The position numbers were made by a program, and so were the translations under genes. DNA of 64,000 nt from Marinobacterium mangrovicola (GTDB taxonomy: Bacteria > Pseudomonadota > Gammaproteobacteria > Pseudomonadales > Balneatricaceae): positions 186,001 to 250,000 of the forward strand of contig NZ_SMFU01000010.1 of assembly GCF_004339595.1 (NCBI RefSeq), in the 5' to 3' direction. Numbering within the stretch: the first letter of the stretch is position 1; each line of letters starts with the position of its first letter. The notes under the pieces are model-generated. The model saw nothing but the letters and a program-made list of their open reading frames with translations. It made no database searches and was not told the DNA's origin. Positions 1-64,000 of the stretch are shown here, piece after piece.

Positions 1-125
1 TCATACTGTCAGGGAGCTGTTTACTGATCGCGACTAAACAGGCCAGATAAAAACGCCGTTCGCGTTACTACCTTTATCGACTCGCAAAGCGGCTGGATCT
101 GAGTGAACAAACCTTCGCAGCCTGA

Positions 126-1787
126 ATGGATGATGCGCATATGGATATTTTCGCCATGTTTTTCGCGGGACTCGGGCTGTTCTTTATCGGATTGCGGAGC
201 TTTGCCAGCAGTTTCAAAAGCAGTAACAGCCGCCTGTTTCATAGCCTGGTTAAACTGGCGGGGAAGCGTCGCGAGCTCACTGTGCTGATCGGCACCTTTG
301 CCGGGGCGATTACCCAGAGCGGTGTCGCCGTTGCCTTCATGATTATTTCGCTGGGTGCTGCCGGTGCGATCAACGTGCGTCGCGCCGTGCCGCTGATCGG
401 CTGGGCCAATGTCGGCACCACCGGGCTGGTGCTGCTGGCGGCCTTCGATATCTATCTGATGATCTACCTGATGCTCGGCATCGTTGGTGTCGGCTATTAC
501 CTGAAACTCTATGACAATGAGCGCTTTCGCTTTCCACTGGGGGCACTGTTGGGGCTGGCGCTGCTGTTGCTCGGGCTGGCAACGCTGAAAAGCGGCGCTT
601 CCCATCTCAACGAGGTGGCCTGGGTCAATGAGATGCTCTCCACCTCGCCGCCTTCGCTGGTACTGCTGTTTGCGGCAGCGGTGCTCTTCGGCACTATTGC
701 CCAGTCATCGGCTACCGCCGCGGCTATATCCGTGACCCTGATTCTGGCGGGGCTGTTCAATATGGATCAGGCGCTGGTGGTGCTGTTTGGCGCCAACCTG
801 GGGTCGGCGATCTGTGTTTATCTTCTGGGGCGGGGCATGACCGGTGTCGGCATGCAACTGGTGCTGATGCAGGTCTGGTCGAAGGCGCTCTCTGTGATGG
901 TGCTGCTGCCAGTGCTGATCTTCGAACTCAACAGCGATTATCCTGGGCTGGAAACGCTGGCCGCGATGCTGACCGAGGATGCCGGTCTTCAGCTGACACT
1001 GGTCTCCCTGATTATTCAGCTGGTTGGTGCGTTGATGTTGAGTTACCTGGGGGATAGCTTGATGGATATCGCAGAGAACGTGGCGCCAGAGGGGCGGGCG
1101 GAAACCATGGGCCGGCCCAAGTATCTGTTTGATCAGGCGTTGGACGATCCTGAGTCAGCTATGGATCTGTTAGGCAGGGAACAGGCCCGGCTGGTGGCGT
1201 ACTTGCCACATTATCTGGATTCACTGCGCAGTGAAGCCCAGCCCGGAGGTCTGCCAGTGCCGCAGCTGCACAGCGCCAGCTTAAGTCTGGCCGGGCATTG
1301 CCGGCGGTTTATCTCCGAGCTGACCGTGCGCACCCGCTCAGCGCCTTCGCTGGAACGCATCGCAGGCATGCAGTCCCGCAACGAAACGCTGGTGCATATG
1401 CTGGAGGGATGCCAGCAGTTGTATGCCAGTCTTGATCACCCCTTCGGTGAGCCAATGGCACAGCGGATGCGGAACAGCATCATCGAAGGGCTGCATGCAC
1501 TGTTACTGACGCTGGAGGACAGCCTTAACGATCCCGAGGATGACTGTGAAATCCTGCTGCTGATGAGCAGCGACCGCTCGGGCCTGATGGAGCAGTTTCG
1601 CAGCGATCTGCTGGATAGCGAGGCGTCACTGAGCATGGAAAGCAGGCGTGCCCTGTTTACCGCTACCACGCTGTTTGAGCGACTGGTGTGGCAGATCCAT
1701 AACTTTGCCCAGGTGCTGGTTCGTTCGGATCGACAGTTGGTGTTGGGCAGCGGGAGTGATCAGGCCTCGTTGGAGTCCACCATCTGA
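126..1787 (+). CDS. Na/Pi cotransporter family protein with PhoU-like tail
   Basis: An inner-membrane protein of the PNaS family, which moves phosphate (or related anions) with sodium. The N-terminal ~320 residues are strongly hydrophobic and contain the two inverted family repeats, seen as GAITQSGVAVAF near residue 60 and GTIAQSSATAAA near residue 193; the QS motifs are the expected substrate and sodium ligands. The last ~220 residues are soluble, helical and PhoU-like. An in-frame stop lies directly before the ATG at 126, so the gene cannot start earlier; the ATG at 141 is an alternative, and neither has a clear ribosome site. It converges on the kinase gene to its right. No phosphate-regulon partners are visible. 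The 553-residue length is normal. The family call is firm; the exact ion is unknown. Confidence 0.9.
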   Translation: MDDAHMDIFAMFFAGLGLFFIGLRSFASSFKSSNSRLFHSLVKLAGKRRELTVLIGTFAGAITQSGVAVAFMIISLGAAGAINVRRAVPLIGWANVGTTGLVLLAAFDIYLMIYLMLGIVGVGYYLKLYDNERFRFPLGALLGLALLLLGLATLKSGASHLNEVAWVNEMLSTSPPSLVLLFAAAVLFGTIAQSSATAAAISVTLILAGLFNMDQALVVLFGANLGSAICVYLLGRGMTGVGMQLVLMQVWSKALSVMVLLPVLIFELNSDYPGLETLAAMLTEDAGLQLTLVSLIIQLVGALMLSYLGDSLMDIAENVAPEGRAETMGRPKYLFDQALDDPESAMDLLGREQARLVAYLPHYLDSLRSEAQPGGLPVPQLHSASLSLAGHCRRFISELTVRTRSAPSLERIAGMQSRNETLVHMLEGCQQLYASLDHPFGEPMAQRMRNSIIEGLHALLLTLEDSLNDPEDDCEILLLMSSDRSGLMEQFRSDLLDSEASLSMESRRALFTATTLFERLVWQIHNFAQVLVRSDRQLVLGSGSDQASLESTI

Positions 1788-1819
1788 GAACGGCTAATTG
1801 AGCCGCTTGGATGAGCCGC

Positions 1820-3547
1820 TTAATTGAGACAGGTAAGCAGGTAGACGATCACCGCCGCCAGCAGTGCGCTGACGCCCTGCCAGAACTGCACCGGGTTGCG
1901 CTCGATCAGCGGTGGACGGGTGCGGTTGAGAAACGCCTGACCGGGTTTACGCAGGTCGTGGATAAACTCTGAAATCTCGTCATAGCGTTTGGCTGGATCG
2001 GGATTGAGTGCTTTTTTCAGGGTTTCATCGATCCAGGCCGGGATCTCCCGTTCGTCATCGAGGACCGAGTCGTACTGTAAACGCCGTTGTGACGCTCGAG
2101 TGCGGGCACGAGCCACCTGTGCGCCGTAGGGGAAACGTCCCGACAGCATCTGGTAGGCGATCACACCCAGGGAGTAGAGATCGGATGCGGGCGTACCCTG
2201 TTCTCCGAGGAAATACTCGGGGGCGGTGTAGAGCGCGGTGCCGAGAATATTGGGCTGCTCCTGGCCGATCAGGGTTTCATCGATACCGGCCACCCGGGTG
2301 GCGCCGAAATCGATAATCTTTACCGTGCCGCTGTTGTCGATCATCAGGTTATCGGGTTTCAGATCCTGGTGGACCATCTCCAGACGATGGAAGGCACGCA
2401 GGCCACGGGCGATCTGCTCAATAATATCGCGCACCTTTTCCAGCTCTGGTGCCGGGTTGTCGATCAGCCACTGGGCCAGGGTCTGGCCTTCGATGTACTC
2501 GGTCAGGGTGTAGAGGTAGTGTTTGGCGCCTGAGCTCTGCACTGCTTTCAGCACATGGGGGCTGTTCAGGCGCCTGGCGATCCACTCCTCCATCATGAAG
2601 CGCTCGAGATAGGCCTGGTCTTCGCTCAGGTCGATGGACGGTGTTTTCAGAATCACCTTCTCACTGCTGGCGTTATCCACCGCGAGATAAACATGGCTGC
2701 GGCTGGTGGCGTGAATCTCTCTGATGATCTGGAAACCGTCGAACTCTTCACCCGCTTCCAGGACCGGAGGCAGCGGCAGGCTGTCGACCTGCAGCGCCAG
2801 CGGGGCCTGTTCTGGCCGAGGCAGGTCATCCACGCGGACGATCTGCAGGCTCAGGTTATCGGGGCTGCCATGAGCGAACGCTTGCTGCACTATCGCCTCA
2901 GCGGCCCGGTCCAGGTTTTCCCGATGTTCGTTGATGGCGTAGAGGATAAAGGTGGCGTCCACATGCTCGTAAACACCGTCGGTGGCGAGCAGAAAGGTAT
3001 CGCCGATGGCCAGCGGCAGCGCCTCGTAATCAAGCTCTAGATAGTCGTCGATACCGAGAGCACGGCTCAGATAGCTCTCCTCCTGAGATATCCACAGACG
3101 ATGGTCCTTGGTCAGCTGCTCCAGACCGTTTTCCCGGGCACGGTAGATACGGCTGTCGCCGGCGTGAAACAGGTGGGCGGTGGTGCTTTTCAGCACCAGG
3201 GCGCTGAGCGTGCAGACATAGCCACGATCCTTGTCGTAGCGGTATTCGCTGCGCCGCGTCTGGGAATAAAGCCAGGAGTTGGTGGCCTGAATCACTCTTT
3301 CGGCAGCGGTTTTTACCGTCCAGGCATCGGAGGTGCAGAAGTAGTCATCGAGAAAGGATTTCACCGCGGCAGCGCTGGCGATCTGGCTGACATCGCTGGA
3401 ACTGATGCCATCGGCGATGGCCAGTGCAGCCCCTTTGAGCGTTAGCTGAGGCTCCTCAGGCACCATTACGCCGTGGAAGTCCTGGTTCTGTGCCTTCCGA
3501 CCCTTGTCGGAGTATTGGCCGATGCTGAGTGTCAGTTGGTTGCTCAT
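1820..3547 (-). CDS. Bifunctional PP2C phosphatase / Ser-Thr protein kinase
   Basis: A fusion of a PP2C-type phosphatase (about residues 1-240) and a eukaryote-like protein kinase (about 265-535), ending in one membrane helix near residues 555-573. Phosphatase metal-binding motifs are visible: IADGISSSD, HAGDSRIYR, LATDGVYEH and SPDNLSL. Kinase motifs are complete: VILK (lysine), HQDLKPDNLM (catalytic loop) and IIDFGA (DFG). One chain can therefore both add and remove phosphate on targets near the inner face of the membrane. It lies 77 bp behind the formate/nitrite channel gene on the same strand, so it is probably co-transcribed from the antiterminated nitrate leader. This pairing is known from nitrate assimilation loci of pseudomonads and relatives, but its substrate is not. 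All key residues are present, so both activities are likely. Confidence 0.9.
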   Translation of the reverse strand: MSNQLTLSIGQYSDKGRKAQNQDFHGVMVPEEPQLTLKGAALAIADGISSSDVSQIASAAAVKSFLDDYFCTSDAWTVKTAAERVIQATNSWLYSQTRRSEYRYDKDRGYVCTLSALVLKSTTAHLFHAGDSRIYRARENGLEQLTKDHRLWISQEESYLSRALGIDDYLELDYEALPLAIGDTFLLATDGVYEHVDATFILYAINEHRENLDRAAEAIVQQAFAHGSPDNLSLQIVRVDDLPRPEQAPLALQVDSLPLPPVLEAGEEFDGFQIIREIHATSRSHVYLAVDNASSEKVILKTPSIDLSEDQAYLERFMMEEWIARRLNSPHVLKAVQSSGAKHYLYTLTEYIEGQTLAQWLIDNPAPELEKVRDIIEQIARGLRAFHRLEMVHQDLKPDNLMIDNSGTVKIIDFGATRVAGIDETLIGQEQPNILGTALYTAPEYFLGEQGTPASDLYSLGVIAYQMLSGRFPYGAQVARARTRASQRRLQYDSVLDDEREIPAWIDETLKKALNPDPAKRYDEISEFIHDLRKPGQAFLNRTRPPLIERNPVQFWQGVSALLAAVIVYLLTCLN

Positions 3548-3577
3548 GCGCCGTTACCGGAGAGTTTTACCCGCAAA

Positions 3578-3604
3578 GCCCGGCGTCGGAGGTCCGGGCC
3601 GGGC
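3578..3604 (-). other. Intercistronic hairpin between channel and kinase genes
   Basis: A 7-bp GC-only inverted repeat (GCCCGGC and its complement GCCGGGC) with a 13-base loop lies in the 77-bp gap after the channel gene. There is no U-run, so it is more likely an mRNA stability or processing element than a terminator. Confidence 0.35.
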
Positions 3605-3624
3605 GGCTAGTACTGGCAGCAGGA

Positions 3625-4476
3625 TCAGGCAGAAGCTGAACTGGGCTTAGCGGTAGCTTGCTGGGCTGCAACTTTGCGCTTGGCGCCGGTGCGGACGTGG
3701 GTGGTATACAAGGTCAGGCCGGTGAAGGCGAGACCGCCGACCAGGTTACCCAGCGCTGTGGGGATCTCGTTCCAGATCAGGTAGTCGGCCACGGAGAAGT
3801 CACCGCCCATAATCATGGCGAACGGGAACAGGAACATGTTGACTACGGAGTGTTCGAAACCCATGAAGAAGAACAGCATGATCGGCATCCACATCGCCAG
3901 TACCTTGCCGCTGACATGGGTAGAGATCATCGCGCCGACAACGCCCATGGAAACCATCCAGTTACACAGCATGCCGCGGATAAAAATAGTGATCCAGCCA
4001 TCGGCGCCGTAGGCGGCGTAACCGACGGTACGGGATTCACCGATACCGGCCACTTTCTCGGCGATGGCGCCGCCATCGGTGTTGTAGCCCATGGTGAAGA
4101 TGTAGGACATCATCACTGCCACGGTGAAAGCACCGGCGAAGTTACCTACAAAGACCAGGCCCCAGTTGCGCAGGATCTGTGACGGGGTTACGCCGGGACG
4201 TTTGTCTAGCCAGGCCAGCGGAGTCAGCATAAAGACGCCGGTGAGCAGGTCGAAGCCCATCAGGTAAAGCATGCAGAAACCCACCGGGAACAGAATCGCA
4301 CCGATGAGGAAAACGCCGGTCTGCACCGCTACGGTGACGGCGAAAACGGCGGCCAGTGCCAGAATTGCACCGGCCATGTAGGCGCGGATCAGGGTGTCAC
4401 GGGTGGACATGTGGATCTTGGATTCGCCTGCATCGACCATCTTGGTCACAAACTCGGAAGGGATCAGGTAAGCCAT
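3625..4476 (-). CDS. Formate/nitrite transporter family channel (NirC/FocA-like)
   Basis: An inner-membrane pentameric anion channel family member, 283 residues with six predicted membrane helices. The hallmark GFEHSVVNM motif near residue 208 carries the conserved central histidine of FocA/NirC channels. Its place behind a nitrate-sensing antiterminator argues for nitrite (or nitrate) rather than formate as the substrate; this is inference. The gene is preceded by a long leader with a sigma-54 promoter and a regulated terminator, so expression should need both nitrogen control and a nitrate or nitrite signal. The kinase/phosphatase gene follows on the same strand. The C-terminal tail is short, basic and rich in Ala/Ser. 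Confidence 0.93.
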   Translation of the reverse strand: MAYLIPSEFVTKMVDAGESKIHMSTRDTLIRAYMAGAILALAAVFAVTVAVQTGVFLIGAILFPVGFCMLYLMGFDLLTGVFMLTPLAWLDKRPGVTPSQILRNWGLVFVGNFAGAFTVAVMMSYIFTMGYNTDGGAIAEKVAGIGESRTVGYAAYGADGWITIFIRGMLCNWMVSMGVVGAMISTHVSGKVLAMWMPIMLFFFMGFEHSVVNMFLFPFAMIMGGDFSVADYLIWNEIPTALGNLVGGLAFTGLTLYTTHVRTGAKRKVAAQQATAKPSSASA

Positions 4477-4540
4477 GGTTAATTGCCTCTGTTTAAGCAG
4501 TTAAGTCATCACACACGGAATCGGTTGTGCTGGAGCTTGC

Positions 4541-4593
4541 AAAAAAAAAACGCCCACCTCCCGCCTTCTGTAAAAGAGGACGGGAGGTGGACG
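4541..4593 (-). terminator. Intrinsic terminator in nitrite-channel leader
   Basis: Read on the minus strand, a 13-bp stem (arms 4581-4593 and 4551-4563, closed by one G-U wobble that would be a mismatch on the plus strand) is followed at once by ten uridines (4550-4541). The strand-specific wobble and U-run show that it works on minus-strand RNA, about 65 bp before the channel start codon. Because it lies in a leader with ANTAR-type hairpins it is read as the regulated terminator of an antitermination switch. Confidence 0.9.
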
Positions 4594-4602
4594 CCGTTGT
4601 CC
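4589..4602 (-). promoter_or_regulatory. ANTAR target hairpin P2 (hexaloop)
   Basis: On the minus strand GGAC and GUCC pair around the six-base loop AACGGC, with A at loop position 1 and G at position 4, as in known ANTAR targets. Its 3' arm shares bases 4589-4592 with the 5' arm of the terminator stem, so P2 and the terminator cannot form together. That is the expected geometry for ANTAR antitermination. Confidence 0.75.
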
Positions 4603-4625
4603 GGAAACTCTCAGCTTGTTAGTCG

Positions 4626-4641
4626 GAGCCAACTCTGACTC
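4626..4641 (-). promoter_or_regulatory. ANTAR target hairpin P1 (hexaloop)
   Basis: On the minus strand a 5-bp stem GAGUC/GGCUC (one G-U pair) closes a six-base loop AGAGUU, again with A1 and G4. It lies 23 bases upstream of hairpin P2 and just downstream of the predicted transcription start. Two such hexaloops in tandem form the binding platform for an ANTAR protein dimer. Confidence 0.72.
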
Positions 4642-4657
4642 TGATAGGTAGAGCAAA

Positions 4658-4672
4658 GCAACCTGTGTGCCA
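4658..4672 (-). promoter_or_regulatory. Sigma-54 promoter of the nitrite-channel operon
   Basis: On the minus strand TGGCAC-ACAGG-TTGC matches the -24/-12 consensus, with exactly ten bases between the GG and GC doublets. Transcription would begin near 4646, directly before hairpin P1. A single NtrC-like half-site (TGCACCAAA on the minus strand, near 4756-4764) lies upstream, but a full NtrC palindrome is not seen. Confidence 0.8.
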
Positions 4673-4769
4673 ATGTTAGAAAACGCTGCAAGAGCTGTTA
4701 ATTCAGCAGCCGCTGCGGCGGTGGGGCATCGCTTGACGGCTGGTCGTGTTTGTCTTTGGTGCAGTGCAG

Positions 4770-6086
4770 CTAATTTTTGCGCCTGTTTGGAGCCCTGGTG
4801 GCTCCTTTAGCGCCGGCTTTAACCCGCTCGACATCGGCGATCACTTTTTCGGCCACATCGATCAGGCGTTTTTTCTGTGACATGGCGCTCTGTTGCAGGG
4901 TGCGGAACGCCTGCTCCTCATCCAGCCCCTGGTACTGCATCAAAAGACCCTTGGCGCGCTCCAGCAGCTTACGTTCAGACAACGCCTGACGCGCGGCGCC
5001 CAGCTCACTGCTCATCTGTTTGAGGCTTTCCGCCTGCTGCTGCACCAGGCCGTAGAGCGAGCGTACCCAGTCTGCGCTGCCGCTGGATCCGCTGGCAGGA
5101 AGGGGCGAGTTCACATCCAGTAGCATGGTCAGAGGAGAGGACGACGGGGTTTCCAGCGATTTTTCCAGGGATGCCAGGGTCTCGCGCTGGTTTTTCAGCT
5201 CATTGCTGGCCTGCTGTACGCGCTCATCACTCAACCTCTGCAGCAGTTCAGCCAGCTCCTGCTCAAGTGTCTGCATGGCATCGATACGCCGGGTTGCCAG
5301 GTCATACCAGACCTCGCTGAAATCCGGTGGCACGCCGGCACCGGGTTCCAGGCGGGCGATCACCTGGCGCAGACGCATGAATTCATGGGTTTCCGGTCGT
5401 TCCTGCAGTGCCTTCCAGGCTTCCAGCTGAGGTTCCAGGGCGAACTCCCGGAATGTGCTGAAGCAGTGCTCCTGAGCCTCCACCAGGTTGGTCAGGCGCT
5501 CCAGATGCTCGGCCTTGAACTCGCCGGTGGCGATGCCGCTGACGGTCCAGGCGCGCTCTTGGCCGGCGTACTCCTTGCCCTGCATCAGGTTGAACATCGC
5601 CACTAGCTGACGCGTGATCTCTGGATCATCGGAGATATCGGCCGCCTCGAAAATCACCCCCAGCAGTGACTCCATCAGCCGGCTATAAGCCTGGGTGCTC
5701 TCCTGGGCGCTCAGGGCACGTTTATCCACCGCCTGGCGCAGGCCAGGCAGTGCGTCTAAGCCATGCAGGACGTGAGCAAGATTGTTGAACAGGCGTGCGC
5801 GACCGGCGAGGGGGCCCGCTTCCAGGTCGAGTTGATCCAGCCCGGCACGAAATTCGGTTTCCGCCTGACGGGAGCTGTCCAGCTGAGCCAGGCGCTGGTC
5901 GCAGAGGCGAGTGCCGCCGGATGCCAGGTACACATTGGATAGACCGCGTTCCCGCTGCAGCTCATGGATCAGATTGCTGACCTGCGTGACCTGGGTACAA
6001 CTGGCCATTAGCTGCTTCAACGATGCGATTTCTGATCGTTTGGAGGCTAGAAAAAACTCCTCGATCCTTTGCTGGCTCTGAGGCAT
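4770..6086 (-). CDS. nasR: Nitrate-sensing NIT-ANTAR antiterminator (NasR-like)
   Basis: A cytoplasmic nitrate/nitrite sensor that binds leader RNA and prevents termination. The NIT sensor domain covers roughly residues 25-280 (family motif HELQRERGLSNVYLASGG), and the C-terminal ANTAR RNA-binding domain covers about 370-430 (LLERAKGLLMQYQGLDEEQA). The ATG at 6086 was chosen because a GGAG lies six bases upstream; this gives 438 residues, while reading from 6266 would add an atypical 60-residue extension. The next gene downstream on the same strand has a leader with two ANTAR hexaloops and a terminator, so the target is almost certainly that leader. NasR of Klebsiella is the studied relative. 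Nitrate reductase genes are not in the window. Confidence 0.88.
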   Translation of the reverse strand: MPQSQQRIEEFFLASKRSEIASLKQLMASCTQVTQVSNLIHELQRERGLSNVYLASGGTRLCDQRLAQLDSSRQAETEFRAGLDQLDLEAGPLAGRARLFNNLAHVLHGLDALPGLRQAVDKRALSAQESTQAYSRLMESLLGVIFEAADISDDPEITRQLVAMFNLMQGKEYAGQERAWTVSGIATGEFKAEHLERLTNLVEAQEHCFSTFREFALEPQLEAWKALQERPETHEFMRLRQVIARLEPGAGVPPDFSEVWYDLATRRIDAMQTLEQELAELLQRLSDERVQQASNELKNQRETLASLEKSLETPSSSPLTMLLDVNSPLPASGSSGSADWVRSLYGLVQQQAESLKQMSSELGAARQALSERKLLERAKGLLMQYQGLDEEQAFRTLQQSAMSQKKRLIDVAEKVIADVERVKAGAKGATRAPNRRKN

Positions 6087-6735
6087 GCGCGGCTCCATAG
6101 ACGATTTGCTTCGGGCAATTTGGCAGAGAATGCCACCCAGGGCTAATACAACAGCCTGGGTTCTCTCATTCAAACTTATGTCAAAAGCAGGGACTGCAAA
6201 AGCTCTGTTCGGTGCAAAACGGGTGCCGGATGCAAGAGATCTGTTCAGGGAAACGGGGACGGGCACTGATCCGGCTTTACGGTTTGAGCGTTAAACTGCA
6301 TAAGAGTGTTCCGAAAGTTGCTGACCGCGCGGTCAGAGAGCAGTGGATGCAAGGTTTCGGTTCAGCCAGACGCTGTGTGGGCAGGTATCTAGCAGCTGGT
6401 GGTCAGAAACAACGTGTGAGGATCTTTCTTAAATTGTTGATAGTTAATGTATTGTTTGCAGGATTTGCTGGGACCAAAGTATTGTTGAGCTGGTAACTGT
6501 TTTCAGATTAATCTTTATTTGATCCGGATTAATTGGAACGGCTATTGCTTTCCTTCTCTAATCTGTAATAAAGATGGTTGTAACAATAAATAGGTATGTT
6601 GGTTTTGCTTTCAACGTTGTTGCCCATCCGCAACCCGCATCAGGTGTTCGCATCCTCCGCATCTCACTTGACCAGCCCGGGCTGCAGTGCATATCTTGAA
6701 GACTTGTCCGATTTTTTATAACGCTGGGTGTTACC
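6087..6735. other. Divergent intergenic region
   Basis: About 650 bp separate the antiterminator gene from the cyclic-nucleotide-binding gene. The right half (about 6420-6600) is AT-rich and should carry the promoter of the rightward pair. No convincing gene, RNA or operator was recognised; short reading frames here lack a ribosome site and any family resemblance. Confidence 0.5.
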
Positions 6736-7230
6736 TTGGATATCAATCAGGAAGTTGAACGACTTCGTCAGATTTCGATGTTTGCTAAAGTAGACATATC
6801 GAAACTGAAATTGCTGGCGTTTACGAGTCAACTGCTGACCTGTAAACCCGGTGAAGTGCTGATCAAGGTGAATGACCCTTCAGATTGTGTGTATTTGGTG
6901 ATGGATGGTGAGCTGGAGATTCTCTCCAAAACCACCTGTGGGCGTGAACAGTCCATTATCCGCCAGCGCGGTGATTTGATCGGCGAGATTGCGGTGATCT
7001 CCAAAACCCGCCGCACAGCCAGCGTCAGGGCGGTAACCGAAGCCAAGGTCCTGCGGATAGAGGCAGATGCCTTTATCGATATGATGACCAAGAACTCCGA
7101 TGTGGCGCTGGATGTGATGCGTCAGCTCAGCGACAAGCTGGCACAGGCGATTCAGACCAACGAGAGCCTGCAGGCGCGCCTTGCCGAGCTAAAGAACGAG
7201 AAGTGCAGTGAGACCGGCCATGAATGCTGA
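6736..7230 (+). CDS. Single-domain cyclic nucleotide-binding protein
   Basis: A 164-residue protein that is almost entirely one cNMP-binding beta-barrel (about residues 15-130). Family signatures are visible: CKPGEVLIKVND, YLVMDGELEIL and GDLIGEIAVISKTRRTASVRA, the last matching the phosphate-binding cassette with its GE and R(T)A elements. There is no DNA-binding domain after the barrel, only a helix with heptad-like spacing (about 130-155), so it is not a Crp-type activator but probably a regulatory adaptor. Translation appears to start at TTG 6736; the first ATG would cut into the domain. It overlaps the HD phosphohydrolase gene by 11 bp, so the two are translationally coupled. A cAMP or cGMP ligand is inferred. 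Confidence 0.8.
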   Translation: MDINQEVERLRQISMFAKVDISKLKLLAFTSQLLTCKPGEVLIKVNDPSDCVYLVMDGELEILSKTTCGREQSIIRQRGDLIGEIAVISKTRRTASVRAVTEAKVLRIEADAFIDMMTKNSDVALDVMRQLSDKLAQAIQTNESLQARLAELKNEKCSETGHEC

Positions 7231-7888
7231 ACGTTTCAAGCAGCTATGGACACGCAATGTGACTGCTTCGGGTAGCAGTGGCGATGCGCAGTGGGTCTGT
7301 GCCTATCTGGAAAAACAGTATCGTCACCCGGGGCGGCACTATCACGACTGCAGCCATATAGAAGAGTGCCTGAAGTGGCTGGATCTTTACGCGGATACAG
7401 TGGCCGATCCCGATGCAGTGGAATTGGCGATCTGGTTCCACGATGTCTGCTATCTGCCCACTCCTGTGGGGCATGAAGAGCGCAGTGCTCAGCTATTTAT
7501 TCGCATGGTCGGTAACGGCATGGCGGCAGAGCGACGCGACAAAATCGCCCGCATGATCGGCTATACCACCCACACTACGCCACCGCAGGGCGCTGAAGAG
7601 GCGTTGATGGTGGATATCGACATGGCGAGTTTTGCCCGCCCCTGGCATCAGTACCTGATCGACACCGTTCATTGCCGCCTTGAGCGCCACTGGCTTAACG
7701 ATCTGGAGTTCTGCGAGGGACAGATCGGATTTCTCGAGAAAATGCTGGCCCGTCCGAGCTTCTACTACAGCGAAGCGTTCAAGCAGCGCCATGAGCAGGA
7801 CGCCCGCACCAACATGCAGCGTATGATCGAACTGCTGCAGAAACGCCGCGTGCGCCTCAGTCACCGGGTTGCAGTAGGTCAGGGTTAA
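7220..7888 (+). CDS. HD-superfamily metal-dependent phosphohydrolase
   Basis: A 222-residue cytoplasmic protein of the predicted HD-domain phosphohydrolase family. The metal-binding histidine and aspartate occur in AIWFHDVCY (about residue 75), with further conserved histidines in YHDCSH near residue 40 and GHEERSAQLF about residue 90. Such proteins usually hydrolyse phosphate esters or nucleotides; the substrate is unknown. The ATG at 7220 is preferred over a GTG at 7208. Its start lies inside the end of the cNMP-binding gene, suggesting a two-protein unit in which nucleotide binding may control hydrolysis; that link is inference. Confidence 0.78.
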   Translation: MNAERFKQLWTRNVTASGSSGDAQWVCAYLEKQYRHPGRHYHDCSHIEECLKWLDLYADTVADPDAVELAIWFHDVCYLPTPVGHEERSAQLFIRMVGNGMAAERRDKIARMIGYTTHTTPPQGAEEALMVDIDMASFARPWHQYLIDTVHCRLERHWLNDLEFCEGQIGFLEKMLARPSFYYSEAFKQRHEQDARTNMQRMIELLQKRRVRLSHRVAVGQG

Positions 7889-8542
7889 TTCTTCCCGACA
7901 AACACTAGCAAGCAGCTGACCGGTAGGCCCGCGCTACCGGAAACACACTGCCCAGTGCTCGCTGTTTCCCGCATCTTTGTTATTCCATCACTTTTTGCTT
8001 TTTCATCGATAGCCTGTCTACGCAGCCGCGCTGGAGATACCGTTGTTTAAACCTCAACCGATTCGGGTGGAAATGAGCGCTTCGGAATCGAAATTGCAGT
8101 CATCTGGGCGCAACACTTGAGCCCGATCATGACGCTGCCCTTACAGGCTTGGTAAACCTACGCGGGCTGCTCCTGCCTGGGCTTTGGCGTTCTATCCCTG
8201 GTGGCAATGCTCCGTCGTTATCGGGTGTTGCATAAAGGGATGCAGAAAATACACTAGCAGCCCCTGGCGAGATCAAACGTCTGTTTGCGCCGGGCCGCAT
8301 CAGCGTTATCCCGGGCCAGCCCCGAGGGTTTATAAGATTATGCGAAAAAGGCTCTATCAGAGTAATCGCGAATATGCGCAGAGCCTTTATACTGAGGCAT
8401 TCCCGTGCTGTTCGTCGCTTGGCCGTTATTGGCGTCAGGCCGAGCCAAAAGTTGTTTATCCGTGTGCCAGGCCTCTCCATAGCCGGCAAAGAGGGAAAGA
8501 GCCCATGGTGTTTTCATGGGTGAGTTAATACAGGGTTTTAGT
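7889..8542. other. Intergenic region before the glycan locus
   Basis: About 650 bp without a supportable gene. A 7-bp inverted repeat CCGGTAG/CTACCGG (7920-7940) lies just after the HD gene and may help end its transcript, though no U-run follows. The rest should include the promoter of the glycosyltransferase genes; open frames here have no recognisable family. Confidence 0.45.
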
Positions 8543-9751
8543 ATGACACAGCCGGAATCTCGCACACCCCGCCGCATTCTCATGTACAGCCACGATACCT
8601 TTGGGCTTGGACATCTGCGCCGCTGCCGTGCCATCGCTCACGCCATCGTTGATCGCTACAAGTCCGCTACCGTACTGATTTTGACCGGTTCCCCGATTAT
8701 CGGCAGTTTCAGTTTCAAGGCCCGTGTTGATTTCGTGCGTATTCCCGGTGTCATCAAGCTGCACAACGGGGATTACACCTCACTGAGCCTGCTGCAGGAC
8801 CTCAGTAACACCCTGGCGCTGCGGGAGTCTATCATCCGCCATACCGCAGAGGTGTTCGATCCCGAGCTGTTTATCGTCGACAAGGAACCGCTGGGTCTTA
8901 AGGGTGAGATCGAGCCGACGCTGGAGATGTTGACGGCCAAAGGTGTGCCCGCGGTTCTGGGCCTGCGCGATGTGCTCGATACGCCTGATCTGCTGGTGCC
9001 GGAATGGGAGCAGAAAAACGCCATAGCGGCGATTGAGCGCTATTACAGCAGGATCTGGGTCTATGGCGACAAGTCCATGGGTAACCCGCTGGATACGGTT
9101 CCCGGCCTTGAGCGTATTGAGTCGAAAATGCTCTATACCGGGTATCTGAGGCGTTCTTTGCCCAGCACCTATACATCGTTGAACCTGGAACAGGTGAAGC
9201 GCCCCTATATCCTGGTGACTCCGGGCGGTGGTGGCGACGGCATCGAAATGGTGGACCGGGTGCTTAAGGCCTATGAATCCGGCGCAGAGATGCCGCTGAA
9301 CCTGCTGATCGTGATGGGGCCCTTTATGCCCAGTGAGACTCAGGAGGCGTTTCAGCACCGCGCTGCGCAGCTCGATCAGGTCGGGATTATTACCTTTGAT
9401 AACTGCATGGAAGCACTGCTTCAGGACGCCAGTGGCGTGATCGCTATGGGTGGCTATAACACCTTCTGCGAGATTCTCTCGTTTGATAAGCAATCCGTGC
9501 TCTTGCCTCGTAAGGTGCCGCGGCAGGAGCAGTGGCTGAGAGCCAAAAAGGCCGAAGCCCTGGGGCTCGCCTGCTGTCTCGACCCCGACAGCCCCGACCT
9601 GGAGCAGGAGCTGCAGAGCGCGCTGAGCGAGCTGCACCTGAAGCAGGCGCCCTCGGGCAAGATGCCGCCCGGTTTTATGAGTGGCCTGGAGAAAATCTGT
9701 TTCGATCTGCAGGAACTGATGGATGTAGAGGATGAAGTAGTCTGTGGATAA
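8543..9751 (+). CDS. MurG/GT28-like glycosyltransferase (COG4671 type), first copy
   Basis: A predicted glycosyltransferase of the GT-B fold, 402 residues from the ATG at 8543 (an ATG nine codons earlier is possible). Typical elements are the N-terminal SHDTFGLGHLRRC loop, the central TPGGGGDGIEM glycine-rich nucleotide-sugar loop and the GGYNTFCEIL motif near the C-terminus, which parallels the donor-binding GGxxT/E region of MurG. No membrane segment is seen, so it should act on the cytoplasmic face. The next gene is a second member of the same family and overlaps it by 8 bp. Donor and acceptor are unknown; context indicates assembly of a surface or extracellular glycan. Confidence 0.78.
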   Translation: MTQPESRTPRRILMYSHDTFGLGHLRRCRAIAHAIVDRYKSATVLILTGSPIIGSFSFKARVDFVRIPGVIKLHNGDYTSLSLLQDLSNTLALRESIIRHTAEVFDPELFIVDKEPLGLKGEIEPTLEMLTAKGVPAVLGLRDVLDTPDLLVPEWEQKNAIAAIERYYSRIWVYGDKSMGNPLDTVPGLERIESKMLYTGYLRRSLPSTYTSLNLEQVKRPYILVTPGGGGDGIEMVDRVLKAYESGAEMPLNLLIVMGPFMPSETQEAFQHRAAQLDQVGIITFDNCMEALLQDASGVIAMGGYNTFCEILSFDKQSVLLPRKVPRQEQWLRAKKAEALGLACCLDPDSPDLEQELQSALSELHLKQAPSGKMPPGFMSGLEKICFDLQELMDVEDEVVCG

Positions 9752-10958
9752 AACGGCTCCGACACTGATGTTTTATGTCCAGCACCTGCTGGGCGTGGGT
9801 CATATCAAGCGTGCCTCGCTACTGGTTAAGGGCTGGCTCGACGCCGGCTTCAACGTCTGCGTTGTGAGCGGCGGTGAACCTGTGCCGCTGTTCAATTTCG
9901 ATGGCGCTGAGCTGGTACAACTGCCGCCGGTGAAAACGGCTGATGCGGCGTTCAGTGCTCTGGTCACCGAGGATGGAGAGCCTCTGGATGAGGCGTTTCG
10001 AGAGCGTCGGCGCAACCAGCTGCTTGATACCTTCTCCGCGGTTCAGCCCGATCTCCTGGTGATCGAAAACTATCCCTTCGGCAGACGTCAGCTGCGCTGG
10101 GAGCTCAAACCGCTGCTGGAGATGGCTTCGAGCGCCGAGAAACGGCCACTGATCGCCTGTTCGGTGCGCGATATCGTGCAGGCACGCAAGCCGGAGCGGG
10201 TGGCTGAAACGGTTTCCCTGATCGAACGCTATTTTGACCTGGTGCTGGTGCACGGCGACGGCCGTTTTGTCCCCTTTGAAAGCAGTTTTCCCGCGGCTGC
10301 CGAGATCGCTGACAAAATCCGCTATACCGGTTATGTCACCGACGCTATCGCCTCGTCTGATGCGGTGGATGAGGCAGTGGAGGGCGAAGGTGAGGTACTG
10401 GTCTCCAGTGGTGGCGGTGCCGTTGGCTTTGGCCTGATGCGGGCGGCAATGGATGGTCGCAGCCAGACCCTGCTGGCCCACAACACCTGGCGTTTTCTGA
10501 TGGGGCCGAATCTGCCCGCCATGGAGCGCGCGGAGCTGGAGCAGGGAGTTAAACCTGGTGTGATCGTTGAGCCGTCTCGCCCGGATTTTCCGGCGTTGCT
10601 GACCCGCTGCGGTTTGTCGATCTCCCAGGGCGGTTACAACACGGTGATGGACCTGCTGGTTGCCCGGTCACCGGCGGTTATTGTGCCGTTCGAGGGGGAG
10701 GGCGAAACCGAGCAGCTTGAGCGCACCTCGAAACTGGCCCAGTTTGGCTTGTGCGCCATGGTCCGGGAGCGAGATCTGACGCCAGAAACCATGGCGCAGG
10801 CAGTGGACCGTGCTGTCGCTCTGCACCCGGAGCAGGTGGATATCGATCTGCAGGGTGCTGCGCACTGTGCGCGGCTGTTGAGTGAGGCGTTGGCAGGCCG
10901 GCAAACGCTAAAGTCAGAGGGCAAGTCAGAGAGCAAGTTGGAGACCCTGGGTGGCTGA
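9744..10958 (+). CDS. MurG/GT28-like glycosyltransferase, second copy
   Basis: A second GT-B glycosyltransferase of the same kind as its upstream neighbour, 404 residues with a GTG start inside the preceding gene. The same landmarks appear in order: VQHLLGVGHIKRASLL at the N-terminus, VSSGGGAVGFGLM in the centre and ISQGGYNTVMDLL near residue 295, followed by an acidic FEGEGETEQLERT segment. The two copies differ widely, so they are old paralogues probably adding different sugars. It overlaps the next gene by 8 bp, which makes the three rightward genes one transcription and translation unit. The specific reaction cannot be read from the sequence. Confidence 0.78.
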   Translation: MDKTAPTLMFYVQHLLGVGHIKRASLLVKGWLDAGFNVCVVSGGEPVPLFNFDGAELVQLPPVKTADAAFSALVTEDGEPLDEAFRERRRNQLLDTFSAVQPDLLVIENYPFGRRQLRWELKPLLEMASSAEKRPLIACSVRDIVQARKPERVAETVSLIERYFDLVLVHGDGRFVPFESSFPAAAEIADKIRYTGYVTDAIASSDAVDEAVEGEGEVLVSSGGGAVGFGLMRAAMDGRSQTLLAHNTWRFLMGPNLPAMERAELEQGVKPGVIVEPSRPDFPALLTRCGLSISQGGYNTVMDLLVARSPAVIVPFEGEGETEQLERTSKLAQFGLCAMVRERDLTPETMAQAVDRAVALHPEQVDIDLQGAAHCARLLSEALAGRQTLKSEGKSESKLETLGG

Positions 10959-11700
10959 TTGGAAAGCGCTGGAAACGGAATTGGCGTTATGGAGTGAGTC
11001 CGGCAAGCAGGCGACGCTCTGGTGGCGTGACGATGATGCGGAAAGACCCAGCGCCGCGCTGGAGCAGTTGATCGCACTCAGTGACCGCTTTCAGGTACCG
11101 CTGGCGCTGGCGACCATCCCGGCTGGAGCAGAACCCGAGCTGGCGCTGAGAGTTCAGCAGGCGAACGCTGTCAGCGTTCTGCAGCACGGTTTTTCTCATA
11201 TCAGCCATGCCCCTGCCAGTGAGCGTAAATGTGAACTGGGTGATAACCGTCCGCTGTCGGATATTACGGCAGAGCTGAATCAGGGCCAGATAAAACTCGC
11301 CGGGCTGTTCGGCGATCTGTTCCTGCCGGTGCTGGTTCCGCCCTGGAACCGTTTAAGCCAGCAGGTGATCGAGTCGCTGCCGGAGCTTGGGTTTATCGGT
11401 CTCTCCACGCTGGGGCCGCGCAGTCTTGAGCAGGGTATTCTCACCGAAGTGAATGTGCACGCCGATCTTATCAACTGGAAGGCGGGGCGCTGCTTCGCCG
11501 GTGAAGCGCGGGCGCTGGGACAGATCATTACTCATCTGCAGCAGCGCCGCCTCGGCGAAGTGGATAGCCGTGAGCCCACAGGGGTGATGACCCATCATCT
11601 GGTGCATGATGAGGGTGTCTGGGCGTTCCTGCCCAAGCTCTTCGATCTGACGCGAAAGGCCGGCGCGCGCTGGTGTGCGGCGAAAGAGATCTTCAGCTAG
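10951..11700 (+). CDS. Polysaccharide deacetylase-like protein
   Basis: A 249-residue protein of the NodB-homology type. The metal-binding start of the domain is seen as LWWRDDDAERP (Asp-Asp), the HxxxH pair as QHGFSH near residue 80, and a later PPWNR motif near residue 130 matches the arginine-containing motif of this family. A C-terminal HHLVHDEGVW may carry the last catalytic histidine. It would remove N- or O-acetyl groups from the glycan made by the flanking transferases. No signal peptide is seen, which is unusual for an extracellular deacetylase and hints at action on a cytoplasmic intermediate. Start is GTG, overlapping the second transferase gene. Confidence 0.72.
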   Translation: MADWKALETELALWSESGKQATLWWRDDDAERPSAALEQLIALSDRFQVPLALATIPAGAEPELALRVQQANAVSVLQHGFSHISHAPASERKCELGDNRPLSDITAELNQGQIKLAGLFGDLFLPVLVPPWNRLSQQVIESLPELGFIGLSTLGPRSLEQGILTEVNVHADLINWKAGRCFAGEARALGQIITHLQQRRLGEVDSREPTGVMTHHLVHDEGVWAFLPKLFDLTRKAGARWCAAKEIFS

Positions 11701-11714
11701 AGGAGGGGGGGCGT

Positions 11715-12317
11715 TTAAAGGCTGGAATCCAGCGGGATATTGTAGTCCCGCAGTTCTATCCCTTCTGCTGAATAGCGAAACACGAGCGCCCGGTCCCAGC
11801 GTATCTTGACTGGGCAGTCCTCCAACATCTCCCAGCTCAGTGCTTCACTGAGCAGGGCGCGAATCACGCCCTTGTGCGTCACTAAACCCAGGCTTTCGGT
11901 ATCGAACTCTGTGGTTTGCAGCCACTCCAGGATGCGCGTACGCACCTGCCGCGGTGATTCGCCGCTGGGTGGCTGCAGATCCAGCCCTTTGTTCTCCTGC
12001 TCCTGCATCGTCGGGCCCAGACGCTGGCGCAGCTCGGGCAGACGTTCACCCTCCCAGTCACCCCAGTTCATCTCGATCAGTGCCGGGGCTGTTTCAAAGT
12101 CGTCGATGCCAAGCGCCTCTGCGGTCTGCTGAGCGCGAAGCAGCGGACTGACATACCAGCGGGACGGGGCCAGGGCCTGGGGTGGGCGTTTGCCGGCCAG
12201 CTGTTCGAGCCCTTCGGCGCTGAGCGGAATATCCCGCCGTCCCTGCAGTCGTTTCTCCTGGTTCCAGGCAGTTTTGCCGTGTCGTATTACCAGCAGTTCC
12301 AATGCTTGGGTTGTCAT
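11715..12317 (-). CDS. Histidine phosphatase family protein
   Basis: A phosphoglycerate-mutase-like phosphatase of 200 residues from the ATG at 12317 (a TTG four codons upstream is possible). The catalytic RHG motif occurs as VIRHGKTAWN at the N-terminus, the proton-donor glutamate in EMNWGDWEGERL, and the second histidine in LVTHKGVIRALL. Members act on sugar phosphates, nucleotides or phosphoproteins; here a phosphosugar or phosphorylated glycan precursor is plausible from its place behind two glycosyltransferase genes on the same strand. It follows the GT4 gene by 17 bp and converges on the deacetylase gene. Substrate not assigned. Confidence 0.82.
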   Translation of the reverse strand: MTTQALELLVIRHGKTAWNQEKRLQGRRDIPLSAEGLEQLAGKRPPQALAPSRWYVSPLLRAQQTAEALGIDDFETAPALIEMNWGDWEGERLPELRQRLGPTMQEQENKGLDLQPPSGESPRQVRTRILEWLQTTEFDTESLGLVTHKGVIRALLSEALSWEMLEDCPVKIRWDRALVFRYSAEGIELRDYNIPLDSSL

Positions 12318-12334
12318 GGCTGCATCCAAAAAAT

Positions 12335-13498
12335 TCAGTCCGTTTGCAGTGAGGGCTTCACCAAGGGGAGAAGCAGGTCCCTGAGGTTGGCTTCAGCCTG
12401 GTTTTCACTGTGGTGTGCCTGGCACCAGTTTCTGGCTTTCTCGCCCAGAATTGCCAATTGCTCTGGACGCTCCAGCAGTTGATCAATGGCCCTGGCCAGG
12501 GCGCCGGGATCGCGCGGAGGCACCAGGGTGCCACTGTTGCTCTCAGAGACGACGCTACTGACGCCACCTTCATTACCAGCGACCACCCAGATACCTGCGG
12601 CCTGGGCTTCCAGCAGCGCCATGCCGAAGGCTTCATTCACGGCTGGCCAGACCATCAGATCCGACGCCTGTAGTAGGGGTATCAGGGTATCGGATGCGAG
12701 GCGACCGGTCATGCAGACCCCAGGTATCTCTGCAAAAGCCTGCCTTATCGCCGCTTCGGCCCGGCCATCGCCGACCAGAATCACCTGCCGGTTTTGCTGC
12801 TGGCATAGCTGCAGGCTCTGGGCCAGCAGCTTGTAGGAGGTTTCCTTGTCGCCGGGTCGCATCATCCCCACGGCGATCAGCCAGGGCAGATCGGGGTCCA
12901 GGTTGAACTGCTGAGACAGCTGCAGGCGGGTGGGCTCTCTCTCCGCAAGGGGCGCGCTTTCCAGAGAAGTGTCCAGGTAGGGCGGCAGGTAAGCGAGCGG
13001 CGCCTCTTCCCGGGCGTCATGTATGCCACCCTCGTCACAGGGATTCAGGCTGACGATCAGATCGGCACGCTGGATCGCCTCTCGCGAAGCATTAAAACCA
13101 AGATCCCAGCGGCCGCCGGCCTGCTTGCCGGCATAGGAAGCCTCGGCAATTATATAGGGGATCGACAGCGCATCGGCGACGATCGGACCGATCCAGTCCG
13201 GCGCTTTGTGATAGAGGTGGTAGGTGAACCAGATCTGTGGACGCTGGCTGGCTGGGAGTTGCAGATAACGTCTGATCAGCCGCTGTGCCAGCTGCTCGCC
13301 AAGCTGACGGATGCGGGCCTGACGCCGGGCATCGCCAGTGCGATCATAGCTGCGGAATTGACTGGCCAGTATCACCTCAAACCCCGCCAGACCGAGCGTA
13401 TGCATCAGCCGCTGTGCGATCAGGCGGTCGCCGGAAGGGTTACCGTGATTGGGCGGTTTCAGCGGCGCGTAAAAAGCCAGGCGCGGCGCCGGGGTCAT
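12335..13498 (-). CDS. Glycosyltransferase family 4 protein
   Basis: A 387-residue GT-B glycosyltransferase of the group-1 (GT4) family. The N-terminal PPNHGNPSGDR segment resembles the acceptor-side loop, and the C-terminal half contains LIAVGMMRPGDKETSY and the donor-binding MVWPAVNEAFGMALLEAQAAG, with the ExFGxxxxE pattern typical of retaining GT4 enzymes. It should act in the cytoplasm on a nucleotide-sugar donor. It overlaps the upstream GT4 gene by 4 bp and is followed closely by the histidine phosphatase. The specific linkage is unknown. Confidence 0.85.
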   Translation of the reverse strand: MTPAPRLAFYAPLKPPNHGNPSGDRLIAQRLMHTLGLAGFEVILASQFRSYDRTGDARRQARIRQLGEQLAQRLIRRYLQLPASQRPQIWFTYHLYHKAPDWIGPIVADALSIPYIIAEASYAGKQAGGRWDLGFNASREAIQRADLIVSLNPCDEGGIHDAREEAPLAYLPPYLDTSLESAPLAEREPTRLQLSQQFNLDPDLPWLIAVGMMRPGDKETSYKLLAQSLQLCQQQNRQVILVGDGRAEAAIRQAFAEIPGVCMTGRLASDTLIPLLQASDLMVWPAVNEAFGMALLEAQAAGIWVVAGNEGGVSSVVSESNSGTLVPPRDPGALARAIDQLLERPEQLAILGEKARNWCQAHHSENQAEANLRDLLLPLVKPSLQTD

Positions 13499-14745
13499 GA
13501 CGACTCACAGGCTTGTGCTGAGACTGGCTGCTGGTGCTCGTCGAACTTGGCCATCAGGTGGTCGATGCCGCGCTCGAAGGAGAACAGCCGGTGTACCCGG
13601 TGCAGGCCCGCTTCCGCCAGCGCGTTGCGCTCATCCGGGTGCGTGATCAGATGCTCAAGCGCCGCCGTCAGGGCGGGCAGATCGTTCTGCTCCACCAGCG
13701 TGCCGGTCTCGCCGTTGATGATCAGCTCCGGGATGCCTGAGATATTGGTGGCCAGGCAGCTAAGCCCCTGGCTCTGCGCTTCCATCAACACGTTGGGCAG
13801 ACCGTCGCGGTCGCCATCGGCGGTGATGCGACTTGGCAACACGAACAGGTCCGCCTCGCGGTAGCGTGCCAGCACCTCGGTCTGCGGCTGGGCGCCGAGC
13901 CAGGTGATGCGCTCCGAAAGCCCCAGCTCGTTGGCCTGGTTGCGCAGTTTATCGGCCAGTGCGCCGCCACCAATGTGGGTAAAGTGCCAGTTCAGCTCCG
14001 GCGGTAGCGCGGCCAGTGCTGACAGCAGCAGGTCATAGCCTTTTTTCTCTACGGCGCGCCCTACGGATATCAGCTCGACCCGTCCGTCGCGGCCATCGTG
14101 AGTTCTGGCGCTGCGGTTTTCGAGATTGGGAAAGCGGGAAAAATCGATGCCGTGATACACCAGCTCGACCTTGGCAGGATCCGGTGACAGCCCCGCCAGA
14201 TAGTCTTTGTTAGCCGCGGTGCAGGTCACCAGCCATTCCAGGTCGACCAGTTTTTCCCGAATCTCCCACTCTGGCTGAGTCCAGATATCCTTGGCGTGGG
14301 CGGAAGCGAACCAGGAACGTTGCGTCAGCAGGCTGGCGTAACGGCCCACGGAACCTGGCGTGTGGATAAAATGGGTGTAGATGCCGCTGGTGCTCTCGGG
14401 CATCTCGCGGGCCAGCACCAGCGCTTGGCCAAAACGGCGGGCGCGGTTGCGGGTGAAGTCGCGGCGCAGATCCTTGATCCAGGCGCCCAAGGTCTTGCCA
14501 AAGCCGGGTTTCGCGAGCGCAGACACCAGCCCTTTGAATACACGCCATGGCTCCTGGTGCAGGTATTCAGGCAGATAGAGCACCGGTGACTGAATCTCTT
14601 TGTGGATCGGATGTATCGCCTTGTCGGTGGGGTGGCGCAGCGAAACAATCGTCATCTTGAGCCCGCGTCGCTCCAGCGCAAGTATCTCCTGTGCGATGAA
14701 GGTTTCTGACAGTCTTGGATATCCTTTCAGGACTAGCGCGATCAA
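13495..14745 (-). CDS. Glycosyltransferase family 4 protein (WcaL/AmsK-like)
   Basis: A 416-residue GT4 glycosyltransferase. The N-terminus YPRLSETFIAQEI is characteristic of the colanic-acid WcaL-type branch. Further landmarks are the GRAVEKKGYDLLLSAL region after the mid-domain linker and VLPSRITADGDRDGLPNVL followed by MEAQSQGL, the donor-site motif. Expected activity is addition of a hexose to a lipid-linked or growing glycan at the inner membrane. It is the first gene of the leftward three-gene unit and faces the ABC protein gene across a 200-bp divergent promoter region. Function in exopolysaccharide or glycolipid assembly is inferred from the locus. Confidence 0.85.
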   Translation of the reverse strand: MIALVLKGYPRLSETFIAQEILALERRGLKMTIVSLRHPTDKAIHPIHKEIQSPVLYLPEYLHQEPWRVFKGLVSALAKPGFGKTLGAWIKDLRRDFTRNRARRFGQALVLAREMPESTSGIYTHFIHTPGSVGRYASLLTQRSWFASAHAKDIWTQPEWEIREKLVDLEWLVTCTAANKDYLAGLSPDPAKVELVYHGIDFSRFPNLENRSARTHDGRDGRVELISVGRAVEKKGYDLLLSALAALPPELNWHFTHIGGGALADKLRNQANELGLSERITWLGAQPQTEVLARYREADLFVLPSRITADGDRDGLPNVLMEAQSQGLSCLATNISGIPELIINGETGTLVEQNDLPALTAALEHLITHPDERNALAEAGLHRVHRLFSFERGIDHLMAKFDEHQQPVSAQACESS

Positions 14746-14946
14746 GGTAACTCTCTCCGGTTTGGCTCCCAGGGGAGCGCGGCCGCGATGGCTCTGGATG
14801 CTCTTACGGGGAACCCTGTAAGTGCTCCGGGTTATAAATCAGAAAAGTTGTATATCTTATCAGTTTACTCACTATGCTGATGGTATAGTTGATCGAGGTC
14901 TGGTGTTGCTCGACACGTTATTTGTTGCCTGCTGAGATAGGGTGGA

Positions 14947-17577
14947 ATGGATTCATCCATATTTAAGTTTATCCGTCGACATACGATGAAGGATCAGATC
15001 CTGATCCTGCTGTTGACGCTGGTCTCCTTCCCGTTTGTCTATGCAACGCTTGAGGTGCCCAAACGCATCGTCAACGATGCGATAGGTGGCGCAAACCCGC
15101 CGCGGGAACTTTTCGGTCATCAGATCGACCAGCTCGATTACCTGATTGTTCTCTGCTTCGTTTTCCTTGGCCTGGTGCTGCTCAACGGCGCGATCAAGTA
15201 TGTGCTCAATGTCTATCGCGGGGTGGTGGGTGAGCGCACGCTGAGGCGCCTGCGCTATGAGCTGTTCGAGCGCCTGCTGCGCTTTCCCTCCAGCCGTTTT
15301 GACAAGGTTTCCCAGGGCGAGATTATTCCCATCGTGGTCGCCGAAACCGAGCCGCTGGGCGGCTTTGTCGGTGAAGCCTACGCACTGCCTGCGTTTCAGG
15401 GCGGCCTGCTACTGACCTACCTGTTCTTTATCTTCAACCAGGACCTGATGCTCGGTACCGCGGCGATAGCGCTCTATCCGCTGCAGATGTACGTGATCCC
15501 TAAACTGCAGCGCAAGGTGAACCTGCTCGGCAAGGCGCGGGTATTGGCCGCGCGTAAGCTGGGTGAGCGTATCAGCGACACCATCTCCGGGGTCAACGAG
15601 GTTCATGTCAGTGATACCTCGCAGTACGAAAAAGCGGTGATCAGCAAGCGTCTCGGTGCGATCTTCGATATCCGATTCGAACTGTACAAAAAGAAGTTCT
15701 TCATCAAGTTTCTGAACAACTTCCTGTCCCAGGTGACGCCGTTTTTCTTCTACCTGATAGGCGGTTACTTTGTCCTCCAGGGCGAGCTGTCACTGGGTGC
15801 GCTGGTCGCTGTCCTGGCGGCTTATAAAGATCTGGATGCACCCTGGAAAGAGCTGCTGCGCTACTACCAGACCAAGGAGGATGCACGGATCAAGTACGAG
15901 CAGATCGTCGAGCAGTTTGATCTGCCCGATATGCTTGATCCAGCGCTGCAGTCGGGCCCGGTGCTTGAACTTGAGCTGGAACAGGGCGCCTGGGACGGTC
16001 GTTGGGTCGGTTATGACCGGGGCATAGGTCGCAGCAAGCTGGAGCAGCTCAACTTCACCCTGCCGGTACATGGCCATACCGCCATTGTCGGTTCCGGTGG
16101 CAGCGGTATTCATGAGATCGGTCTGCTGCTGGCGCGCCTGGATCTGCCCACTTCGGGCACGCTGCAGTTTGCCGGTGCAGATATGCAGACCCTGCCGGAG
16201 TCAGCCATCGGCCAGCACCTGGGCTATGTCAGCAGCGATGTGCACCTGTTTAGCGGCACCATTCGGAATAACCTGATCTATCCGCTGCGGCGGCGTTATC
16301 TGCCGCCGGAGGACGAATCCGAGCGCGAACGCGAGATCCACCTGGCGCTCAGTGCCGGCAATAGCAGTGATGACCCGGATGGTGAGTGGATCGATATGCA
16401 GCGCCTTGGCGTGTCCGACAGGGCTGGGCTGGAGCACCATGTACATCAGGTGATCGAGGCGATGGAACTGTCGGAAGAGCTGTTCCAGTTCGGTCTCAAC
16501 ACCATCGTTGAACAGCCCGGCGACGCATTGAAAGAGGGGGTGCTGGCGGCCCGGGCCTCGATTCACAGCCGTTTGCAGGAGGACGACTACGCCGGGTTGG
16601 TGGAGCCGTTTGACTGGGACCGCTACAACGAAAACCTCACCGTTCACGAGAACATGCTGTTCGGGTCCAAGTCGTCCAACCTCAACAGCGATGAGGCATC
16701 GAGAAACCCGGTGGCGATCCGGTTCCTGCGCGAACAGGGGCTGCTGCATGACTTTTTGATCATAGGTCGGCGCCTGGCGGAGACCATGGTCGAGCTGTTC
16801 TCCGATGTGGAGGAGGGCAGCGATCTGTTCGAGCGGTTCAGCTTTATCCGTGCCGAGGATCTGCCCGAATACCGGGAGCTGCTGAAAACTACCGATCCCA
16901 AGCAGATCGACACCGAGGATATGGCCAAGGTGCAGAAGCTGCTCTACCTGACCAATCAGCTGTGTCCGGCCCGGCACCGTTTGGGTCTGATCGATGCCAG
17001 CATGAAACAGCGCATTCTTAATGCCCGTAAGGCGTTCGCCGAGATTTGGGGCAAGGGTGAAGGCCAGCGCTCACTGGATATCGAGTATTTCGACAGCGAG
17101 TCCTACAACACCGGCCTGACGCTGCAGGAAAATATCCTCTTCGGTCGCACCGGTTACGGTGTGGTGCGTGGGCAGGAGAAAATTTCCGAGCTGATCCAGG
17201 AAGAGATAGGCCGTTTGGGTCTGGTGCGGGCGATCCGCAATACCGGGCTGGATTTCGATGTGGGTACCGGTGGCCGGCGCCTCTCCAGCGCCCAGCGGCA
17301 GAAGCTGGCCTTTGCCAGAACGCTTGTCTGCAAGCCTGATGTGGTGGTGATCAATGATGCCACCGCTAACCTGGATAGCTCCACCGAGTTAAACATCATG
17401 TCGAATCTGCGGCAGATGCTCGCCGGGCGCGGTATGGTGCTGATCACCAGCCGACCCAGGCTGGCGCAGTTTACCGATGATGTGCTGGTGGTGGAGCAGG
17501 GCCGTCTGGTGGATCAGGGCAGTTACTCTGAGTTGGAGGAACGCTGTGAGACGTTCCAGCAGCTGCTCAATGAGTGA
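14947..17577 (+). CDS. Large ABC transporter-like protein with degenerate NBD
   Basis: An 876-residue protein with an exporter-type six-helix membrane domain (about residues 1-330) fused to an enlarged nucleotide-binding region (about 345-876). The ATP-site residues are unusual. Walker A reads GSGGSGIHE near residue 383 (Lys and Ser/Thr lost), the signature is LSSAQRQ (about 779), Walker B is VVVINDAT (Asp to Asn, Glu to Asp) and the switch position reads LITSRPRL (His lost). About 400 residues separate Walker A from the signature, against roughly 100 in normal domains. The post-Q-loop element appears three times (TIRNNLIYP, LTVHENMLFGS, LTLQENILFGR). It may have lost or altered ATPase activity. 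It probably serves the adjacent glycan genes as a flippase or scaffold. Confidence 0.75.
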   Translation: MDSSIFKFIRRHTMKDQILILLLTLVSFPFVYATLEVPKRIVNDAIGGANPPRELFGHQIDQLDYLIVLCFVFLGLVLLNGAIKYVLNVYRGVVGERTLRRLRYELFERLLRFPSSRFDKVSQGEIIPIVVAETEPLGGFVGEAYALPAFQGGLLLTYLFFIFNQDLMLGTAAIALYPLQMYVIPKLQRKVNLLGKARVLAARKLGERISDTISGVNEVHVSDTSQYEKAVISKRLGAIFDIRFELYKKKFFIKFLNNFLSQVTPFFFYLIGGYFVLQGELSLGALVAVLAAYKDLDAPWKELLRYYQTKEDARIKYEQIVEQFDLPDMLDPALQSGPVLELELEQGAWDGRWVGYDRGIGRSKLEQLNFTLPVHGHTAIVGSGGSGIHEIGLLLARLDLPTSGTLQFAGADMQTLPESAIGQHLGYVSSDVHLFSGTIRNNLIYPLRRRYLPPEDESEREREIHLALSAGNSSDDPDGEWIDMQRLGVSDRAGLEHHVHQVIEAMELSEELFQFGLNTIVEQPGDALKEGVLAARASIHSRLQEDDYAGLVEPFDWDRYNENLTVHENMLFGSKSSNLNSDEASRNPVAIRFLREQGLLHDFLIIGRRLAETMVELFSDVEEGSDLFERFSFIRAEDLPEYRELLKTTDPKQIDTEDMAKVQKLLYLTNQLCPARHRLGLIDASMKQRILNARKAFAEIWGKGEGQRSLDIEYFDSESYNTGLTLQENILFGRTGYGVVRGQEKISELIQEEIGRLGLVRAIRNTGLDFDVGTGGRRLSSAQRQKLAFARTLVCKPDVVVINDATANLDSSTELNIMSNLRQMLAGRGMVLITSRPRLAQFTDDVLVVEQGRLVDQGSYSELEERCETFQQLLNE

Positions 17578-17611
17578 CTCTAATAACTGAGGTTGGAAAG
17601 GTGCCGGCCGA

Positions 17612-18775
17612 TCAGTGTTTATAAGGATCGGCGGCATCCCTTAAGCCATCACCGAAGAAGTTGAAAGCCAGAATCACAACGATGACCGGCACCACCGGCA
17701 GAATCAGCCAGGGGTAGATCGCCACCACGTTGATATTCTGCGCCTCGTTCAGCAACACGCCCCAACTGGTGATGGGCGGCCGCAAGCCTAATCCCAGGAA
17801 ACTGAGCGCCGTCTCACCCAGAATCATGGCCGGGATCGACAGGGTCGCCGAGGCGATCAGGTGGCTGAGAATCCCCGGCAGCAGGTGGCGACGGATCACA
17901 CGGCCAGGCTTGGCGCCCATCAGCTCCGCTGCCATGCAGTAGTCCTCTTCACGCAACGCCATCAGCTTAGAGCGCACCGCACGGGCGAGCCCCGTCCAGT
18001 CCAGCAGCGCCAGTATCAGTGTGATACCGAAGAACACCCAGAGCGGGCTCCAGGTCACCGGAAGAATCGCCGACAGGGCCATCCAGAGCGGTAGTTCAGG
18101 GAAGGAGCGGATCACCTCGGTAACGCGCTGCACCGATGAGTCCACCCAGCCGCCGTAATAGCCGGCCAGACCGCCCAGGGTGATCCCCAGCACGAAACTG
18201 ATAAAGATACCGATCAGACCGATGGTCAGCGAGATACGCGCACCGTAGATGGTGCGTGACAGCATATCCCGGCCGAGGCGGTCGGTGCCCAGCAGGAAGA
18301 TAGTGGCACCTTCAGGGGCACAGAACAGGTGGATATCGGTCTCCCACAGGCTCCAGAACTCGTAGGGGTCGCTGCGGCAGAAAAAGCTCAGTGGATAGAC
18401 TTCGCTGGTGTTCTCCGAGTATTCCCGGATCAGCTTGTCCATGTTCAGGGTCTGCTCCCAGCCATAGACGAAGGGGCCGACAAATTCGCCGTCATGGAAC
18501 AGATGCACCGGCTGGGGCGGCGAGTAGATGTAGTCGGTGTGACGGGTTTTCAGCGCATAGGGCGCTAGCACCTCGGCGACCAGAATCGACAGATACATCG
18601 CCACCAGCAGCACGCCGCAGAACAGCGCCAGTTTGTGCCGTTTGAAGCCCCACCACATCAGTTGCCACTGGGAGGCGTAGTAGAGCTTCTCCTGCGCCGG
18701 TGTCAGCTGCTCGATGCTCTGCGGATCGAACGGCTTGTCGGAAACATAGTGCTCAATCACGTTTTCGTTGCTCAT
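17612..18775 (-). CDS. Oligopeptide-type ABC transporter permease (OppC/YejE-like)
   Basis: The second inner-membrane permease of the importer, 387 residues. One helix near residue 52-72 is followed by a long periplasmic insert (about 80-185) typical of YejE-like permeases, then a block of helices with the EAA loop (AAELMGAKPGRVIRRHLLPG). It overlaps the OppB-like gene by 4 bp and is the last gene of the unit. It should form the channel for peptides or similar solutes with its partner. A 7-bp inverted repeat spans its stop codon. Confidence 0.9.
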   Translation of the reverse strand: MSNENVIEHYVSDKPFDPQSIEQLTPAQEKLYYASQWQLMWWGFKRHKLALFCGVLLVAMYLSILVAEVLAPYALKTRHTDYIYSPPQPVHLFHDGEFVGPFVYGWEQTLNMDKLIREYSENTSEVYPLSFFCRSDPYEFWSLWETDIHLFCAPEGATIFLLGTDRLGRDMLSRTIYGARISLTIGLIGIFISFVLGITLGGLAGYYGGWVDSSVQRVTEVIRSFPELPLWMALSAILPVTWSPLWVFFGITLILALLDWTGLARAVRSKLMALREEDYCMAAELMGAKPGRVIRRHLLPGILSHLIASATLSIPAMILGETALSFLGLGLRPPITSWGVLLNEAQNINVVAIYPWLILPVVPVIVVILAFNFFGDGLRDAADPYKH

Positions 18776-19770
18776 GCCGCACGCCCTCCTTCCAGTCGGA
18801 TTCGGGGGTCGAGCAGGGCCAGGGCGATATCGGAGACCAGCACGCCTATCACGGTCAGCAGCGCCAGGAACATCAGGAAAGAACCCGCCAGGTACATATC
18901 CTGACTCTGCAGTGCAGCGATCAGGATCGGGCCCGTGGTCGGCAGTGACAGCACCACGGCGACGATCTCGGCACCGGAGATAATACTGGGCAGCATGCTA
19001 CCGATATCGGCGACAAAGAAGTTAAGTGACACCCGCAGCGGGTATTTAACCAGTAGTTTGAACGGCGGCACGCCCTTGGCGCGCCCGGTGACCACGTAGG
19101 GTTTATGTAGCTCATCGAGCAGGTTGGCCCTCAGGCGCCGGATCATCGCCGCGGTGCCGGAAGTACCGATGACGATCACCGGTATCCACAGGTGCTGCAG
19201 GATCGAGACGAACTTGTCCCAGCTCCAGTCGGCATCCAGGTATTCCGGGTCCATCAGGCCGCCGATGGAGATGCCGAAGGTGACGTTGGCGAAGTAGAGC
19301 ATCACCAGCGCCAGCAGGAAGTTGGGCGTCGCCAGGCCCAGAAAACCTACCAGTGTCAGGCCGTAATCGCCCCAGCTGTACTGGTGGGTGGCGGTGTACA
19401 TGCCGATCGGGAAGGCGATCATCCAGGTAAAAATGATGGTAAACACCGAGATGACAACGGTCAGGAACAGGCGGTCGCCGACCACCTCGCTCACCGGCAG
19501 TCCATACTCGAAGGAGTAGCCGAAATCACCGTGCAGCATCCCCGTGGCCCAGGTGAAATACTGCACCAGGAACGGCTCATCGAGCCCGTACTGCGAGCGC
19601 AGGGCAGCGATCTGTGCAGGATCGATCGATTCCCCCTGGCTCTCCAGCTCAGAGATATAGCTCTCCAGGTAGTCGCCCGGAGGCAGCTGGATAATCACGA
19701 AGATAATGAAGCTGATAACGATCAGGGTCGGGATCATCATCAGCATGCGGCGGGCAATATAGGGCAGCAT
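18772..19770 (-). CDS. Oligopeptide-type ABC transporter permease (OppB/YejB-like)
   Basis: The first inner-membrane permease of the importer, 332 residues with a signal-anchor-like first helix (residues 10-30) and about six helices in all. The conserved EAA-type cytoplasmic loop is seen around VTGRAKGVPPFKLLVKYPLR, the site that docks onto the ATPase. The start codon overlaps the end of the binding-protein gene by one base, and the stop overlaps the OppC-like gene. Family and role are clear; the substrate is set by the binding protein. Confidence 0.92.
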   Translation of the reverse strand: MLPYIARRMLMMIPTLIVISFIIFVIIQLPPGDYLESYISELESQGESIDPAQIAALRSQYGLDEPFLVQYFTWATGMLHGDFGYSFEYGLPVSEVVGDRLFLTVVISVFTIIFTWMIAFPIGMYTATHQYSWGDYGLTLVGFLGLATPNFLLALVMLYFANVTFGISIGGLMDPEYLDADWSWDKFVSILQHLWIPVIVIGTSGTAAMIRRLRANLLDELHKPYVVTGRAKGVPPFKLLVKYPLRVSLNFFVADIGSMLPSIISGAEIVAVVLSLPTTGPILIAALQSQDMYLAGSFLMFLALLTVIGVLVSDIALALLDPRIRLEGGRAA

Positions 19771-21716
19771 TACTGAACCTCCGCCGATGTCAGCGAGTTA
19801 TCCACATCCAGCCAGAAGCGCTCTGGCCGGAAGCGGCCAAAGAAGGCGTTGGGCTCCCAGTTCCACAGGGCGGTTTCCGGCACATTGCGCAGCGCCTTGT
19901 TGACCACAATCGGCTGCTTCACCTGGGTCACCGTGCCGATGGAGTAGACCTGATCGGCGCGGATCTCGAGAATCTCCTGCCAGGCTTGCCGCTTCTGTTC
20001 GATGCTGTCGGCGTGGCGCCACTCCTTGTACAGCGCGAGCAGGCGCTTGGGTTCTTCCATATCCGGCGGACTTTCCTGTTCGGTTTCATAGTGCTTGCCC
20101 CACTTGGGCCAGCACAGCTGCTGCTGGGAGGTGGGGGCAAATTCCGCCGGGCTCATATCGGCAGTGGCCAGACCGTTTTCGATGCCAGGCCAGACCGACA
20201 TCAGCGCATCGCCGGCAAACACCCGGTTGCGGAAGATCTCACGCTCGGTGGGTTTCACGTGCAGCTTTATACCGATATCCATCCAGCTATCGTGGATCAG
20301 TTCGAGGATATCGGTTTCTTCGGTGCTTTCGCCGGCGCTCTGGATGATGATCTCCATGGGGCGGCCATCGGGCAGCAGGCGAATGCCGCGGTCGTCACGT
20401 TCGGTCAGGCCAAGCTCATCGAGCAGCGCATTAGCCTGCTTGAGGTCGAAGCCGGCCCAGGCGTTGCGGTACTCCTCCTTAAACAGCGGAGATTCCGGGA
20501 TCAGCGTATCGGCGCCTTCCAGTGCCAGGCCGAAATAGATTACCTGGTTGATCTCATGACGGTTGACCGCCAAAGACAGTGCGCGGCGGAAACGTACATC
20601 GCGGATCAGCGGGCGCCAGGTATCGTCGTTGGTGTTCAGGTTCGGGTAGAGCGAGACCCTTGATCCACGTGAGGTGCTCCAGAGCCTTACGTCGTAGGGG
20701 TTACGGCTGGCGCCCTCGCGCAGGAAGGTGTAGTTGCTCATCTCCAGGTAGCGCCCCTGCAGGTCCGATTCGCCGGCGCCGGTCTTGGCCGGAATCAGTT
20801 TGCTGCTGGCGATATCGATGACGATCTCATCCAGGTAGGGCAGCTGATGGCCGTTGGCGTCAACGCGGTGATAGTAGGGGTTGCGCTTGAAGATGAAGTG
20901 CTCGGAGGGCATTTCGGTGGTTGGTATCCAGGGCTGAAGTGTGGGCAGCTCGGGATTATCGAAGCGGTACTGGTGATCCATGCGCTGATGCAGCCCGGTC
21001 CAGTTTTTCTTCTTGATATTGGCGCTGGCGACCAGCTCCGCCAGCTTGTAAGGCTCGGCGTAGTCGACGTGGAACTGTTTCATGTAGTGTGACGGGCGGT
21101 AGATAAACAGCGGGCTGGGGCCTGCCAGCGCCAGTAGAAACTCAGGGTTCGGGTTGTCCCAGGTGTAGCGTACGGTGAGAGGATCAAGCACCTCGAATCT
21201 GGGCGGCTTTCCATCTACCAGCATGGCGGCGGGTGGCCCGAAGGGATAGAGCTCCTCGTTCATCGCCATCTCTTCCCAGAAGTAACGGAAATCCTCGGCG
21301 GTAAACGGCTCGCCATCGGACCAGCGATGACCGGGACGCAGATGGAAGGTGAATTCGCGCTGCTGTTTCACCTCGAACGACTCCAGCAGGTCCGCTTCCA
21401 GTTCGACGTTTTCGTTGAAGCCGATCAGTCGCGCATAGCCATACACCACGAGCTGACGTATATCCTTCGCCTTGCCCATCAACAGGCGGATCGAACCGCC
21501 GTAGCGACCGGGCTCCAGGCTGTCTGAACGGCTGAGCAGCTGATCGACAAAGGGTTCGGACGGAACACGTTTATCTACCGGCGGCAGGGTGCCGGTTTCG
21601 ACCTGCTCAAGCAGAAACGGCGGTTCCTGCAGTGATATGGCATCGCTGGCGACCGCGGACAGGGTGCTGAAGGCACTCAGGATTAACAGGCCAAGCCAAG
21701 ATAGAACCGGTTTCAT
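19770..21716 (-). CDS. Oligopeptide-type ABC transporter solute-binding protein
   Basis: A periplasmic family-5 binding protein of 648 residues, longer than OppA (about 540) and closer in size to YejA-like proteins. It begins with a signal peptide (hydrophobic stretch about residues 5-22, likely cleaved after AVA). Family motifs include FTFHLRPGHRWSDGEPFTAEDF near residue 145 and VRFRRALSLAVNRHEINQVI near residue 380. It delivers peptides or peptide-like compounds to the two permeases. Tight overlaps place it second in an ATPase-SBP-permease-permease operon. The ligand cannot be predicted; microcin-C-like peptides, agrocinopine-like compounds and ordinary peptides are all known for this branch. 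Confidence 0.9.
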   Translation of the reverse strand: MKPVLSWLGLLILSAFSTLSAVASDAISLQEPPFLLEQVETGTLPPVDKRVPSEPFVDQLLSRSDSLEPGRYGGSIRLLMGKAKDIRQLVVYGYARLIGFNENVELEADLLESFEVKQQREFTFHLRPGHRWSDGEPFTAEDFRYFWEEMAMNEELYPFGPPAAMLVDGKPPRFEVLDPLTVRYTWDNPNPEFLLALAGPSPLFIYRPSHYMKQFHVDYAEPYKLAELVASANIKKKNWTGLHQRMDHQYRFDNPELPTLQPWIPTTEMPSEHFIFKRNPYYHRVDANGHQLPYLDEIVIDIASSKLIPAKTGAGESDLQGRYLEMSNYTFLREGASRNPYDVRLWSTSRGSRVSLYPNLNTNDDTWRPLIRDVRFRRALSLAVNRHEINQVIYFGLALEGADTLIPESPLFKEEYRNAWAGFDLKQANALLDELGLTERDDRGIRLLPDGRPMEIIIQSAGESTEETDILELIHDSWMDIGIKLHVKPTEREIFRNRVFAGDALMSVWPGIENGLATADMSPAEFAPTSQQQLCWPKWGKHYETEQESPPDMEEPKRLLALYKEWRHADSIEQKRQAWQEILEIRADQVYSIGTVTQVKQPIVVNKALRNVPETALWNWEPNAFFGRFRPERFWLDVDNSLTSAEVQ

Positions 21717-23638
21717 AGTCTGGCCTCCGGTGCGTTTTTCTCTCCCATCTCTCCAGTCTCATTAGACAATGCTGGCCCTGCCGCGATACGGACCAGGTGG
21801 TTTTCCGCCACCTGCTGCCATTCGGTATGCTGTTCTGGCCCATGCGCGTAAGGGCTGTCCCAGGATGCGGGGTCGCTGTAGTTGCTACCGATAATGCGCT
21901 GGAAATCTAGCGGGCGATCCAGATCCGGATAGGGGATGGCAGCCATCAGGGCGCGGGTATAGGGGTGAGTCGGGTTGCGCAGGATCTGTTCGCGTCTGCC
22001 GACCTCGACCAGCCGGCCGCGGCACATCACGCCGATACGGTCAGCGATGTAGTCGACCACCGCGATGTTGTGGGAGACAAACAGATAGGTCATACCCAGT
22101 TCCTGCTGCAGATCTTTCAGCAGGTTCAACACCTGGGCCTGTACCGATACATCCAGTGCGGAGACCGGCTCGTCCAAGATCAACAGCTCAGGCTCCAGTG
22201 CCAGGGCGCGGGCGATGCTGACGCGCTGACGCTGCCCACCGGAGAGGCTGTGCGGGTAACGGTTCAGAAAGCGCGGACTCAGGCCGACCAGTGCCAGCAG
22301 ATCCTTGGCTCTCTGGCGCTGACTCTGCTCGTTACCGAATTTGTGGATAACCAGAGGCTCACGCAGGATGTTCATGATGGTCATGCGCGGGTTCAGTGCG
22401 CCGTGAGGGTCCTGGAATACCAGGCCGATGCGGCGGCGGAACTGGCGCAGCTCCTCGCCCTGAAGGCTACCCAGATCTATCTGCTCACCGTGGGCGTTGT
22501 ACAGGATGGAGCCGGCGTCCGGTTTCAGCGCGCCCATCAGGAGTTTGCTCAGGGTGGTTTTGCCGCAGCCGCTTTCCCCTACCAGTCCGAACGACTCACC
22601 CACGGCTATATCCAGGCTCAGGTCGAATACGGCGCGGGTGGTACTCTGTTCACCGCCCAGCAGGCTGCCCTTACGTGAGCCAAAGCTTTTATCCAGGTTG
22701 GTGATGCTCAGGTGGGGAGCTGCCTGGCGCTGCGCCTCTGTTTTTGCGCCCAGACCATGTTTGAACGCGCTGGTCTCGTGAGCTATCTCCCGAATCGGTC
22801 TCAGCCTTTCGCCAGGCTTCATATCGAAGTGGGGGACGGCAGCAAAAAGTGCCTGCAGGTAAGGGTGCTGAGGGTTGCGGAACAGCGCTTCAGAAGGGCC
22901 GCTCTCCATCACTTCGCCGTGGTACATCACCACCAGATCATCGGCCATATTGGCGACCACACCCAGATCGTGGGTGATCAGCAGCACCGCCATACCCAGC
23001 TTTTGCTGCAGTGATTTAATCAGATGAAGGATCTGCGCCTGAACGGTGACATCCAGCGCGGTGGTGGGCTCATCGGCGATCAGCAGGGCCGGATGGCAGA
23101 TCAGCGCCATGGCGATCATGGCACGCTGCCGTAATCCGCCGGAAAGCTCAAAGGGGTAGGCGTTAAATGCCTGCTCAGGCTTGGGAAAACCAGCCAGCGT
23201 GAGCATTTCGATGGTGAGCTGTTTCTCTTCCGCCTTGGGAATATCGCGGTGCAGGCGAATCGCTTCGGTAATCTGGTTACCAATGGTGTGCATCGGTGAC
23301 AGAGAGACCATCGGTTCCTGGAAAATAATCGAGATCTTGTCGCCGCGGATCTCTCGCATCGCCGGGCTGTTTGGCGATAACTGGGCGATATCCACCGTTT
23401 CGCCCTCTGGCGGCGTGAACAGGATCTCACCCTGCGTAATAGACGCGTTGGCGGGCAGGATTCCGAGTATGGCCTGGGAGGTGACCGTCTTACCCGAACC
23501 GGACTCTCCCACCAAGGCGAGCGTACGCCCAGGCCAAAGTGTCAGCGAGATGCCTTTTACCGCGGGTACGGGAGTCCCGTGCAGGTTGAATTCAACGGCC
23601 AGGTCCCTGATCGCAAGCAAGGGTTTGATAACTTGCAC
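21713..23638 (-). CDS. Dual-domain oligopeptide ABC transporter ATPase (YejF/GsiA-like)
   Basis: A 641-residue cytoplasmic ATPase carrying two complete nucleotide-binding domains in one chain. The first has [20 protein letters not shown] and [12 protein letters not shown]; the second has [20 protein letters not shown] and [12 protein letters not shown]. The oligopeptide-family C-terminal zones ([11 protein letters not shown] and [15 protein letters not shown]) follow each. It powers the permeases encoded downstream, and its stop overlaps the binding-protein start. Reading begins at GTG 23638 with a GAGGA directly in front, too close for an ideal ribosome site. The AT-rich 220 bp upstream should hold the operon promoter. 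Confidence 0.93.
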
Positions 23639-23864
23639 TCCTCAATGCTGTGACGGAGGTGTTCCTGAAAAGAGTTTATGCAGTAATACACTTATTTTGT
23701 AAGCACAAATAACAATTATTACTGGGAGATATAGTTGTATTTATGGCTTTTATGCTGGGCCGGGCATAATCTTCTTGGCAACGCAGGTGTCGTTCGGCGG
23801 TGATCCGCTCAACGTTGTTCAGCACCCGTGATTTAGAGCACCACAGGTTGGAAAGGACAGCGCG

Positions 23865-24410
23865 ATGCCAGTGTTCAAATATCTCATGTTTTGTTTTCTA
23901 TTGTTACTGGCGGTTGCCCGCGTGAACGCTGCTGAGATCGACCGGCCGATCGAAGACTTTATGGGTCACTATATTGGCCATGCCGACAGCGAGGATGGTA
24001 TGGGGCGTGATATGAGCGTCACCATCGGAGAGATCCCGGGTAGCAGCGACTACTTCGTTGAATGGTCCACCGTTATCCACAAATCCAAGACCCGCACCAA
24101 GCGTGTCACCTACAACATCCGTTTCCAGGATTCGGATCGTGATGGCATCCATGCATCGGCCATGGCGAAGGATGTGTTTGGCAAATCCCGCCCGTTGGAC
24201 CCGCTCGAGGGGGATCCGCTGGTCTGGGCACGGATCAAGGGCGATACCCACGTGGTGTATGCGCTGATCATTACAGAGGACGGCGGCTACGATCTGCAGG
24301 TATACAAGCGCACCCTTAATGATGAAGGGCTCTGGCTGGATTTTACCCGTCAGAAAGACAATCTGCCCAAGCTTGAGATCTCTGCACAGCTCGTTCGCGT
24401 GTCTCAGTAA
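23865..24410 (+). CDS. Secreted protein of unknown function
   Basis: A 181-residue protein with a clear signal peptide (hydrophobic residues about 7-20, likely cleavage after VNA). The mature part is beta-rich with many charged residues; no catalytic motif or known domain was recognised. A good ribosome site (AAAGGA) precedes the ATG. It ends nine bases before the cyclase gene, so the two are probably co-transcribed and the protein may act in the periplasm near the cyclase sensor domain; that link is inference only. Confidence 0.75.
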   Translation: MPVFKYLMFCFLLLLAVARVNAAEIDRPIEDFMGHYIGHADSEDGMGRDMSVTIGEIPGSSDYFVEWSTVIHKSKTRTKRVTYNIRFQDSDRDGIHASAMAKDVFGKSRPLDPLEGDPLVWARIKGDTHVVYALIITEDGGYDLQVYKRTLNDEGLWLDFTRQKDNLPKLEISAQLVRVSQ

Positions 24411-24419
24411 GGACGCTGA

Positions 24420-26240
24420 ATGAAGCAGATTCGAGTTTCCGTCGCACACCTGCTGGTCAGCGTGTTCGGTTTGCTGATCACGCTGGGCTTCTGCGCGCTT
24501 GCCTACATCGCTATCGAAGAATCGCGAAATACGCTGATGGAGCAGCTGACCACCTTTGCTGAAAGTACCATGGCGTCGATTTCTGAACGGCTGGTCGAGC
24601 GCCTGACACCGGTGCAGGAGCAGCTGCGCTACCTCTCTTCCGGCGGCACCGTCGATGTCATCGCCGAAGCTGACTACAAGCGGTTGGGGCAGACCCTGGA
24701 TGGCGCTCTGGCGGCCACACCCCAGGTGCTGGGGCTGGGGTTTATCGGCATCAAGGGTGATATGACCTATGTGAACCGGGACAGCCGTTCGGTGATGATC
24801 GGCGACTGGCGCCAACGCTCCATGCCGCAGATTAAACGTTTCCTCTCCCATGAGCCCGGCCAGCTGGTCTGGCTGGACCCGCAGTGGAGCGAAACCCTGG
24901 GCCGCAGCATCATGCCGGCACTGATGCCGGTGAAGGATGGCGAACGTTTCCTCGGGTTGATCATCGCCGTGATCGCGATTGAGGATCTGTCGGCGTTCCT
25001 GGTCGAGCTGCAGTCCGAGTTCGATGGTGTACCTTTTGTGCTCTATAACGCCAAGACAGCGCTGGCTTACCCCAGACTGGAGCAGCATTACGAGCTGCCC
25101 TCCGGTCCTGAACGGCCGCTGCCGTTGCTGGCAGAGCTGGATGACCCGGTACTGGCGGCCTATGGTGCCGGAGAGCAGGAAGCGTTCGATCTGATCGACT
25201 CCCCCAACATGAACAGCGAACGTGTCACCCTGGATGGAGCGCGTTATGTGCTGCTGACCCAGACCCTGAGTGAAGGTGCGTTGCCAAGCTGGACCATCGG
25301 CACCTACTACAGCTGGGAGATCGTATCCGAGCGCTCTTCGCGGTTTTACATTCTGCTGGCAGCCAGCACGCTACTCTTGTTACTGATGCTGCTGGGTGCG
25401 ATCTGGCTGAGTAAAAAGATCAGCAACGCCGTGAACCGCATCGTGCAGGCGTTCGATACCTTTGCCCATTCTGATCTGTCCGAAGTACCCAAGCTTGAGG
25501 GTAGCTCAATAGCGGAGCTGGATCGGGTTGCTTCGGCATTTAACCTGATGGTCAGCTCGCTGAAAGATTTCCAGTTCGTGAAAAGCATGTTTGTGCGCTA
25601 CGTGCCGGATACCGTGGCGAAGCGTCTGCTAAGGGGCCGCGGCGTGCTGGAGCCTCAGGAGGTGGAGGCAACGGTACTGTTCTGTGATCTGCAGGGGTTC
25701 ACCCAACTGGCCCAGCAGATAAGGCCGGCTGAAATTGTCGATGTGTTGAACAGCTATTTCACCATGGTCGCCGAGTGCCTCGAAGAGGAGGGCGGAGTGA
25801 TTACCCAGTTCCAGGGAGATGCGGTGCTGGCTATCTTCAATGTGCCGCTGCCACTGGAACAGCATGAGCGACGCGCGATCAGAGCCGCCAATAAAATCAT
25901 CGAACGGATCGACCAGAACACTTATGCCGGGCGCAAGCTACAGTGCCGTATAGGTATCTGTACCGGGCCGATGATCGCCGGTGTGGTTGGTGCCAGCGAC
26001 AGGGCTAACTACACCGTGCATGGCGACACGGTGAACCTGGCGGCCCGCCTTGAGCAGGTCAACAAGGTGTACGGCACGCGGATTCTGATCGATGAATCGA
26101 CCGCCAAGGGGGCTGAACCGGGCACAGTGCGTCTGGTGGCGGAAACCCTGATCCGCGGCCGGGAAGGTCGCATCAAGGTATTCACACCCGGTGTGCCGGT
26201 CGTTGAAGCGGTGGGCGGTTTTCTGCGTGAAAACAGCTAG
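24420..26240 (+). CDS. Membrane-bound class III adenylate/guanylate cyclase
   Basis: A 606-residue signalling enzyme. Helix 1 (about residues 8-30) and helix 2 (about 303-325) flank a ~270-residue periplasmic sensor domain, probably Cache-like. A HAMP-type linker (about 328-380) leads to a class III cyclase domain (about 410-590). Metal-binding aspartates are in LFCDLQGFT and FQGDAVLAIF, and the transition-state Asn/Arg in HGDTVNLAARLE. The usual substrate-selecting lysine four positions before the second aspartate is glutamine here, so nucleotide preference is uncertain. It should make cAMP or cGMP in response to an external ligand. The cNMP-binding protein encoded near 6.7 kb is a possible receptor. 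Confidence 0.85.
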   Translation: MKQIRVSVAHLLVSVFGLLITLGFCALAYIAIEESRNTLMEQLTTFAESTMASISERLVERLTPVQEQLRYLSSGGTVDVIAEADYKRLGQTLDGALAATPQVLGLGFIGIKGDMTYVNRDSRSVMIGDWRQRSMPQIKRFLSHEPGQLVWLDPQWSETLGRSIMPALMPVKDGERFLGLIIAVIAIEDLSAFLVELQSEFDGVPFVLYNAKTALAYPRLEQHYELPSGPERPLPLLAELDDPVLAAYGAGEQEAFDLIDSPNMNSERVTLDGARYVLLTQTLSEGALPSWTIGTYYSWEIVSERSSRFYILLAASTLLLLLMLLGAIWLSKKISNAVNRIVQAFDTFAHSDLSEVPKLEGSSIAELDRVASAFNLMVSSLKDFQFVKSMFVRYVPDTVAKRLLRGRGVLEPQEVEATVLFCDLQGFTQLAQQIRPAEIVDVLNSYFTMVAECLEEEGGVITQFQGDAVLAIFNVPLPLEQHERRAIRAANKIIERIDQNTYAGRKLQCRIGICTGPMIAGVVGASDRANYTVHGDTVNLAARLEQVNKVYGTRILIDESTAKGAEPGTVRLVAETLIRGREGRIKVFTPGVPVVEAVGGFLRENS

Positions 26241-26390
26241 CGGTTTCTACAAAGAGTGGCTGCCACGCAGAGAACGAGGCTGATACAGAGATCCTCAGCC
26301 AAGACCGGTAAAGCCTTGCGCCAGATTATGGGCGCTTGCCGCCAGTGAGTGTTATCTTGGGCGCCTAACTGCAACCTCGGCGAGATTGAG

Positions 26391-26633
26391 ATGAAAGAGT
26401 TCATGTACGCGATGGGCCTGTGCCTGCTGATGATGTCGATCTGGAGCTTCTCCAAGATCCCCAGCGATGCGGATATCAGCCAGGCTGAGCCGGCACTGGT
26501 GCAGCAGCTGGAAAATGACCGGACGACCCTGAAATTTGTCTCCGGCAGTGCGCTGGTGCTGAGTGTGGTTTGCGGGCTGGTCGGCTGGCGTTCCCGCTCA
26601 CGGGAAGACGCCAATAAAAAATCGGTACAGTGA
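26391..26633 (+). CDS. Small membrane protein, unknown function
   Basis: An 80-residue protein with two predicted membrane helices (about residues 4-20 and 47-65) separated by a polar, acidic segment and ending in a basic tail rich in Arg and Lys. The ATG at 26391 follows a purine-rich stretch; reading could begin further left at a non-ATG codon, but that adds no hydrophobic or conserved-looking sequence. A strong bidirectional terminator follows directly. No family was recognised. Confidence 0.55.
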   Translation: MKEFMYAMGLCLLMMSIWSFSKIPSDADISQAEPALVQQLENDRTTLKFVSGSALVLSVVCGLVGWRSRSREDANKKSVQ

Positions 26634-26655
26634 TCGTTTTCCCTGTAGCGCATAA

Positions 26656-26685
26656 GAAAAAGGAGCCCATTTCGGCTCCTTTTCT
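26656..26685. terminator. Bidirectional intrinsic terminator
   Basis: A ten-base inverted repeat (AAAAGGAGCC and GGCTCCTTTT around a CATTTC loop) has A-rich and T-rich flanks, so it can end transcription from both the small membrane protein gene on the left and nhaC on the right. Confidence 0.9.
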
Positions 26686-26709
26686 GTTTGGCTTCAACGC
26701 TGGCGGCTA

Positions 26710-28251
26710 TCAGCTGGTGCTGGTGGCGGCGCCTGAGGGTGAAGCGGTTCTGTTGCCCAGGTTGCCCAGGTTATCCATATCGGCAACCAGTTCGCCTTTC
26801 TCTTCCCACTCATCGATCTCTTCCTGGCTGGCGCGCGGAGAGAACAGTCCCGAGTAGGCGTATATGATACCGATCAGCGGAGAGATCCAGCAGGCGAAGG
26901 CCAGCGGGATGTAGAGCAGGTTCTCCATGTTGCCGTCGGCAATGCCAAGACCCAGACCGGTGATCACGAAGGCGCCACCGGCGTTCCACGGAATCAGCGG
27001 AGAGATCAGGGTGCCGCCCTCTTCAAGCGCACGGGACAGGTTCAGCGGCGAGTACTTCATGCCGCGATAAACCGGCGCGTACATGCGGCCCGGCAGGGCG
27101 ATGGAGAGGTACGGGTCGCCTGCCACCAGGTTGGTCGCCATGGAGGTGCAGGAAGCAGACAGCTGGACGCCGGCAAAACCGCGCACACGGCGGATAATCG
27201 CGGTCACGATTGCTTCCAAGCAGCGGGTTTTTTCCAGTGCGCCACCAAAGCCCAGGGCGATCAGCACCAGGGAGATGGTCCACATCATGGACTGGATGCC
27301 GCCACGGTTCAGCAGGCTGTCGATCTCGCGGACGCCGCTTTCGATGGAGTAGCCGCTGTTGCCGTAGGTGAAGATATCATGCAGACCTGCGCCCTGGGCG
27401 ATAGCAGCGGTAGCCGCACCGGCCAGTGCACCGGCAAAGAGTGAAGGTACCGGCGGCATGCGCTTAACGGCCAGCAGAATAACCAGCAACGCAGGCAGGA
27501 TCAGCCAGGGAGAAATGGTGAAGTTGGCCTGCAGCCCTTCGGTGATCAGCTGAATGCGCTCCAGGGAAGAATCTTCCGGGCTGAACAGCACGAAGCCGGC
27601 AATCAGGTAGATCGCGAAGGCGATCAGCATGGCCGGAATAGTGGTCGGCATCATGTTGCGGATATGGGCAAACAGATCGGTACCGGTGACGGCCGGAGCC
27701 AGGTTGGTGGTATCGGACAGCGGTGACACCTTGTCACCGAAGAACGCGCCGGAAACCACAGCGCCGGCGGTCCAGTACATCGGGATATCGAAGCCGGCGC
27801 CGATGCCCATCAGCGCCAGGCCCACGGTACCCACGGTACCCCAGGAGGTGCCCAGAGCCACGGATACCACTGAGCAGAGCACCATGGCGGTAGCCAGGAA
27901 CAGCTGCGGGGATACGAAGTTCAGGCCGTAGTAAATCAGTGTGGGCACGGTACCGCTGGCGATCCAGATACCCACGATCATGCCGACGCAGATCAGAATC
28001 GCGATCGACTGCATGGAAACGTGAACAACATGGAAGATCCCCTCCTCAATCTTGTTCCAGCCCATACCCTGCTTGATACCGACCAGCGCGGTTACGGCGA
28101 TGCCGATAGCCAGCGGGACGTGCGGTGTGAAATCACCGAAGTGGAAGATCTGAATGCCCAGAATGAGCAGCGTGGTGACGATCGGGATCAGCGCCAGAGG
28201 CAGGCTCGGTAGCCTGGATTCCTGTTCCTTAACCACCTGTTTGTTAGCCAT
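26710..28251 (-). CDS. nhaC: Na+/H+ antiporter NhaC
   Basis: A 513-residue inner-membrane antiporter of the NhaC family with roughly eleven to twelve hydrophobic helices. Family landmarks are the long GTSWGTVGTVGLALMGIG stretch near residue 155 and GDKVSPLSDTTNLAPAVTG near residue 190, the conserved core of NhaC proteins, plus a LVAGDPYLSIALPGRM segment near residue 370. It expels Na+ in exchange for protons and supports pH and salt tolerance. The C-terminus is acidic and polar. The leader (28252-28335) contains a stable hairpin. The gene stands alone and shares the bidirectional terminator with the gene to its left. Confidence 0.93.
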   Translation of the reverse strand: MANKQVVKEQESRLPSLPLALIPIVTTLLILGIQIFHFGDFTPHVPLAIGIAVTALVGIKQGMGWNKIEEGIFHVVHVSMQSIAILICVGMIVGIWIASGTVPTLIYYGLNFVSPQLFLATAMVLCSVVSVALGTSWGTVGTVGLALMGIGAGFDIPMYWTAGAVVSGAFFGDKVSPLSDTTNLAPAVTGTDLFAHIRNMMPTTIPAMLIAFAIYLIAGFVLFSPEDSSLERIQLITEGLQANFTISPWLILPALLVILLAVKRMPPVPSLFAGALAGAATAAIAQGAGLHDIFTYGNSGYSIESGVREIDSLLNRGGIQSMMWTISLVLIALGFGGALEKTRCLEAIVTAIIRRVRGFAGVQLSASCTSMATNLVAGDPYLSIALPGRMYAPVYRGMKYSPLNLSRALEEGGTLISPLIPWNAGGAFVITGLGLGIADGNMENLLYIPLAFACWISPLIGIIYAYSGLFSPRASQEEIDEWEEKGELVADMDNLGNLGNRTASPSGAATSTS

Positions 28252-28303
28252 AGGTGTCTCTCTCTCGGATGTTGATGGGTATCGCTACACGAGGGGCGCT
28301 TTT

Positions 28304-28325
28304 CGGCCGGAGTTCAGTCCGGCTG
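28304..28325 (-). other. Hairpin in the nhaC leader
   Basis: A 6-bp perfect stem GCCGGA/TCCGGC, extendable to 8 bp with one wobble, closes a six-base loop about 55 bp before the nhaC start. It could be a leader-RNA structure; no known riboswitch class could be matched by eye. Confidence 0.35.
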
Positions 28326-28336
28326 AGAATCGACTT

Positions 28337-28480
28337 AACAGGGTGTTGAAAAACGTTATCGAGGCAGCCGGGACTAGGCAAAGACAGGAGAAAAAGCGCA
28401 GTTTAGTGAACTAAATGAGCATTTTTAGCCTGTTTTTAACGACGTATCCGGCAACGCAGATAGATTTTCAACAGCCTGTT
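28337..28480. repeat. 144-bp palindromic repeat element (MITE-like)
   Basis: The ends are 16-base terminal inverted repeats (28337-28352 and 28465-28480) with 15 of 16 positions matching, each containing TGTTGAAAA. The interior is also an imperfect palindrome centred near TTTAGTGAACTAAAT (28402-28416), so the whole element can fold into one long hairpin. It has no coding capacity. The octamer CGAGGCAG occurs inside the left part (28360) and again directly after the right end (28481). It resembles non-autonomous mobile or REP-like elements of gammaproteobacteria. Confidence 0.7.
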
Positions 28481-28780
28481 CGAGGCAGTTTTCTCCGCTG
28501 CTCCTTTCTGGAGTCTTTTTGATCTTTGGCCAGTGGCCTAAAACCCCGGAGAAAAATATTTTCTTTCAGTGTGGCTAGTTGTATCAGCTTGATGTCGCTC
28601 AGTATCAAACGGTCGGTAACAGGTTGTGATAGATATGTAACGCTGGGTGAAGGCGGTAAAATAGCCGCAGATAAGCCCAGAACGTGGCGTGAATCGGTCT
28701 GAATCCTGCGGCGTAGGTACTGATATGCCTGCTCACAGATCGCTGAAAGAGCGTTGCAAAGCGCGAAAGCTGGCGAATAA
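28481..28780. other. Non-coding stretch before the response regulator
   Basis: No gene was recognised between the repeat element and the candidate regulator-binding repeats. Isolated TGTAAC words (for example at 28636) resemble the tandem sites further right and may be additional weak sites. Confidence 0.4.
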
Positions 28781-28799
28781 TTTGTAACTGGTTTGTAAC
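28781..28799 (+). promoter_or_regulatory. Tandem direct repeat, candidate response-regulator site
   Basis: Two perfect copies of TTTGTAAC lie 11 bp apart (28781-28788 and 28792-28799), 55 bp before the response-regulator start. OmpR-family regulators bind direct repeats with this one-turn spacing, so autoregulation is likely but untested. Confidence 0.5.
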
Positions 28800-28854
28800 A
28801 GCCATGGTCGGATCCGCGGTCGTGGTGGTGAAATGGAAAGGTTTAAAGAGCGCG

Positions 28855-29577
28855 ATGCTGACATCCGATGCAAAAATTCTCGTCGTCGATGACTCGGATG
28901 TGATCCGTCAGACACTGGTCAGTTATTTCGAAGAAGAGGGTTATGCGGTGTTCAGCGCCGCCAACGCCGAACAGGCGGAAGAGCTGCTGGCGCGGGAGCC
29001 GTTCGACGTGGTGTTGCTGGATATCCGCCTGCCGGGTAAGGATGGTCTGACACTGACCCGCGAACTGCGCACCGGCTCCGAAATCGGCATCATTCTGGTG
29101 ACCGGTCGGCAGGATGAGCTGGACCGTATTATCGGGCTGGAGTGCGGTGCCGATGAATATGTCGCCAAGCCTTTCAATCCACGGGAAATACTCGCCCGGG
29201 TGAAAAATCTGGTGCGCCGGGTTCAGCGGCTACGCAGCCTGGAAACCCGGGATGCAGAGACCGAATCGATCCGGGTGGGCGGCTGGAACCTGGATGCGCA
29301 CCGACGCTTGCTACTCGGGGATGATGGCGAGACGGTACAGCTGACCGAAGGCGAGTATCAGTTGCTGCAGGTACTGCTGCAGAACATCGGCAAGACCATG
29401 TCTCGTGATCAGCTCATGGACAGACTTAAGCACCGTGCCTGGGACGCCACCGACCGCAGTATCGATGTGTTGGTAGCACGCCTGCGTAAAAAGCTGCGTG
29501 AGGATGCCAGTCATACTCAGCAGATCGTCACTGTCCACGGTGTGGGTTACCTGCTTTCGCCAGCGAGCGGGCGCTAA
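28855..29577 (+). CDS. OmpR/TorR-family response regulator
   Basis: A 240-residue DNA-binding response regulator. The receiver domain (about residues 5-120) has the acidic pair VVDDSD, the phospho-acceptor Asp in VLLDIRLPG and the lysine in EYVAKPFNP. The OmpR-type winged helix follows (about 140-235) with the recognition segment TDRSIDVLVARLRKKL and the final GVGYLL. The ATG at 28855 is preferred to the upstream one at 28804, because the domain begins directly after it and the extra residues are atypical. It heads a three-gene set with a binding protein and a hybrid kinase, presumably its phosphorelay partner. TorR/ArcA are the closest well-known types. Confidence 0.9.
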   Translation: MLTSDAKILVVDDSDVIRQTLVSYFEEEGYAVFSAANAEQAEELLAREPFDVVLLDIRLPGKDGLTLTRELRTGSEIGIILVTGRQDELDRIIGLECGADEYVAKPFNPREILARVKNLVRRVQRLRSLETRDAETESIRVGGWNLDAHRRLLLGDDGETVQLTEGEYQLLQVLLQNIGKTMSRDQLMDRLKHRAWDATDRSIDVLVARLRKKLREDASHTQQIVTVHGVGYLLSPASGR

Positions 29578-29592
29578 GCTTTGATCAGGGGG

Positions 29593-30390
29593 ATGCTGTC
29601 TAGGCGTTTGCTGGCGGCGTCCATGCTGCTTTCCACGCTCTTTCTAACGTTGGACCAGGCTCAGGCTGATCCTCGCGCCAGGCCCCAGGTGTCCGTGTGC
29701 AGCCATCCTATTTATCCGCCGATCTCCTGGGTTGAAAACGGTGAGATCCATGGTGTATCAGCCACCGTGGTGCAACGTATTTTTGAAGGACTGGGCTACG
29801 GCGTCAGTCTGCACCAGGAAGAGAGTTGGAAGCGTTGTCTGAAAGAGGCAGAGAAGGGCAATATCGATGTGATCGCCGCGCTGTACAAACTGAAGCAACG
29901 CGAAAGCTACATCCTTTATTCTGCCGATCCTGTCGTTGCCGAGCCGGTGGTTTTCTTCTACAGCCTGCATAACCCGGTCAGCTGGAACAGCTGGGAAGAT
30001 CTGCGTGGCAAGGCGGTGGGCATGCTGTTTGGGGATACCTTTGGTGCCGATGAAGATGCACTGATGGCGCGCTACATGCGGGTCGAGCATGTCTCCAGCG
30101 GTGAGCAGAACTTCGCTAAGCTGGTCAGTGGACGTATCGACCTGATGCCGCTGGGGATTTACGGTGGCCCGTTACAGGCGAAAAAGCTGGGGTATGAGCC
30201 TCAGTTGGGCTACATCGAAAAGCCCCTGACCATTGAACACTGGTATATCGGTATCTCGCGTAAATCGCCGCTGATCAAACATATGCCGCAGGTGAACGCA
30301 GCGCTCAAACAGATGCAGGACAGCGGTGAGGTCGACCGGCTGATGGGCGAATTCAGTCGACGTTATATGCAGGCGATCGATGCGGAGTAG
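29593..30390 (+). CDS. Periplasmic family-3 solute-binding protein
   Basis: A 265-residue periplasmic protein of the SBP_bac_3 family. A signal peptide covers about residues 1-24 (cleavage near AQA), followed by VSVCSHPIYPPISWV, the usual first strand of this fold, and a second lobe starting near NPVSWNSWEDLRGKAVGML. No ABC permease is nearby; instead it lies between a response regulator and a hybrid kinase, so it probably works as the ligand-binding input of that phosphorelay, in the manner of TorT-like or BvgS-type sensors. Start choice is uncertain: ATG 29593 sits directly behind a GGGGG, while TTG 29581 is also open. It ends 45 bp before the kinase. Confidence 0.8.
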   Translation: MLSRRLLAASMLLSTLFLTLDQAQADPRARPQVSVCSHPIYPPISWVENGEIHGVSATVVQRIFEGLGYGVSLHQEESWKRCLKEAEKGNIDVIAALYKLKQRESYILYSADPVVAEPVVFFYSLHNPVSWNSWEDLRGKAVGMLFGDTFGADEDALMARYMRVEHVSSGEQNFAKLVSGRIDLMPLGIYGGPLQAKKLGYEPQLGYIEKPLTIEHWYIGISRKSPLIKHMPQVNAALKQMQDSGEVDRLMGEFSRRYMQAIDAE

Positions 30391-30435
30391 TTGGTTTGTG
30401 CTTGCCGTTAACCTCTGTTTGTCCGGTGTTTCCCG

Positions 30436-32826
30436 ATGATTAAACGCGTCTCACGCACCTCTAAAACGTTCAGTTATCAGGGCGAGCATCCGCTGGCCTT
30501 TCGGATACTTAAATACTTTCTGCTGTTCAGTGTCACCCTGGCGCTTTTATCCACAGCGGCCCAGTTCTATTTTGACTACGCCGAAGAGAAGGCCAAGATC
30601 GAGGAGCGGCTGGAGTTTATCGCCTCATCCAACGTGCAGGGGTTGGAAAAGAGCCTCTGGAACCTGGACCGGGACCAGGTGGAACTGTTGCTGCAGGGCA
30701 TTCTTAACTTCCCTGATGTGAACACGGTGAGCCTGAGCTCCACCGACTGGCCCGAGGATATCGTGCTCGGCGACCTGAGCAGTCTCGACAATAGCGAGGC
30801 CCGCCGAGACCGGTTCCCGCTGACCTATATCTCGGCCAATGGCGAACCGCCCCGTGATCTTGGCAGCCTGACCGTGTTCCACAATATGCCCGCGATCAGT
30901 CAGCGGCTGGCGCACTCGGCGCTGGAGATCTTTGCTTACCAGTCGCTGTTAATCCTGTTCAATGCCATCGTTCTGTTGATCATCGTGCACCTAAAGGTGA
31001 CCCGTTACCTGGAGCGTATGGCCAGTTATACCCGGCGTCTTGGCCAGGCGGGCGCAGGCAATGAACCGCTGGTGCTGACACAGAAACGCAGCGATACGCC
31101 CTCCGATGAGATCGACGAGGTGGTGAACGCCATCAATGAGATGCGCCTGGCAGTACTTGAGGATAATCGCCGCAGGGATGAAGCGGAGCGAGAGCTGCTG
31201 TTTAACCGTGATCAGCTGCAGGAGCAGGTGAACCGGCGTACCGCCAGTTTGCAGACCGCCAAGGAAGCAGCGGAGGCGGCGAACCAGGCGAAAAGCCAGT
31301 TTTTGGCCACCATGAGCCATGAGATCCGTACCCCGCTGAACGGTATCCTGGGCATGGTGGAGCTGCTGCTGCGCAATACCCAGGAGTTGGAGCAGCGCCA
31401 GAAGCTCAATACCGTGTATAGCTCCGGGGAAGCGCTGCTGGAGATCCTCAATGGTCTGCTCGATTACGCCAGACTTGAAGAGGGCGCCTTCACGCCGGAG
31501 GTGACCGCGTTCTCGTTGCGCAGCGTGGTCAACTCCACCTGCCTGCTGTTTTCCGCCCAGGCGCAGGAGCAGGGTGTAGATCTGAACACCCATATTGATC
31601 CTGGCGTGATCGATAACTGCCAGGCCAGCGTCGGCGGCTTACGGCAGATCCTCTCCAACCTGGTCTCCAACGCCATCAAATTTACCGAACAGGGCAGTGT
31701 CGATGTGTGCGTTAGCGCCGCTGAGGACCGAGACTCTGCCGGTTTAAACTATCAGTGCTGGATCAGGTTTGAGATCAAAGACACAGGCATAGGCATCCCC
31801 GAAGCGTATCGGGTGCATATTTTCGAACGCTTCAGCCAGGCCGACCCCAGTATTACGCGTCGTTTTGGTGGTACTGGCCTTGGATTAGCGATCAGCCGCA
31901 AGCTGGTTGATGCCATGGGCGGTCAGATAGGCGTTACCAGCGTCGAAGGTGAGGGCAGCTGCTTCTGGTTTGAAATACCGGTGATCAAGCAGGCGAGTTC
32001 TCAGAGTACCGCAGATCTGCAGGCGGCCGATGGCGGCCCTAACCACCCCGTGGCACCGCTGCACATCCTGCTGGTTGAGGATATGCCGGTAAACCAGCAG
32101 GTAGCGATAGAGTTGCTCCAGGGCGATGGCCACAAGGTTAGTCTCGCCGCAAACGGGCGGGACGGGCTTAAGCAGGCGATGGCCCAGCCCTATGATCTGA
32201 TCCTGCTCGATGTGCATCTGCCGGGCCTTAGCGGTGTGGAAGTCTGTCAGCGTCTGAAGCAATTAGAAGGCCCCAACCGGAACACCCCGGTAATCGCACT
32301 GACCGCCAGCGTTCAGCCACAGGATATACAGCAATACCTGGACGCTGGCATGGTCGGCGTTGTGGCCAAACCGCTGAAAATGGCCAGGCTCTACCAAACC
32401 ATCGGCCAGGGCCTTAGCCCGCAGCCCGAGTGTGCGGAAGCAGATGCGCCGCAGAGAGAGTTAACCGAGGAACTGCTGGATATAGGTCTGTTCGATGCCC
32501 ATTTGACCGCACTGGGCGATCACCGTCTGAGCGGTTTGGTCGATACCTTTGCGGCAAGTTATAAACAGAGTGAGGCGCAGCTGCGCCAGAGTATTCAGGA
32601 TCACGACAGCTACGAAACCGGCGAGCTCGCCCACCGTCTGGCGGGTGAGGCTGATGCGCTTGGTGCCCTGGCCGTATCCGAGCGACTGAGATCGTTGGAA
32701 AAGCTGGCGGCTGAGGGTGAACTGACTGGCGCTGAAGGGTATTTCGTGGCGTTGCAGGATCTGATACCTGAGACGATAGACAGGATGCGACAACGCTTGA
32801 GAGAAACGCTGGCCAAGGATGCTTAA
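30436..32826 (+). CDS. Hybrid sensor histidine kinase with REC and Hpt domains
   Basis: A 796-residue inner-membrane phosphorelay kinase. Helices near residues 25-45 and 160-182 flank a short periplasmic sensor of about 110 residues. A HAMP-like and coiled-coil segment (about 185-285) leads to the HisKA domain with [13 protein letters not shown] (phospho-His), an ATPase domain with [15 protein letters not shown] and GGTGLGLAI, a receiver domain with LLLDVHLPG, and a C-terminal Hpt domain with [12 protein letters not shown]. All four phospho-transfer sites are intact, so signal flow His-Asp-His-Asp to the upstream response regulator is expected. The small periplasmic domain suggests that it senses through the adjacent binding protein. 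Confidence 0.93.
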
Positions 32827-32868
32827 CGGCGGTAATCCAAGCGCAGCTGAAAGGGATGGGAGGCCAAG

Positions 32869-33417
32869 GTGGGGAATAATAAGATGCGAAGCGAAGTTAA
32901 CCGAGATCTGCTGAAAGCACTGGAATTGGCCGCGCGGAAACACCGAAGCCAGACCCGCAAGTACGATGGCTCTCCCTATATAAACCACCTGATCGAGGTG
33001 GCTTACCTTCTCTCGGAAGTGGCGGGTGTTAGCGATCAGGGGTTACTGCAGGCAGCGGTTTTGCACGACATTCTGGAAGACACCGATACCAGTAAAGAGG
33101 AACTCAAAACAGAGTTTTCTGATCGGACCCTGTCATTGATTCTTGCTGTGACTGATGACAAAACGCTGACACTGGAAGAGCGCCGGGCTGAACAGATAAG
33201 TCACCTTAAAACCGCGTCCAGGGACGTGAAACTGCTCAAACTGGCTGATCATTGCAGCAACATCGCAGCGATACCGGGTAGCTGGCCTGAGGCGAAGGTT
33301 GAGGGTTATCTAGCCTGGTCTCAAAGCTTGGCGCAGCTGTGTTTTGATGCCTCCGAGGAGCTGGCTCAAGAGTATCGCAGCAGACTGGACTTGTCGCTGA
33401 ATCTGCTTGAAATCTGA
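32869..33417 (+). CDS. MESH1-like HD phosphohydrolase (candidate alarmone hydrolase)
   Basis: A 182-residue stand-alone HD protein resembling the hydrolase half of RelA/SpoT and the small hydrolase MESH1. Visible signatures are the metal-binding YINHLIEVAYLL, AAVLHDILEDTD (HD plus ED) and LLKLADHCSNIA motifs. The synthetase, TGS and ACT regions of long Rel proteins are absent. Activity against (p)ppGpp or NADPH is expected from the family but not shown. GTG 32869 is chosen because GGGAGG lies five bases upstream; ATG 32884 is an alternative. It lies 42 bp behind the hybrid kinase, possibly in the same transcript. Confidence 0.8.
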   Translation: MGNNKMRSEVNRDLLKALELAARKHRSQTRKYDGSPYINHLIEVAYLLSEVAGVSDQGLLQAAVLHDILEDTDTSKEELKTEFSDRTLSLILAVTDDKTLTLEERRAEQISHLKTASRDVKLLKLADHCSNIAAIPGSWPEAKVEGYLAWSQSLAQLCFDASEELAQEYRSRLDLSLNLLEI

Positions 33418-33512
33418 GGGAGGAGCAGGATGAGAAGCGTTTGACGGAAAATATCGATCATCTTCGGGATGCGATTCGCTTCTCGCCTTTCGCTTCTCGC
33501 CTTTGGCTAACC

Positions 33513-33956
33513 CTATTTGAAAAGGCGGCGCCTTCTCTTCACAAGCTCAAATAGATCTGGGTGGGCAAACAACCAAAGTATTTCGAAAATATAGATAGGT
33601 AATGCGATGTAAGGCCTTAACTCTCTCGCTTCTGCACTTCCACCATTTGCAACCAGCACGAATACAAGCAGCACGTAAATGCCGAAAGAAAGGATGAATA
33701 ATGAGAGGTAGGTGTAGGTCTTTATCGCTTGTAGCGTGATCTCAGCTGGATCTCGTCTTCGACGTTTTATTTTCCTCAGGTACTTTGCTTTGTTATTTCT
33801 CTTTATCTTGCGGAGAAATTTTGAGCTTCCATCGACCCCTGTTTTTAAAGGGGTGCCAAGCTTCATGAGAAGCGCGACTATTAAGCTAGCAACTACTGCA
33901 ATTGCTACGTCGTGAATGATACCGGGATCTGATATTGCAGTTACAAGGGATTCCAT
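33513..33956 (-). CDS. Hypothetical membrane protein, AT-rich
   Basis: A 147-residue protein with three hydrophobic segments (about residues 14-32, 79-103 and 118-137) and two strongly basic stretches, one reading KIKRNNKAKYLRKIKRRRR around residues 50-70 and one at the C-terminus. No family was recognised. The gene is visibly richer in A and T than its neighbours and uses codons rare elsewhere in the window. It lies directly downstream of ssrA, a common integration site, so it may be a remnant of acquired DNA. An AGGA about ten bases upstream supports the ATG at 33956. Confidence 0.6.
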   Translation of the reverse strand: MESLVTAISDPGIIHDVAIAVVASLIVALLMKLGTPLKTGVDGSSKFLRKIKRNNKAKYLRKIKRRRRDPAEITLQAIKTYTYLSLFILSFGIYVLLVFVLVANGGSAEARELRPYIALPIYIFEILWLFAHPDLFELVKRRRRLFK

Positions 33957-34040
33957 TCTCAAGCGATCCTGTCGAGCTGACGTTTAGCGAGGGTCAGCGG
34001 AAGAACTAAGATCGATGATCTTATCCTTACCTTAATTAGG

Positions 34041-34062
34041 TTTTCGACACTTTTTCGACACT
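34041..34062. repeat. Perfect 11-bp tandem repeat beside ssrA
   Basis: TTTTCGACACT occurs twice head to tail, 68 bp beyond the 3' end of ssrA and next to the AT-rich orphan gene. It does not match the ssrA 3' end, so it is not an obvious attachment site; its origin is unknown. Confidence 0.6.
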
Positions 34063-34091
34063 TAGGAAGGTTGGCAGGTGCCAGAAACGAA

Positions 34092-34116
34092 AAAAGCCTG
34101 TCAAAGACAGGCTTTT
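34092..34116 (-). terminator. Intrinsic terminator of ssrA
   Basis: On the minus strand an AAAAGCCTGTC/GACAGGCTTTT stem with a TTT loop is followed by more U residues, directly after the tmRNA 3' end. A-rich and T-rich flanks on both sides also allow use in the other direction. Confidence 0.88.
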
Positions 34117-34129
34117 AACTTTAGCAATT

Positions 34130-34488
34130 TGGTGGAGGTGGCGGGTTTCGAACCCGCGTCCGCCAATCCTCTGCCTCGAGATCTACATGCTTAGGCTGCT
34201 CTATTAGGTTAACCCGTCACGACCCGAGAGCCAGGGCGTTGTGGGCGAGCCCTTTTAGTTTTAACCGTTCAGCTTAGGGCGAAGCATCCAGGCGATTCTG
34301 TCTCGAATGACACCGCTAACCTCTGAGTTACAGACACCTTAGAGTGCGGCGCTAGCAGACTTAAGCTGCTAGAGCGTAGTTATCGTCGTTTGCAACTATA
34401 ACTAGTGTGATGAGGGATTTACGAGAATCATCACGTTCTCGGCATGCACCCAAGGGTTCGTAATCGGCGTCGAAGCCAAGTCACCCCC
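34130..34488 (-). ncRNA. ssrA: tmRNA (transfer-messenger RNA)
   Basis: A 359-nt tmRNA. The 5' end GGGGGTG pairs with CACCTCC before the encoded ACCA, giving a seven-pair acceptor stem with one G-U. The TTCGAAACCCGCC T-arm lies near the 3' end. The tag frame (34393-34361) reads ANDDNYALAA followed by a stop, the usual gammaproteobacterial degradation tag with the LAA recognised by ClpXP. It frees stalled ribosomes together with SmpB, whose gene lies 56 bp upstream on the same strand. Confidence 0.97.
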
Positions 34489-34544
34489 GGATAAGAGCGC
34501 GAAGTTTACGCGATCAGTAGACAACATGAAAGGGCAATAAGTTC

Positions 34545-35024
34545 TTACGCCTTATGCACTGCCATGGCCCGCTGCTTTTCGCGGTTCGCATCTTTCTCTT
34601 TTTCTGACGCACGCTTGTCGTGAAGTTTCTTACCTTTCACGAGAGCGATTTCGCACTTAACGCGGCCGTTCTTCCAGTACAGCGCCAGTGCCACACAGGT
34701 GTGACCCTTGGCCTCTACGGCAACCACGAGACGATCGATCTCTTTGGCGTGCAGCAGCAGCTTGCGGTCACGGCGCGGATCGGCCACGACGTGAGTCGAT
34801 GCGGTTAGTAGCGGTGTGAAGTGCGCGCCGACGAGCCAAGCTTCGTTGTCCTTGAAGACCACGTAGGAGTCGACCAGCTGTGCACGACCCTCGCGCAGGC
34901 TCTTGACCTCCCATCCCGTCAGGGACACGCCGGCCTCGAACTTCTGCTCGATGATGTATTCGTGCTTCGCACGTTTATTGAGGCAGATGGTGTTTCCGCC
35001 TGGAGCCTTTTTCTTTTTTGCCAT
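34545..35024 (-). CDS. smpB: SsrA-binding protein SmpB
   Basis: A 159-residue RNA-binding protein that brings tmRNA to stalled ribosomes. It shows the family core [20 protein letters not shown], the LVGAHFTPL-type strand and [20 protein letters not shown], followed by the basic helical tail ([18 protein letters not shown]) that enters the mRNA channel. Length is normal for the family. It lies directly upstream of ssrA on the same strand, the usual gammaproteobacterial arrangement. The opposite-strand neighbour region upstream holds the promoters for it and the SNF transporter. Confidence 0.97.
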
Positions 35025-35178
35025 GGGGCGCGATTATACGGCCGGGCCCGGTACAAGGAAAGCGGGAAGAAGTTTGCCCGACTGGTCAGGAAATATGGCG
35101 CATTTTGGTCTCTGAGGTTGCTACCGTTGACTGAAACATGAACAATTGCGCGCCTGAAGTAAAACCAGAGTGAGAGTA

Positions 35179-36546
35179 ATGCAAAACAAGCAGTCTATTC
35201 ACGGGGCCTGGGCTAACCGCTGGATGTTTATCCTGGCGGCTACAGGGTCCGCTGTCGGTCTGGGGAATATCTGGAAGTTCCCTTATATCGCCGGTGAGAA
35301 CGGAGGCGGAGCCTTCGTACTGGTTTACCTTGTCTGCATTTTATTGGTCGGTGTGCCGATCATGATGGCAGAGGTGTTAGTGGGGCGGCGCGGGCGACAG
35401 AGCCCGATCAACTCCATGCGAGAAGCGGCCTATGAAGCCGGACATCACGGTCGTTGGGCTGGGGTTGGCTGGTTGGGTGTTCTGGCCGGGTTCTTAATCT
35501 TTTCCTTCTATTCCGTTGTTGCGGGATGGGTGCTGTATTACATCGCCGGCATGGGGAGTGGCAAGTTTATCGGCCTGGGCAGTGATCAGGCGGGCCAGGT
35601 GTTTGCCGCTTTGCTGGAAGACCCTAAAACCCTGCTGATCTGGCACACGGTGTTCGTGGTGTTGGTGATGATGGTGATCGCTGGTGGCGTTAATAAGGGG
35701 TTGGAGCGCGCAACCCGCGTGCTGATGCCTCTGCTGTTCGTGCTGCTGTTCGTTCTGCTCGGCTATTCCATTAATAGTGGCTACTTCTCCCAGGGCTGGG
35801 ATTTTCTCTTCCATTTCAAGCCTGAAGCGCTTACTTGGGAGGCGGTGCTGGTGGCGATGGGGCACGCCTTCTTCACCCTGTCCTTGGGGATGGGCTGTAT
35901 CATGGCCTACGGTTCCTACATGGGTAAAAAGGATTCCATCGGCGGTACGGTGTTGATGATCGCCGGTCTGGATACCCTGGTGGCATTGGTCGCGGGTTTG
36001 GCTATCTTCCCGATCGTGTTCGGCAACCAGTTGGATCCTGGTGCGGGTCCTGGCCTGATGTTTATCACGCTGCCAGTGGCATTTAGTCAGATGGCGGGTG
36101 GCCAGGTGTTTGGCTTCCTGTTCTTTCTGATGGTTGGCTTTGCCGCCTGGACCTCAGCGATCTCGCTGATGGAGCCGGGGGCGGCCTGGCTGGTGGAAAA
36201 GCTGGGCGTTAAGCGAATCACGGCGGCAAGCATTCTCGGCTTTTTGGTCTGGGCTCTGGGCCTACTCGCCCTGGGGTCGTTTAACCTGACCTCCGATCTG
36301 TTACTGTTTGGCATGACGGCGTTCGACTTCCTTGATTTCCTCACGGCTAATATCATGCTGCCCTTGGGCGGACTCTTGGTGGCGATCTTTGTCGGCTGGT
36401 ATCTGCCGCGAGAGATGACGGAAGATGAATTGGCATTGCGTTCTTCTGGGATTTATTTGATCTGGCGCTTCGTGCTCCGCTATATATCGCCAGCGGCGGT
36501 TGCGGTGGTGTTCGCGTTGAATCTATATCAGAAGCTCGCTGGTTAA
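35179..36546 (+). CDS. Sodium-dependent transporter, SNF family
   Basis: A 455-residue inner-membrane symporter of the neurotransmitter:sodium symporter family with about eleven to twelve helices. The first helix carries the sodium and substrate site motif ATGSAVGLGNIWKFPYIAGE, and the sixth-helix region reads FTLSLGMGCIMAYGSYMG, both hallmark sites of LeuT-like proteins. Substrates of bacterial members are amino acids or related amines; which one is not readable here. ATG 35179 is preferred over GTG 35170. The gene is followed closely by ratA but is likely an independent insertion in the conserved smpB-ratA neighbourhood. Confidence 0.92.
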   Translation: MQNKQSIHGAWANRWMFILAATGSAVGLGNIWKFPYIAGENGGGAFVLVYLVCILLVGVPIMMAEVLVGRRGRQSPINSMREAAYEAGHHGRWAGVGWLGVLAGFLIFSFYSVVAGWVLYYIAGMGSGKFIGLGSDQAGQVFAALLEDPKTLLIWHTVFVVLVMMVIAGGVNKGLERATRVLMPLLFVLLFVLLGYSINSGYFSQGWDFLFHFKPEALTWEAVLVAMGHAFFTLSLGMGCIMAYGSYMGKKDSIGGTVLMIAGLDTLVALVAGLAIFPIVFGNQLDPGAGPGLMFITLPVAFSQMAGGQVFGFLFFLMVGFAAWTSAISLMEPGAAWLVEKLGVKRITAASILGFLVWALGLLALGSFNLTSDLLLFGMTAFDFLDFLTANIMLPLGGLLVAIFVGWYLPREMTEDELALRSSGIYLIWRFVLRYISPAAVAVVFALNLYQKLAG

Positions 36547-36566
36547 GTAGGTAGATAGGAGCGGCT

Positions 36567-36998
36567 ATGGCTCAGGTAAACCGCAGTGCACTGGTGTTGC
36601 ACACTGCGGAGGAGATGTTTGAACTGGTCAACGATGTGCGTCGTTATCCGGAGTTCCTGCCCTGGTGTTCTTCCACCGAGGTGGTGTTTGAATCCGAGGA
36701 TACGCTGGAGGCGACGCTTTACCTGGCCAAGGGTGGTTTGAAATATCATTTCACCACCCGCAACTATCTACAGCGTCCGAAGCGGATGGAGATCACGCTG
36801 GTGGAGGGACCGTTCAAGTCCCTCACCGGCATCTGGACCTTCACACCGCTCAGTGACGAGGCCAGCAAGGTAGAGCTGAATATGCACTTCGAGTTTTCCG
36901 GCAAGCTGACCGGTATCGCGATGGGCAAGGTGTTCAATTCGGTGGCGACGACGCTGGTGGATGCCTTCGTCTCCCGCGCCGATCAGGTTTACGGTTGA
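36567..36998 (+). CDS. ratA: RatA/COQ10-like START-domain protein
   Basis: A 143-residue SRPBCC/START-fold protein. The N-terminus (RSALVLHTAEEMFELVNDVRRYPEFLPWC) is typical of the RatA-COQ10 family. The Escherichia coli member was described as RatA, which affects 70S ribosome formation, while COQ10 relatives bind ubiquinone; which role applies here is not decided by sequence. AGGAG lies before the start. The rnfH gene follows after 10 bp, the usual pairing. Confidence 0.93.
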   Translation: MAQVNRSALVLHTAEEMFELVNDVRRYPEFLPWCSSTEVVFESEDTLEATLYLAKGGLKYHFTTRNYLQRPKRMEITLVEGPFKSLTGIWTFTPLSDEASKVELNMHFEFSGKLTGIAMGKVFNSVATTLVDAFVSRADQVYG

Positions 36999-37008
36999 GG
37001 TAGGCGGG

Positions 37009-37329
37009 ATGATTACGGTTGAAGTGGCTTACGCGCTGCCGCATGAGCAGAAAATTGTGGCCGTGCAGGTGGAAGAGGGCGCGACAGCCTATGATGCGGT
37101 GATCAAATCACGTATCGCGGAGCAGTTTACCCAGATCGATCCGGACAGTGATCCGATGGGTGTGTTCGGCAAGGCGATTCGGGATCCGCGTTCGCAGGTG
37201 CTGAATGCTGGTGATCGGGTGGAGATCTATCGTCCGCTGATTGCCGATCCGAAAGAGGCTCGGGCAAAGCGTGCCGCGAAGTTGAAAGCGCAGAAGGATA
37301 AGGAAGAACCGCAGGCCGGCGGCGAATAA
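37009..37329 (+). CDS. rnfH: RnfH family ubiquitin-like protein
   Basis: A 106-residue beta-grasp protein of the RnfH (formerly RatB) family. It begins MITVEVAYALPHEQKIV, has the GDRVEIYRPLIADPKEARAKR segment typical of the family C-terminus and ends in a basic, Lys/Arg-rich tail. Reading starts at ATG 37009, after the ratA stop. Molecular function is unknown; it is constantly found next to ratA in gammaproteobacteria. It converges on bamE, 18 bp away. Confidence 0.93.
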   Translation: MITVEVAYALPHEQKIVAVQVEEGATAYDAVIKSRIAEQFTQIDPDSDPMGVFGKAIRDPRSQVLNAGDRVEIYRPLIADPKEARAKRAAKLKAQKDKEEPQAGGE

Positions 37330-37347
37330 CCGGCCTGCTGTAGAGGC

Positions 37348-37680
37348 TTACTGGTCGCCGGCGCCGGGGCGGAAGTCGCCGGAAAGGCCGCTCAGTTTGC
37401 CATCGGTAAAGTTCAGTGAAACGCGTTCCTGAACGCGATCGCCGCCGCCGGGCTTGAAGCTGTATAGATAGTCCCAGCGGTCGGGGCTGAATGTATCAGT
37501 GATCAGTGGTGTACCCATGATGTAGCGTACCTGGCTCTGGGTCATACCGGGGCGAAGCTGATCAATCATCTCCTGTGTTACAACGTTTCCCTGAGGGATA
37601 TCGATCTTGTAAACGCCGGGGAATTCAGAACAGGCGCTGACCAGGGTGGCCAGTGCTACACTCATCAAAACCTTTCGCAT
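37348..37680 (-). CDS. bamE: Outer membrane assembly lipoprotein BamE
   Basis: A 110-residue lipoprotein of the BAM complex, which inserts beta-barrel proteins in the outer membrane. The lipobox LVSAC follows a short hydrophobic signal, with the acylated Cys at about residue 17. The mature part has [20 protein letters not shown] and [12 protein letters not shown], the signature regions of SmpA/OmlA. The ATG at 37680 gives a normal lipoprotein signal; an upstream ATG would add nine polar residues. It is divergent from fur across a short region, as in related genomes. Confidence 0.95.
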
Positions 37681-37770
37681 CTGTAAATGACTTCCGTTTT
37701 CGCCCATAAAAAAAGATAATGAAGTCTAACATTGCATTTTGTGAACCGCATAGCGATTAGAGATAAGAAT

Positions 37771-38196
37771 ATGGCCCTCGAAAATCAGGAGCTGCGTAAA
37801 GCTGGACTTAAAGTCACACTGCCGCGGGTGAAGATCTACCAGATCCTGGAACGTGCAGGCGAAGGACAGCATTTCTCAGCTGAAGACATCTACAAGATGT
37901 TGATGGAAACCGGTGAAGACGTTGGCCTGGCCACTGTCTACCGCGTGTTGACTCAGTTTGAAGCGGCCGGCCTGGTATCGCGTCACCACTTTGAGGGTGG
38001 TCACTCGGTATTCGAGCTCGCGCGTGATGAGCATCACGACCATGTGGTTTGCGTAAAATGCGGCCGCGTCCGCGAGTTTGTCGATCCGGAATTGACCGAT
38101 CGTTTCAACGCCATCGCCGATGACCTCGGCTTCTCAGTGACCGACCGTACGCTTTATCTGTACGGCGTCTGCAAGGATGGCTGCGAAGAGCATTAA
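37771..38196 (+). CDS. fur: Ferric uptake regulator Fur
   Basis: A 141-residue iron-responsive repressor. The N-terminal winged helix reads ELRKAGLKVTLPRVKIYQIL and GLATVYRVLTQFEAAGLV; metal ligands are in HHFEGGHSVFE, EHHDHVVCVKCG and the C-terminal GVCKDGCEEH. It binds Fur boxes when loaded with Fe2+. The start MALENQ at 37771 matches the usual N-terminus. It is divergent from bamE and ends in a strong intrinsic terminator. Confidence 0.97.
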   Translation: MALENQELRKAGLKVTLPRVKIYQILERAGEGQHFSAEDIYKMLMETGEDVGLATVYRVLTQFEAAGLVSRHHFEGGHSVFELARDEHHDHVVCVKCGRVREFVDPELTDRFNAIADDLGFSVTDRTLYLYGVCKDGCEEH

Positions 38197-38213
38197 TTGC
38201 TTCGCATAGCGAT

Positions 38214-38245
38214 AAAAAAACCGATCCAATGCGATCGGTTTTTTA
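38214..38245. terminator. Intrinsic terminator after fur
   Basis: CCGATC/GATCGG arms extended by a run of A on the left and T on the right, with a six-base loop. It can stop fur transcripts on the plus strand, and the A-run also allows termination of recN from the right. Confidence 0.92.
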
Positions 38246-38358
38246 TTGCCTGTCGTTTGCTGCTGCGGCTTTGAATCACCGCCGTGGCGGGTTCAATCGG
38301 TACGAGGGTTTTATGCCCTTTGGATGCGCATCTCCTACAAAGGGGAGCGAGATCTGGG

Positions 38359-40032
38359 TTAGGCTGACTTCAGCATCTCTTTGGCGTGTTTGCGTGAGGT
38401 GTTGGTGATATCGATACCGCCAAGCATGCGCGCGACCTCTTCCACCCGGCGATCCCGCGACAGCATATCGATGCGGGTGCGGGTCAGCTCGCCTTGCGAA
38501 TCCTTGCTGACAAACAAGTGCTGATGGCCCTGAGATGCCACCTGTGGCTGGTGAGTAACACAGAGGATCTGCGCCCGCTCGCCCAGCTCCCGCAGCATAC
38601 GGCCGACTACTTCTGCGATGGCGCCGCCGATACCCACGTCCACCTCATCGAAGATCAACGTCGGCGTACTCGAGGTCTGGGCGGTCACTACCTGGATCGC
38701 CAGGCTGATACGGGAAAGCTCACCACCGGAGGCAACTTTGGCCAGTGAACGGGCAGGCTGCCCCTTGTTGGCGCTGATCAGGAACTCCACCTCTTCCAGG
38801 CCGCTGGCGTTATAGCGGCTCGGGTCCAGGGGTGTCAGGCAGGCGACAAAGCTGGCCATCGCCATGCCCAGCCCATGAAGTTGTTCGTCTACTGATTTGC
38901 TGAGCTGTTCTGCCGCCTGCTGACGTGCCAGGCTGAGTTGTCCCGCGGCTGAAAGGTATTCCTGCTGTGCCTCTTTTACTGCTTGCTCAAGTGCTTCCAG
39001 CTCGTCGTCGCTGCGGTGCAGGCTACCCAACTCTTCACGCTGTTTCTCGTGGAATTCGGGAATATCTTCCGGGTTGATACGGTGTTTACGGGCGATGTCA
39101 TAGATGCTGCTGAGGCGGTCCTCGACCTCCTGCTGACGCTCAGGGTTGATCTCTACAGAGTCCATATAGCCGCGGATTTCACGGCTGGCTTCGTCTACCT
39201 GAATTTGGGCGCTGGCGATCATCTCTGCGGCCTGCTGCAGCGCCGGCGCCTGAGAACCGAGGCTATCCAGCAGATGCTGACAGTGGTTGAGCAGGCTGAG
39301 GCAGTTTTCGCTGTCGCCATCGCTGTCGGAGGTCAGGTTAATCAGCTGCTGGCCGGTGGTGAGGATCTCGCCGGCGTTGGCGAGAACGCGCTGCTCCTCT
39401 TCAAGCTCGCTCAACTCGCCGATCTCAAGGCCCAACTGATCGAGTTCCTCGACCTGGTAGGAAAGCAGCTGCACGCGTGCGGTCTGCTCTTCGCTCTGTT
39501 CGGTCAGCTGGGTCAGCTCGGTATCGAGGCGACGCCAGCGGTGGAAGGTGCGGCGCACCTGCTCGGCGAGGTCGGTTTGGGCGGCGAACTCATCCAGCAG
39601 GGTGCGGTGATGTTCTTTCTTAAGCAGGCGCTGATGTTCGTGCTGGCCGTGAATATCTACCAGCAGTTCACCCAGTTCGCGCACCTGTGTCAGCGGCGTT
39701 GGCCGACCGTTGATAAAGCTGCGGGAGCGGCCTTCAGTAGTCACTACCCGGCGTAGCTGGCATTCACCGTCTGCTTCGAGATCATGCTCGCTCAGCCAGG
39801 CGCGCGCTTCGGCCAGAGCGCTGACATCGAAGCAGGCACTGATCTCGGCGCGTTCGCCGCCTTCGCGGACGCAATCGCTTTGTGCGCGATCTCCCAGGGC
39901 CAGGCCCAGGGCGTCCAGCATGATGGATTTACCGGCCCCGGTTTCACCGCTGACCACGGTCATGCCGTGCTTCAGTTCCAGGTCCAGTTGGTCAACGATG
40001 GCGTAGTTGCGAATGCTCAGAAGGGTAAGCAT
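38359..40032 (-). CDS. recN: DNA repair protein RecN
   Basis: A 557-residue SMC-like ATPase that acts in double-strand break repair. The N-terminal head has [17 protein letters not shown] (Walker A), the middle ~300 residues form two coiled-coil arms, and the C-terminal head has [14 protein letters not shown] (signature) and [14 protein letters not shown] (Walker B) followed by a CVTHQPQVA switch. Length is normal. It is divergent from grpE, and a LexA-like box lies about 25 bp before its start, as expected for an SOS gene. Confidence 0.97.
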
Positions 40033-40056
40033 AACGGCCTGCTCATGATTAAAAAG

Positions 40057-40076
40057 TCATGGTTATTTATACAGTG
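40057..40076 (-). promoter_or_regulatory. Candidate LexA (SOS) box upstream of recN
   Basis: On the minus strand CACTGTATAAATAACCATGA matches the extended E. coli LexA consensus at 14 of 20 positions. The left half (CTGTATA) is intact but the right half lacks the CAG. Its position before recN, an SOS gene in many bacteria, supports it. Confidence 0.5.
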
Positions 40077-40142
40077 TTTTATGTATAAGCCATTTGTTCT
40101 CGCCCTGCAATCCTGCTGTACAAAATTCCCTCAAAAAATACC

Positions 40143-40170
40143 CTTGAATCATTTTCGGATAGCCCCATAT
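40143..40170 (+). promoter_or_regulatory. Sigma-32 heat-shock promoter of grpE
   Basis: CTTGAA, a 14-base spacer, then CCCCATAT: a near-perfect match to the sigma-32 -35 and -10 elements, about 45 bp upstream of the grpE ATG. Confidence 0.88.
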
Positions 40171-40215
40171 AGGAGGCCAGTACCCGTTACAACACATCTG
40201 TGGAGAGACAACGCG

Positions 40216-40806
40216 ATGTCAGACGAACAGCAGAAGCAGACTGAAACCCCCGAAGAGGCGCAGCCGGAGCAGATTCTGGAGCCGGCGGCAGACGACGTCG
40301 AAATCCAGGGCGAAGAGGCTGTAGACGCTGAGACGCTGAAAGAGCAGCTGGCCCAGGCCGAAGCGGAAATCGCTGACCTGCAAAAGCAGCTCGCTGAGCT
40401 TCAGCCGCGGGCCCAGGCCGAAATGGCGAACGTGCGCCGTCGCGCCGAGCAGGACGTGGAAAAAGCGCGCAAGTTCGCGCTGGAAAAATTCGCCGGTGAA
40501 CTGCTGCCAGTAGTGGATTCTCTGGAACGCGCCATCGAAGCCTGTCAGGCCGATGATGAGGCGACCAAGGGCCTGAAAGAAGGCGTTGAGATGACCCACA
40601 AGCTGTTCCTGGACGGCATGGGCAAGTTCAACGTTGAAACGGTAGATCCGAAAGGTGAAGCGTTTAATCCGGAGCACCACCAGGCGATGTCCATGGTGGA
40701 AGACCCGAGCGCTGAGCCGAATACCGTTGTTGCGGTGATGCAGAAAGGTTACCTGCTGAACGGTCGTTTGATCCGTCCGGCGATGGTTATGGTAGCCAAA
40801 GGCTGA
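40216..40806 (+). CDS. grpE: Nucleotide exchange factor GrpE
   Basis: A 196-residue cochaperone that releases ADP from DnaK. It starts [16 protein letters not shown], an acidic disordered tail, followed by a long coiled coil (about residues 45-90, [20 protein letters not shown]) and the beta-domain with the conserved [20 protein letters not shown] and [15 protein letters not shown] sigma-32 promoter lies directly upstream. The ATG at 40216 is chosen from this known N-terminus and the promoter position; it opens the grpE-dnaK-dnaJ block. Confidence 0.97.
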
Positions 40807-40833
40807 AACTGGCGAAAAAGCCATACAGTCTGG

Positions 40834-40861
40834 CTTGAAATAGAAAATGCCAGACCCATAT
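40834..40861 (+). promoter_or_regulatory. Sigma-32 heat-shock promoter of dnaK
   Basis: CTTGAA, 14-base spacer, ACCCATAT, seven of eight bases of the -10 consensus, about 70 bp before the dnaK start. It allows dnaK-dnaJ induction independent of the grpE promoter. Confidence 0.8.
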
Positions 40862-40931
40862 AGAGTTTCATCGAATCACGACAGTTATCCCCGCCGCGGC
40901 GGGTGAAGCAAAGAATATAGTGGAGTCAAAC

Positions 40932-42854
<1,923 letters not shown>

Positions 42855-42942
42855 GCGTTCGCTACCTCTTATGACCGGTTCGCGCTTCGACACCCTATGG
42901 GGTTGATGGGGCGCGATCAGGTCCGAGAACAGCAAAGAGTGG

Positions 42943-42969
42943 CAGCGCGGGTCCTGGTGACCCGCGCTG
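42943..42969 (+). other. Strong hairpin between dnaK and dnaJ
   Basis: An 11-bp perfect GC-rich stem (CAGCGCGGGTC and its complement) with a five-base loop sits in the 160-bp gap between the two chaperone genes. No U-run follows, so it is more likely to protect the dnaK mRNA end or lower dnaJ expression than to be a full terminator. Confidence 0.6.
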
Positions 42970-43016
42970 TCGTGTCCGGCTCCCGCGGAGTCATCTGACC
43001 AGACCAGATTCGGATC

Positions 43017-44159
43017 ATGTCGAAACAGGACTATTACGAAATACTGGACGTGCCACGCGATGCGTCCGACCGGGATATCAAAAAGGCCTACCGCCGTTTG
43101 GCGATGAAGTACCATCCGGACCGTAACCCGGATAACAAAGAGGCCGAGGACAAATTCAAAGAGATCAGCGAAGCCTACGAAGTGCTCGCCGATGCTCAGA
43201 AACGTGCAGCTTATGACCAGTTCGGACACGCCGGTGTCGATGGCCAGGGCGGCGGTTTCGGCGGCGGTGGTTTCGGTGGTGGCGGTGATTTCTCCGACAT
43301 CTTCGGCGATGTCTTCGGTGACATCTTCGGTGGCGGAGGCGGCGGTGGCCGTCGTCGTTCCAGCGTTCAACGCGGTGCCGACCTTCGCTACAACCTGGAC
43401 CTGAACCTGGAAGAGGCGGTTCGTGGTTGTGAGAAAACCCTGAAAGTACCGACCCTGGTGGGTTGTGAAGTCTGCGACGGTACCGGCGCCAAGCCGGGCA
43501 CCAGCGCCAAGACCTGCGGCACCTGTGGTGGTATCGGTCAGGTGCGCATGCAGCAGGGCTTCTTCTCTGTACAGCAGACCTGTCCGACCTGTCGTGGTGA
43601 AGGCAAGGTGATCTCCGATCCCTGTAACAGCTGCCATGGCCAGGGCCGTGTCGAAGAAACCAAAACCCTGCAGGTCAAGATTCCGGCCGGCGTCGATACC
43701 GGCGACCGCATCCGTCTGACCGGCGAGGGCGAAGCGGGTACCCATGGTGGTCCTGCGGGTGACCTGTATGTTCAGGTCAATGTGTTGCAGCATCCGATCT
43801 TTGAGCGTGATGGCAAACATCTATACTGCGAAGTGCCGATCAGTTTTGTTGATGCGGCACTCGGGGGCGAACTTGATGTGCCGACACTGGATGGCCGCGT
43901 TAAACTGAAGATTCCGGCCGAAACCCAGACCGGTAAACTGTTCCGTCTGCGTGGCAAGGGGATCGCCCCGGTACGTGGCGGCAGCACCGGCGACCTGATG
44001 GTCAAGGTCACGGTCGAAACACCGGTGAGCCTGAGCAGCCGTCAGAAGGAGCTTCTCAAGGAGTTCCAGGACGAGATGGACGAAGGTAAGAGCAAGCACA
44101 GCCCGAAAAAACACGGTTTCTTCGATTCAGTGAAGAAGTTCTTTGAGGATATGACCTGA
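43017..44159 (+). CDS. dnaJ: Co-chaperone DnaJ (Hsp40)
   Basis: A 380-residue type I J-protein that delivers substrates to DnaK. It has the J-domain with HPD ([10 protein letters not shown], residues about 30-40), a Gly/Phe-rich linker (about 75-115), four CxxCxGxG zinc-finger repeats ([32 protein letters not shown]; about 150-210) and the C-terminal client-binding domain. All landmarks are intact. It follows dnaK by 162 bp with an intervening hairpin. Confidence 0.98.
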
Positions 44160-44193
44160 CACGATGGCCAGTTTACGTCGTGAGGGGGTAAGC

Positions 44194-45857
<1,664 letters not shown>

Positions 45858-45895
45858 TTGCGCGGCTTACACCGTTGTATGTTGTTCCCTTTTTG

Positions 45896-45919
45896 AGCCC
45901 GCGTTTGCGGGCTTTTTCT
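45896..45919 (+). terminator. Intrinsic terminator after dapB
   Basis: AGCCCGC/GCGGGCT stem with a GTTT loop followed by five T residues, 39 bp after the dapB stop. Confidence 0.9.
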
Positions 45920-45951
45920 TGCGTGCTTTCTGCCCACCGGGCAGGTTTCGA

Positions 45952-45977
45952 GTAGGAGCGACGCCCCCGTCGCGATC
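45952..45977. repeat. REP-like palindromic unit
   Basis: GTAGGAGCGACGCCCCCGTCG followed by CGATC contains a GCGACG/CGTCGC stem around CCCC, with the GTAGGAGCG head typical of REP sequences in pseudomonads and relatives. A single copy sits between two convergent genes; the genome-wide copy number cannot be judged here. Confidence 0.55.
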
Positions 45978-46012
45978 ACCCGCAGTGGCTTAAAATCACC
46001 GTTGAGCCAGGT

Positions 46013-46903
46013 TCAAACATCACGAGTAGCGCGGCTATAGGCTTCCACCAGCGTTGCCGGATCCTGCTCCAGATAGCCTTTGCTGCCATGCAGTCGCATC
46101 AGCTCCGCGCCGAGACCGGCCATCGGAATTGCGCTGCCATTTGCCTTGGCCAGGGCGTTGGCCATATCCAGGTCCTTGAGCAGGGTTTTGACATGCCATT
46201 TGATCTCGTCGAAATCGCGCGCGGCCATTTTCGGGCCGGTCAGTTGCAGCGGGATCGAATCAGCAAAGCCGCCTTTGAGTGCCTCGGGAATGCGGCTGGC
46301 ATCGACGCCAGACTGCTCGGCGAGAGCCATCACCTCGGCCATCACCAGCACATTGCAGGAGACCAGCATCTGGTTGCAGATCTTGGTGGCCTGGCCGGAA
46401 CCGACAGGGCCCATATGAGTGACTCGCTGGGATAACGGCTCCAGTAATGGCCGTACCCGCTCAACCAGTTCAGTATCGCCACCGGCCATGATCGCCAGGG
46501 TGCCCTGCTCAGCGCCGGCGACACCGCCGGAAACCGGGGCGTCGATCCATTTCAGGCCGAGCTCCTCATCGCAGCGGCTTGCCATCTCGCGGGTGGCGTC
46601 CGGGGCAATACTGGAAAAATCGATCAAGACCTGTCCTTCCCGCGCTGAATCGGCGATACCCTGTTCGCCGAACAGGATCTCGCTGACAGCTTCGGTGTTG
46701 GAGACGCAGGTCATGATCACATCCACGTTGGCGCAGAGCTCGGCGATGCTGCCGGCAACCCGGGCGCCACGTTCGGCCAGCGGTTGGCACTTGTCGGCGT
46801 TGCGGTTCCAGACGGTGACGGCGAATCCTGCTTCCAGCAGTCTCGTGCTCATCGGTACGCCCATCAGGCCCATGCCGATAAAACCGATTCGGGTGCTGCT
46901 CAT
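46013..46903 (-). CDS. NAD-dependent beta-hydroxyacid dehydrogenase
   Basis: A 296-residue member of the 3-hydroxyisobutyrate / tartronate-semialdehyde reductase family. The cofactor motif FIGMGLMGVPMSTRL opens the chain, followed by DAPVSGGVAGAEQGTLAIMA (substrate loop) and the catalytic lysine in ATKICNQMLV near residue 170. Substrates of the family are small 2- or 3-hydroxy acids; the exact one is not determined by sequence. It has a good AGGAG start signal. It is the last of the minus-strand genes in this part but separated by 120 bp and a hairpin from the cysteine synthase fusion. Confidence 0.85.
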   Translation of the reverse strand: MSSTRIGFIGMGLMGVPMSTRLLEAGFAVTVWNRNADKCQPLAERGARVAGSIAELCANVDVIMTCVSNTEAVSEILFGEQGIADSAREGQVLIDFSSIAPDATREMASRCDEELGLKWIDAPVSGGVAGAEQGTLAIMAGGDTELVERVRPLLEPLSQRVTHMGPVGSGQATKICNQMLVSCNVLVMAEVMALAEQSGVDASRIPEALKGGFADSIPLQLTGPKMAARDFDEIKWHVKTLLKDLDMANALAKANGSAIPMAGLGAELMRLHGSKGYLEQDPATLVEAYSRATRDV

Positions 46904-46938
46904 GCTGATCTCCTGTGTCTTCTTAATATTGTGAGTAA

Positions 46939-46962
46939 CGCCCGGCCTTCCTGAGCCGGGCG
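46939..46962 (-). other. GC-rich hairpin between two minus-strand genes
   Basis: CGCCCGGC/GCCGGGCG, 8 bp with an eight-base loop, lies about 60 bp after the cysteine synthase-glutaredoxin gene. Only a weak U-rich tail follows, so termination is possible but not certain. Confidence 0.4.
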
Positions 46963-47023
46963 ATTCAGTCTATCAAAAAGCGTTTTAAAACAGCGAAAGC
47001 AGCAAGGAGTTAGCGAAGGGCGG

Positions 47024-48526
47024 CTATTTGCGTGGATGCAGCCAGGTAGGCAGCAGGCTGTAGGGATCTACCGAAACGTCGTGATCGAAACTGACGCTTG
47101 AGTCTTCCAGCCGCTGCTGGAAACGACCGCTCTTGAACTCGTCGAACACCTCGGTGCAGCCGCCGACAAACTCGCCGCCGACAAAAATCTGTGGGATGGT
47201 GACGCAGCCGGTATGTGCGTTAAGCGCAGCGCGGATGCTGCCGCCCAGATTGTCCTGTTGATACTGGGCGCTATCCAGATCCACCGAGCGGTAGGGGATG
47301 TTGCACTGTTTGAACAGCTTGCGCAGGGACCAGCAGAACTCACACCACTCCAACGCGAACATCACCACCGGGTTGTTCTTGTCCTGCAGGGCATCGGCCA
47401 GGAACTGTTCGGCTTGAGGTGTGGCCTTGATCGTTGCAGGAGTCGGTGCGGCCGCCGGTGCAGGCGCGGGTGCCGTGGGTTTATCGAAGCGATAGCCGGG
47501 GGTTGAGCGGGAGATCTCGATCTCCTCGGTGGTCATCTCCGTCTCTATCTCGGCAAACAGAGGTGTGCTCAGGTAGCGCTCGCCGGTATCGGGCAGCATG
47601 CAGAGAATCGTGGTTCCGGGTGGCGCTGAGCGGGCGATCTGAAGGCCACCGGCCATAGTGGCTCCGGCGGTGATGCCGCAGAAGATTCCCTCCCTGCGTG
47701 CCAGGTCCAGTGAGGTTTGCAGGGCGTCGCTGCCGGCGATGGGGCGCAGCTCATCGATCAGTTCGGCGTTGGCGGCGTCTTCCGTCAGCTTGGAGATAAA
47801 GTCCGGCGTCCAGCCCTGCATCAGGTGGGGGCGGAAACTCGGATGGCTGGCGCTGGGCATGCCGTTGGCGCTTCTGGGTTGCGGTTGGTGGCTGCCGAGC
47901 AGCGGCGAGTTGTCCGGTTCGCAGACGATAATGTGAGTCTCGGGGCTCTTCTCTTTTAATACCCGGGCGACCCCTTTTAGCGTCCCGCCGGTGCCGAAAC
48001 CGGTGACCCAGTAATCTAGCCGGGTGTCGCTGAAGTCATCGAGAATCTCGACGGCGGTGGTGCGGGAGTGGAAATCCGCATTGGCCTCATTCTCGAACTG
48101 ACGGCAGAGAAACCAGCCGTGGCTTTCAGCCAGTTCCACTGCCTTGGCCAGCATGCCGCTGCCCTTGTCGGAGGCCGGTGTCAGAATCACTTTGGCGCCG
48201 AGAAAACGCATCATCCGACGGCGCTCGACGCTGAAATTCTCCGCCATGGTGACCACCAGTGGATAACCCTTCTGGGCGCAGACCATCGCCAGGCCTATGC
48301 CGGTGTTACCGCTGGTGGCTTCAATCACCGTTTGGCCTGGTTTCAGTGCGCCGCTGCGCTCGGCATCTTCGATAACGCCCAGAGCGAGTCGGTCCTTGAT
48401 CGACCCCATGGGGTTGAAGGCTTCGAGTTTGGCGTAGAGGTTAACTCCGGGTGGAGCCAGGTGATTGATGCGCACAACGGGCGTATGGCCCACCGTTTCG
48501 AGAATGTTGTTATACCGAGTGCCCAT
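47024..48526 (-). CDS. Cysteine synthase - glutaredoxin fusion protein
   Basis: A 500-residue two-domain protein. Residues about 1-325 are a PLP-dependent cysteine synthase/CysM-type enzyme, with PMGSIKDRLALG (Schiff-base lysine), EATSGNTGIGLAM and TGFGTGGTLKGVAR. A Pro/Ala-rich linker (PAPAPAAAPTPA, about 350-362) joins it to a glutaredoxin-like domain (about 385-485) with the redox site EWCEFCWSLRK and the IPQIFVGGEFVGGCTE glutathione-binding part. The fused glutaredoxin may supply electrons to reduce S-sulfocysteine or a persulfide formed by the first domain. CysM enzymes use thiosulfate to make S-sulfocysteine, so this fits. Context of sulfite exporter and gamma-glutamyltransferase genes supports a sulfur role. 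Confidence 0.9.
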   Translation of the reverse strand: MGTRYNNILETVGHTPVVRINHLAPPGVNLYAKLEAFNPMGSIKDRLALGVIEDAERSGALKPGQTVIEATSGNTGIGLAMVCAQKGYPLVVTMAENFSVERRRMMRFLGAKVILTPASDKGSGMLAKAVELAESHGWFLCRQFENEANADFHSRTTAVEILDDFSDTRLDYWVTGFGTGGTLKGVARVLKEKSPETHIIVCEPDNSPLLGSHQPQPRSANGMPSASHPSFRPHLMQGWTPDFISKLTEDAANAELIDELRPIAGSDALQTSLDLARREGIFCGITAGATMAGGLQIARSAPPGTTILCMLPDTGERYLSTPLFAEIETEMTTEEIEISRSTPGYRFDKPTAPAPAPAAAPTPATIKATPQAEQFLADALQDKNNPVVMFALEWCEFCWSLRKLFKQCNIPYRSVDLDSAQYQQDNLGGSIRAALNAHTGCVTIPQIFVGGEFVGGCTEVFDEFKSGRFQQRLEDSSVSFDHDVSVDPYSLLPTWLHPRK

Positions 48527-48682
48527 GGCCGTTCTCCCGGTTTTATTATTCTTTCAAGCATAGTTCAGAGCCGGCGTTAAGGCCCGGTATGAGCAGCGCA
48601 GGCTCGTTGTGGTGTTGGTTCTGTCGATGGGAGTGTTGAGAGGGCGGGCGGCGGGCGCGGATTGTGGAAAACGTTAAAGAGA

Positions 48683-48716
48683 ATCCAGCCCCCGTTTATC
48701 GGCCAGGGGGCTGGAT
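48683..48716 (-). terminator. Likely terminator of the TRAP-TauE-GGT unit
   Basis: An 11-bp perfect stem (ATCCAGCCCCC and its complement) with a 12-base loop lies just beyond the gamma-glutamyltransferase stop; on the minus strand it is followed by TCTCTTTAACGTTTT, a moderately U-rich tail. Confidence 0.6.
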
Positions 48717-48724
48717 CTCAGTGC

Positions 48725-50311
48725 TTACAGAGCGGCGACGCAGCCGTCACTGCGCGGATCGGCAGCGCCTTCCAGCACGCCATCCGGGCGTTTCACCAGT
48801 GCCCCGGCATGGCCCATGGTGTCGCTGAACGCTTCGTCCAGCATCTCTACCTCATGGCCCGCATCACGCAGCTGATTGATCAGTGCCGGATCGAAACGGC
48901 TCTCCAGCTTCAGCGTGGTGCTGGTATCACCCCAGGTGCGTCCCAGCAGCCAGCGCGGCGCGGTCACCGCTTGCTGCAGCGGCAGACCGAGCATGGCGTA
49001 GCGGCTGAATACCGCAGCTTGGGTTTGTGGCTGACCTTCGCCACCCATGGTGCCGTAGCTCATCACACGGCCATCGTCGAAACGGGCCAGGGCCGGGTTC
49101 AGGGTGTGGAACGGCTTGCGGCCAGGTTCCAGCGCCTGCAGCGCCTTGGGGTCGAGCGAGAAGCTGATACCGCGGTTCTGCCAGTTGACGCCGGTGCTGT
49201 CGAGCACGACGCCGGAGCCGAACTCCCAGTAGATGCTCTGGATAAAGCTCACCGCACGACCTTCGCCGTCGATGCAGCCCATCCAGATGGTATCGCCAGG
49301 GCTGGCAGGATCGGGCCAGGGCAGGGCTTTCTCCGGGTCGATCTCGTCGGCCAGTTTCTGCAGAACCGCAGGATCGAGGAACGACTGGGGATCCGCCGGC
49401 AGACGGTCCGGGTCGGTGACGTGGGTGTCACGCACGCGGAAGGCGCGTTTGGTGGATTCGATCAGGCCGTGCAGATGGGCAAAGCCTTCCGCTTCGGTGA
49501 TACCGAGCTTGTCGAAAATCCCCAGGATCATCAGTGATGCCAGGCCCTGGGTAGGCGGGGGGAGGTTATAGATCTTGGCGCCGTTGACGGCGACCTCCAG
49601 CGGTTTTACCTGGCTGGCATTGTAGCCCGCCAGATCGTCCGCGGTCAGCGGGCTGCCCAGGCGTTCCAGCTCTTCACCCATGGCACGGCCCAGCTCGCCG
49701 CGATAGAAATCATCGAGACCGGCACGGGCCAGCTGCTCCAGCGTATTGGCCAGCTTGCTCTGAGTCATCAGGGCGCCCACATCGGGCACCTGGCCATTCA
49801 GCATAAAGGTATCGGTGAAACCGGGCACATCGTGCAGCTGATCCAGCTTGGAAGCGGTCAGCGCTGACTGGCTTTCGGTAACGACGATGCCGTTGCGGGC
49901 GTGATTGATCGCGCTTTCCAGTAGGCGGCTCAGCGGCAGCGATTTGCCCCAGCCGTCAGCGACCTTGAGTGCTTCGGCCCAGCCGCCGATGGTGCCGGCG
50001 CTGGTGAGGGCTGCGGTGGCGCCGCGGCTGGGGATTGCATCCAGGCCGGCGTAGAAGCTGCGGTCCGCTTTTTTCGCCGCGCGGCCGCAGGCATCGATCG
50101 CCACCGGGGCCTTGCCGGGCTCATGGATCAGCCAGAAGCCGTCGCCGCCGATGGAGTTCATGTGCGGGTAAACCACGGCGATGGTGGATGCCGCAGCGAC
50201 CATCGCTTCGACGGCGTTACCGCCTTCGGCCAGCACGTCGCGACCCGCCTGAGCGGCCAGGTGATGGGGGGCAACCATCATTCCGCGGGTGGAATAAACC
50301 GTTTTCAGCAT
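48725..50311 (-). CDS. Gamma-glutamyltransferase family protein
   Basis: A 528-residue Ntn-hydrolase of the gamma-glutamyltranspeptidase family. The N-terminal STRGMMVAPHHLAAQAG and GGNAVEAMVAAAS segments, the central SPDT-like self-cleavage region seen here as PGDTIWMGCID near residue 350 (candidate nucleophile Thr) and the C-terminal YGTMGGEGQPQTQ motif are present. No signal peptide is seen, so unlike Ggt of E. coli it should act in the cytoplasm, on gamma-glutamyl compounds or related acyl-amides. It follows the TauE gene by 95 bp and ends the TRAP-transporter unit, so its substrate is probably brought in by that transporter. Confidence 0.85.
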   Translation of the reverse strand: MLKTVYSTRGMMVAPHHLAAQAGRDVLAEGGNAVEAMVAAASTIAVVYPHMNSIGGDGFWLIHEPGKAPVAIDACGRAAKKADRSFYAGLDAIPSRGATAALTSAGTIGGWAEALKVADGWGKSLPLSRLLESAINHARNGIVVTESQSALTASKLDQLHDVPGFTDTFMLNGQVPDVGALMTQSKLANTLEQLARAGLDDFYRGELGRAMGEELERLGSPLTADDLAGYNASQVKPLEVAVNGAKIYNLPPPTQGLASLMILGIFDKLGITEAEGFAHLHGLIESTKRAFRVRDTHVTDPDRLPADPQSFLDPAVLQKLADEIDPEKALPWPDPASPGDTIWMGCIDGEGRAVSFIQSIYWEFGSGVVLDSTGVNWQNRGISFSLDPKALQALEPGRKPFHTLNPALARFDDGRVMSYGTMGGEGQPQTQAAVFSRYAMLGLPLQQAVTAPRWLLGRTWGDTSTTLKLESRFDPALINQLRDAGHEVEMLDEAFSDTMGHAGALVKRPDGVLEGAADPRSDGCVAAL

Positions 50312-50406
50312 TGTTGTTCTCCGTTATTGGAAAGTTATGCACAGCTCCGTTTCAGAACCGGGGGCTGTGCATAGCGCTTTCTTAGCTGAACTCTTTTTAA
50401 GCTGTT

Positions 50407-51243
50407 TTAGCTGAAGAGACCGTAAAACATGCGTAGCGAGGTGATCCCCAGGAACAGGGCGAACAGCTGGCGCAGCAGTTTGGCGTTGATCGCATGGGCG
50501 ATCTTCGCACCGACAGGAGCCATCTTCATGGTAGCCGGGATGATCAGGAACAGGCCGATCAGGTTAACGTAGCCGATCGACAGCGGCGGGCGCGCTTCGA
50601 CACCGATACCGTTGATCAAAAAGCCGATGGCGCCGGGCAGGCTGATCACCAGGCCCAGGGCCGCACCCGTGCCCACAGCAGTATGCATCGGGGTTTTGAA
50701 CGCGCTCAGGATCGGCACGCTGAGGGTGCCGCCGCCAATACCCATCAGGGTGGAGATGCCGCCAATGAAGCTGCCGATCACGCCGGTGCCGAGGGCGCCG
50801 GGCAGTTTGTCAGCGATGTTGAAGCCATCTTTCTTGAACGCCATGTTCAGCGCGACCAGCAGGGCGATGGTGGCAAAGATGGCGGTCAGTACCTTGCCGC
50901 TGAAGTAGCCGCTGGCCACGGCGCCGATGATGACACCGATGATGACGCCCGGTACCAGCTGCTTGAGCAGATCCGGATTAAGACTGCCCTTCTTGAAGTG
51001 CGCCCGCGACGACATGATCGAGGTAGGGATGATGGTCGCCAGCGAGGTACCCACCGCCACATGCATACGCACCGCTTCATCGATGCCGAGCAGGGTAAAC
51101 AGGTGGTAGAGCACCGGCACGATCACGATGCCGCCGCCCACACCGAGCAGCCCCGCCATCAGGCCTGCGATCACACCGGTTACGACCAGAGCGACAGCCA
51201 GGCCGATCAGCCAGGTTGTCGAATAATCCGAGAGTATATCCAT
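50407..51243 (-). CDS. TauE/SafE family sulfite exporter-like protein
   Basis: A 278-residue inner-membrane protein with about eight helices and the two family repeats, each opening with a glycine-rich signature: GLMAGLLGVGGGIVIVPVL near residue 27 and GGISTLMGIGGGTLSVPIL near residue 160. Members export sulfite, sulfoacetate or other organic anions. It lies 29 bp behind the TRAP large permease and before the gamma-glutamyltransferase, which suggests removal of an anionic, possibly sulfur-containing, product of the imported compound. Confidence 0.9.
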   Translation of the reverse strand: MDILSDYSTTWLIGLAVALVVTGVIAGLMAGLLGVGGGIVIVPVLYHLFTLLGIDEAVRMHVAVGTSLATIIPTSIMSSRAHFKKGSLNPDLLKQLVPGVIIGVIIGAVASGYFSGKVLTAIFATIALLVALNMAFKKDGFNIADKLPGALGTGVIGSFIGGISTLMGIGGGTLSVPILSAFKTPMHTAVGTGAALGLVISLPGAIGFLINGIGVEARPPLSIGYVNLIGLFLIIPATMKMAPVGAKIAHAINAKLLRQLFALFLGITSLRMFYGLFS

Positions 51244-51272
51244 AAACGTGTCCTTAGCTTGTTATAAGGTTT

Positions 51273-52598
51273 TTACCAACCGATCGCTTCAGGCAGCCAG
51301 GTGACCAGAGAGGGGAACTGGAACAGCACCACCACGGCAGCGAATTGAAGCAATACAAACGGTAACGCGCCTACGTAGATATCCCGCGTTGTCACCCCCG
51401 GTGGCGCCACGCCTTTCAGGAAGAAAAGCGCCCAGCCAAAGGGCGGTGTCAGGAAGGACATCTGCAGGTTCATCGCTACCAGAATCGACAGCCACACCAT
51501 GTCGGTGCCGTAGTTCATAAACACCGGCAGGAACATGGGCAGTGCGATATAGGAGATCTCGATCCATTCCAGGAAGAAACCGAGAACAAACAGCAGCGCC
51601 ATCAGGAACAGTAGAGCACCCAGTTCGCCGCCCGGAAGCATCTCGAACATGTGGTGCACCATCTGGTCGCCACCCAGCCCGCGGAACGCCAGCGAGAAAG
51701 GCTGAGCGCAGAGCAGGATAAAGAACACCATGGCAGAGATGGTCAGGGTGCCATGCAGCGCTTCCTTGACCAGCTTCCAGTTCAGGCGCTTGAACGCGAG
51801 AGCGATTGCCAGCGCACCCAGTGCGCCCATGGAAGCGGCTTCCGTCGGTGCAGCAACGCCGCCGACAATGGAGCCGAGTACGGCAACTACCAGGAACAGC
51901 GGCGGGCAGACATCGCGCAACAGATCCTTGGCGAGCTGCTTGCCGGTGACTTCGGCGCGCTCTTCCGCCGGGATCGCAGGCATCCATTCCGGCTTGATCT
52001 TGCCGAGAATCAGCAGATAAGCCACGTAGATCACCGCCAGCACCAGGCCCGGGATAAAAGCTGCCGCGAACAGGGTACCCACCGACTCACCGACGATATC
52101 GGAAAGCAGGATAAGCACCAGGCTCGGTGGAATGATCTGTCCGAGCGTACCCGAGGCGCAGATGGTGCCACAGGCAACGCTGGGTGCGTAGCCGCGACGC
52201 AGGAGCGACGGCAGGGTCAGCAGGCCCACGGTAACCACCGTGGCGCCGACGATACCGGTGGAGGCGCCCATCAGTACGCCAACCAGGATGATCGCCAGGC
52301 CCATGCCGCCGTTCACGCCGCCCATCGCCTTGCCGATGGTTTCCAGCATGTTTTCGGCCACCCTGGATTTCTCCAGCATCACGCCCATAAATACGAACAG
52401 CGGCACCGCCATCAGAGTGTAGTTGGTCACAACGCCGTAAAGGCGTGCAGGCATCAGGTTGAACAGCATCGGCCCGAAGCCGAGGTAGCCGGCGACAAAG
52501 CCGGACACGGCCAGGGAGATCGCTACCGGAATACCGATCATCATCATGCCGAGGAAACCGCCGATCATGCCGATGATCAGCCACTCGTTACCGCTCAT
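51273..52598 (-). CDS. dctM: TRAP transporter large permease (DctM)
   Basis: The 441-residue large membrane subunit of a tripartite ATP-independent transporter, with about twelve helices. Family landmarks include the N-terminal LAVSGFVAGYLGFGPMLF, the central ATEAASMGALGALAI-type stretch (here APTEAASMGALG) and LTPPFGWALFFLKGVAPPG near the C-terminus. It uses a sodium gradient to drive uptake of the ligand delivered by the binding protein. Its start overlaps the small permease gene by 4 bp. Confidence 0.95.
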   Translation of the reverse strand: MSGNEWLIIGMIGGFLGMMMIGIPVAISLAVSGFVAGYLGFGPMLFNLMPARLYGVVTNYTLMAVPLFVFMGVMLEKSRVAENMLETIGKAMGGVNGGMGLAIILVGVLMGASTGIVGATVVTVGLLTLPSLLRRGYAPSVACGTICASGTLGQIIPPSLVLILLSDIVGESVGTLFAAAFIPGLVLAVIYVAYLLILGKIKPEWMPAIPAEERAEVTGKQLAKDLLRDVCPPLFLVVAVLGSIVGGVAAPTEAASMGALGALAIALAFKRLNWKLVKEALHGTLTISAMVFFILLCAQPFSLAFRGLGGDQMVHHMFEMLPGGELGALLFLMALLFVLGFFLEWIEISYIALPMFLPVFMNYGTDMVWLSILVAMNLQMSFLTPPFGWALFFLKGVAPPGVTTRDIYVGALPFVLLQFAAVVVLFQFPSLVTWLPEAIGW

Positions 52599-53149
52599 GC
52601 AACCTCCTCGGCAGTACTTGTTTGATCAGTCGTTTCGTTCGATGTATCAGGCGGCAGTTTGCCGCACAGTACCAGCAGTGAGCGCAGGCTTTCCGCCAGC
52701 CCCTGCAGGGATAGCAGGCCGAAGCCCAGCGGGATAAATGCTTTGAGCAGGTAGCGCATAGGCAGACCACCGGGATCTGGGGAGCCTTCGCCCATCCGGA
52801 ACGACTGCTGCACATAAGCCAGCGACAGGTAGGTGATAATCACCGCCACCGACAGCGTCAACAGAGCAGCAACCAGGTCAACGAAGGCTTTCAGACGCCA
52901 GTTAAAGCGCTCGTAAAGAAAATCCACGCGCACATCGGCGCGGTGTTTCATGGTGTAGGAGAGACCGATCAGGGCGATCGGCGAGATCAGGTGCCACTCC
53001 AGCTCCTGCATGGCCACCGGGCCGATAGAGAACAGGTAGCGCAGAATGACATCGGTGGCGACGAGCAGGACCAGGGCCAGCACGACTAATCGTGCCAGCC
53101 CGCCCATTGCTTCGACCAACCACTCTATGGCGTTAATCGCGGTCTTCAT
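52595..53149 (-). CDS. dctQ: TRAP transporter small permease (DctQ)
   Basis: The 184-residue small membrane subunit of the TRAP transporter with four predicted helices (about residues 15-35, 50-70, 90-112 and 135-157). It has the usual ELEWHLISPIALIGLSYTMK region after helix 2 and ends in a polar Thr-rich tail. It sits between the binding protein (9 bp upstream) and the large permease (4-bp overlap), the standard order for a TRAP system. Confidence 0.92.
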   Translation of the reverse strand: MKTAINAIEWLVEAMGGLARLVVLALVLLVATDVILRYLFSIGPVAMQELEWHLISPIALIGLSYTMKHRADVRVDFLYERFNWRLKAFVDLVAALLTLSVAVIITYLSLAYVQQSFRMGEGSPDPGGLPMRYLLKAFIPLGFGLLSLQGLAESLRSLLVLCGKLPPDTSNETTDQTSTAEEVA

Positions 53150-53158
53150 GCATTACCA

Positions 53159-54256
53159 TCAAAACAGGTTCAGGAAAGGCTTTTCGCTGAGCGCTGCCCA
53201 GGACGCATGTTTCTTGCGGAACTCCATGAACGACTTGTGCACCTTGCCGGTCAGCGGATCGGCAGCGGCCATGGTTTCCAACGTATCGGCGGTGACTTCC
53301 TGCAGGCGGCTGACTATAGAGGCCGGCAGTGGCTGGGCGATGACGCCTTCGTTTTCGACCAGATCGGTCATGGCATCGGCGTTGACCGCTTCACACCAGG
53401 AGAAGCTCTCGGTGACGCAGGCTGCTGCGGCTGCCTTGATGATCGCCTGCTGATCCGCCGGCAGAGAGTCCCACACGTTTTTGTTGATCAGCAGTTCGGT
53501 GACGTTGGTGGGCTCACCCCAGCCGGTGGTGTAGTAGTACTTGGCAGCCTTGTGCAGACCCAGACGGCGATCCTGGTAGGGGCCGACGAACTCGGCAGCA
53601 TCGATAACACCACGCTCCAGCGCCGGGAAGATCTCGCCGCCCGGCAGCAGTACCGGGTTAACGCCGAGCTCTGAATAAACCTTTCCTGCCAGACCCGGGA
53701 TACGCATCTTCAGACCTTTGAGGTCATCCACGCTTTCCAGCGGTTCACGGAACCAGCCGGTCATCTGCACGCCGGTGTTACCCATCGGGAAGGCGATCAG
53801 ACCGTGCTCGGCGTAGATTTCGTGCCACAGCTCCAGGCCGCCGCCGTGGTACAGCCAGGCGTTCATGCCCTGGGTGCTCATGCCGAAGGGTACGGTGGTG
53901 AAGTACTGAGCGGCCGGGATCTGGCCGGCCCAGAAGTAGGCGTTGGCGGCATTCATCTCAACGGTGCCGGCAGCAACGGCATTGAAGCCTTCCATCGCCG
54001 GGATCAGCTCGCCCGCGGCGAAGTGCTGAATGTTGATACGGCCGCCAGACATGACTTTGACCTTTTCGCAGAAGTCCATCGGGCTACCCGGGCCCTGCAC
54101 ATAAAAAGGAGCGCCCGGCGGATAGGCGTTGGTCATCTTGAAGTTGAACGTTTCCTGGGACGCGGCGGCACGCGCGATGGCCGGGGCGCCGATGGTGGCG
54201 CCGACAGCGGTTGAAGCCAGAGCTGCACCGATGAATTTACGTCGTTTCATAGTCAT
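53159..54256 (-). CDS. dctP: TRAP transporter solute-binding protein (DctP family)
   Basis: A 365-residue periplasmic binding protein. It opens with a twin-arginine-like signal (MKRRKFIGAALASTAVGAT) and likely cleavage after ARA. Family motifs include the LKGLKMRIPGLAGKVYSELG region near residue 170, whose arginine usually binds the ligand carboxylate, and GVIDAAEFVGPYQDRRLGLHK near 215. The length and signal resemble the subgroup that binds 2-oxo or lactate-type monocarboxylates. AGGAG eight bases upstream supports ATG 54256. A sigma-54 promoter lies about 80 bp upstream. Confidence 0.92.
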   Translation of the reverse strand: MTMKRRKFIGAALASTAVGATIGAPAIARAAASQETFNFKMTNAYPPGAPFYVQGPGSPMDFCEKVKVMSGGRINIQHFAAGELIPAMEGFNAVAAGTVEMNAANAYFWAGQIPAAQYFTTVPFGMSTQGMNAWLYHGGGLELWHEIYAEHGLIAFPMGNTGVQMTGWFREPLESVDDLKGLKMRIPGLAGKVYSELGVNPVLLPGGEIFPALERGVIDAAEFVGPYQDRRLGLHKAAKYYYTTGWGEPTNVTELLINKNVWDSLPADQQAIIKAAAAACVTESFSWCEAVNADAMTDLVENEGVIAQPLPASIVSRLQEVTADTLETMAAADPLTGKVHKSFMEFRKKHASWAALSEKPFLNLF

Positions 54257-54333
54257 GTCTGTTGCTCCTGTCTAACAAAGGGATGGGCCGAGGCCCGAAG
54301 CGGAAGAATCCTTGTATTGCTGTTTTTGCTAGA

Positions 54334-54348
54334 GCAGGGGGCGTGCCA
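54334..54348 (-). promoter_or_regulatory. Sigma-54 promoter of the TRAP transporter unit
   Basis: On the minus strand TGGCACGCCCCCTGC keeps the GG and GC doublets exactly ten bases apart and the full TGGCACG -24 element; only one base of the -12 box (C for T) departs from consensus. Transcription would start near 54322, giving a leader of about 65 nt before dctP. Sigma-54 control is common for Dct transporters. Confidence 0.75.
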
Positions 54349-54597
54349 GTTATGTAAATAATTCGTAACTTTATGAAATTAAAAGATTTGTTGTTAGTTT
54401 TTTCTAAGCAGGTTGAGAAAGTTTCGGGATCAAAAAGAGGCGGGTGCAAAACGGTGCAGGGATACAAAAGTCAGCGCCAAGGGGAAACTTCTAGCAGTTG
54501 TAAACGGAAAAAATGCAACTGAGGGTTTCCAGGAACACAAATGGCAGCGGGGTTCAGGGTTTGGCGACAGATGTACTCACTGCACCAGAAACGTATT

Positions 54598-54618
54598 TTC
54601 GCACCAAATATGTGCGAA
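54598..54618. promoter_or_regulatory. Inverted repeat, candidate enhancer site
   Basis: A perfect 7-bp inverted repeat TTCGCAC-N7-GTGCGAA lies about 285 bp upstream of the predicted TRAP transcription start, a normal distance for a sigma-54 activator site. Confidence 0.5.
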
Positions 54619-54638
54619 ATTCATCTGATTTTAAGTCT

Positions 54639-54680
54639 GTGTATACAAGGGTTGCTGAGAAACGGGTGTCTTGTATACAC
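54639..54680. promoter_or_regulatory. Paired GTATAC palindromes, candidate operators
   Basis: An 11-base inverted pair, GTGTATACAAG (54639-54649) and CTTGTATACAC (54670-54680), each containing the self-complementary core TGTATACA. The two centres are 32 bp apart, close to three helical turns, as for two cooperating dimers. They lie between the Lrp gene and the TRAP promoter. The bound protein is unknown; the core resembles GntR-family operators. Confidence 0.55.
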
Positions 54681-54709
54681 GGAAGGTCTGGAAAAGGGCA
54701 GGCTTCTTG

Positions 54710-55156
54710 TTACAGCCTTGCGCCACCGCGGCGATGCTTGACCCGCTTTAACAGGCTGTTGCACTCCACGGAGATAATCTCCGGCCGACCAAAGATATGA
54801 TCCTTGGCGAAACGGTCGAAGCCCTCATGGCTGTCGGTAAGCGTGTGGATATGCAGGCTGCGCAGATCCGACATGATATAGAGGCTGACCACTTCAGGCA
54901 GCGCAGCCAGCTCTTCGGCCACCTTTTCGATCTCCTGCGGACTGACCTTGAGGTCAACGAACATGGAGATGGTTTTGCCCAGTTTCTCCGGATTGACCAC
55001 CGCGGTGAACTTCTCGATCACCCCTTCCTCCACCAGTGCCTGCACGCGGGCGCGTGCATAGGCGCGCGATACGTTCAACTGACGGGCAATATCGGCAAAG
55101 GAGATGCGTGCATCCTTGATCAGGATTTTGAGCAGGGCGCTGTCGAGTTCGTTCAT
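54710..55156 (-). CDS. Lrp/AsnC family transcriptional regulator
   Basis: A 148-residue regulator. The N-terminal winged helix reads ELDSALLKILIKDARISFADIA with SRAYARARVQALVEEGVIE as the recognition part, followed by the RAM effector domain (about residues 65-140). It is larger-family typical in length. It lies upstream of and parallel to the TRAP operon, separated by 450 bp with several operator-like palindromes, so it may regulate that operon or itself in response to an amino acid or related compound; this is inferred from position only. Confidence 0.9.
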   Translation of the reverse strand: MNELDSALLKILIKDARISFADIARQLNVSRAYARARVQALVEEGVIEKFTAVVNPEKLGKTISMFVDLKVSPQEIEKVAEELAALPEVVSLYIMSDLRSLHIHTLTDSHEGFDRFAKDHIFGRPEIISVECNSLLKRVKHRRGGARL

Positions 55157-55380
55157 GGGTCGGCGGATCCATTTGGAAAAACTGGTTTCAGTATACTGAC
55201 TTACCTTAAGCGCTGGCTATCCGGAAGGCTAAGGAACCCAGGCTTAACGGGCGTCAACAAACTGCAGTGCAAGCACCCCATAATTGTCATTGTGCTGTTG
55301 CAACATAAGTAGCACCAGCGTTATATGTATGGGTATTAAAAGCGCGTGTACGCCCATCTTCAGACAGAAGGTTTTGCTGA

Positions 55381-55701
55381 ATGTACAAGCTCTGCTTCTT
55401 TGTACCGGATTCCCACCTTGAGCCGGTCAAGTCCGCCCTGTTTGCAGCGGGTGCCGGTCGCATCGGCGATTACGACAGTTGCTGCTGGCAGACCCTGGGT
55501 ACGGGGCAGTTTCGGCCGCTGGCCGGCGCCAATCCGCATCTGGGCCAGGTCGGGCAGGTGGAGCGTGTCGAGGAGTGGAAGGTGGAAATGGTGCTGGATG
55601 ATGATCTGGTGCAATCCACGCTGATGGCGCTTCGAACCGCACACCCCTATGAAGAGGTCGCTTACGATCTCTGGCGTCTCGTCGATCCCGACAAGCTCTG
55701 A
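55381..55701 (+). CDS. Stand-alone YqfO/NIF3-insert-like protein
   Basis: A 106-residue protein equal to the PII/CutA-like insert domain found inside YqfO-type NIF3 proteins. It begins KLCFFVPDSHLEPVKSALFAAG and ends with the family HPYEEVAYDLW motif. Such domains form trimers and may bind metals or small ligands; the function is not known. A good AGAAGG site precedes the ATG. It stands 27 bp before the V-ATPase B gene on the same strand and is probably the first gene of that transcript, an association worth noting. Confidence 0.8.
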   Translation: MYKLCFFVPDSHLEPVKSALFAAGAGRIGDYDSCCWQTLGTGQFRPLAGANPHLGQVGQVERVEEWKVEMVLDDDLVQSTLMALRTAHPYEEVAYDLWRLVDPDKL

Positions 55702-55728
55702 TACAGCCCAAAGGACAGGGAGTCTGCT

Positions 55729-57111
55729 GTGACCCAACTGCTGGTACGTTACTCGCGAATCCTCGAAATCATCGGCGATATCGTCAAGGTGCATGTGCCC
55801 GAGCCGGAAGCCGGTGAGGTCTCCGAGATCGGTTACGGCGACCTGGCCCTGATTGAAAACACCCAGGACCCTTCGCAACTGCCGTTCATGGCGCAGGTGA
55901 TCCGCATCGATGGCGACGAAGTGTCGCTGCAGCTGTTCTCCGGCACCAAGGGGTTATCCACCCAGGCGGGTATCCGTTTTCTCGGTCACCCGATGCAGGT
56001 GACCTTCTCGCCCAATATTCTCGGTCGCAGCTTCTCCGGTTCCGGTCGGCCCATCGATGGCGGACCAGAGCTATCCCAGGAGGCGCGCATCGAGATCGAC
56101 GGCCCCACGGTGAACCCGGCGCGGCGTATCCTTGCCTCGCGGATGATCCGCACCAACGTGCCGATGATCGACGTATTCAACTGCCTCGTTGAGAGCCAGA
56201 AGATCCCGATCTTCTCCGTGGCGGGCGAGCCGTATAACCGCCTGCTGGCGCAGATAGGCGCCAACGCCGACGCCGATATCGTGGTGTTTGGCGGTATGGG
56301 GCTGATCTTCGATGACTACCACTTCTTCCGCCAGGCGTTTGAGGAAGCCGGTGTACTGGCGCGCACGGTGATGTTCGTGCACCAGGGCTCGGATCCGGTG
56401 GTGGAAGGCCTGCTGGTGCCGGATATGGCGCTGGCGGTGGCGGAACGCTTCGCCGTGGAAGAGGGCAAAAAGGTTTTGGTGCTGCTCACCGATATGACTG
56501 CCTATGCTGATGCGCTGAAAGAGGTGGGTATCTCCATGGAACACGTGCCCTCCAACCGAGGTTACATCGGCGACCTCTATTCACAGCTGGCGCGGCGCTA
56601 CGAGAAAGCCTGCGACTATAAAGGCGCGGGCTCCGTCACCATCCTTTCCGTTACCACCATGCCCGGTGACGATGTCACCCACCCGGTGCCGGATAACACC
56701 GGTTATATCACCGAGGGGCAGTTCTACCTGCACGATGGCGTGATCGACCCCTTCGGTTCCCTGTCGCGGCTGAAACAGCATGTGATCGGCAAGGTGACCC
56801 GCGAGGATCACAGCCAGATCATGAACACCATGGTGCGTTTCTACGCCGCCGCCCAGGATGCTGAGCAGAAACAGGCGATGTCGTTTGAGCTGACCGAATA
56901 CGATGAGCGCCTGCTCAAGTTCGGCGGTCTGTTCCGTGATCGCTTCATGGATATCCGCGTTACTCTGCCGTTGGAAGAGGCGCTGGACCTCTGCTGGCAG
57001 ACGCTGGCGGAGTGTTTCGAGCCGAAAGAGCTGCTGATGAAGGACGCACTGGTCAGCAAATATTTCCCCCAATCCGGACAGCTCAAGGCTGCACGGACGG
57101 CCCAGGAGTGA
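55729..57111 (+). CDS. atpB: V/A-type ATPase subunit B
   Basis: The 460-residue non-catalytic nucleotide-binding subunit of the soluble V1/A1 head, which alternates with subunit A. Regions such as [40 protein letters not shown] and [18 protein letters not shown] are typical for the family; the usual P-loop lysine is absent, as expected for B. Start is GTG 55729 with AGGGAG upstream. It opens the ATPase block here, although in bacterial seven-gene V-type operons it usually follows subunit A. Confidence 0.95.
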
Positions 57112-57114
57112 GCC

Positions 57115-57717
57115 GTGGCAAAGCTGGCGCTGAACAAGAGTTCACTGCATAAGGAAACCAGCCGGCTGAAAGCGTTTCGTCAGTTTGTGCCGGCGCTGGA
57201 CCTGAAGCGCAAGCAGATCCTGGCGGCGCGGCAGGCCAGCCGCCGTGCCTTGAATGAAACCCGCGGTAAACTGGACGATATCCTGCGCCAGGTGCGCGAA
57301 CAGCTGCCGATGCTGGCGCAGAGCAAGCTCGACCTGCGTGCGCTGGTGCGCCTCGAAAAGGTTCAGATCGGCCAGGTAAACCTGGTCGGTATCGAGCTGC
57401 CGCAGATCGAGCAGGTTCAGGTGCAGCGACAGCAGCATTCCCGTCTTGCCATGCCCGCCTGGGTTGATAGCGCCTGTGATCTGATCGAGCAGCGCCTGCG
57501 TTTGGAAGTGGAATGCCGGGTGGAGCAGCAGCGCCTGGAATGCCTGGAAGCTGCGCTACGCAAAACCACCCAGCGGCTTAACCTGTTCGACAAGGTGCTG
57601 ATCCCCCGCACCGAAACCCATATCCGCAAAATCCGTATCGCCCTCTCTGATGCCGAGCGGGCCGGCGTGGTGCGCGCGAAACTGGCCAAGAACAAACGGG
57701 TGAGGGCTGCCTCATGA
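57115..57717 (+). CDS. atpD: V/A-type ATPase subunit D
   Basis: The 200-residue central-stalk subunit, a long antiparallel coiled coil that turns inside the A3B3 head. It begins KLALNKSSLHKETSRLKAF and is helical and heptad-rich at both ends, with a C-terminal FDKVLIPRTETHIRKIRIAL, which is the family signature. It starts with GTG three bases after subunit B ends and overlaps subunit I by 4 bp. No separate gene for subunit F, its usual stalk partner, is seen. Confidence 0.93.
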   Translation: MAKLALNKSSLHKETSRLKAFRQFVPALDLKRKQILAARQASRRALNETRGKLDDILRQVREQLPMLAQSKLDLRALVRLEKVQIGQVNLVGIELPQIEQVQVQRQQHSRLAMPAWVDSACDLIEQRLRLEVECRVEQQRLECLEAALRKTTQRLNLFDKVLIPRTETHIRKIRIALSDAERAGVVRAKLAKNKRVRAAS

Positions 57718-59507
57718 GTATCCGTCCACTGTTCAAGGTCACCCTGATCGGCATGCTTGAAGAGAAGGCCCAGGCGCTGGATGCGCTGCAGAGCCTGGGG
57801 CTGGTGCATATCGTCCCGTTGGCGTCGCGACCGCCGGAGAAACCGCCGGAAGATCTTGGCGTTACCCCGGAGCAGCTGCGCCTGGCGCTGCAGTACCTGG
57901 CCAGCTGCCCGAGCAAGCGGCGTCAGGTGGTGACCGAGCGGCATTTCGACCTGGTCGACGTTGTCCACAAGGTATTGGAAAAGCGCCGCAGGCGTTTGAA
58001 GCTTGAAGAGCAGCGCGATGCGCTGGTGAAACGTATCCGTGATCTTACGCCCTGGGGGAGCTTTGAGCTGCCGGGTGAGCAGGGGCTTTACGGCCAGCGG
58101 CTCTGGTTTTACCTGGTGCCCAACTACCGCATGAAAGAGGTGGAGAAGACCGACCTGGTCTGGAGCGTGGTGCACCGGGATAACCGTCTTACCTATGTGG
58201 CCGTCATCGCCGAGGATGAACCGCGTACCAACCAGATGCCGGTGCCGCGCACTCATACCGGCTCTATCCCGCTGGTTCAGCTTGAGCATCAGCTGCAGGA
58301 TATAGAGATCGAGCTGGAGCTGCTCGATGGCGAGCGCGAGGCGGACACCCGCTGGCTCTACCTGCTGCAACGTTCCCTGGCTGGTAATGCCGATGCCGCC
58401 GAACGCGCCGAAGTGGCTGAGCAGACGCTGGATCGTGATGGCGTGTTTGCGATCCAGGGCTGGGTCGATACCGGCAAAGAGAGTGAGTTGACCGCTTTTG
58501 CCGAGCGCAATGGCCTGGCGCTGATGCTGCATCAGCCTGCCGATGATGAGCTGCCGCCGACGCTGCTGGATAATCCCCAGGCCCTCTCCGGTGGCGAGGA
58601 CGTGGTGCGTTTCTACCAGATGCCCGGTTACCGCGCCTGGGATCCTTCCCGGGTGGTGTTTTTCTCCTTTGCTACCTTCTTTGCGCTGATTCTGTCCGAT
58701 GCCGGTTACGCGCTGATGCTGGCGCTGGTACTTGGTTTTTACTGGAAGCGGATGGGCGCAAGCGATACCGGCCAGCGGCTGCGTATTCTTGGCGCCACAC
58801 TGGCGGTGTTCTCGCTGGTCTATGGCGTGCTGGTCGGTAGTTACTTCGGCGCCGGGCCGCCCTGGGGTTGGCTCGAAAGCCTGAAGGTGCTGGATGTGAA
58901 CGACTTCGACAGCATGATGAATCTGTCGATCTTTGTCGGTGCGGCGCACCTGATTATCGCCAACGGTATCAACGCCTGGCGTCTGCGCGGGCGCCTGCCA
59001 GCCATCGCCAGTGGCGGCTGGATACTGGTGATCATCGCAGGTCTTTTGCTCTGGCAGCTTGGAGGCTCGGCGATCATCTACGCACTGGGTGCGCTGGGAC
59101 TGCTGCTGGTGTTTGGCTGCTCCAGCGAGCGTTACGGCCGCGATGCGAAAACGCTGCTGCTGCGGGTGTTCGATGGGCTGCTGGCGCTGACCGGGCTCTC
59201 ATCCATGTTCGGTGATGTGCTCAGCTACCTGCGCCTGTTCGCGCTAGGTCTGGCCAGTGCCTCCCTGGCGCTGACCTTCAACCAGTTGGCAGGTGAAGTG
59301 GCCACCGCGCTGCCCGGAATGGGTGTGCTGCTGGAGGTGCTGATCCTGATTGTCGGGCATCTGCTGAATTTTGTTCTGGCGGTGGTCAGTGGCGTTATCC
59401 ACGGCCTGCGTCTGAACCTTATAGAGTTCTACAACTGGAGCCTTTCCGATGAAGGCTATCTGTTCCAACCCTTTGCCAAGCGGGAGGTTAACCCTTGGAT
59501 AACCTGA
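57714..59507 (+). CDS. atpI: V/A-type ATPase subunit I
   Basis: The 597-residue membrane stator subunit (equivalent to subunit a). The N-terminal ~300 residues are soluble and helical and the C-terminal half has seven to eight helices. The conserved SYLRLFALGLASASLAL segment near residue 505 carries the essential arginine facing the c-ring glutamate, and LRLNLIEFYNWSL near the end is a family hallmark. It provides the ion half-channels. It overlaps both subunit D and subunit K genes. Confidence 0.95.
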   Translation: MSIRPLFKVTLIGMLEEKAQALDALQSLGLVHIVPLASRPPEKPPEDLGVTPEQLRLALQYLASCPSKRRQVVTERHFDLVDVVHKVLEKRRRRLKLEEQRDALVKRIRDLTPWGSFELPGEQGLYGQRLWFYLVPNYRMKEVEKTDLVWSVVHRDNRLTYVAVIAEDEPRTNQMPVPRTHTGSIPLVQLEHQLQDIEIELELLDGEREADTRWLYLLQRSLAGNADAAERAEVAEQTLDRDGVFAIQGWVDTGKESELTAFAERNGLALMLHQPADDELPPTLLDNPQALSGGEDVVRFYQMPGYRAWDPSRVVFFSFATFFALILSDAGYALMLALVLGFYWKRMGASDTGQRLRILGATLAVFSLVYGVLVGSYFGAGPPWGWLESLKVLDVNDFDSMMNLSIFVGAAHLIIANGINAWRLRGRLPAIASGGWILVIIAGLLLWQLGGSAIIYALGALGLLLVFGCSSERYGRDAKTLLLRVFDGLLALTGLSSMFGDVLSYLRLFALGLASASLALTFNQLAGEVATALPGMGVLLEVLILIVGHLLNFVLAVVSGVIHGLRLNLIEFYNWSLSDEGYLFQPFAKREVNPWIT

Positions 59508-59941
59508 TTATTGCCCTGGGATGGGCGGGGCTTTACGGGCCGATGGCCCTGGGTGCTATCGGCAGTATTATCGGCTGCGCGTTGGCGGGGCAGGCGGCCT
59601 GTGGGGCGCTGCTGGAAACAGAAACCGGACACGGGCGTTATGTCGGCATCGCCGCCATGCCCTCGTCGCAGACGATCTACGGCATCGTGGTGATGTTCTC
59701 GCTGAACCGCGAGGTCAATATCGACAATGCGCCGGGTCTGTTTGCTGTTGGTATTCTGGCCGGTATGGCGCTGCTGTTCAGTGCCGTGCGTCAGGGCCAG
59801 TGCTGCGCTTCGGCGATCAACGTCTCCAAGATCAAGCCGGAGATCTTCGGTATGTCGGTGGCGCCGGCCGCTATTGTTGAAGGTTTCGCGGTATTCGCCT
59901 TTATCTTTGCCCTGGTGATCAGCGCCGGCATTCCGGCCTGA
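59495..59941 (+). CDS. atpK: V/A-type ATPase subunit K (rotor ring)
   Basis: A 148-residue proteolipid with four helices (two hairpins), as in the Enterococcus hirae NtpK sodium rotor. The ion-binding residues are aligned by motif: MPSSQTIYG carries the Ser/Thr and Gln ligands, RQGQCCASAI the second Gln, and PAAIVEGFAVFAF the essential Glu in the last helix. This ligand set points to Na+ rather than H+. TTG 59495 is the likely start, with GGGAGG eight bases before it, inside the end of the subunit I gene. Confidence 0.93.
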   Translation: MDNLIIALGWAGLYGPMALGAIGSIIGCALAGQAACGALLETETGHGRYVGIAAMPSSQTIYGIVVMFSLNREVNIDNAPGLFAVGILAGMALLFSAVRQGQCCASAINVSKIKPEIFGMSVAPAAIVEGFAVFAFIFALVISAGIPA

Positions 59942-59951
59942 CGGAGGCATT

Positions 59952-60632
59952 ATGAGCGAGATGGAAAAATCCCATGCCGCCTCCGGTGTAGAGGCACTGA
60001 TCGACCGGCTGCGACAGCAGGGGGTCGATAAGGGGCAGGAGGAAGCGGCGCAACTGATCGCCGAGGCCCAGCACCGCGCCGACTGGCTGATCGAACAGGC
60101 GGAGCAGGAGGCGAAGCAGATTCGTGATAAGGCGATGGCTGACGCCGAGCGCCTGCGCAAAGGCGGTGAGGATGCGCTGAAGATTGCGGCCCGCGATGTA
60201 CAGCTGCTGCTGCGCGAGGCCCTGGGCCGGGTATTCGCCGACCGGGTGCGTATCCTGGTCAGTGAGCAACTGGACGATGCCGAGTTTATGCAATCGCTGC
60301 TGCGCGAGGTGGTCTGCGCCGTGCGTGACAACGCGGAGCTCGATAGCAAGTCAGTTGAGGTGCTGCTGCCGGCCCAGTTTGTCGGTATCGACGAGCTGCG
60401 GCGCAATCCCAACGCCTATCGTGAAGGCAAGCTGAGTAACTTTGTACAGCAGTTGCTGGCGGAGCAGCTGCGCGAGGGCGTCAGCTTCGATATCGGCGAC
60501 CAACGAGGCCTGGTGTTGAGGTTCGAAGGTGAAGACGCCGAGATGGATCTGAGCGACCGGGCGCTGTCGGAGCTGCTGCTGCGCCATCTGCAGCCGCGTT
60601 TCAGGGCGCTGCTGGAGGGAGTGATCCGCTAG
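59952..60632 (+). CDS. atpE: V/A-type ATPase subunit E
   Basis: A 226-residue peripheral-stalk subunit. The first ~110 residues form a long charged helix (QEEAAQLIAEAQHRADWLIE, EQEAKQIRDKA) and the rest forms the globular C-terminal head that contacts subunits A and B. GGAGG precedes the ATG. In typical bacterial seven-gene operons this gene comes first, followed by DUF2764 and A; here it follows K but still directly precedes those two genes. Confidence 0.9.
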   Translation: MSEMEKSHAASGVEALIDRLRQQGVDKGQEEAAQLIAEAQHRADWLIEQAEQEAKQIRDKAMADAERLRKGGEDALKIAARDVQLLLREALGRVFADRVRILVSEQLDDAEFMQSLLREVVCAVRDNAELDSKSVEVLLPAQFVGIDELRRNPNAYREGKLSNFVQQLLAEQLREGVSFDIGDQRGLVLRFEGEDAEMDLSDRALSELLLRHLQPRFRALLEGVIR

Positions 60633-61358
60633 ATGACCTCATACTCCCATTCCTCCTACTCCAGGTCCTCTTACTACACGCTGATCCCGTCGTTGCCGGC
60701 GCTGGCGCCGCTGAACAAGCTGCAGGAACTGCCCTGTTCCACGCTGAAGCTGGAGCAGCGCCTGACCATGCTCAATGACCGGGACAGGGAACAGCTCGAC
60801 CGGGCGCTGCGCCTGTGTCAGCGCGAGAGGATTGGGGATGAAGAGTATTCCGATACCGATGAGGTGAGTCACTGGCAGGAAGAGCTGGCCGCCATCGATG
60901 ATCCGCTGGTCACCGAACTGATCGCCGATTATCTCGAATCACGCACTCTGGTGGCGGCGCTGCGCTATCGCCTGGCGGGGCAGAGCAGTGGCGCTGACTT
61001 CAAAGGGTTTGGTTCGCGGGTCTGGCTGATCCAGCGTAACTGGCAGCAGCCGCTGTTCGGGCTGGAGCATCAGTTCCCCTGGCTGGTCCGCGCCCGCGAG
61101 GCGCTGGAAGCCAACGAGGGGCGGGTGCTGGAAAATCTGCTGCTAGAGCGGTTCTGGACCCGGCTCTGGCGTACCGAACAGACCCAGCATTTCAGCTTTG
61201 CCGCCATCGTCGCCTACCGGTTGCGCTGGGCGCTGTCGGAGTACCGGCTGCGCTGGGACCAGACGGCGGCGGTAGATTATTTCGATCGCTGGGCGGAGGC
61301 TGCACTGGATCAGTTCAGCTTCGAACCCGATCCGATTTCCACAGGGAGTGAAGCATGA
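60633..61358 (+). CDS. DUF2764 family V-ATPase-associated protein
   Basis: A 241-residue largely helical protein of the DUF2764 family, found only inside V-type ATPase operons of this bacterial class. The recognisable start of the domain is YYTLIPSLPALAPL and a GADFKGFGSRVWLIQ segment follows near residue 125. Because no subunit C gene is present it may serve as the C/d-like adaptor between the central stalk and the rotor ring; this is inference. The ATG follows the subunit E stop directly and the end overlaps subunit A by 4 bp. The extra Ser/Tyr-rich N-terminus is unusual. Confidence 0.82.
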   Translation: MTSYSHSSYSRSSYYTLIPSLPALAPLNKLQELPCSTLKLEQRLTMLNDRDREQLDRALRLCQRERIGDEEYSDTDEVSHWQEELAAIDDPLVTELIADYLESRTLVAALRYRLAGQSSGADFKGFGSRVWLIQRNWQQPLFGLEHQFPWLVRAREALEANEGRVLENLLLERFWTRLWRTEQTQHFSFAAIVAYRLRWALSEYRLRWDQTAAVDYFDRWAEAALDQFSFEPDPISTGSEA

Positions 61359-63181
61359 GCGATGCCGTGCAGGTAAGTGCCCGCGTCAGTGCAGTGCACG
61401 ACGACATAGTGACCATCCGGCTGCTGAAGGATGAGGACGGTAACTTCTACCCGATCATCAAGAACGAGGTGGTGCTGGTCTGCCCGCAGCGCACCAATAG
61501 CGAGTTTCAAGAGAAACTTCAGGCCGAGGTGCTGCGTGTGCGCTACGGCGAGGCGGACGTACAGGTGTTCGAGAACACCCGCGGCGTGGCGGTGGGCGAT
61601 GCGGTGGAGCAGACCGGCGAGATGCTCTCGGTGGCGCTGGGACCTGGTCTGCTGGGCCAGGTTTACGATGGCCTGCAGAACCCGCTGGAGCTGATCGCCG
61701 GCCAGCAGGGTTTCTTCCTGCCGCGCGGTTACGCCGTGGATGGTATCGATGCCCAGCAGCACTGGTCGTTCCAGCCCAAGGTGAAAATCGGCTCCACCGT
61801 GCGTGCCGGTGACTTGCTCGGCACCGTGCAGGAGGGGCGCTTTGAGCACCGCATCCTGGCGCCGTTCAACCTGCGTGGGCAGGCGGAAGTCAGCTGGGTG
61901 CAGGAGGGTAGTTTTACCGTCACCACACCGGTGGTGCGCCTCAGCGATGAGGCAGGCCGGGAGCGCGAGGTGACCATGCAGCAGAGCTGGCCGGTGCGTA
62001 TTCCGGTCAACCGCGACCTGCTGCGCGAAGGTTACAGCGAGCGGCTGTTCCCGGATAAGCCGCTGCAGACCAGCATCCGTCTGATCGACACCTTCTTCCC
62101 GGTGGCGCGTGGCGGCACCGCCTGTATCCCGGGGCCTTTTGGCGCCGGTAAAACGGTGCTGCAGAGCCTGATCTCGCGCTACTCCGATGTGGATATCGTG
62201 GTGATCGTCGCCTGTGGGGAACGTGCCGGTGAGGTGGTTGAGACGATTACCGAATTCCCCAATACGCCGGACCCGCGGGGCGGCACGCTGATGGATCGCA
62301 CGGTGATCATCTGTAACACCTCGTCGATGCCGGTGGCGGCCCGTGAGGCGTCGATCTACACCGGGATTACCATCAGCGAGTACTACCGCCAGATGGGCTA
62401 CAACGTGCTGCTGATCGCCGATTCCACCTCGCGCTGGGCGCAGGCTATGCGTGAGACTTCCGGGCGGCTGGAGGAGATCCCGGGTGAAGAGGCGTTCCCC
62501 GCTTACCTGGAGTCCTCAATTCGAGCGCTTTATGAACGTGCCGGTGTGGTGAAAACCAATGATGGCCGCGAAGGCAGTCTGACGCTGATCGGCACCGTAT
62601 CGCCGGCGGGTGGTAACTTTGAGGAGCCGGTGACCCAGGCGACGCTGCGTACCGTGAAAACCTTCCTCGGTCTCAGCGCCGATCGTGCCTACAAACGTGC
62701 CTATCCGGCGGTGGATCCGTTGATATCCTGGTCGCGCTACCTGGATCAGCTCAGCCCCTGGTTTGAAAAAGAGCTGGAGCCGGGCTGGACCGAGCGAGTG
62801 CATGGCTTGCTGAAACTGCTCAAGCAGGGCGAGTCGGTACAGCAGATGATGGAAGTGACCGGCGAGGAGGGGGTGACTCTGGATGATTACCTGACCTGGC
62901 AGAAAGCCAACTGCCTGGACCAGGTCTATCTGCAGCAGGACGCCTTCGATCCGGTGGATGTATCCACACCGCTGGCGCGGCAGCAGGTGCTGCTGACGCT
63001 GTTGCTGAAATGCCTGCGCGAACTGCCACCGCTGGCGGATAAGGCGGCAGCGCGTGAGTATTTCGTTACCCTGACCGGGTTGATGAAAAACCTCAACTAC
63101 AGCCGCATGGACAGTCCCGACTACCGCCACTACCTGCAGGAGATCGAGGCGCTGCGCGGCGGTAAGCGGTCCGCGGCTTAG
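61355..63181 (+). CDS. atpA: V/A-type ATPase catalytic subunit A
   Basis: The 608-residue catalytic subunit. The Walker A motif is GPFGAGKTVLQSL near residue 265; the bulge region EVVETITEFPNTPDP, LLIADSTSRWAQAMRE (Walker B-like) and EEIPGEEAFPAYLES (catalytic Glu) follow. The non-homologous insert of A subunits (about residues 110-200) is present. It hydrolyses or makes ATP coupled to ion movement through the K ring. It closes the operon, although the usual position is third. It converges on a small HTH gene after 13 bp. Confidence 0.97.
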   Translation: MSDAVQVSARVSAVHDDIVTIRLLKDEDGNFYPIIKNEVVLVCPQRTNSEFQEKLQAEVLRVRYGEADVQVFENTRGVAVGDAVEQTGEMLSVALGPGLLGQVYDGLQNPLELIAGQQGFFLPRGYAVDGIDAQQHWSFQPKVKIGSTVRAGDLLGTVQEGRFEHRILAPFNLRGQAEVSWVQEGSFTVTTPVVRLSDEAGREREVTMQQSWPVRIPVNRDLLREGYSERLFPDKPLQTSIRLIDTFFPVARGGTACIPGPFGAGKTVLQSLISRYSDVDIVVIVACGERAGEVVETITEFPNTPDPRGGTLMDRTVIICNTSSMPVAAREASIYTGITISEYYRQMGYNVLLIADSTSRWAQAMRETSGRLEEIPGEEAFPAYLESSIRALYERAGVVKTNDGREGSLTLIGTVSPAGGNFEEPVTQATLRTVKTFLGLSADRAYKRAYPAVDPLISWSRYLDQLSPWFEKELEPGWTERVHGLLKLLKQGESVQQMMEVTGEEGVTLDDYLTWQKANCLDQVYLQQDAFDPVDVSTPLARQQVLLTLLLKCLRELPPLADKAAAREYFVTLTGLMKNLNYSRMDSPDYRHYLQEIEALRGGKRSAA

Positions 63182-63194
63182 TCGTTGTCGTTCT

Positions 63195-63524
63195 TCAGGC
63201 TTCGGCTGTAACGATCCCCAGCGCGTCGGCGATTTCGTCGGCGCGCTCTGTTATCCACTCGGGCCGGATCGGCCCCCAGTCTGTCACGCGATAGTGGCCC
63301 TGGTTGTTGCGGGCGCCATCTTGCTGTTCGAAATCGCACTGAATACCTAAATCATCCACCGACTTCAGCGTGTCCTGCAGGGTGCGCCGTGGCATGCCTG
63401 TGGCTTTCTGCAGGCTGCTCAGGTTGTGCTCTTCGCGGCTGATCAGCCAGCACAGGTAGAGCTTGCGGTGGAAGGCGAGTGACGCCTTGCTGGTGCTGAT
63501 GGGCGTATGGCTTGAAGTGGTCAA
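63195..63524 (-). CDS. Winged helix-turn-helix domain protein
   Basis: A 109-residue protein with a DNA-binding-like winged helix (about residues 18-85): HRKLYLCWLISREEHNLSSL, then SSLQKATGMPRRTLQDTLKS as the HTH helices and GHYRVTDWGPI as the wing. TTG 63524 is chosen because GGAG lies six bases upstream; longer readings run into the neighbouring binding-protein gene. Target genes are unknown. It starts about 50 bp after the end of the binding-protein gene on the same strand, so the two may be co-transcribed. Confidence 0.65.
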   Translation of the reverse strand: MTTSSHTPISTSKASLAFHRKLYLCWLISREEHNLSSLQKATGMPRRTLQDTLKSVDDLGIQCDFEQQDGARNNQGHYRVTDWGPIRPEWITERADEIADALGIVTAEA

Positions 63525-63574
63525 AGGGATCTCCGTTGCGACCGGCAGACCCGTGACTGAGGCCTGCGTCAGGT

Positions 63575-64000
63575 TTAAAGCGGCTGTTCCATGTCGGCTT
63601 CTGCGCGCACTGGCGGCTCCGGTTCGGAACGATGGACCTGTTCGCAAAGCTGCTGATGGCTCTGCTTCAGCTCGCGTTCGGTGGCGATGCCAGCAGGCGC
63701 TCGCCAGGCGGGATCGTCCCAGTTTTTGCCAAGCCAGCGGCGGCAGAGTTGATCGTACTCGGAACTCTGCCTGAATTCAGCAATGAAGCGGTTAACCGCC
63801 TGTAGCAGGTGGAAAGAGGCAGCTGATCGCTTCACGCCCACGGAGTAGCTCCAGAGCTCACCGGCCAGGTTGCCGGGCAGAATTTCGATCTTGCCGTACC
63901 AGGGGCTGGCGCTGTTTTTACAGGTCCAGTAATAGATCGGCAGATCCACCGCGAAGGCATCGACGGTGCAATCGGCCAGGCAGTCATGGATCCAGCTCTG
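63575..64000 (-). CDS. Family-3 solute-binding protein, C-terminal part (cut by window)
   Basis: The last 141 residues of a protein whose beginning lies beyond the right edge. The visible part looks like the second lobe of an SBP_bac_3 fold: DCTVDAFAVDLPIYYW, then ELWSYSVGVKRSAASFHLLQ and VNRFIAEFRQSSEYDQLCRRW, the usual C-terminal helix pattern of amino-acid binding proteins. A charged tail of about 35 residues follows, longer than normal. Whether it belongs to an ABC importer or a sensor cannot be told from this fragment. Confidence 0.75.
   Translation of the reverse strand, partial: QSWIHDCLADCTVDAFAVDLPIYYWTCKNSASPWYGKIEILPGNLAGELWSYSVGVKRSAASFHLLQAVNRFIAEFRQSSEYDQLCRRWLGKNWDDPAWRAPAGIATERELKQSHQQLCEQVHRSEPEPPVRAEADMEQPL

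Follow-up and report, generated by a model that had tools for sequence, protein, structure and literature searches.

Here, the minus strand of the window (the whole stretch of 64,000 nucleotides that was analyzed) was found to carry, at 4672-4541, a leader that very probably constitutes a two-key nitrate/nitrite switch, in which transcription would start at a sigma-54 promoter and would be carried into the downstream genes by NIT-ANTAR antitermination. The leader has the NIT-ANTAR gene on its 5' side and the gene of a formate/nitrite-family (FNT) transporter on its 3' side. It is a real feature: the elements ascribed to it in a preliminary description are all present, and its anatomy, its conservation, the covariation of both of its folds, its co-occurrence with ANTAR genes and its gene context are observed directly. 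The features are as follows.

6213-6228, minus strand: candidate sigma-54 site CGGCACCCGTTTTGCA, one mismatch, 131 nt upstream of the ATG at 6098
4770-6098, minus strand: NIT-ANTAR (NasR-like) antiterminator gene (PF08376, E 1.8e-57; PF03861, E 1.7e-18)
4779-4793, minus strand: weak NtrC-like site GCTCCAAACAGGCGC (score 7.0 of 9), which lies within the 3'-terminal part of the NIT-ANTAR gene and is the best in the approximately 430 bases upstream
4657-4672, minus strand: sigma-54 -24/-12 promoter TGGCACACAGGTTGCT with GG-N10-GC, read from the sequence, predicted +1 at about 4646
4623-4644, minus strand: hairpin P1, UCAGAGUC[AGAGUU]GGCUCCGA, loop 4636-4631 with A1 and G4, stem of 8 positions including an A-C mismatch
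4589-4602, minus strand: hairpin P2, GGAC[AACGGC]GUCC, loop 4598-4593 with A1 and G4, 4-bp stem, putative ANTAR binding site
4551-4593, minus strand: intrinsic terminator stem-loop, computed fold with a 13-bp stem (4593-4581 with 4563-4551)
4541-4550, minus strand: ten-U run ending the terminator, read from the sequence
3625-4476, minus strand: FNT transporter gene, first after the leader (PF01226, E 5.9e-66)
1820-3547, minus strand: fusion gene of a PP2C phosphatase and a Ser/Thr kinase, second in the presumed operon (PF13672, PF00069)

The preliminary description had placed on this strand a sigma-54 site with exact GG-N10-GC spacing, a start near 4646, two hexaloop hairpins and a ten-uridine terminator overlapping the second of them, and the sequence bears it out: the site lies at 4672-4657, the +1 is predicted from its position, the loops AGAGUU and AACGGC have the correct coordinates, and the 5' arm of the terminator, which is common to the 3' arm of P2, begins at the final base of the P2 loop. 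The NIT-ANTAR gene described as lying just upstream ends at a stop at 4770, and its NIT and ANTAR domains are both above cut-off. The promoter TGGCACACAGGTTGCT is the sole zero-mismatch match to TGGCACN5TTGCW within the 64-kb window, and a sigma-54-like site scoring 10/12 occurs in 0.1% of shuffled upstream stretches. A terminator scan allowing only loops of 3-8 reported zero terminators in the window.

Conservation was analyzed in leaders of related genomes. The initial set of 33 leaders came from a script applied to NIT-ANTAR relatives, an A..G.. loop, a stem of at least four pairs and a T run being required, and the conservation of the T run among them is thus by selection; L016, a duplicate of L002, and L001, the same as L015, were left out. 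The first alignment (alignment A1) holds 29 leaders, L009, L011, L012 and L013 being taken out, and the terminator stem played no part in the picking. Because a paired loop with A1 and G4 had been required, the invariance of P2 and its 100% pairing in this alignment are partly by selection, and the case for P2 rests instead on the matches of a search model, R1, and on a more varied set of 31. In R1 the terminator stem is modelled and P2 pairing is not, but the model was trained on the first alignment, which had been picked for the paired A1/G4 loop. From its 81 matches in the fetched loci (set A2), four opposite-strand partial matches lacking P2 were set aside, leaving 77, and the nrtA leader of the window genome (L081, minus strand), which the R1 search missed, was added by hand to give the 78 leaders examined. 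For the sigma-54 and P1 counts, L074, L078 and L092, which have no A1/G4 P2, were excluded (75 leaders), and L099 and L109, without GG-N10-GC within 140 bases, were dropped as well (73 leaders).

All four P2 pairs are kept in 73 of the 77 full R1 matches, and A1 together with G4 in 74 of them; P2 shows 21 two-sided changes with 98.7% of the cells paired in these matches (0/500 shuffles), and 19 two-sided cells over five pairs with 88.4% paired in the varied set. The terminator covaries likewise, with 48 two-sided cells (0/500 shuffles) and 10 pairs with two-sided changes in the first alignment (n = 29), and with 86 two-sided cells among the terminator-model matches of the varied set. P2 and the terminator are exclusive helices with one strand in common, and the covariation of both is what an antitermination switch predicts. 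G4 of the P2 loop also pairs within the terminator in the first alignment, so its conservation does not stem wholly from protein contact. When the growing chain was folded with RNA-alone energies, P2 was predicted at lengths of 58 to 92 nt and was replaced by the terminator at 97 nt. Upstream, GG-N10-GC is present in 73 of the 75 leaders with an A1/G4 P2, and 71 of these 73 have a sigma-54 score of at least 8/12, as compared to 3.3% of shuffled stretches, the sigma-54 and NtrC scores being simple identity counts controlled by mononucleotide shuffles. The reading as a sigma-54 promoter with an ANTAR leader is thus upheld by comparison among relatives, in which P2, its loop and the terminator overlap are conserved and covarying and in which the leader tracks ANTAR genes over 116 genomes.

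The expectation that both hexaloops would be conserved in relatives held for P2 and its overlap with the terminator, but not for the A1/G4 loop of P1, which is absent from the nearest relative. A1 and G4 do occur in both loops of the window, as had been noted, but they are not a conserved requirement: a P1-region hexaloop with A1 and G4 was detected in 22/73 leaders as compared to 2.7 expected from shuffles, and in relatives it therefore appears real yet not general. The remaining 51/73 leaders, the nearest relative included, argue against the switch model. In the nearest relative the P1 loop is AGTAAT, which lacks A1/G4 and takes the form of a GUAA loop when folded, and A1/G4 is likewise missing from P1 in all three sister leaders within the window genome. 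The computed folding energy of the window P1 also argues against the model, since a four-base GAGU loop formed via an A1-U6 pair is predicted to be favored over the open hexaloop (-7.4 vs. -6.5 kcal/mol).

The linker between P1 and P2 amounts to 20 nt in the window and to 15-42 nt across the 22 leaders with an A1/G4 P1, whereas 5-12 nt are given for the eut leaders (PMC3369931), so that the window leader exceeds the short linker. In the accessible parts of the reports on EutV, a 14-nt linker sharply cut induction (PMC3369931) and a 20-nt linker extension abolished antitermination (PMC8934654); by analogy, the linker of the window would speak against the switch model. However, 5-12 nt is a rule of EutV, and the search model of 2012, as described in the part of that paper available, had a variable linker (PMC3369931), so a short linker does not define the family. 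By eye, no alternative P1 closer to P2 was found in the window. Among 368 other gammaproteobacterial genomes, ten NIT-ANTAR loci were found, seven of them with a match of at least 31 bits to a second model, R2, and an A1/G4-looped P1 was seen by eye in six of these seven matched leaders; the loss of the A1/G4 loop from P1 in the host's family therefore looks secondary. Either NIT-ANTAR proteins span longer linkers, or a single hexaloop is enough. Between promoter and P2, a GACAA box occurs in 11/73 leaders (4.0 expected), ten of them having it 15-19 nt before P2; these ten are L082 (3290-3330), L081 (minus strand, near 10040), L058, L063, L065, L067, L075, L086, L087 and L088, and neither a structure nor a function was found for this box in the leaders.

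With regard to nitrogen control, a single rpoN match was found in the window genome, along with one ntrC match exceeding the cut-off. An NtrC-like site GCAC-N7-GTGC scoring at least 8 of 9 precedes 38 of the 72 leaders for which the required 150 upstream bases were available, as compared to 1.6% of shuffles. The site before the window leader is weak, its 7.0 being reached by 16% of shuffles and insignificant alone, and the sister leaders score 9.0 (nasA), 8.0 (nirBD) and 6.5 (nrtA, 42% of shuffles). The low values at the window and nrtA leaders tell against the switch model; the nitrogen-limitation arm consequently rests on the sigma-54 site, and direct NtrC control of the window leader is suggested by the leader set.

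The open frame of the NIT-ANTAR gene extends to a GTG at 6266, and homology to the nearest relative begins at the ATG at 6098 (match from residue 57). The protein shows 83% identity to its nearest named relative, from Marinobacterium lutimaris, so that the window probably comes from this genus or a close neighbor of it, and was matched over both domains by the structure of Klebsiella oxytoca NasR (4akk, E 3.7e-47). In this alignment (numbering offset 27), the RNA-contact residues R340, K341, K347 and E359 of NasR and its predicted ligand-pocket residues E175 and R176 are kept, and K345 is replaced by R. Three further positions of RNA contact in NasR are changed (F for W362, Q for R366 and K for N373), which by sequence comparison would argue against the switch model. 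A sigma-54 site of at least 9/12 lies upstream of 29 of 38 NIT-ANTAR genes as compared to 3.8% of shuffles; it scores 10 in the window and 9 in the nearest relative, and it is located about 40-55 nt upstream of many of these genes, the distance in the window being unusually long. The frequency of such sites suggests that the sensor and its targets share one mode of nitrogen control; in the accessible part of a survey, sigma-54 promoters were predicted for ANTAR-COG genes (PMC12316311). In four loci (L031, L032, L034 and L035) leaders flank the NIT-ANTAR gene on both sides, and in L032, L034 and L035 the second leader (L093, L106 and L089) stands before a gene for uroporphyrinogen methyltransferase, whereas in L031 it (L085) stands before nasA.

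The gene context of the leaders is that of nitrate and nitrite assimilation: nitrate, nitrite or siroheme genes lie downstream of 76 of the 78 leaders from relatives and the window genome. The next gene encodes FNT in 26, NrtA in 18, NirB or a NirB-like protein in 11, a flavoprotein in 6, NasA in 5, an NrtC-like protein in 5, uroporphyrinogen methyltransferase in 4 and NarK in 1, the two remaining leaders being L076, without an identified gene, and L094, at a contig end. The FNT-kinase gene pair follows 26 of the 78 leaders. The transporter had been called a nitrite channel, of which the FNT family (PF01226) stands, whereas the protein falls under the NCBIfam cut-offs for FNT, FocA, FocB and NirC and the FocA models outscore NirC; the name nitrite channel therefore comes from context.

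The circuit is not only local, as the window leader is one of four in its genome, which precede the FNT-kinase genes, nasA, nirBD, and the divergent nrtABC and flavoprotein genes. Model R2 scored them at 65.1, 52.8, 50.7 and 41.3 bits, with the window leader highest and the next match at 23.2 bits; since R2 was trained on all four, these scores are by construction and show only that there is no fifth leader near them. R1, which was not trained on the nirBD, nasA and nrtA leaders of this genome, recovered those of nasA (E 7.8e-4) and nirBD (E 0.028). As the genome has a single ANTAR match, one sensor probably serves a dispersed regulon.

Within the host's family, R1 leaders were found in 45/116 genomes and an ANTAR match in 78/116. 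An ANTAR gene is present in 44 of the 45 leader-positive genomes, and one of the 38 ANTAR-negative genomes has a leader; in this exception (G009) one leader starts at a distance of 212 bases from the end of its contig, and a neighboring gene could be lost there. Among the 40 matched genomes, 29 are NIT-ANTAR-positive and the other 11 match the NIT part alone, and 27 of the 29 have a leader. The Fisher p values for co-occurrence, 2e-9 for ANTAR and 2e-12 for NIT-ANTAR, are overstated because the genomes are related by shared ancestry and the effective sample is smaller. Conversely, R1 detected no leader in 34 of the 78 ANTAR-positive genomes, which counts against the switch model as far as model matches tell.

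Following this, we propose that, when nitrogen is limiting, RNA polymerase with sigma-54 would initiate near 4646, NtrC being its most likely activator, and that by default an RNA of about 105 nt would form the terminator, transcription ending in the U run. The NIT-ANTAR protein with bound nitrate or nitrite would bind the P2 hexaloop as it emerges, perhaps aided by P1; P2 would stay closed, the terminator would be deprived of its 5' arm, and the polymerase would proceed into the genes of the FNT transporter and the kinase. Probably this NIT-ANTAR protein also works on the leaders of nirBD, nasA and the divergent nrtABC. The steps that we infer here are protein binding, the ligand, control by NtrC and the co-regulation.

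A narrower form of the same idea keeps the sigma-54 promoter and the ANTAR leader and lets P2 alone matter, P1 being a generic hairpin or a remnant and a single hexaloop being sufficient for action. It would account for a near-universal P2 beside an A1/G4 P1 in 22/73 leaders, for the many P1-region folds with three- to five-base loops and for linkers of 15-42 nt, and in the accessible part of the NasR report P2 alone is bound, more weakly, at about 12 uM as compared to 1 uM for P1P2 (PMC7496416). The 22 A1/G4 loops are far beyond the 2.7 expected by chance, however, and such a P1 was seen by eye in six of the seven leaders from other Gammaproteobacteria and is retained in the window, so that we regard action through P2 alone as unlikely. 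That the NIT-ANTAR protein acts on the other leaders and the window leader obeys a different factor is suggested by little beyond the fact that co-regulation is deduced; as the sole ANTAR match of the genome adjoins the window leader, the top scorer of the four, this appears most improbable.

The known parts could also be a plain sigma-54 promoter followed by an ordinary attenuator or a transcription-end hairpin, with no ANTAR control: promoter and terminator would look alike, and NtrC alone could give a nitrogen response. This would leave the near-invariant A1/G4, the covariation of P2 and the co-occurrence with ANTAR genes unexplained, even if G4 is also paired in the terminator, and we give it hardly any credence. 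Finally, the terminated leader might be a trans-acting small RNA with antitermination being secondary. A Pseudomonas relative is listed by Rfam as the sRNA P11, which the window matches with only 19.7 bits at a gathering cut-off of 70, and papers, as far as their accessible parts go, connect a Pseudomonas P11 sRNA with worm behaviour; by contrast, constraint falls on promoter, P2 and terminator, each six-base word shared in the stretch from promoter to P2 occurs in at most 13/73 leaders, and 76 of the 78 copies stand directly before pathway genes, which makes a small RNA very unlikely.

With the two-key switch as the preferred reading, a broader proposal is put forward tentatively: in the host's family the dual-hexaloop rule might be relaxed, NIT-ANTAR and related proteins using a near-universal P2 together with a P1 that is distant, variable or generic, over linkers at which EutV action would be abolished. 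One NIT-ANTAR protein, itself expressed from a sigma-54 promoter, might then drive a dispersed nitrate regulon of four operons in the manner of a feed-forward AND gate.

In the search of Rfam at gathering scores, a tmRNA gene (34130-34488, minus strand) was the sole match in the window and two tRNAs were the matches in 20 relative loci; neither P11 nor the narK RNA reached its gathering cut-off in the window or in these loci. A 25.1-bit match to the SR6 antitoxin (cut-off 55) and the remaining sub-threshold matches, apart from those to P11 and narK, were dismissed as chance. Elsewhere in the window, two adjoining genes with a glycosyltransferase family 28 C-terminal domain, followed by an open frame without Pfam match, occupy 8516-11700. 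The P11 family (RF00625), which we take to be the same RNA as the Pseudomonas nirBD leader NalA, has a consensus that opens like a sigma-54 site and contains an AUAGAA-looped hairpin and GGAC-AAAGGC-GUCC, the linker read from it being about 3 nt as compared to 20 nt in the window. The consensus of the Rfam narK RNA (RF03032) resembles the window in having a sigma-54-like site, an AACGGC hairpin and then CGAC-AAAGAC-GUCG, with a linker of about 7 nt as compared to 20 nt; the window matches this family with 19.3 bits (cut-off 43.2). In the narK RNA, AACGGC sits on an annotated stem and AAAGAC lies between the complementary CGAC and GUCG, only the first hairpin being annotated. The consensus sequences suggest that the narK RNA and P11 are promoter-plus-leader forms of one element, and a literature search found, among the papers listed, no statement of the narK RNA as a promoter with an ANTAR leader. 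One NIT-ANTAR-linked leader (L124:2027-2160) scores 39.2 of 43.2 bits for narK and 34.3 of 70 for P11.

Leaders of this kind are already known, as those of Pseudomonas nirBD and of the NtrC-dependent Klebsiella nasF have been described before. For Pseudomonas nirBD, initiation by sigma-54 and NtrC together with ANTAR antitermination was reportedly described by Romeo et al. in 2012. A literature search, with most subscription papers outside its coverage, found, among the papers listed, none on an ANTAR leader from Marinobacterium. The dual-hexaloop leaders of Enterococcus faecalis eut are similar to the window in carrying A1/G4 loops and a P2 that overlaps the terminator (PMC3369931, PMC8934654), whereas EutV is a response-regulator ANTAR protein without the NIT domain of the window regulator and the accessible parts of these papers make no mention of a sigma-54 promoter at eut. 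Regulons of several ANTAR leaders had already been predicted, according to the available part of the 2012 study (PMC3369931). K. oxytoca nasF and NasR, compared by description in the accessible passages, share with the window a one-component NIT-ANTAR protein, two A1/G4 hexaloop hairpins and nitrate-dependent terminator read-through (PMC7496416, PMC3369931). NasR serves one operon, nasFEDCBA, as compared to four leaders here, and SELEX with NasR gave a C-G pair closing each loop (PMC7496416); both loops of the window are closed by a C-G pair. The Pseudomonas nirBD leader NalA also combines a sigma-54/NtrC promoter with ANTAR antitermination, and by analogy with the accessible descriptions the AND-gate logic of the window leader would be the same (PMC12830290, PMC3973561), whereas in Pseudomonas the regulator NasT is held by a separate sensor, NasS, and the window encodes a NIT-ANTAR protein. 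The window thus would extend the Pseudomonas AND gate, with a Klebsiella-type NasR sensor, to another lineage, and its relatives provide a natural series of leaders with varying P1 loop and linker and a nearly fixed P2, which makes it testable whether ANTAR antitermination needs a pair of hexaloops with constant spacing or can do with one.
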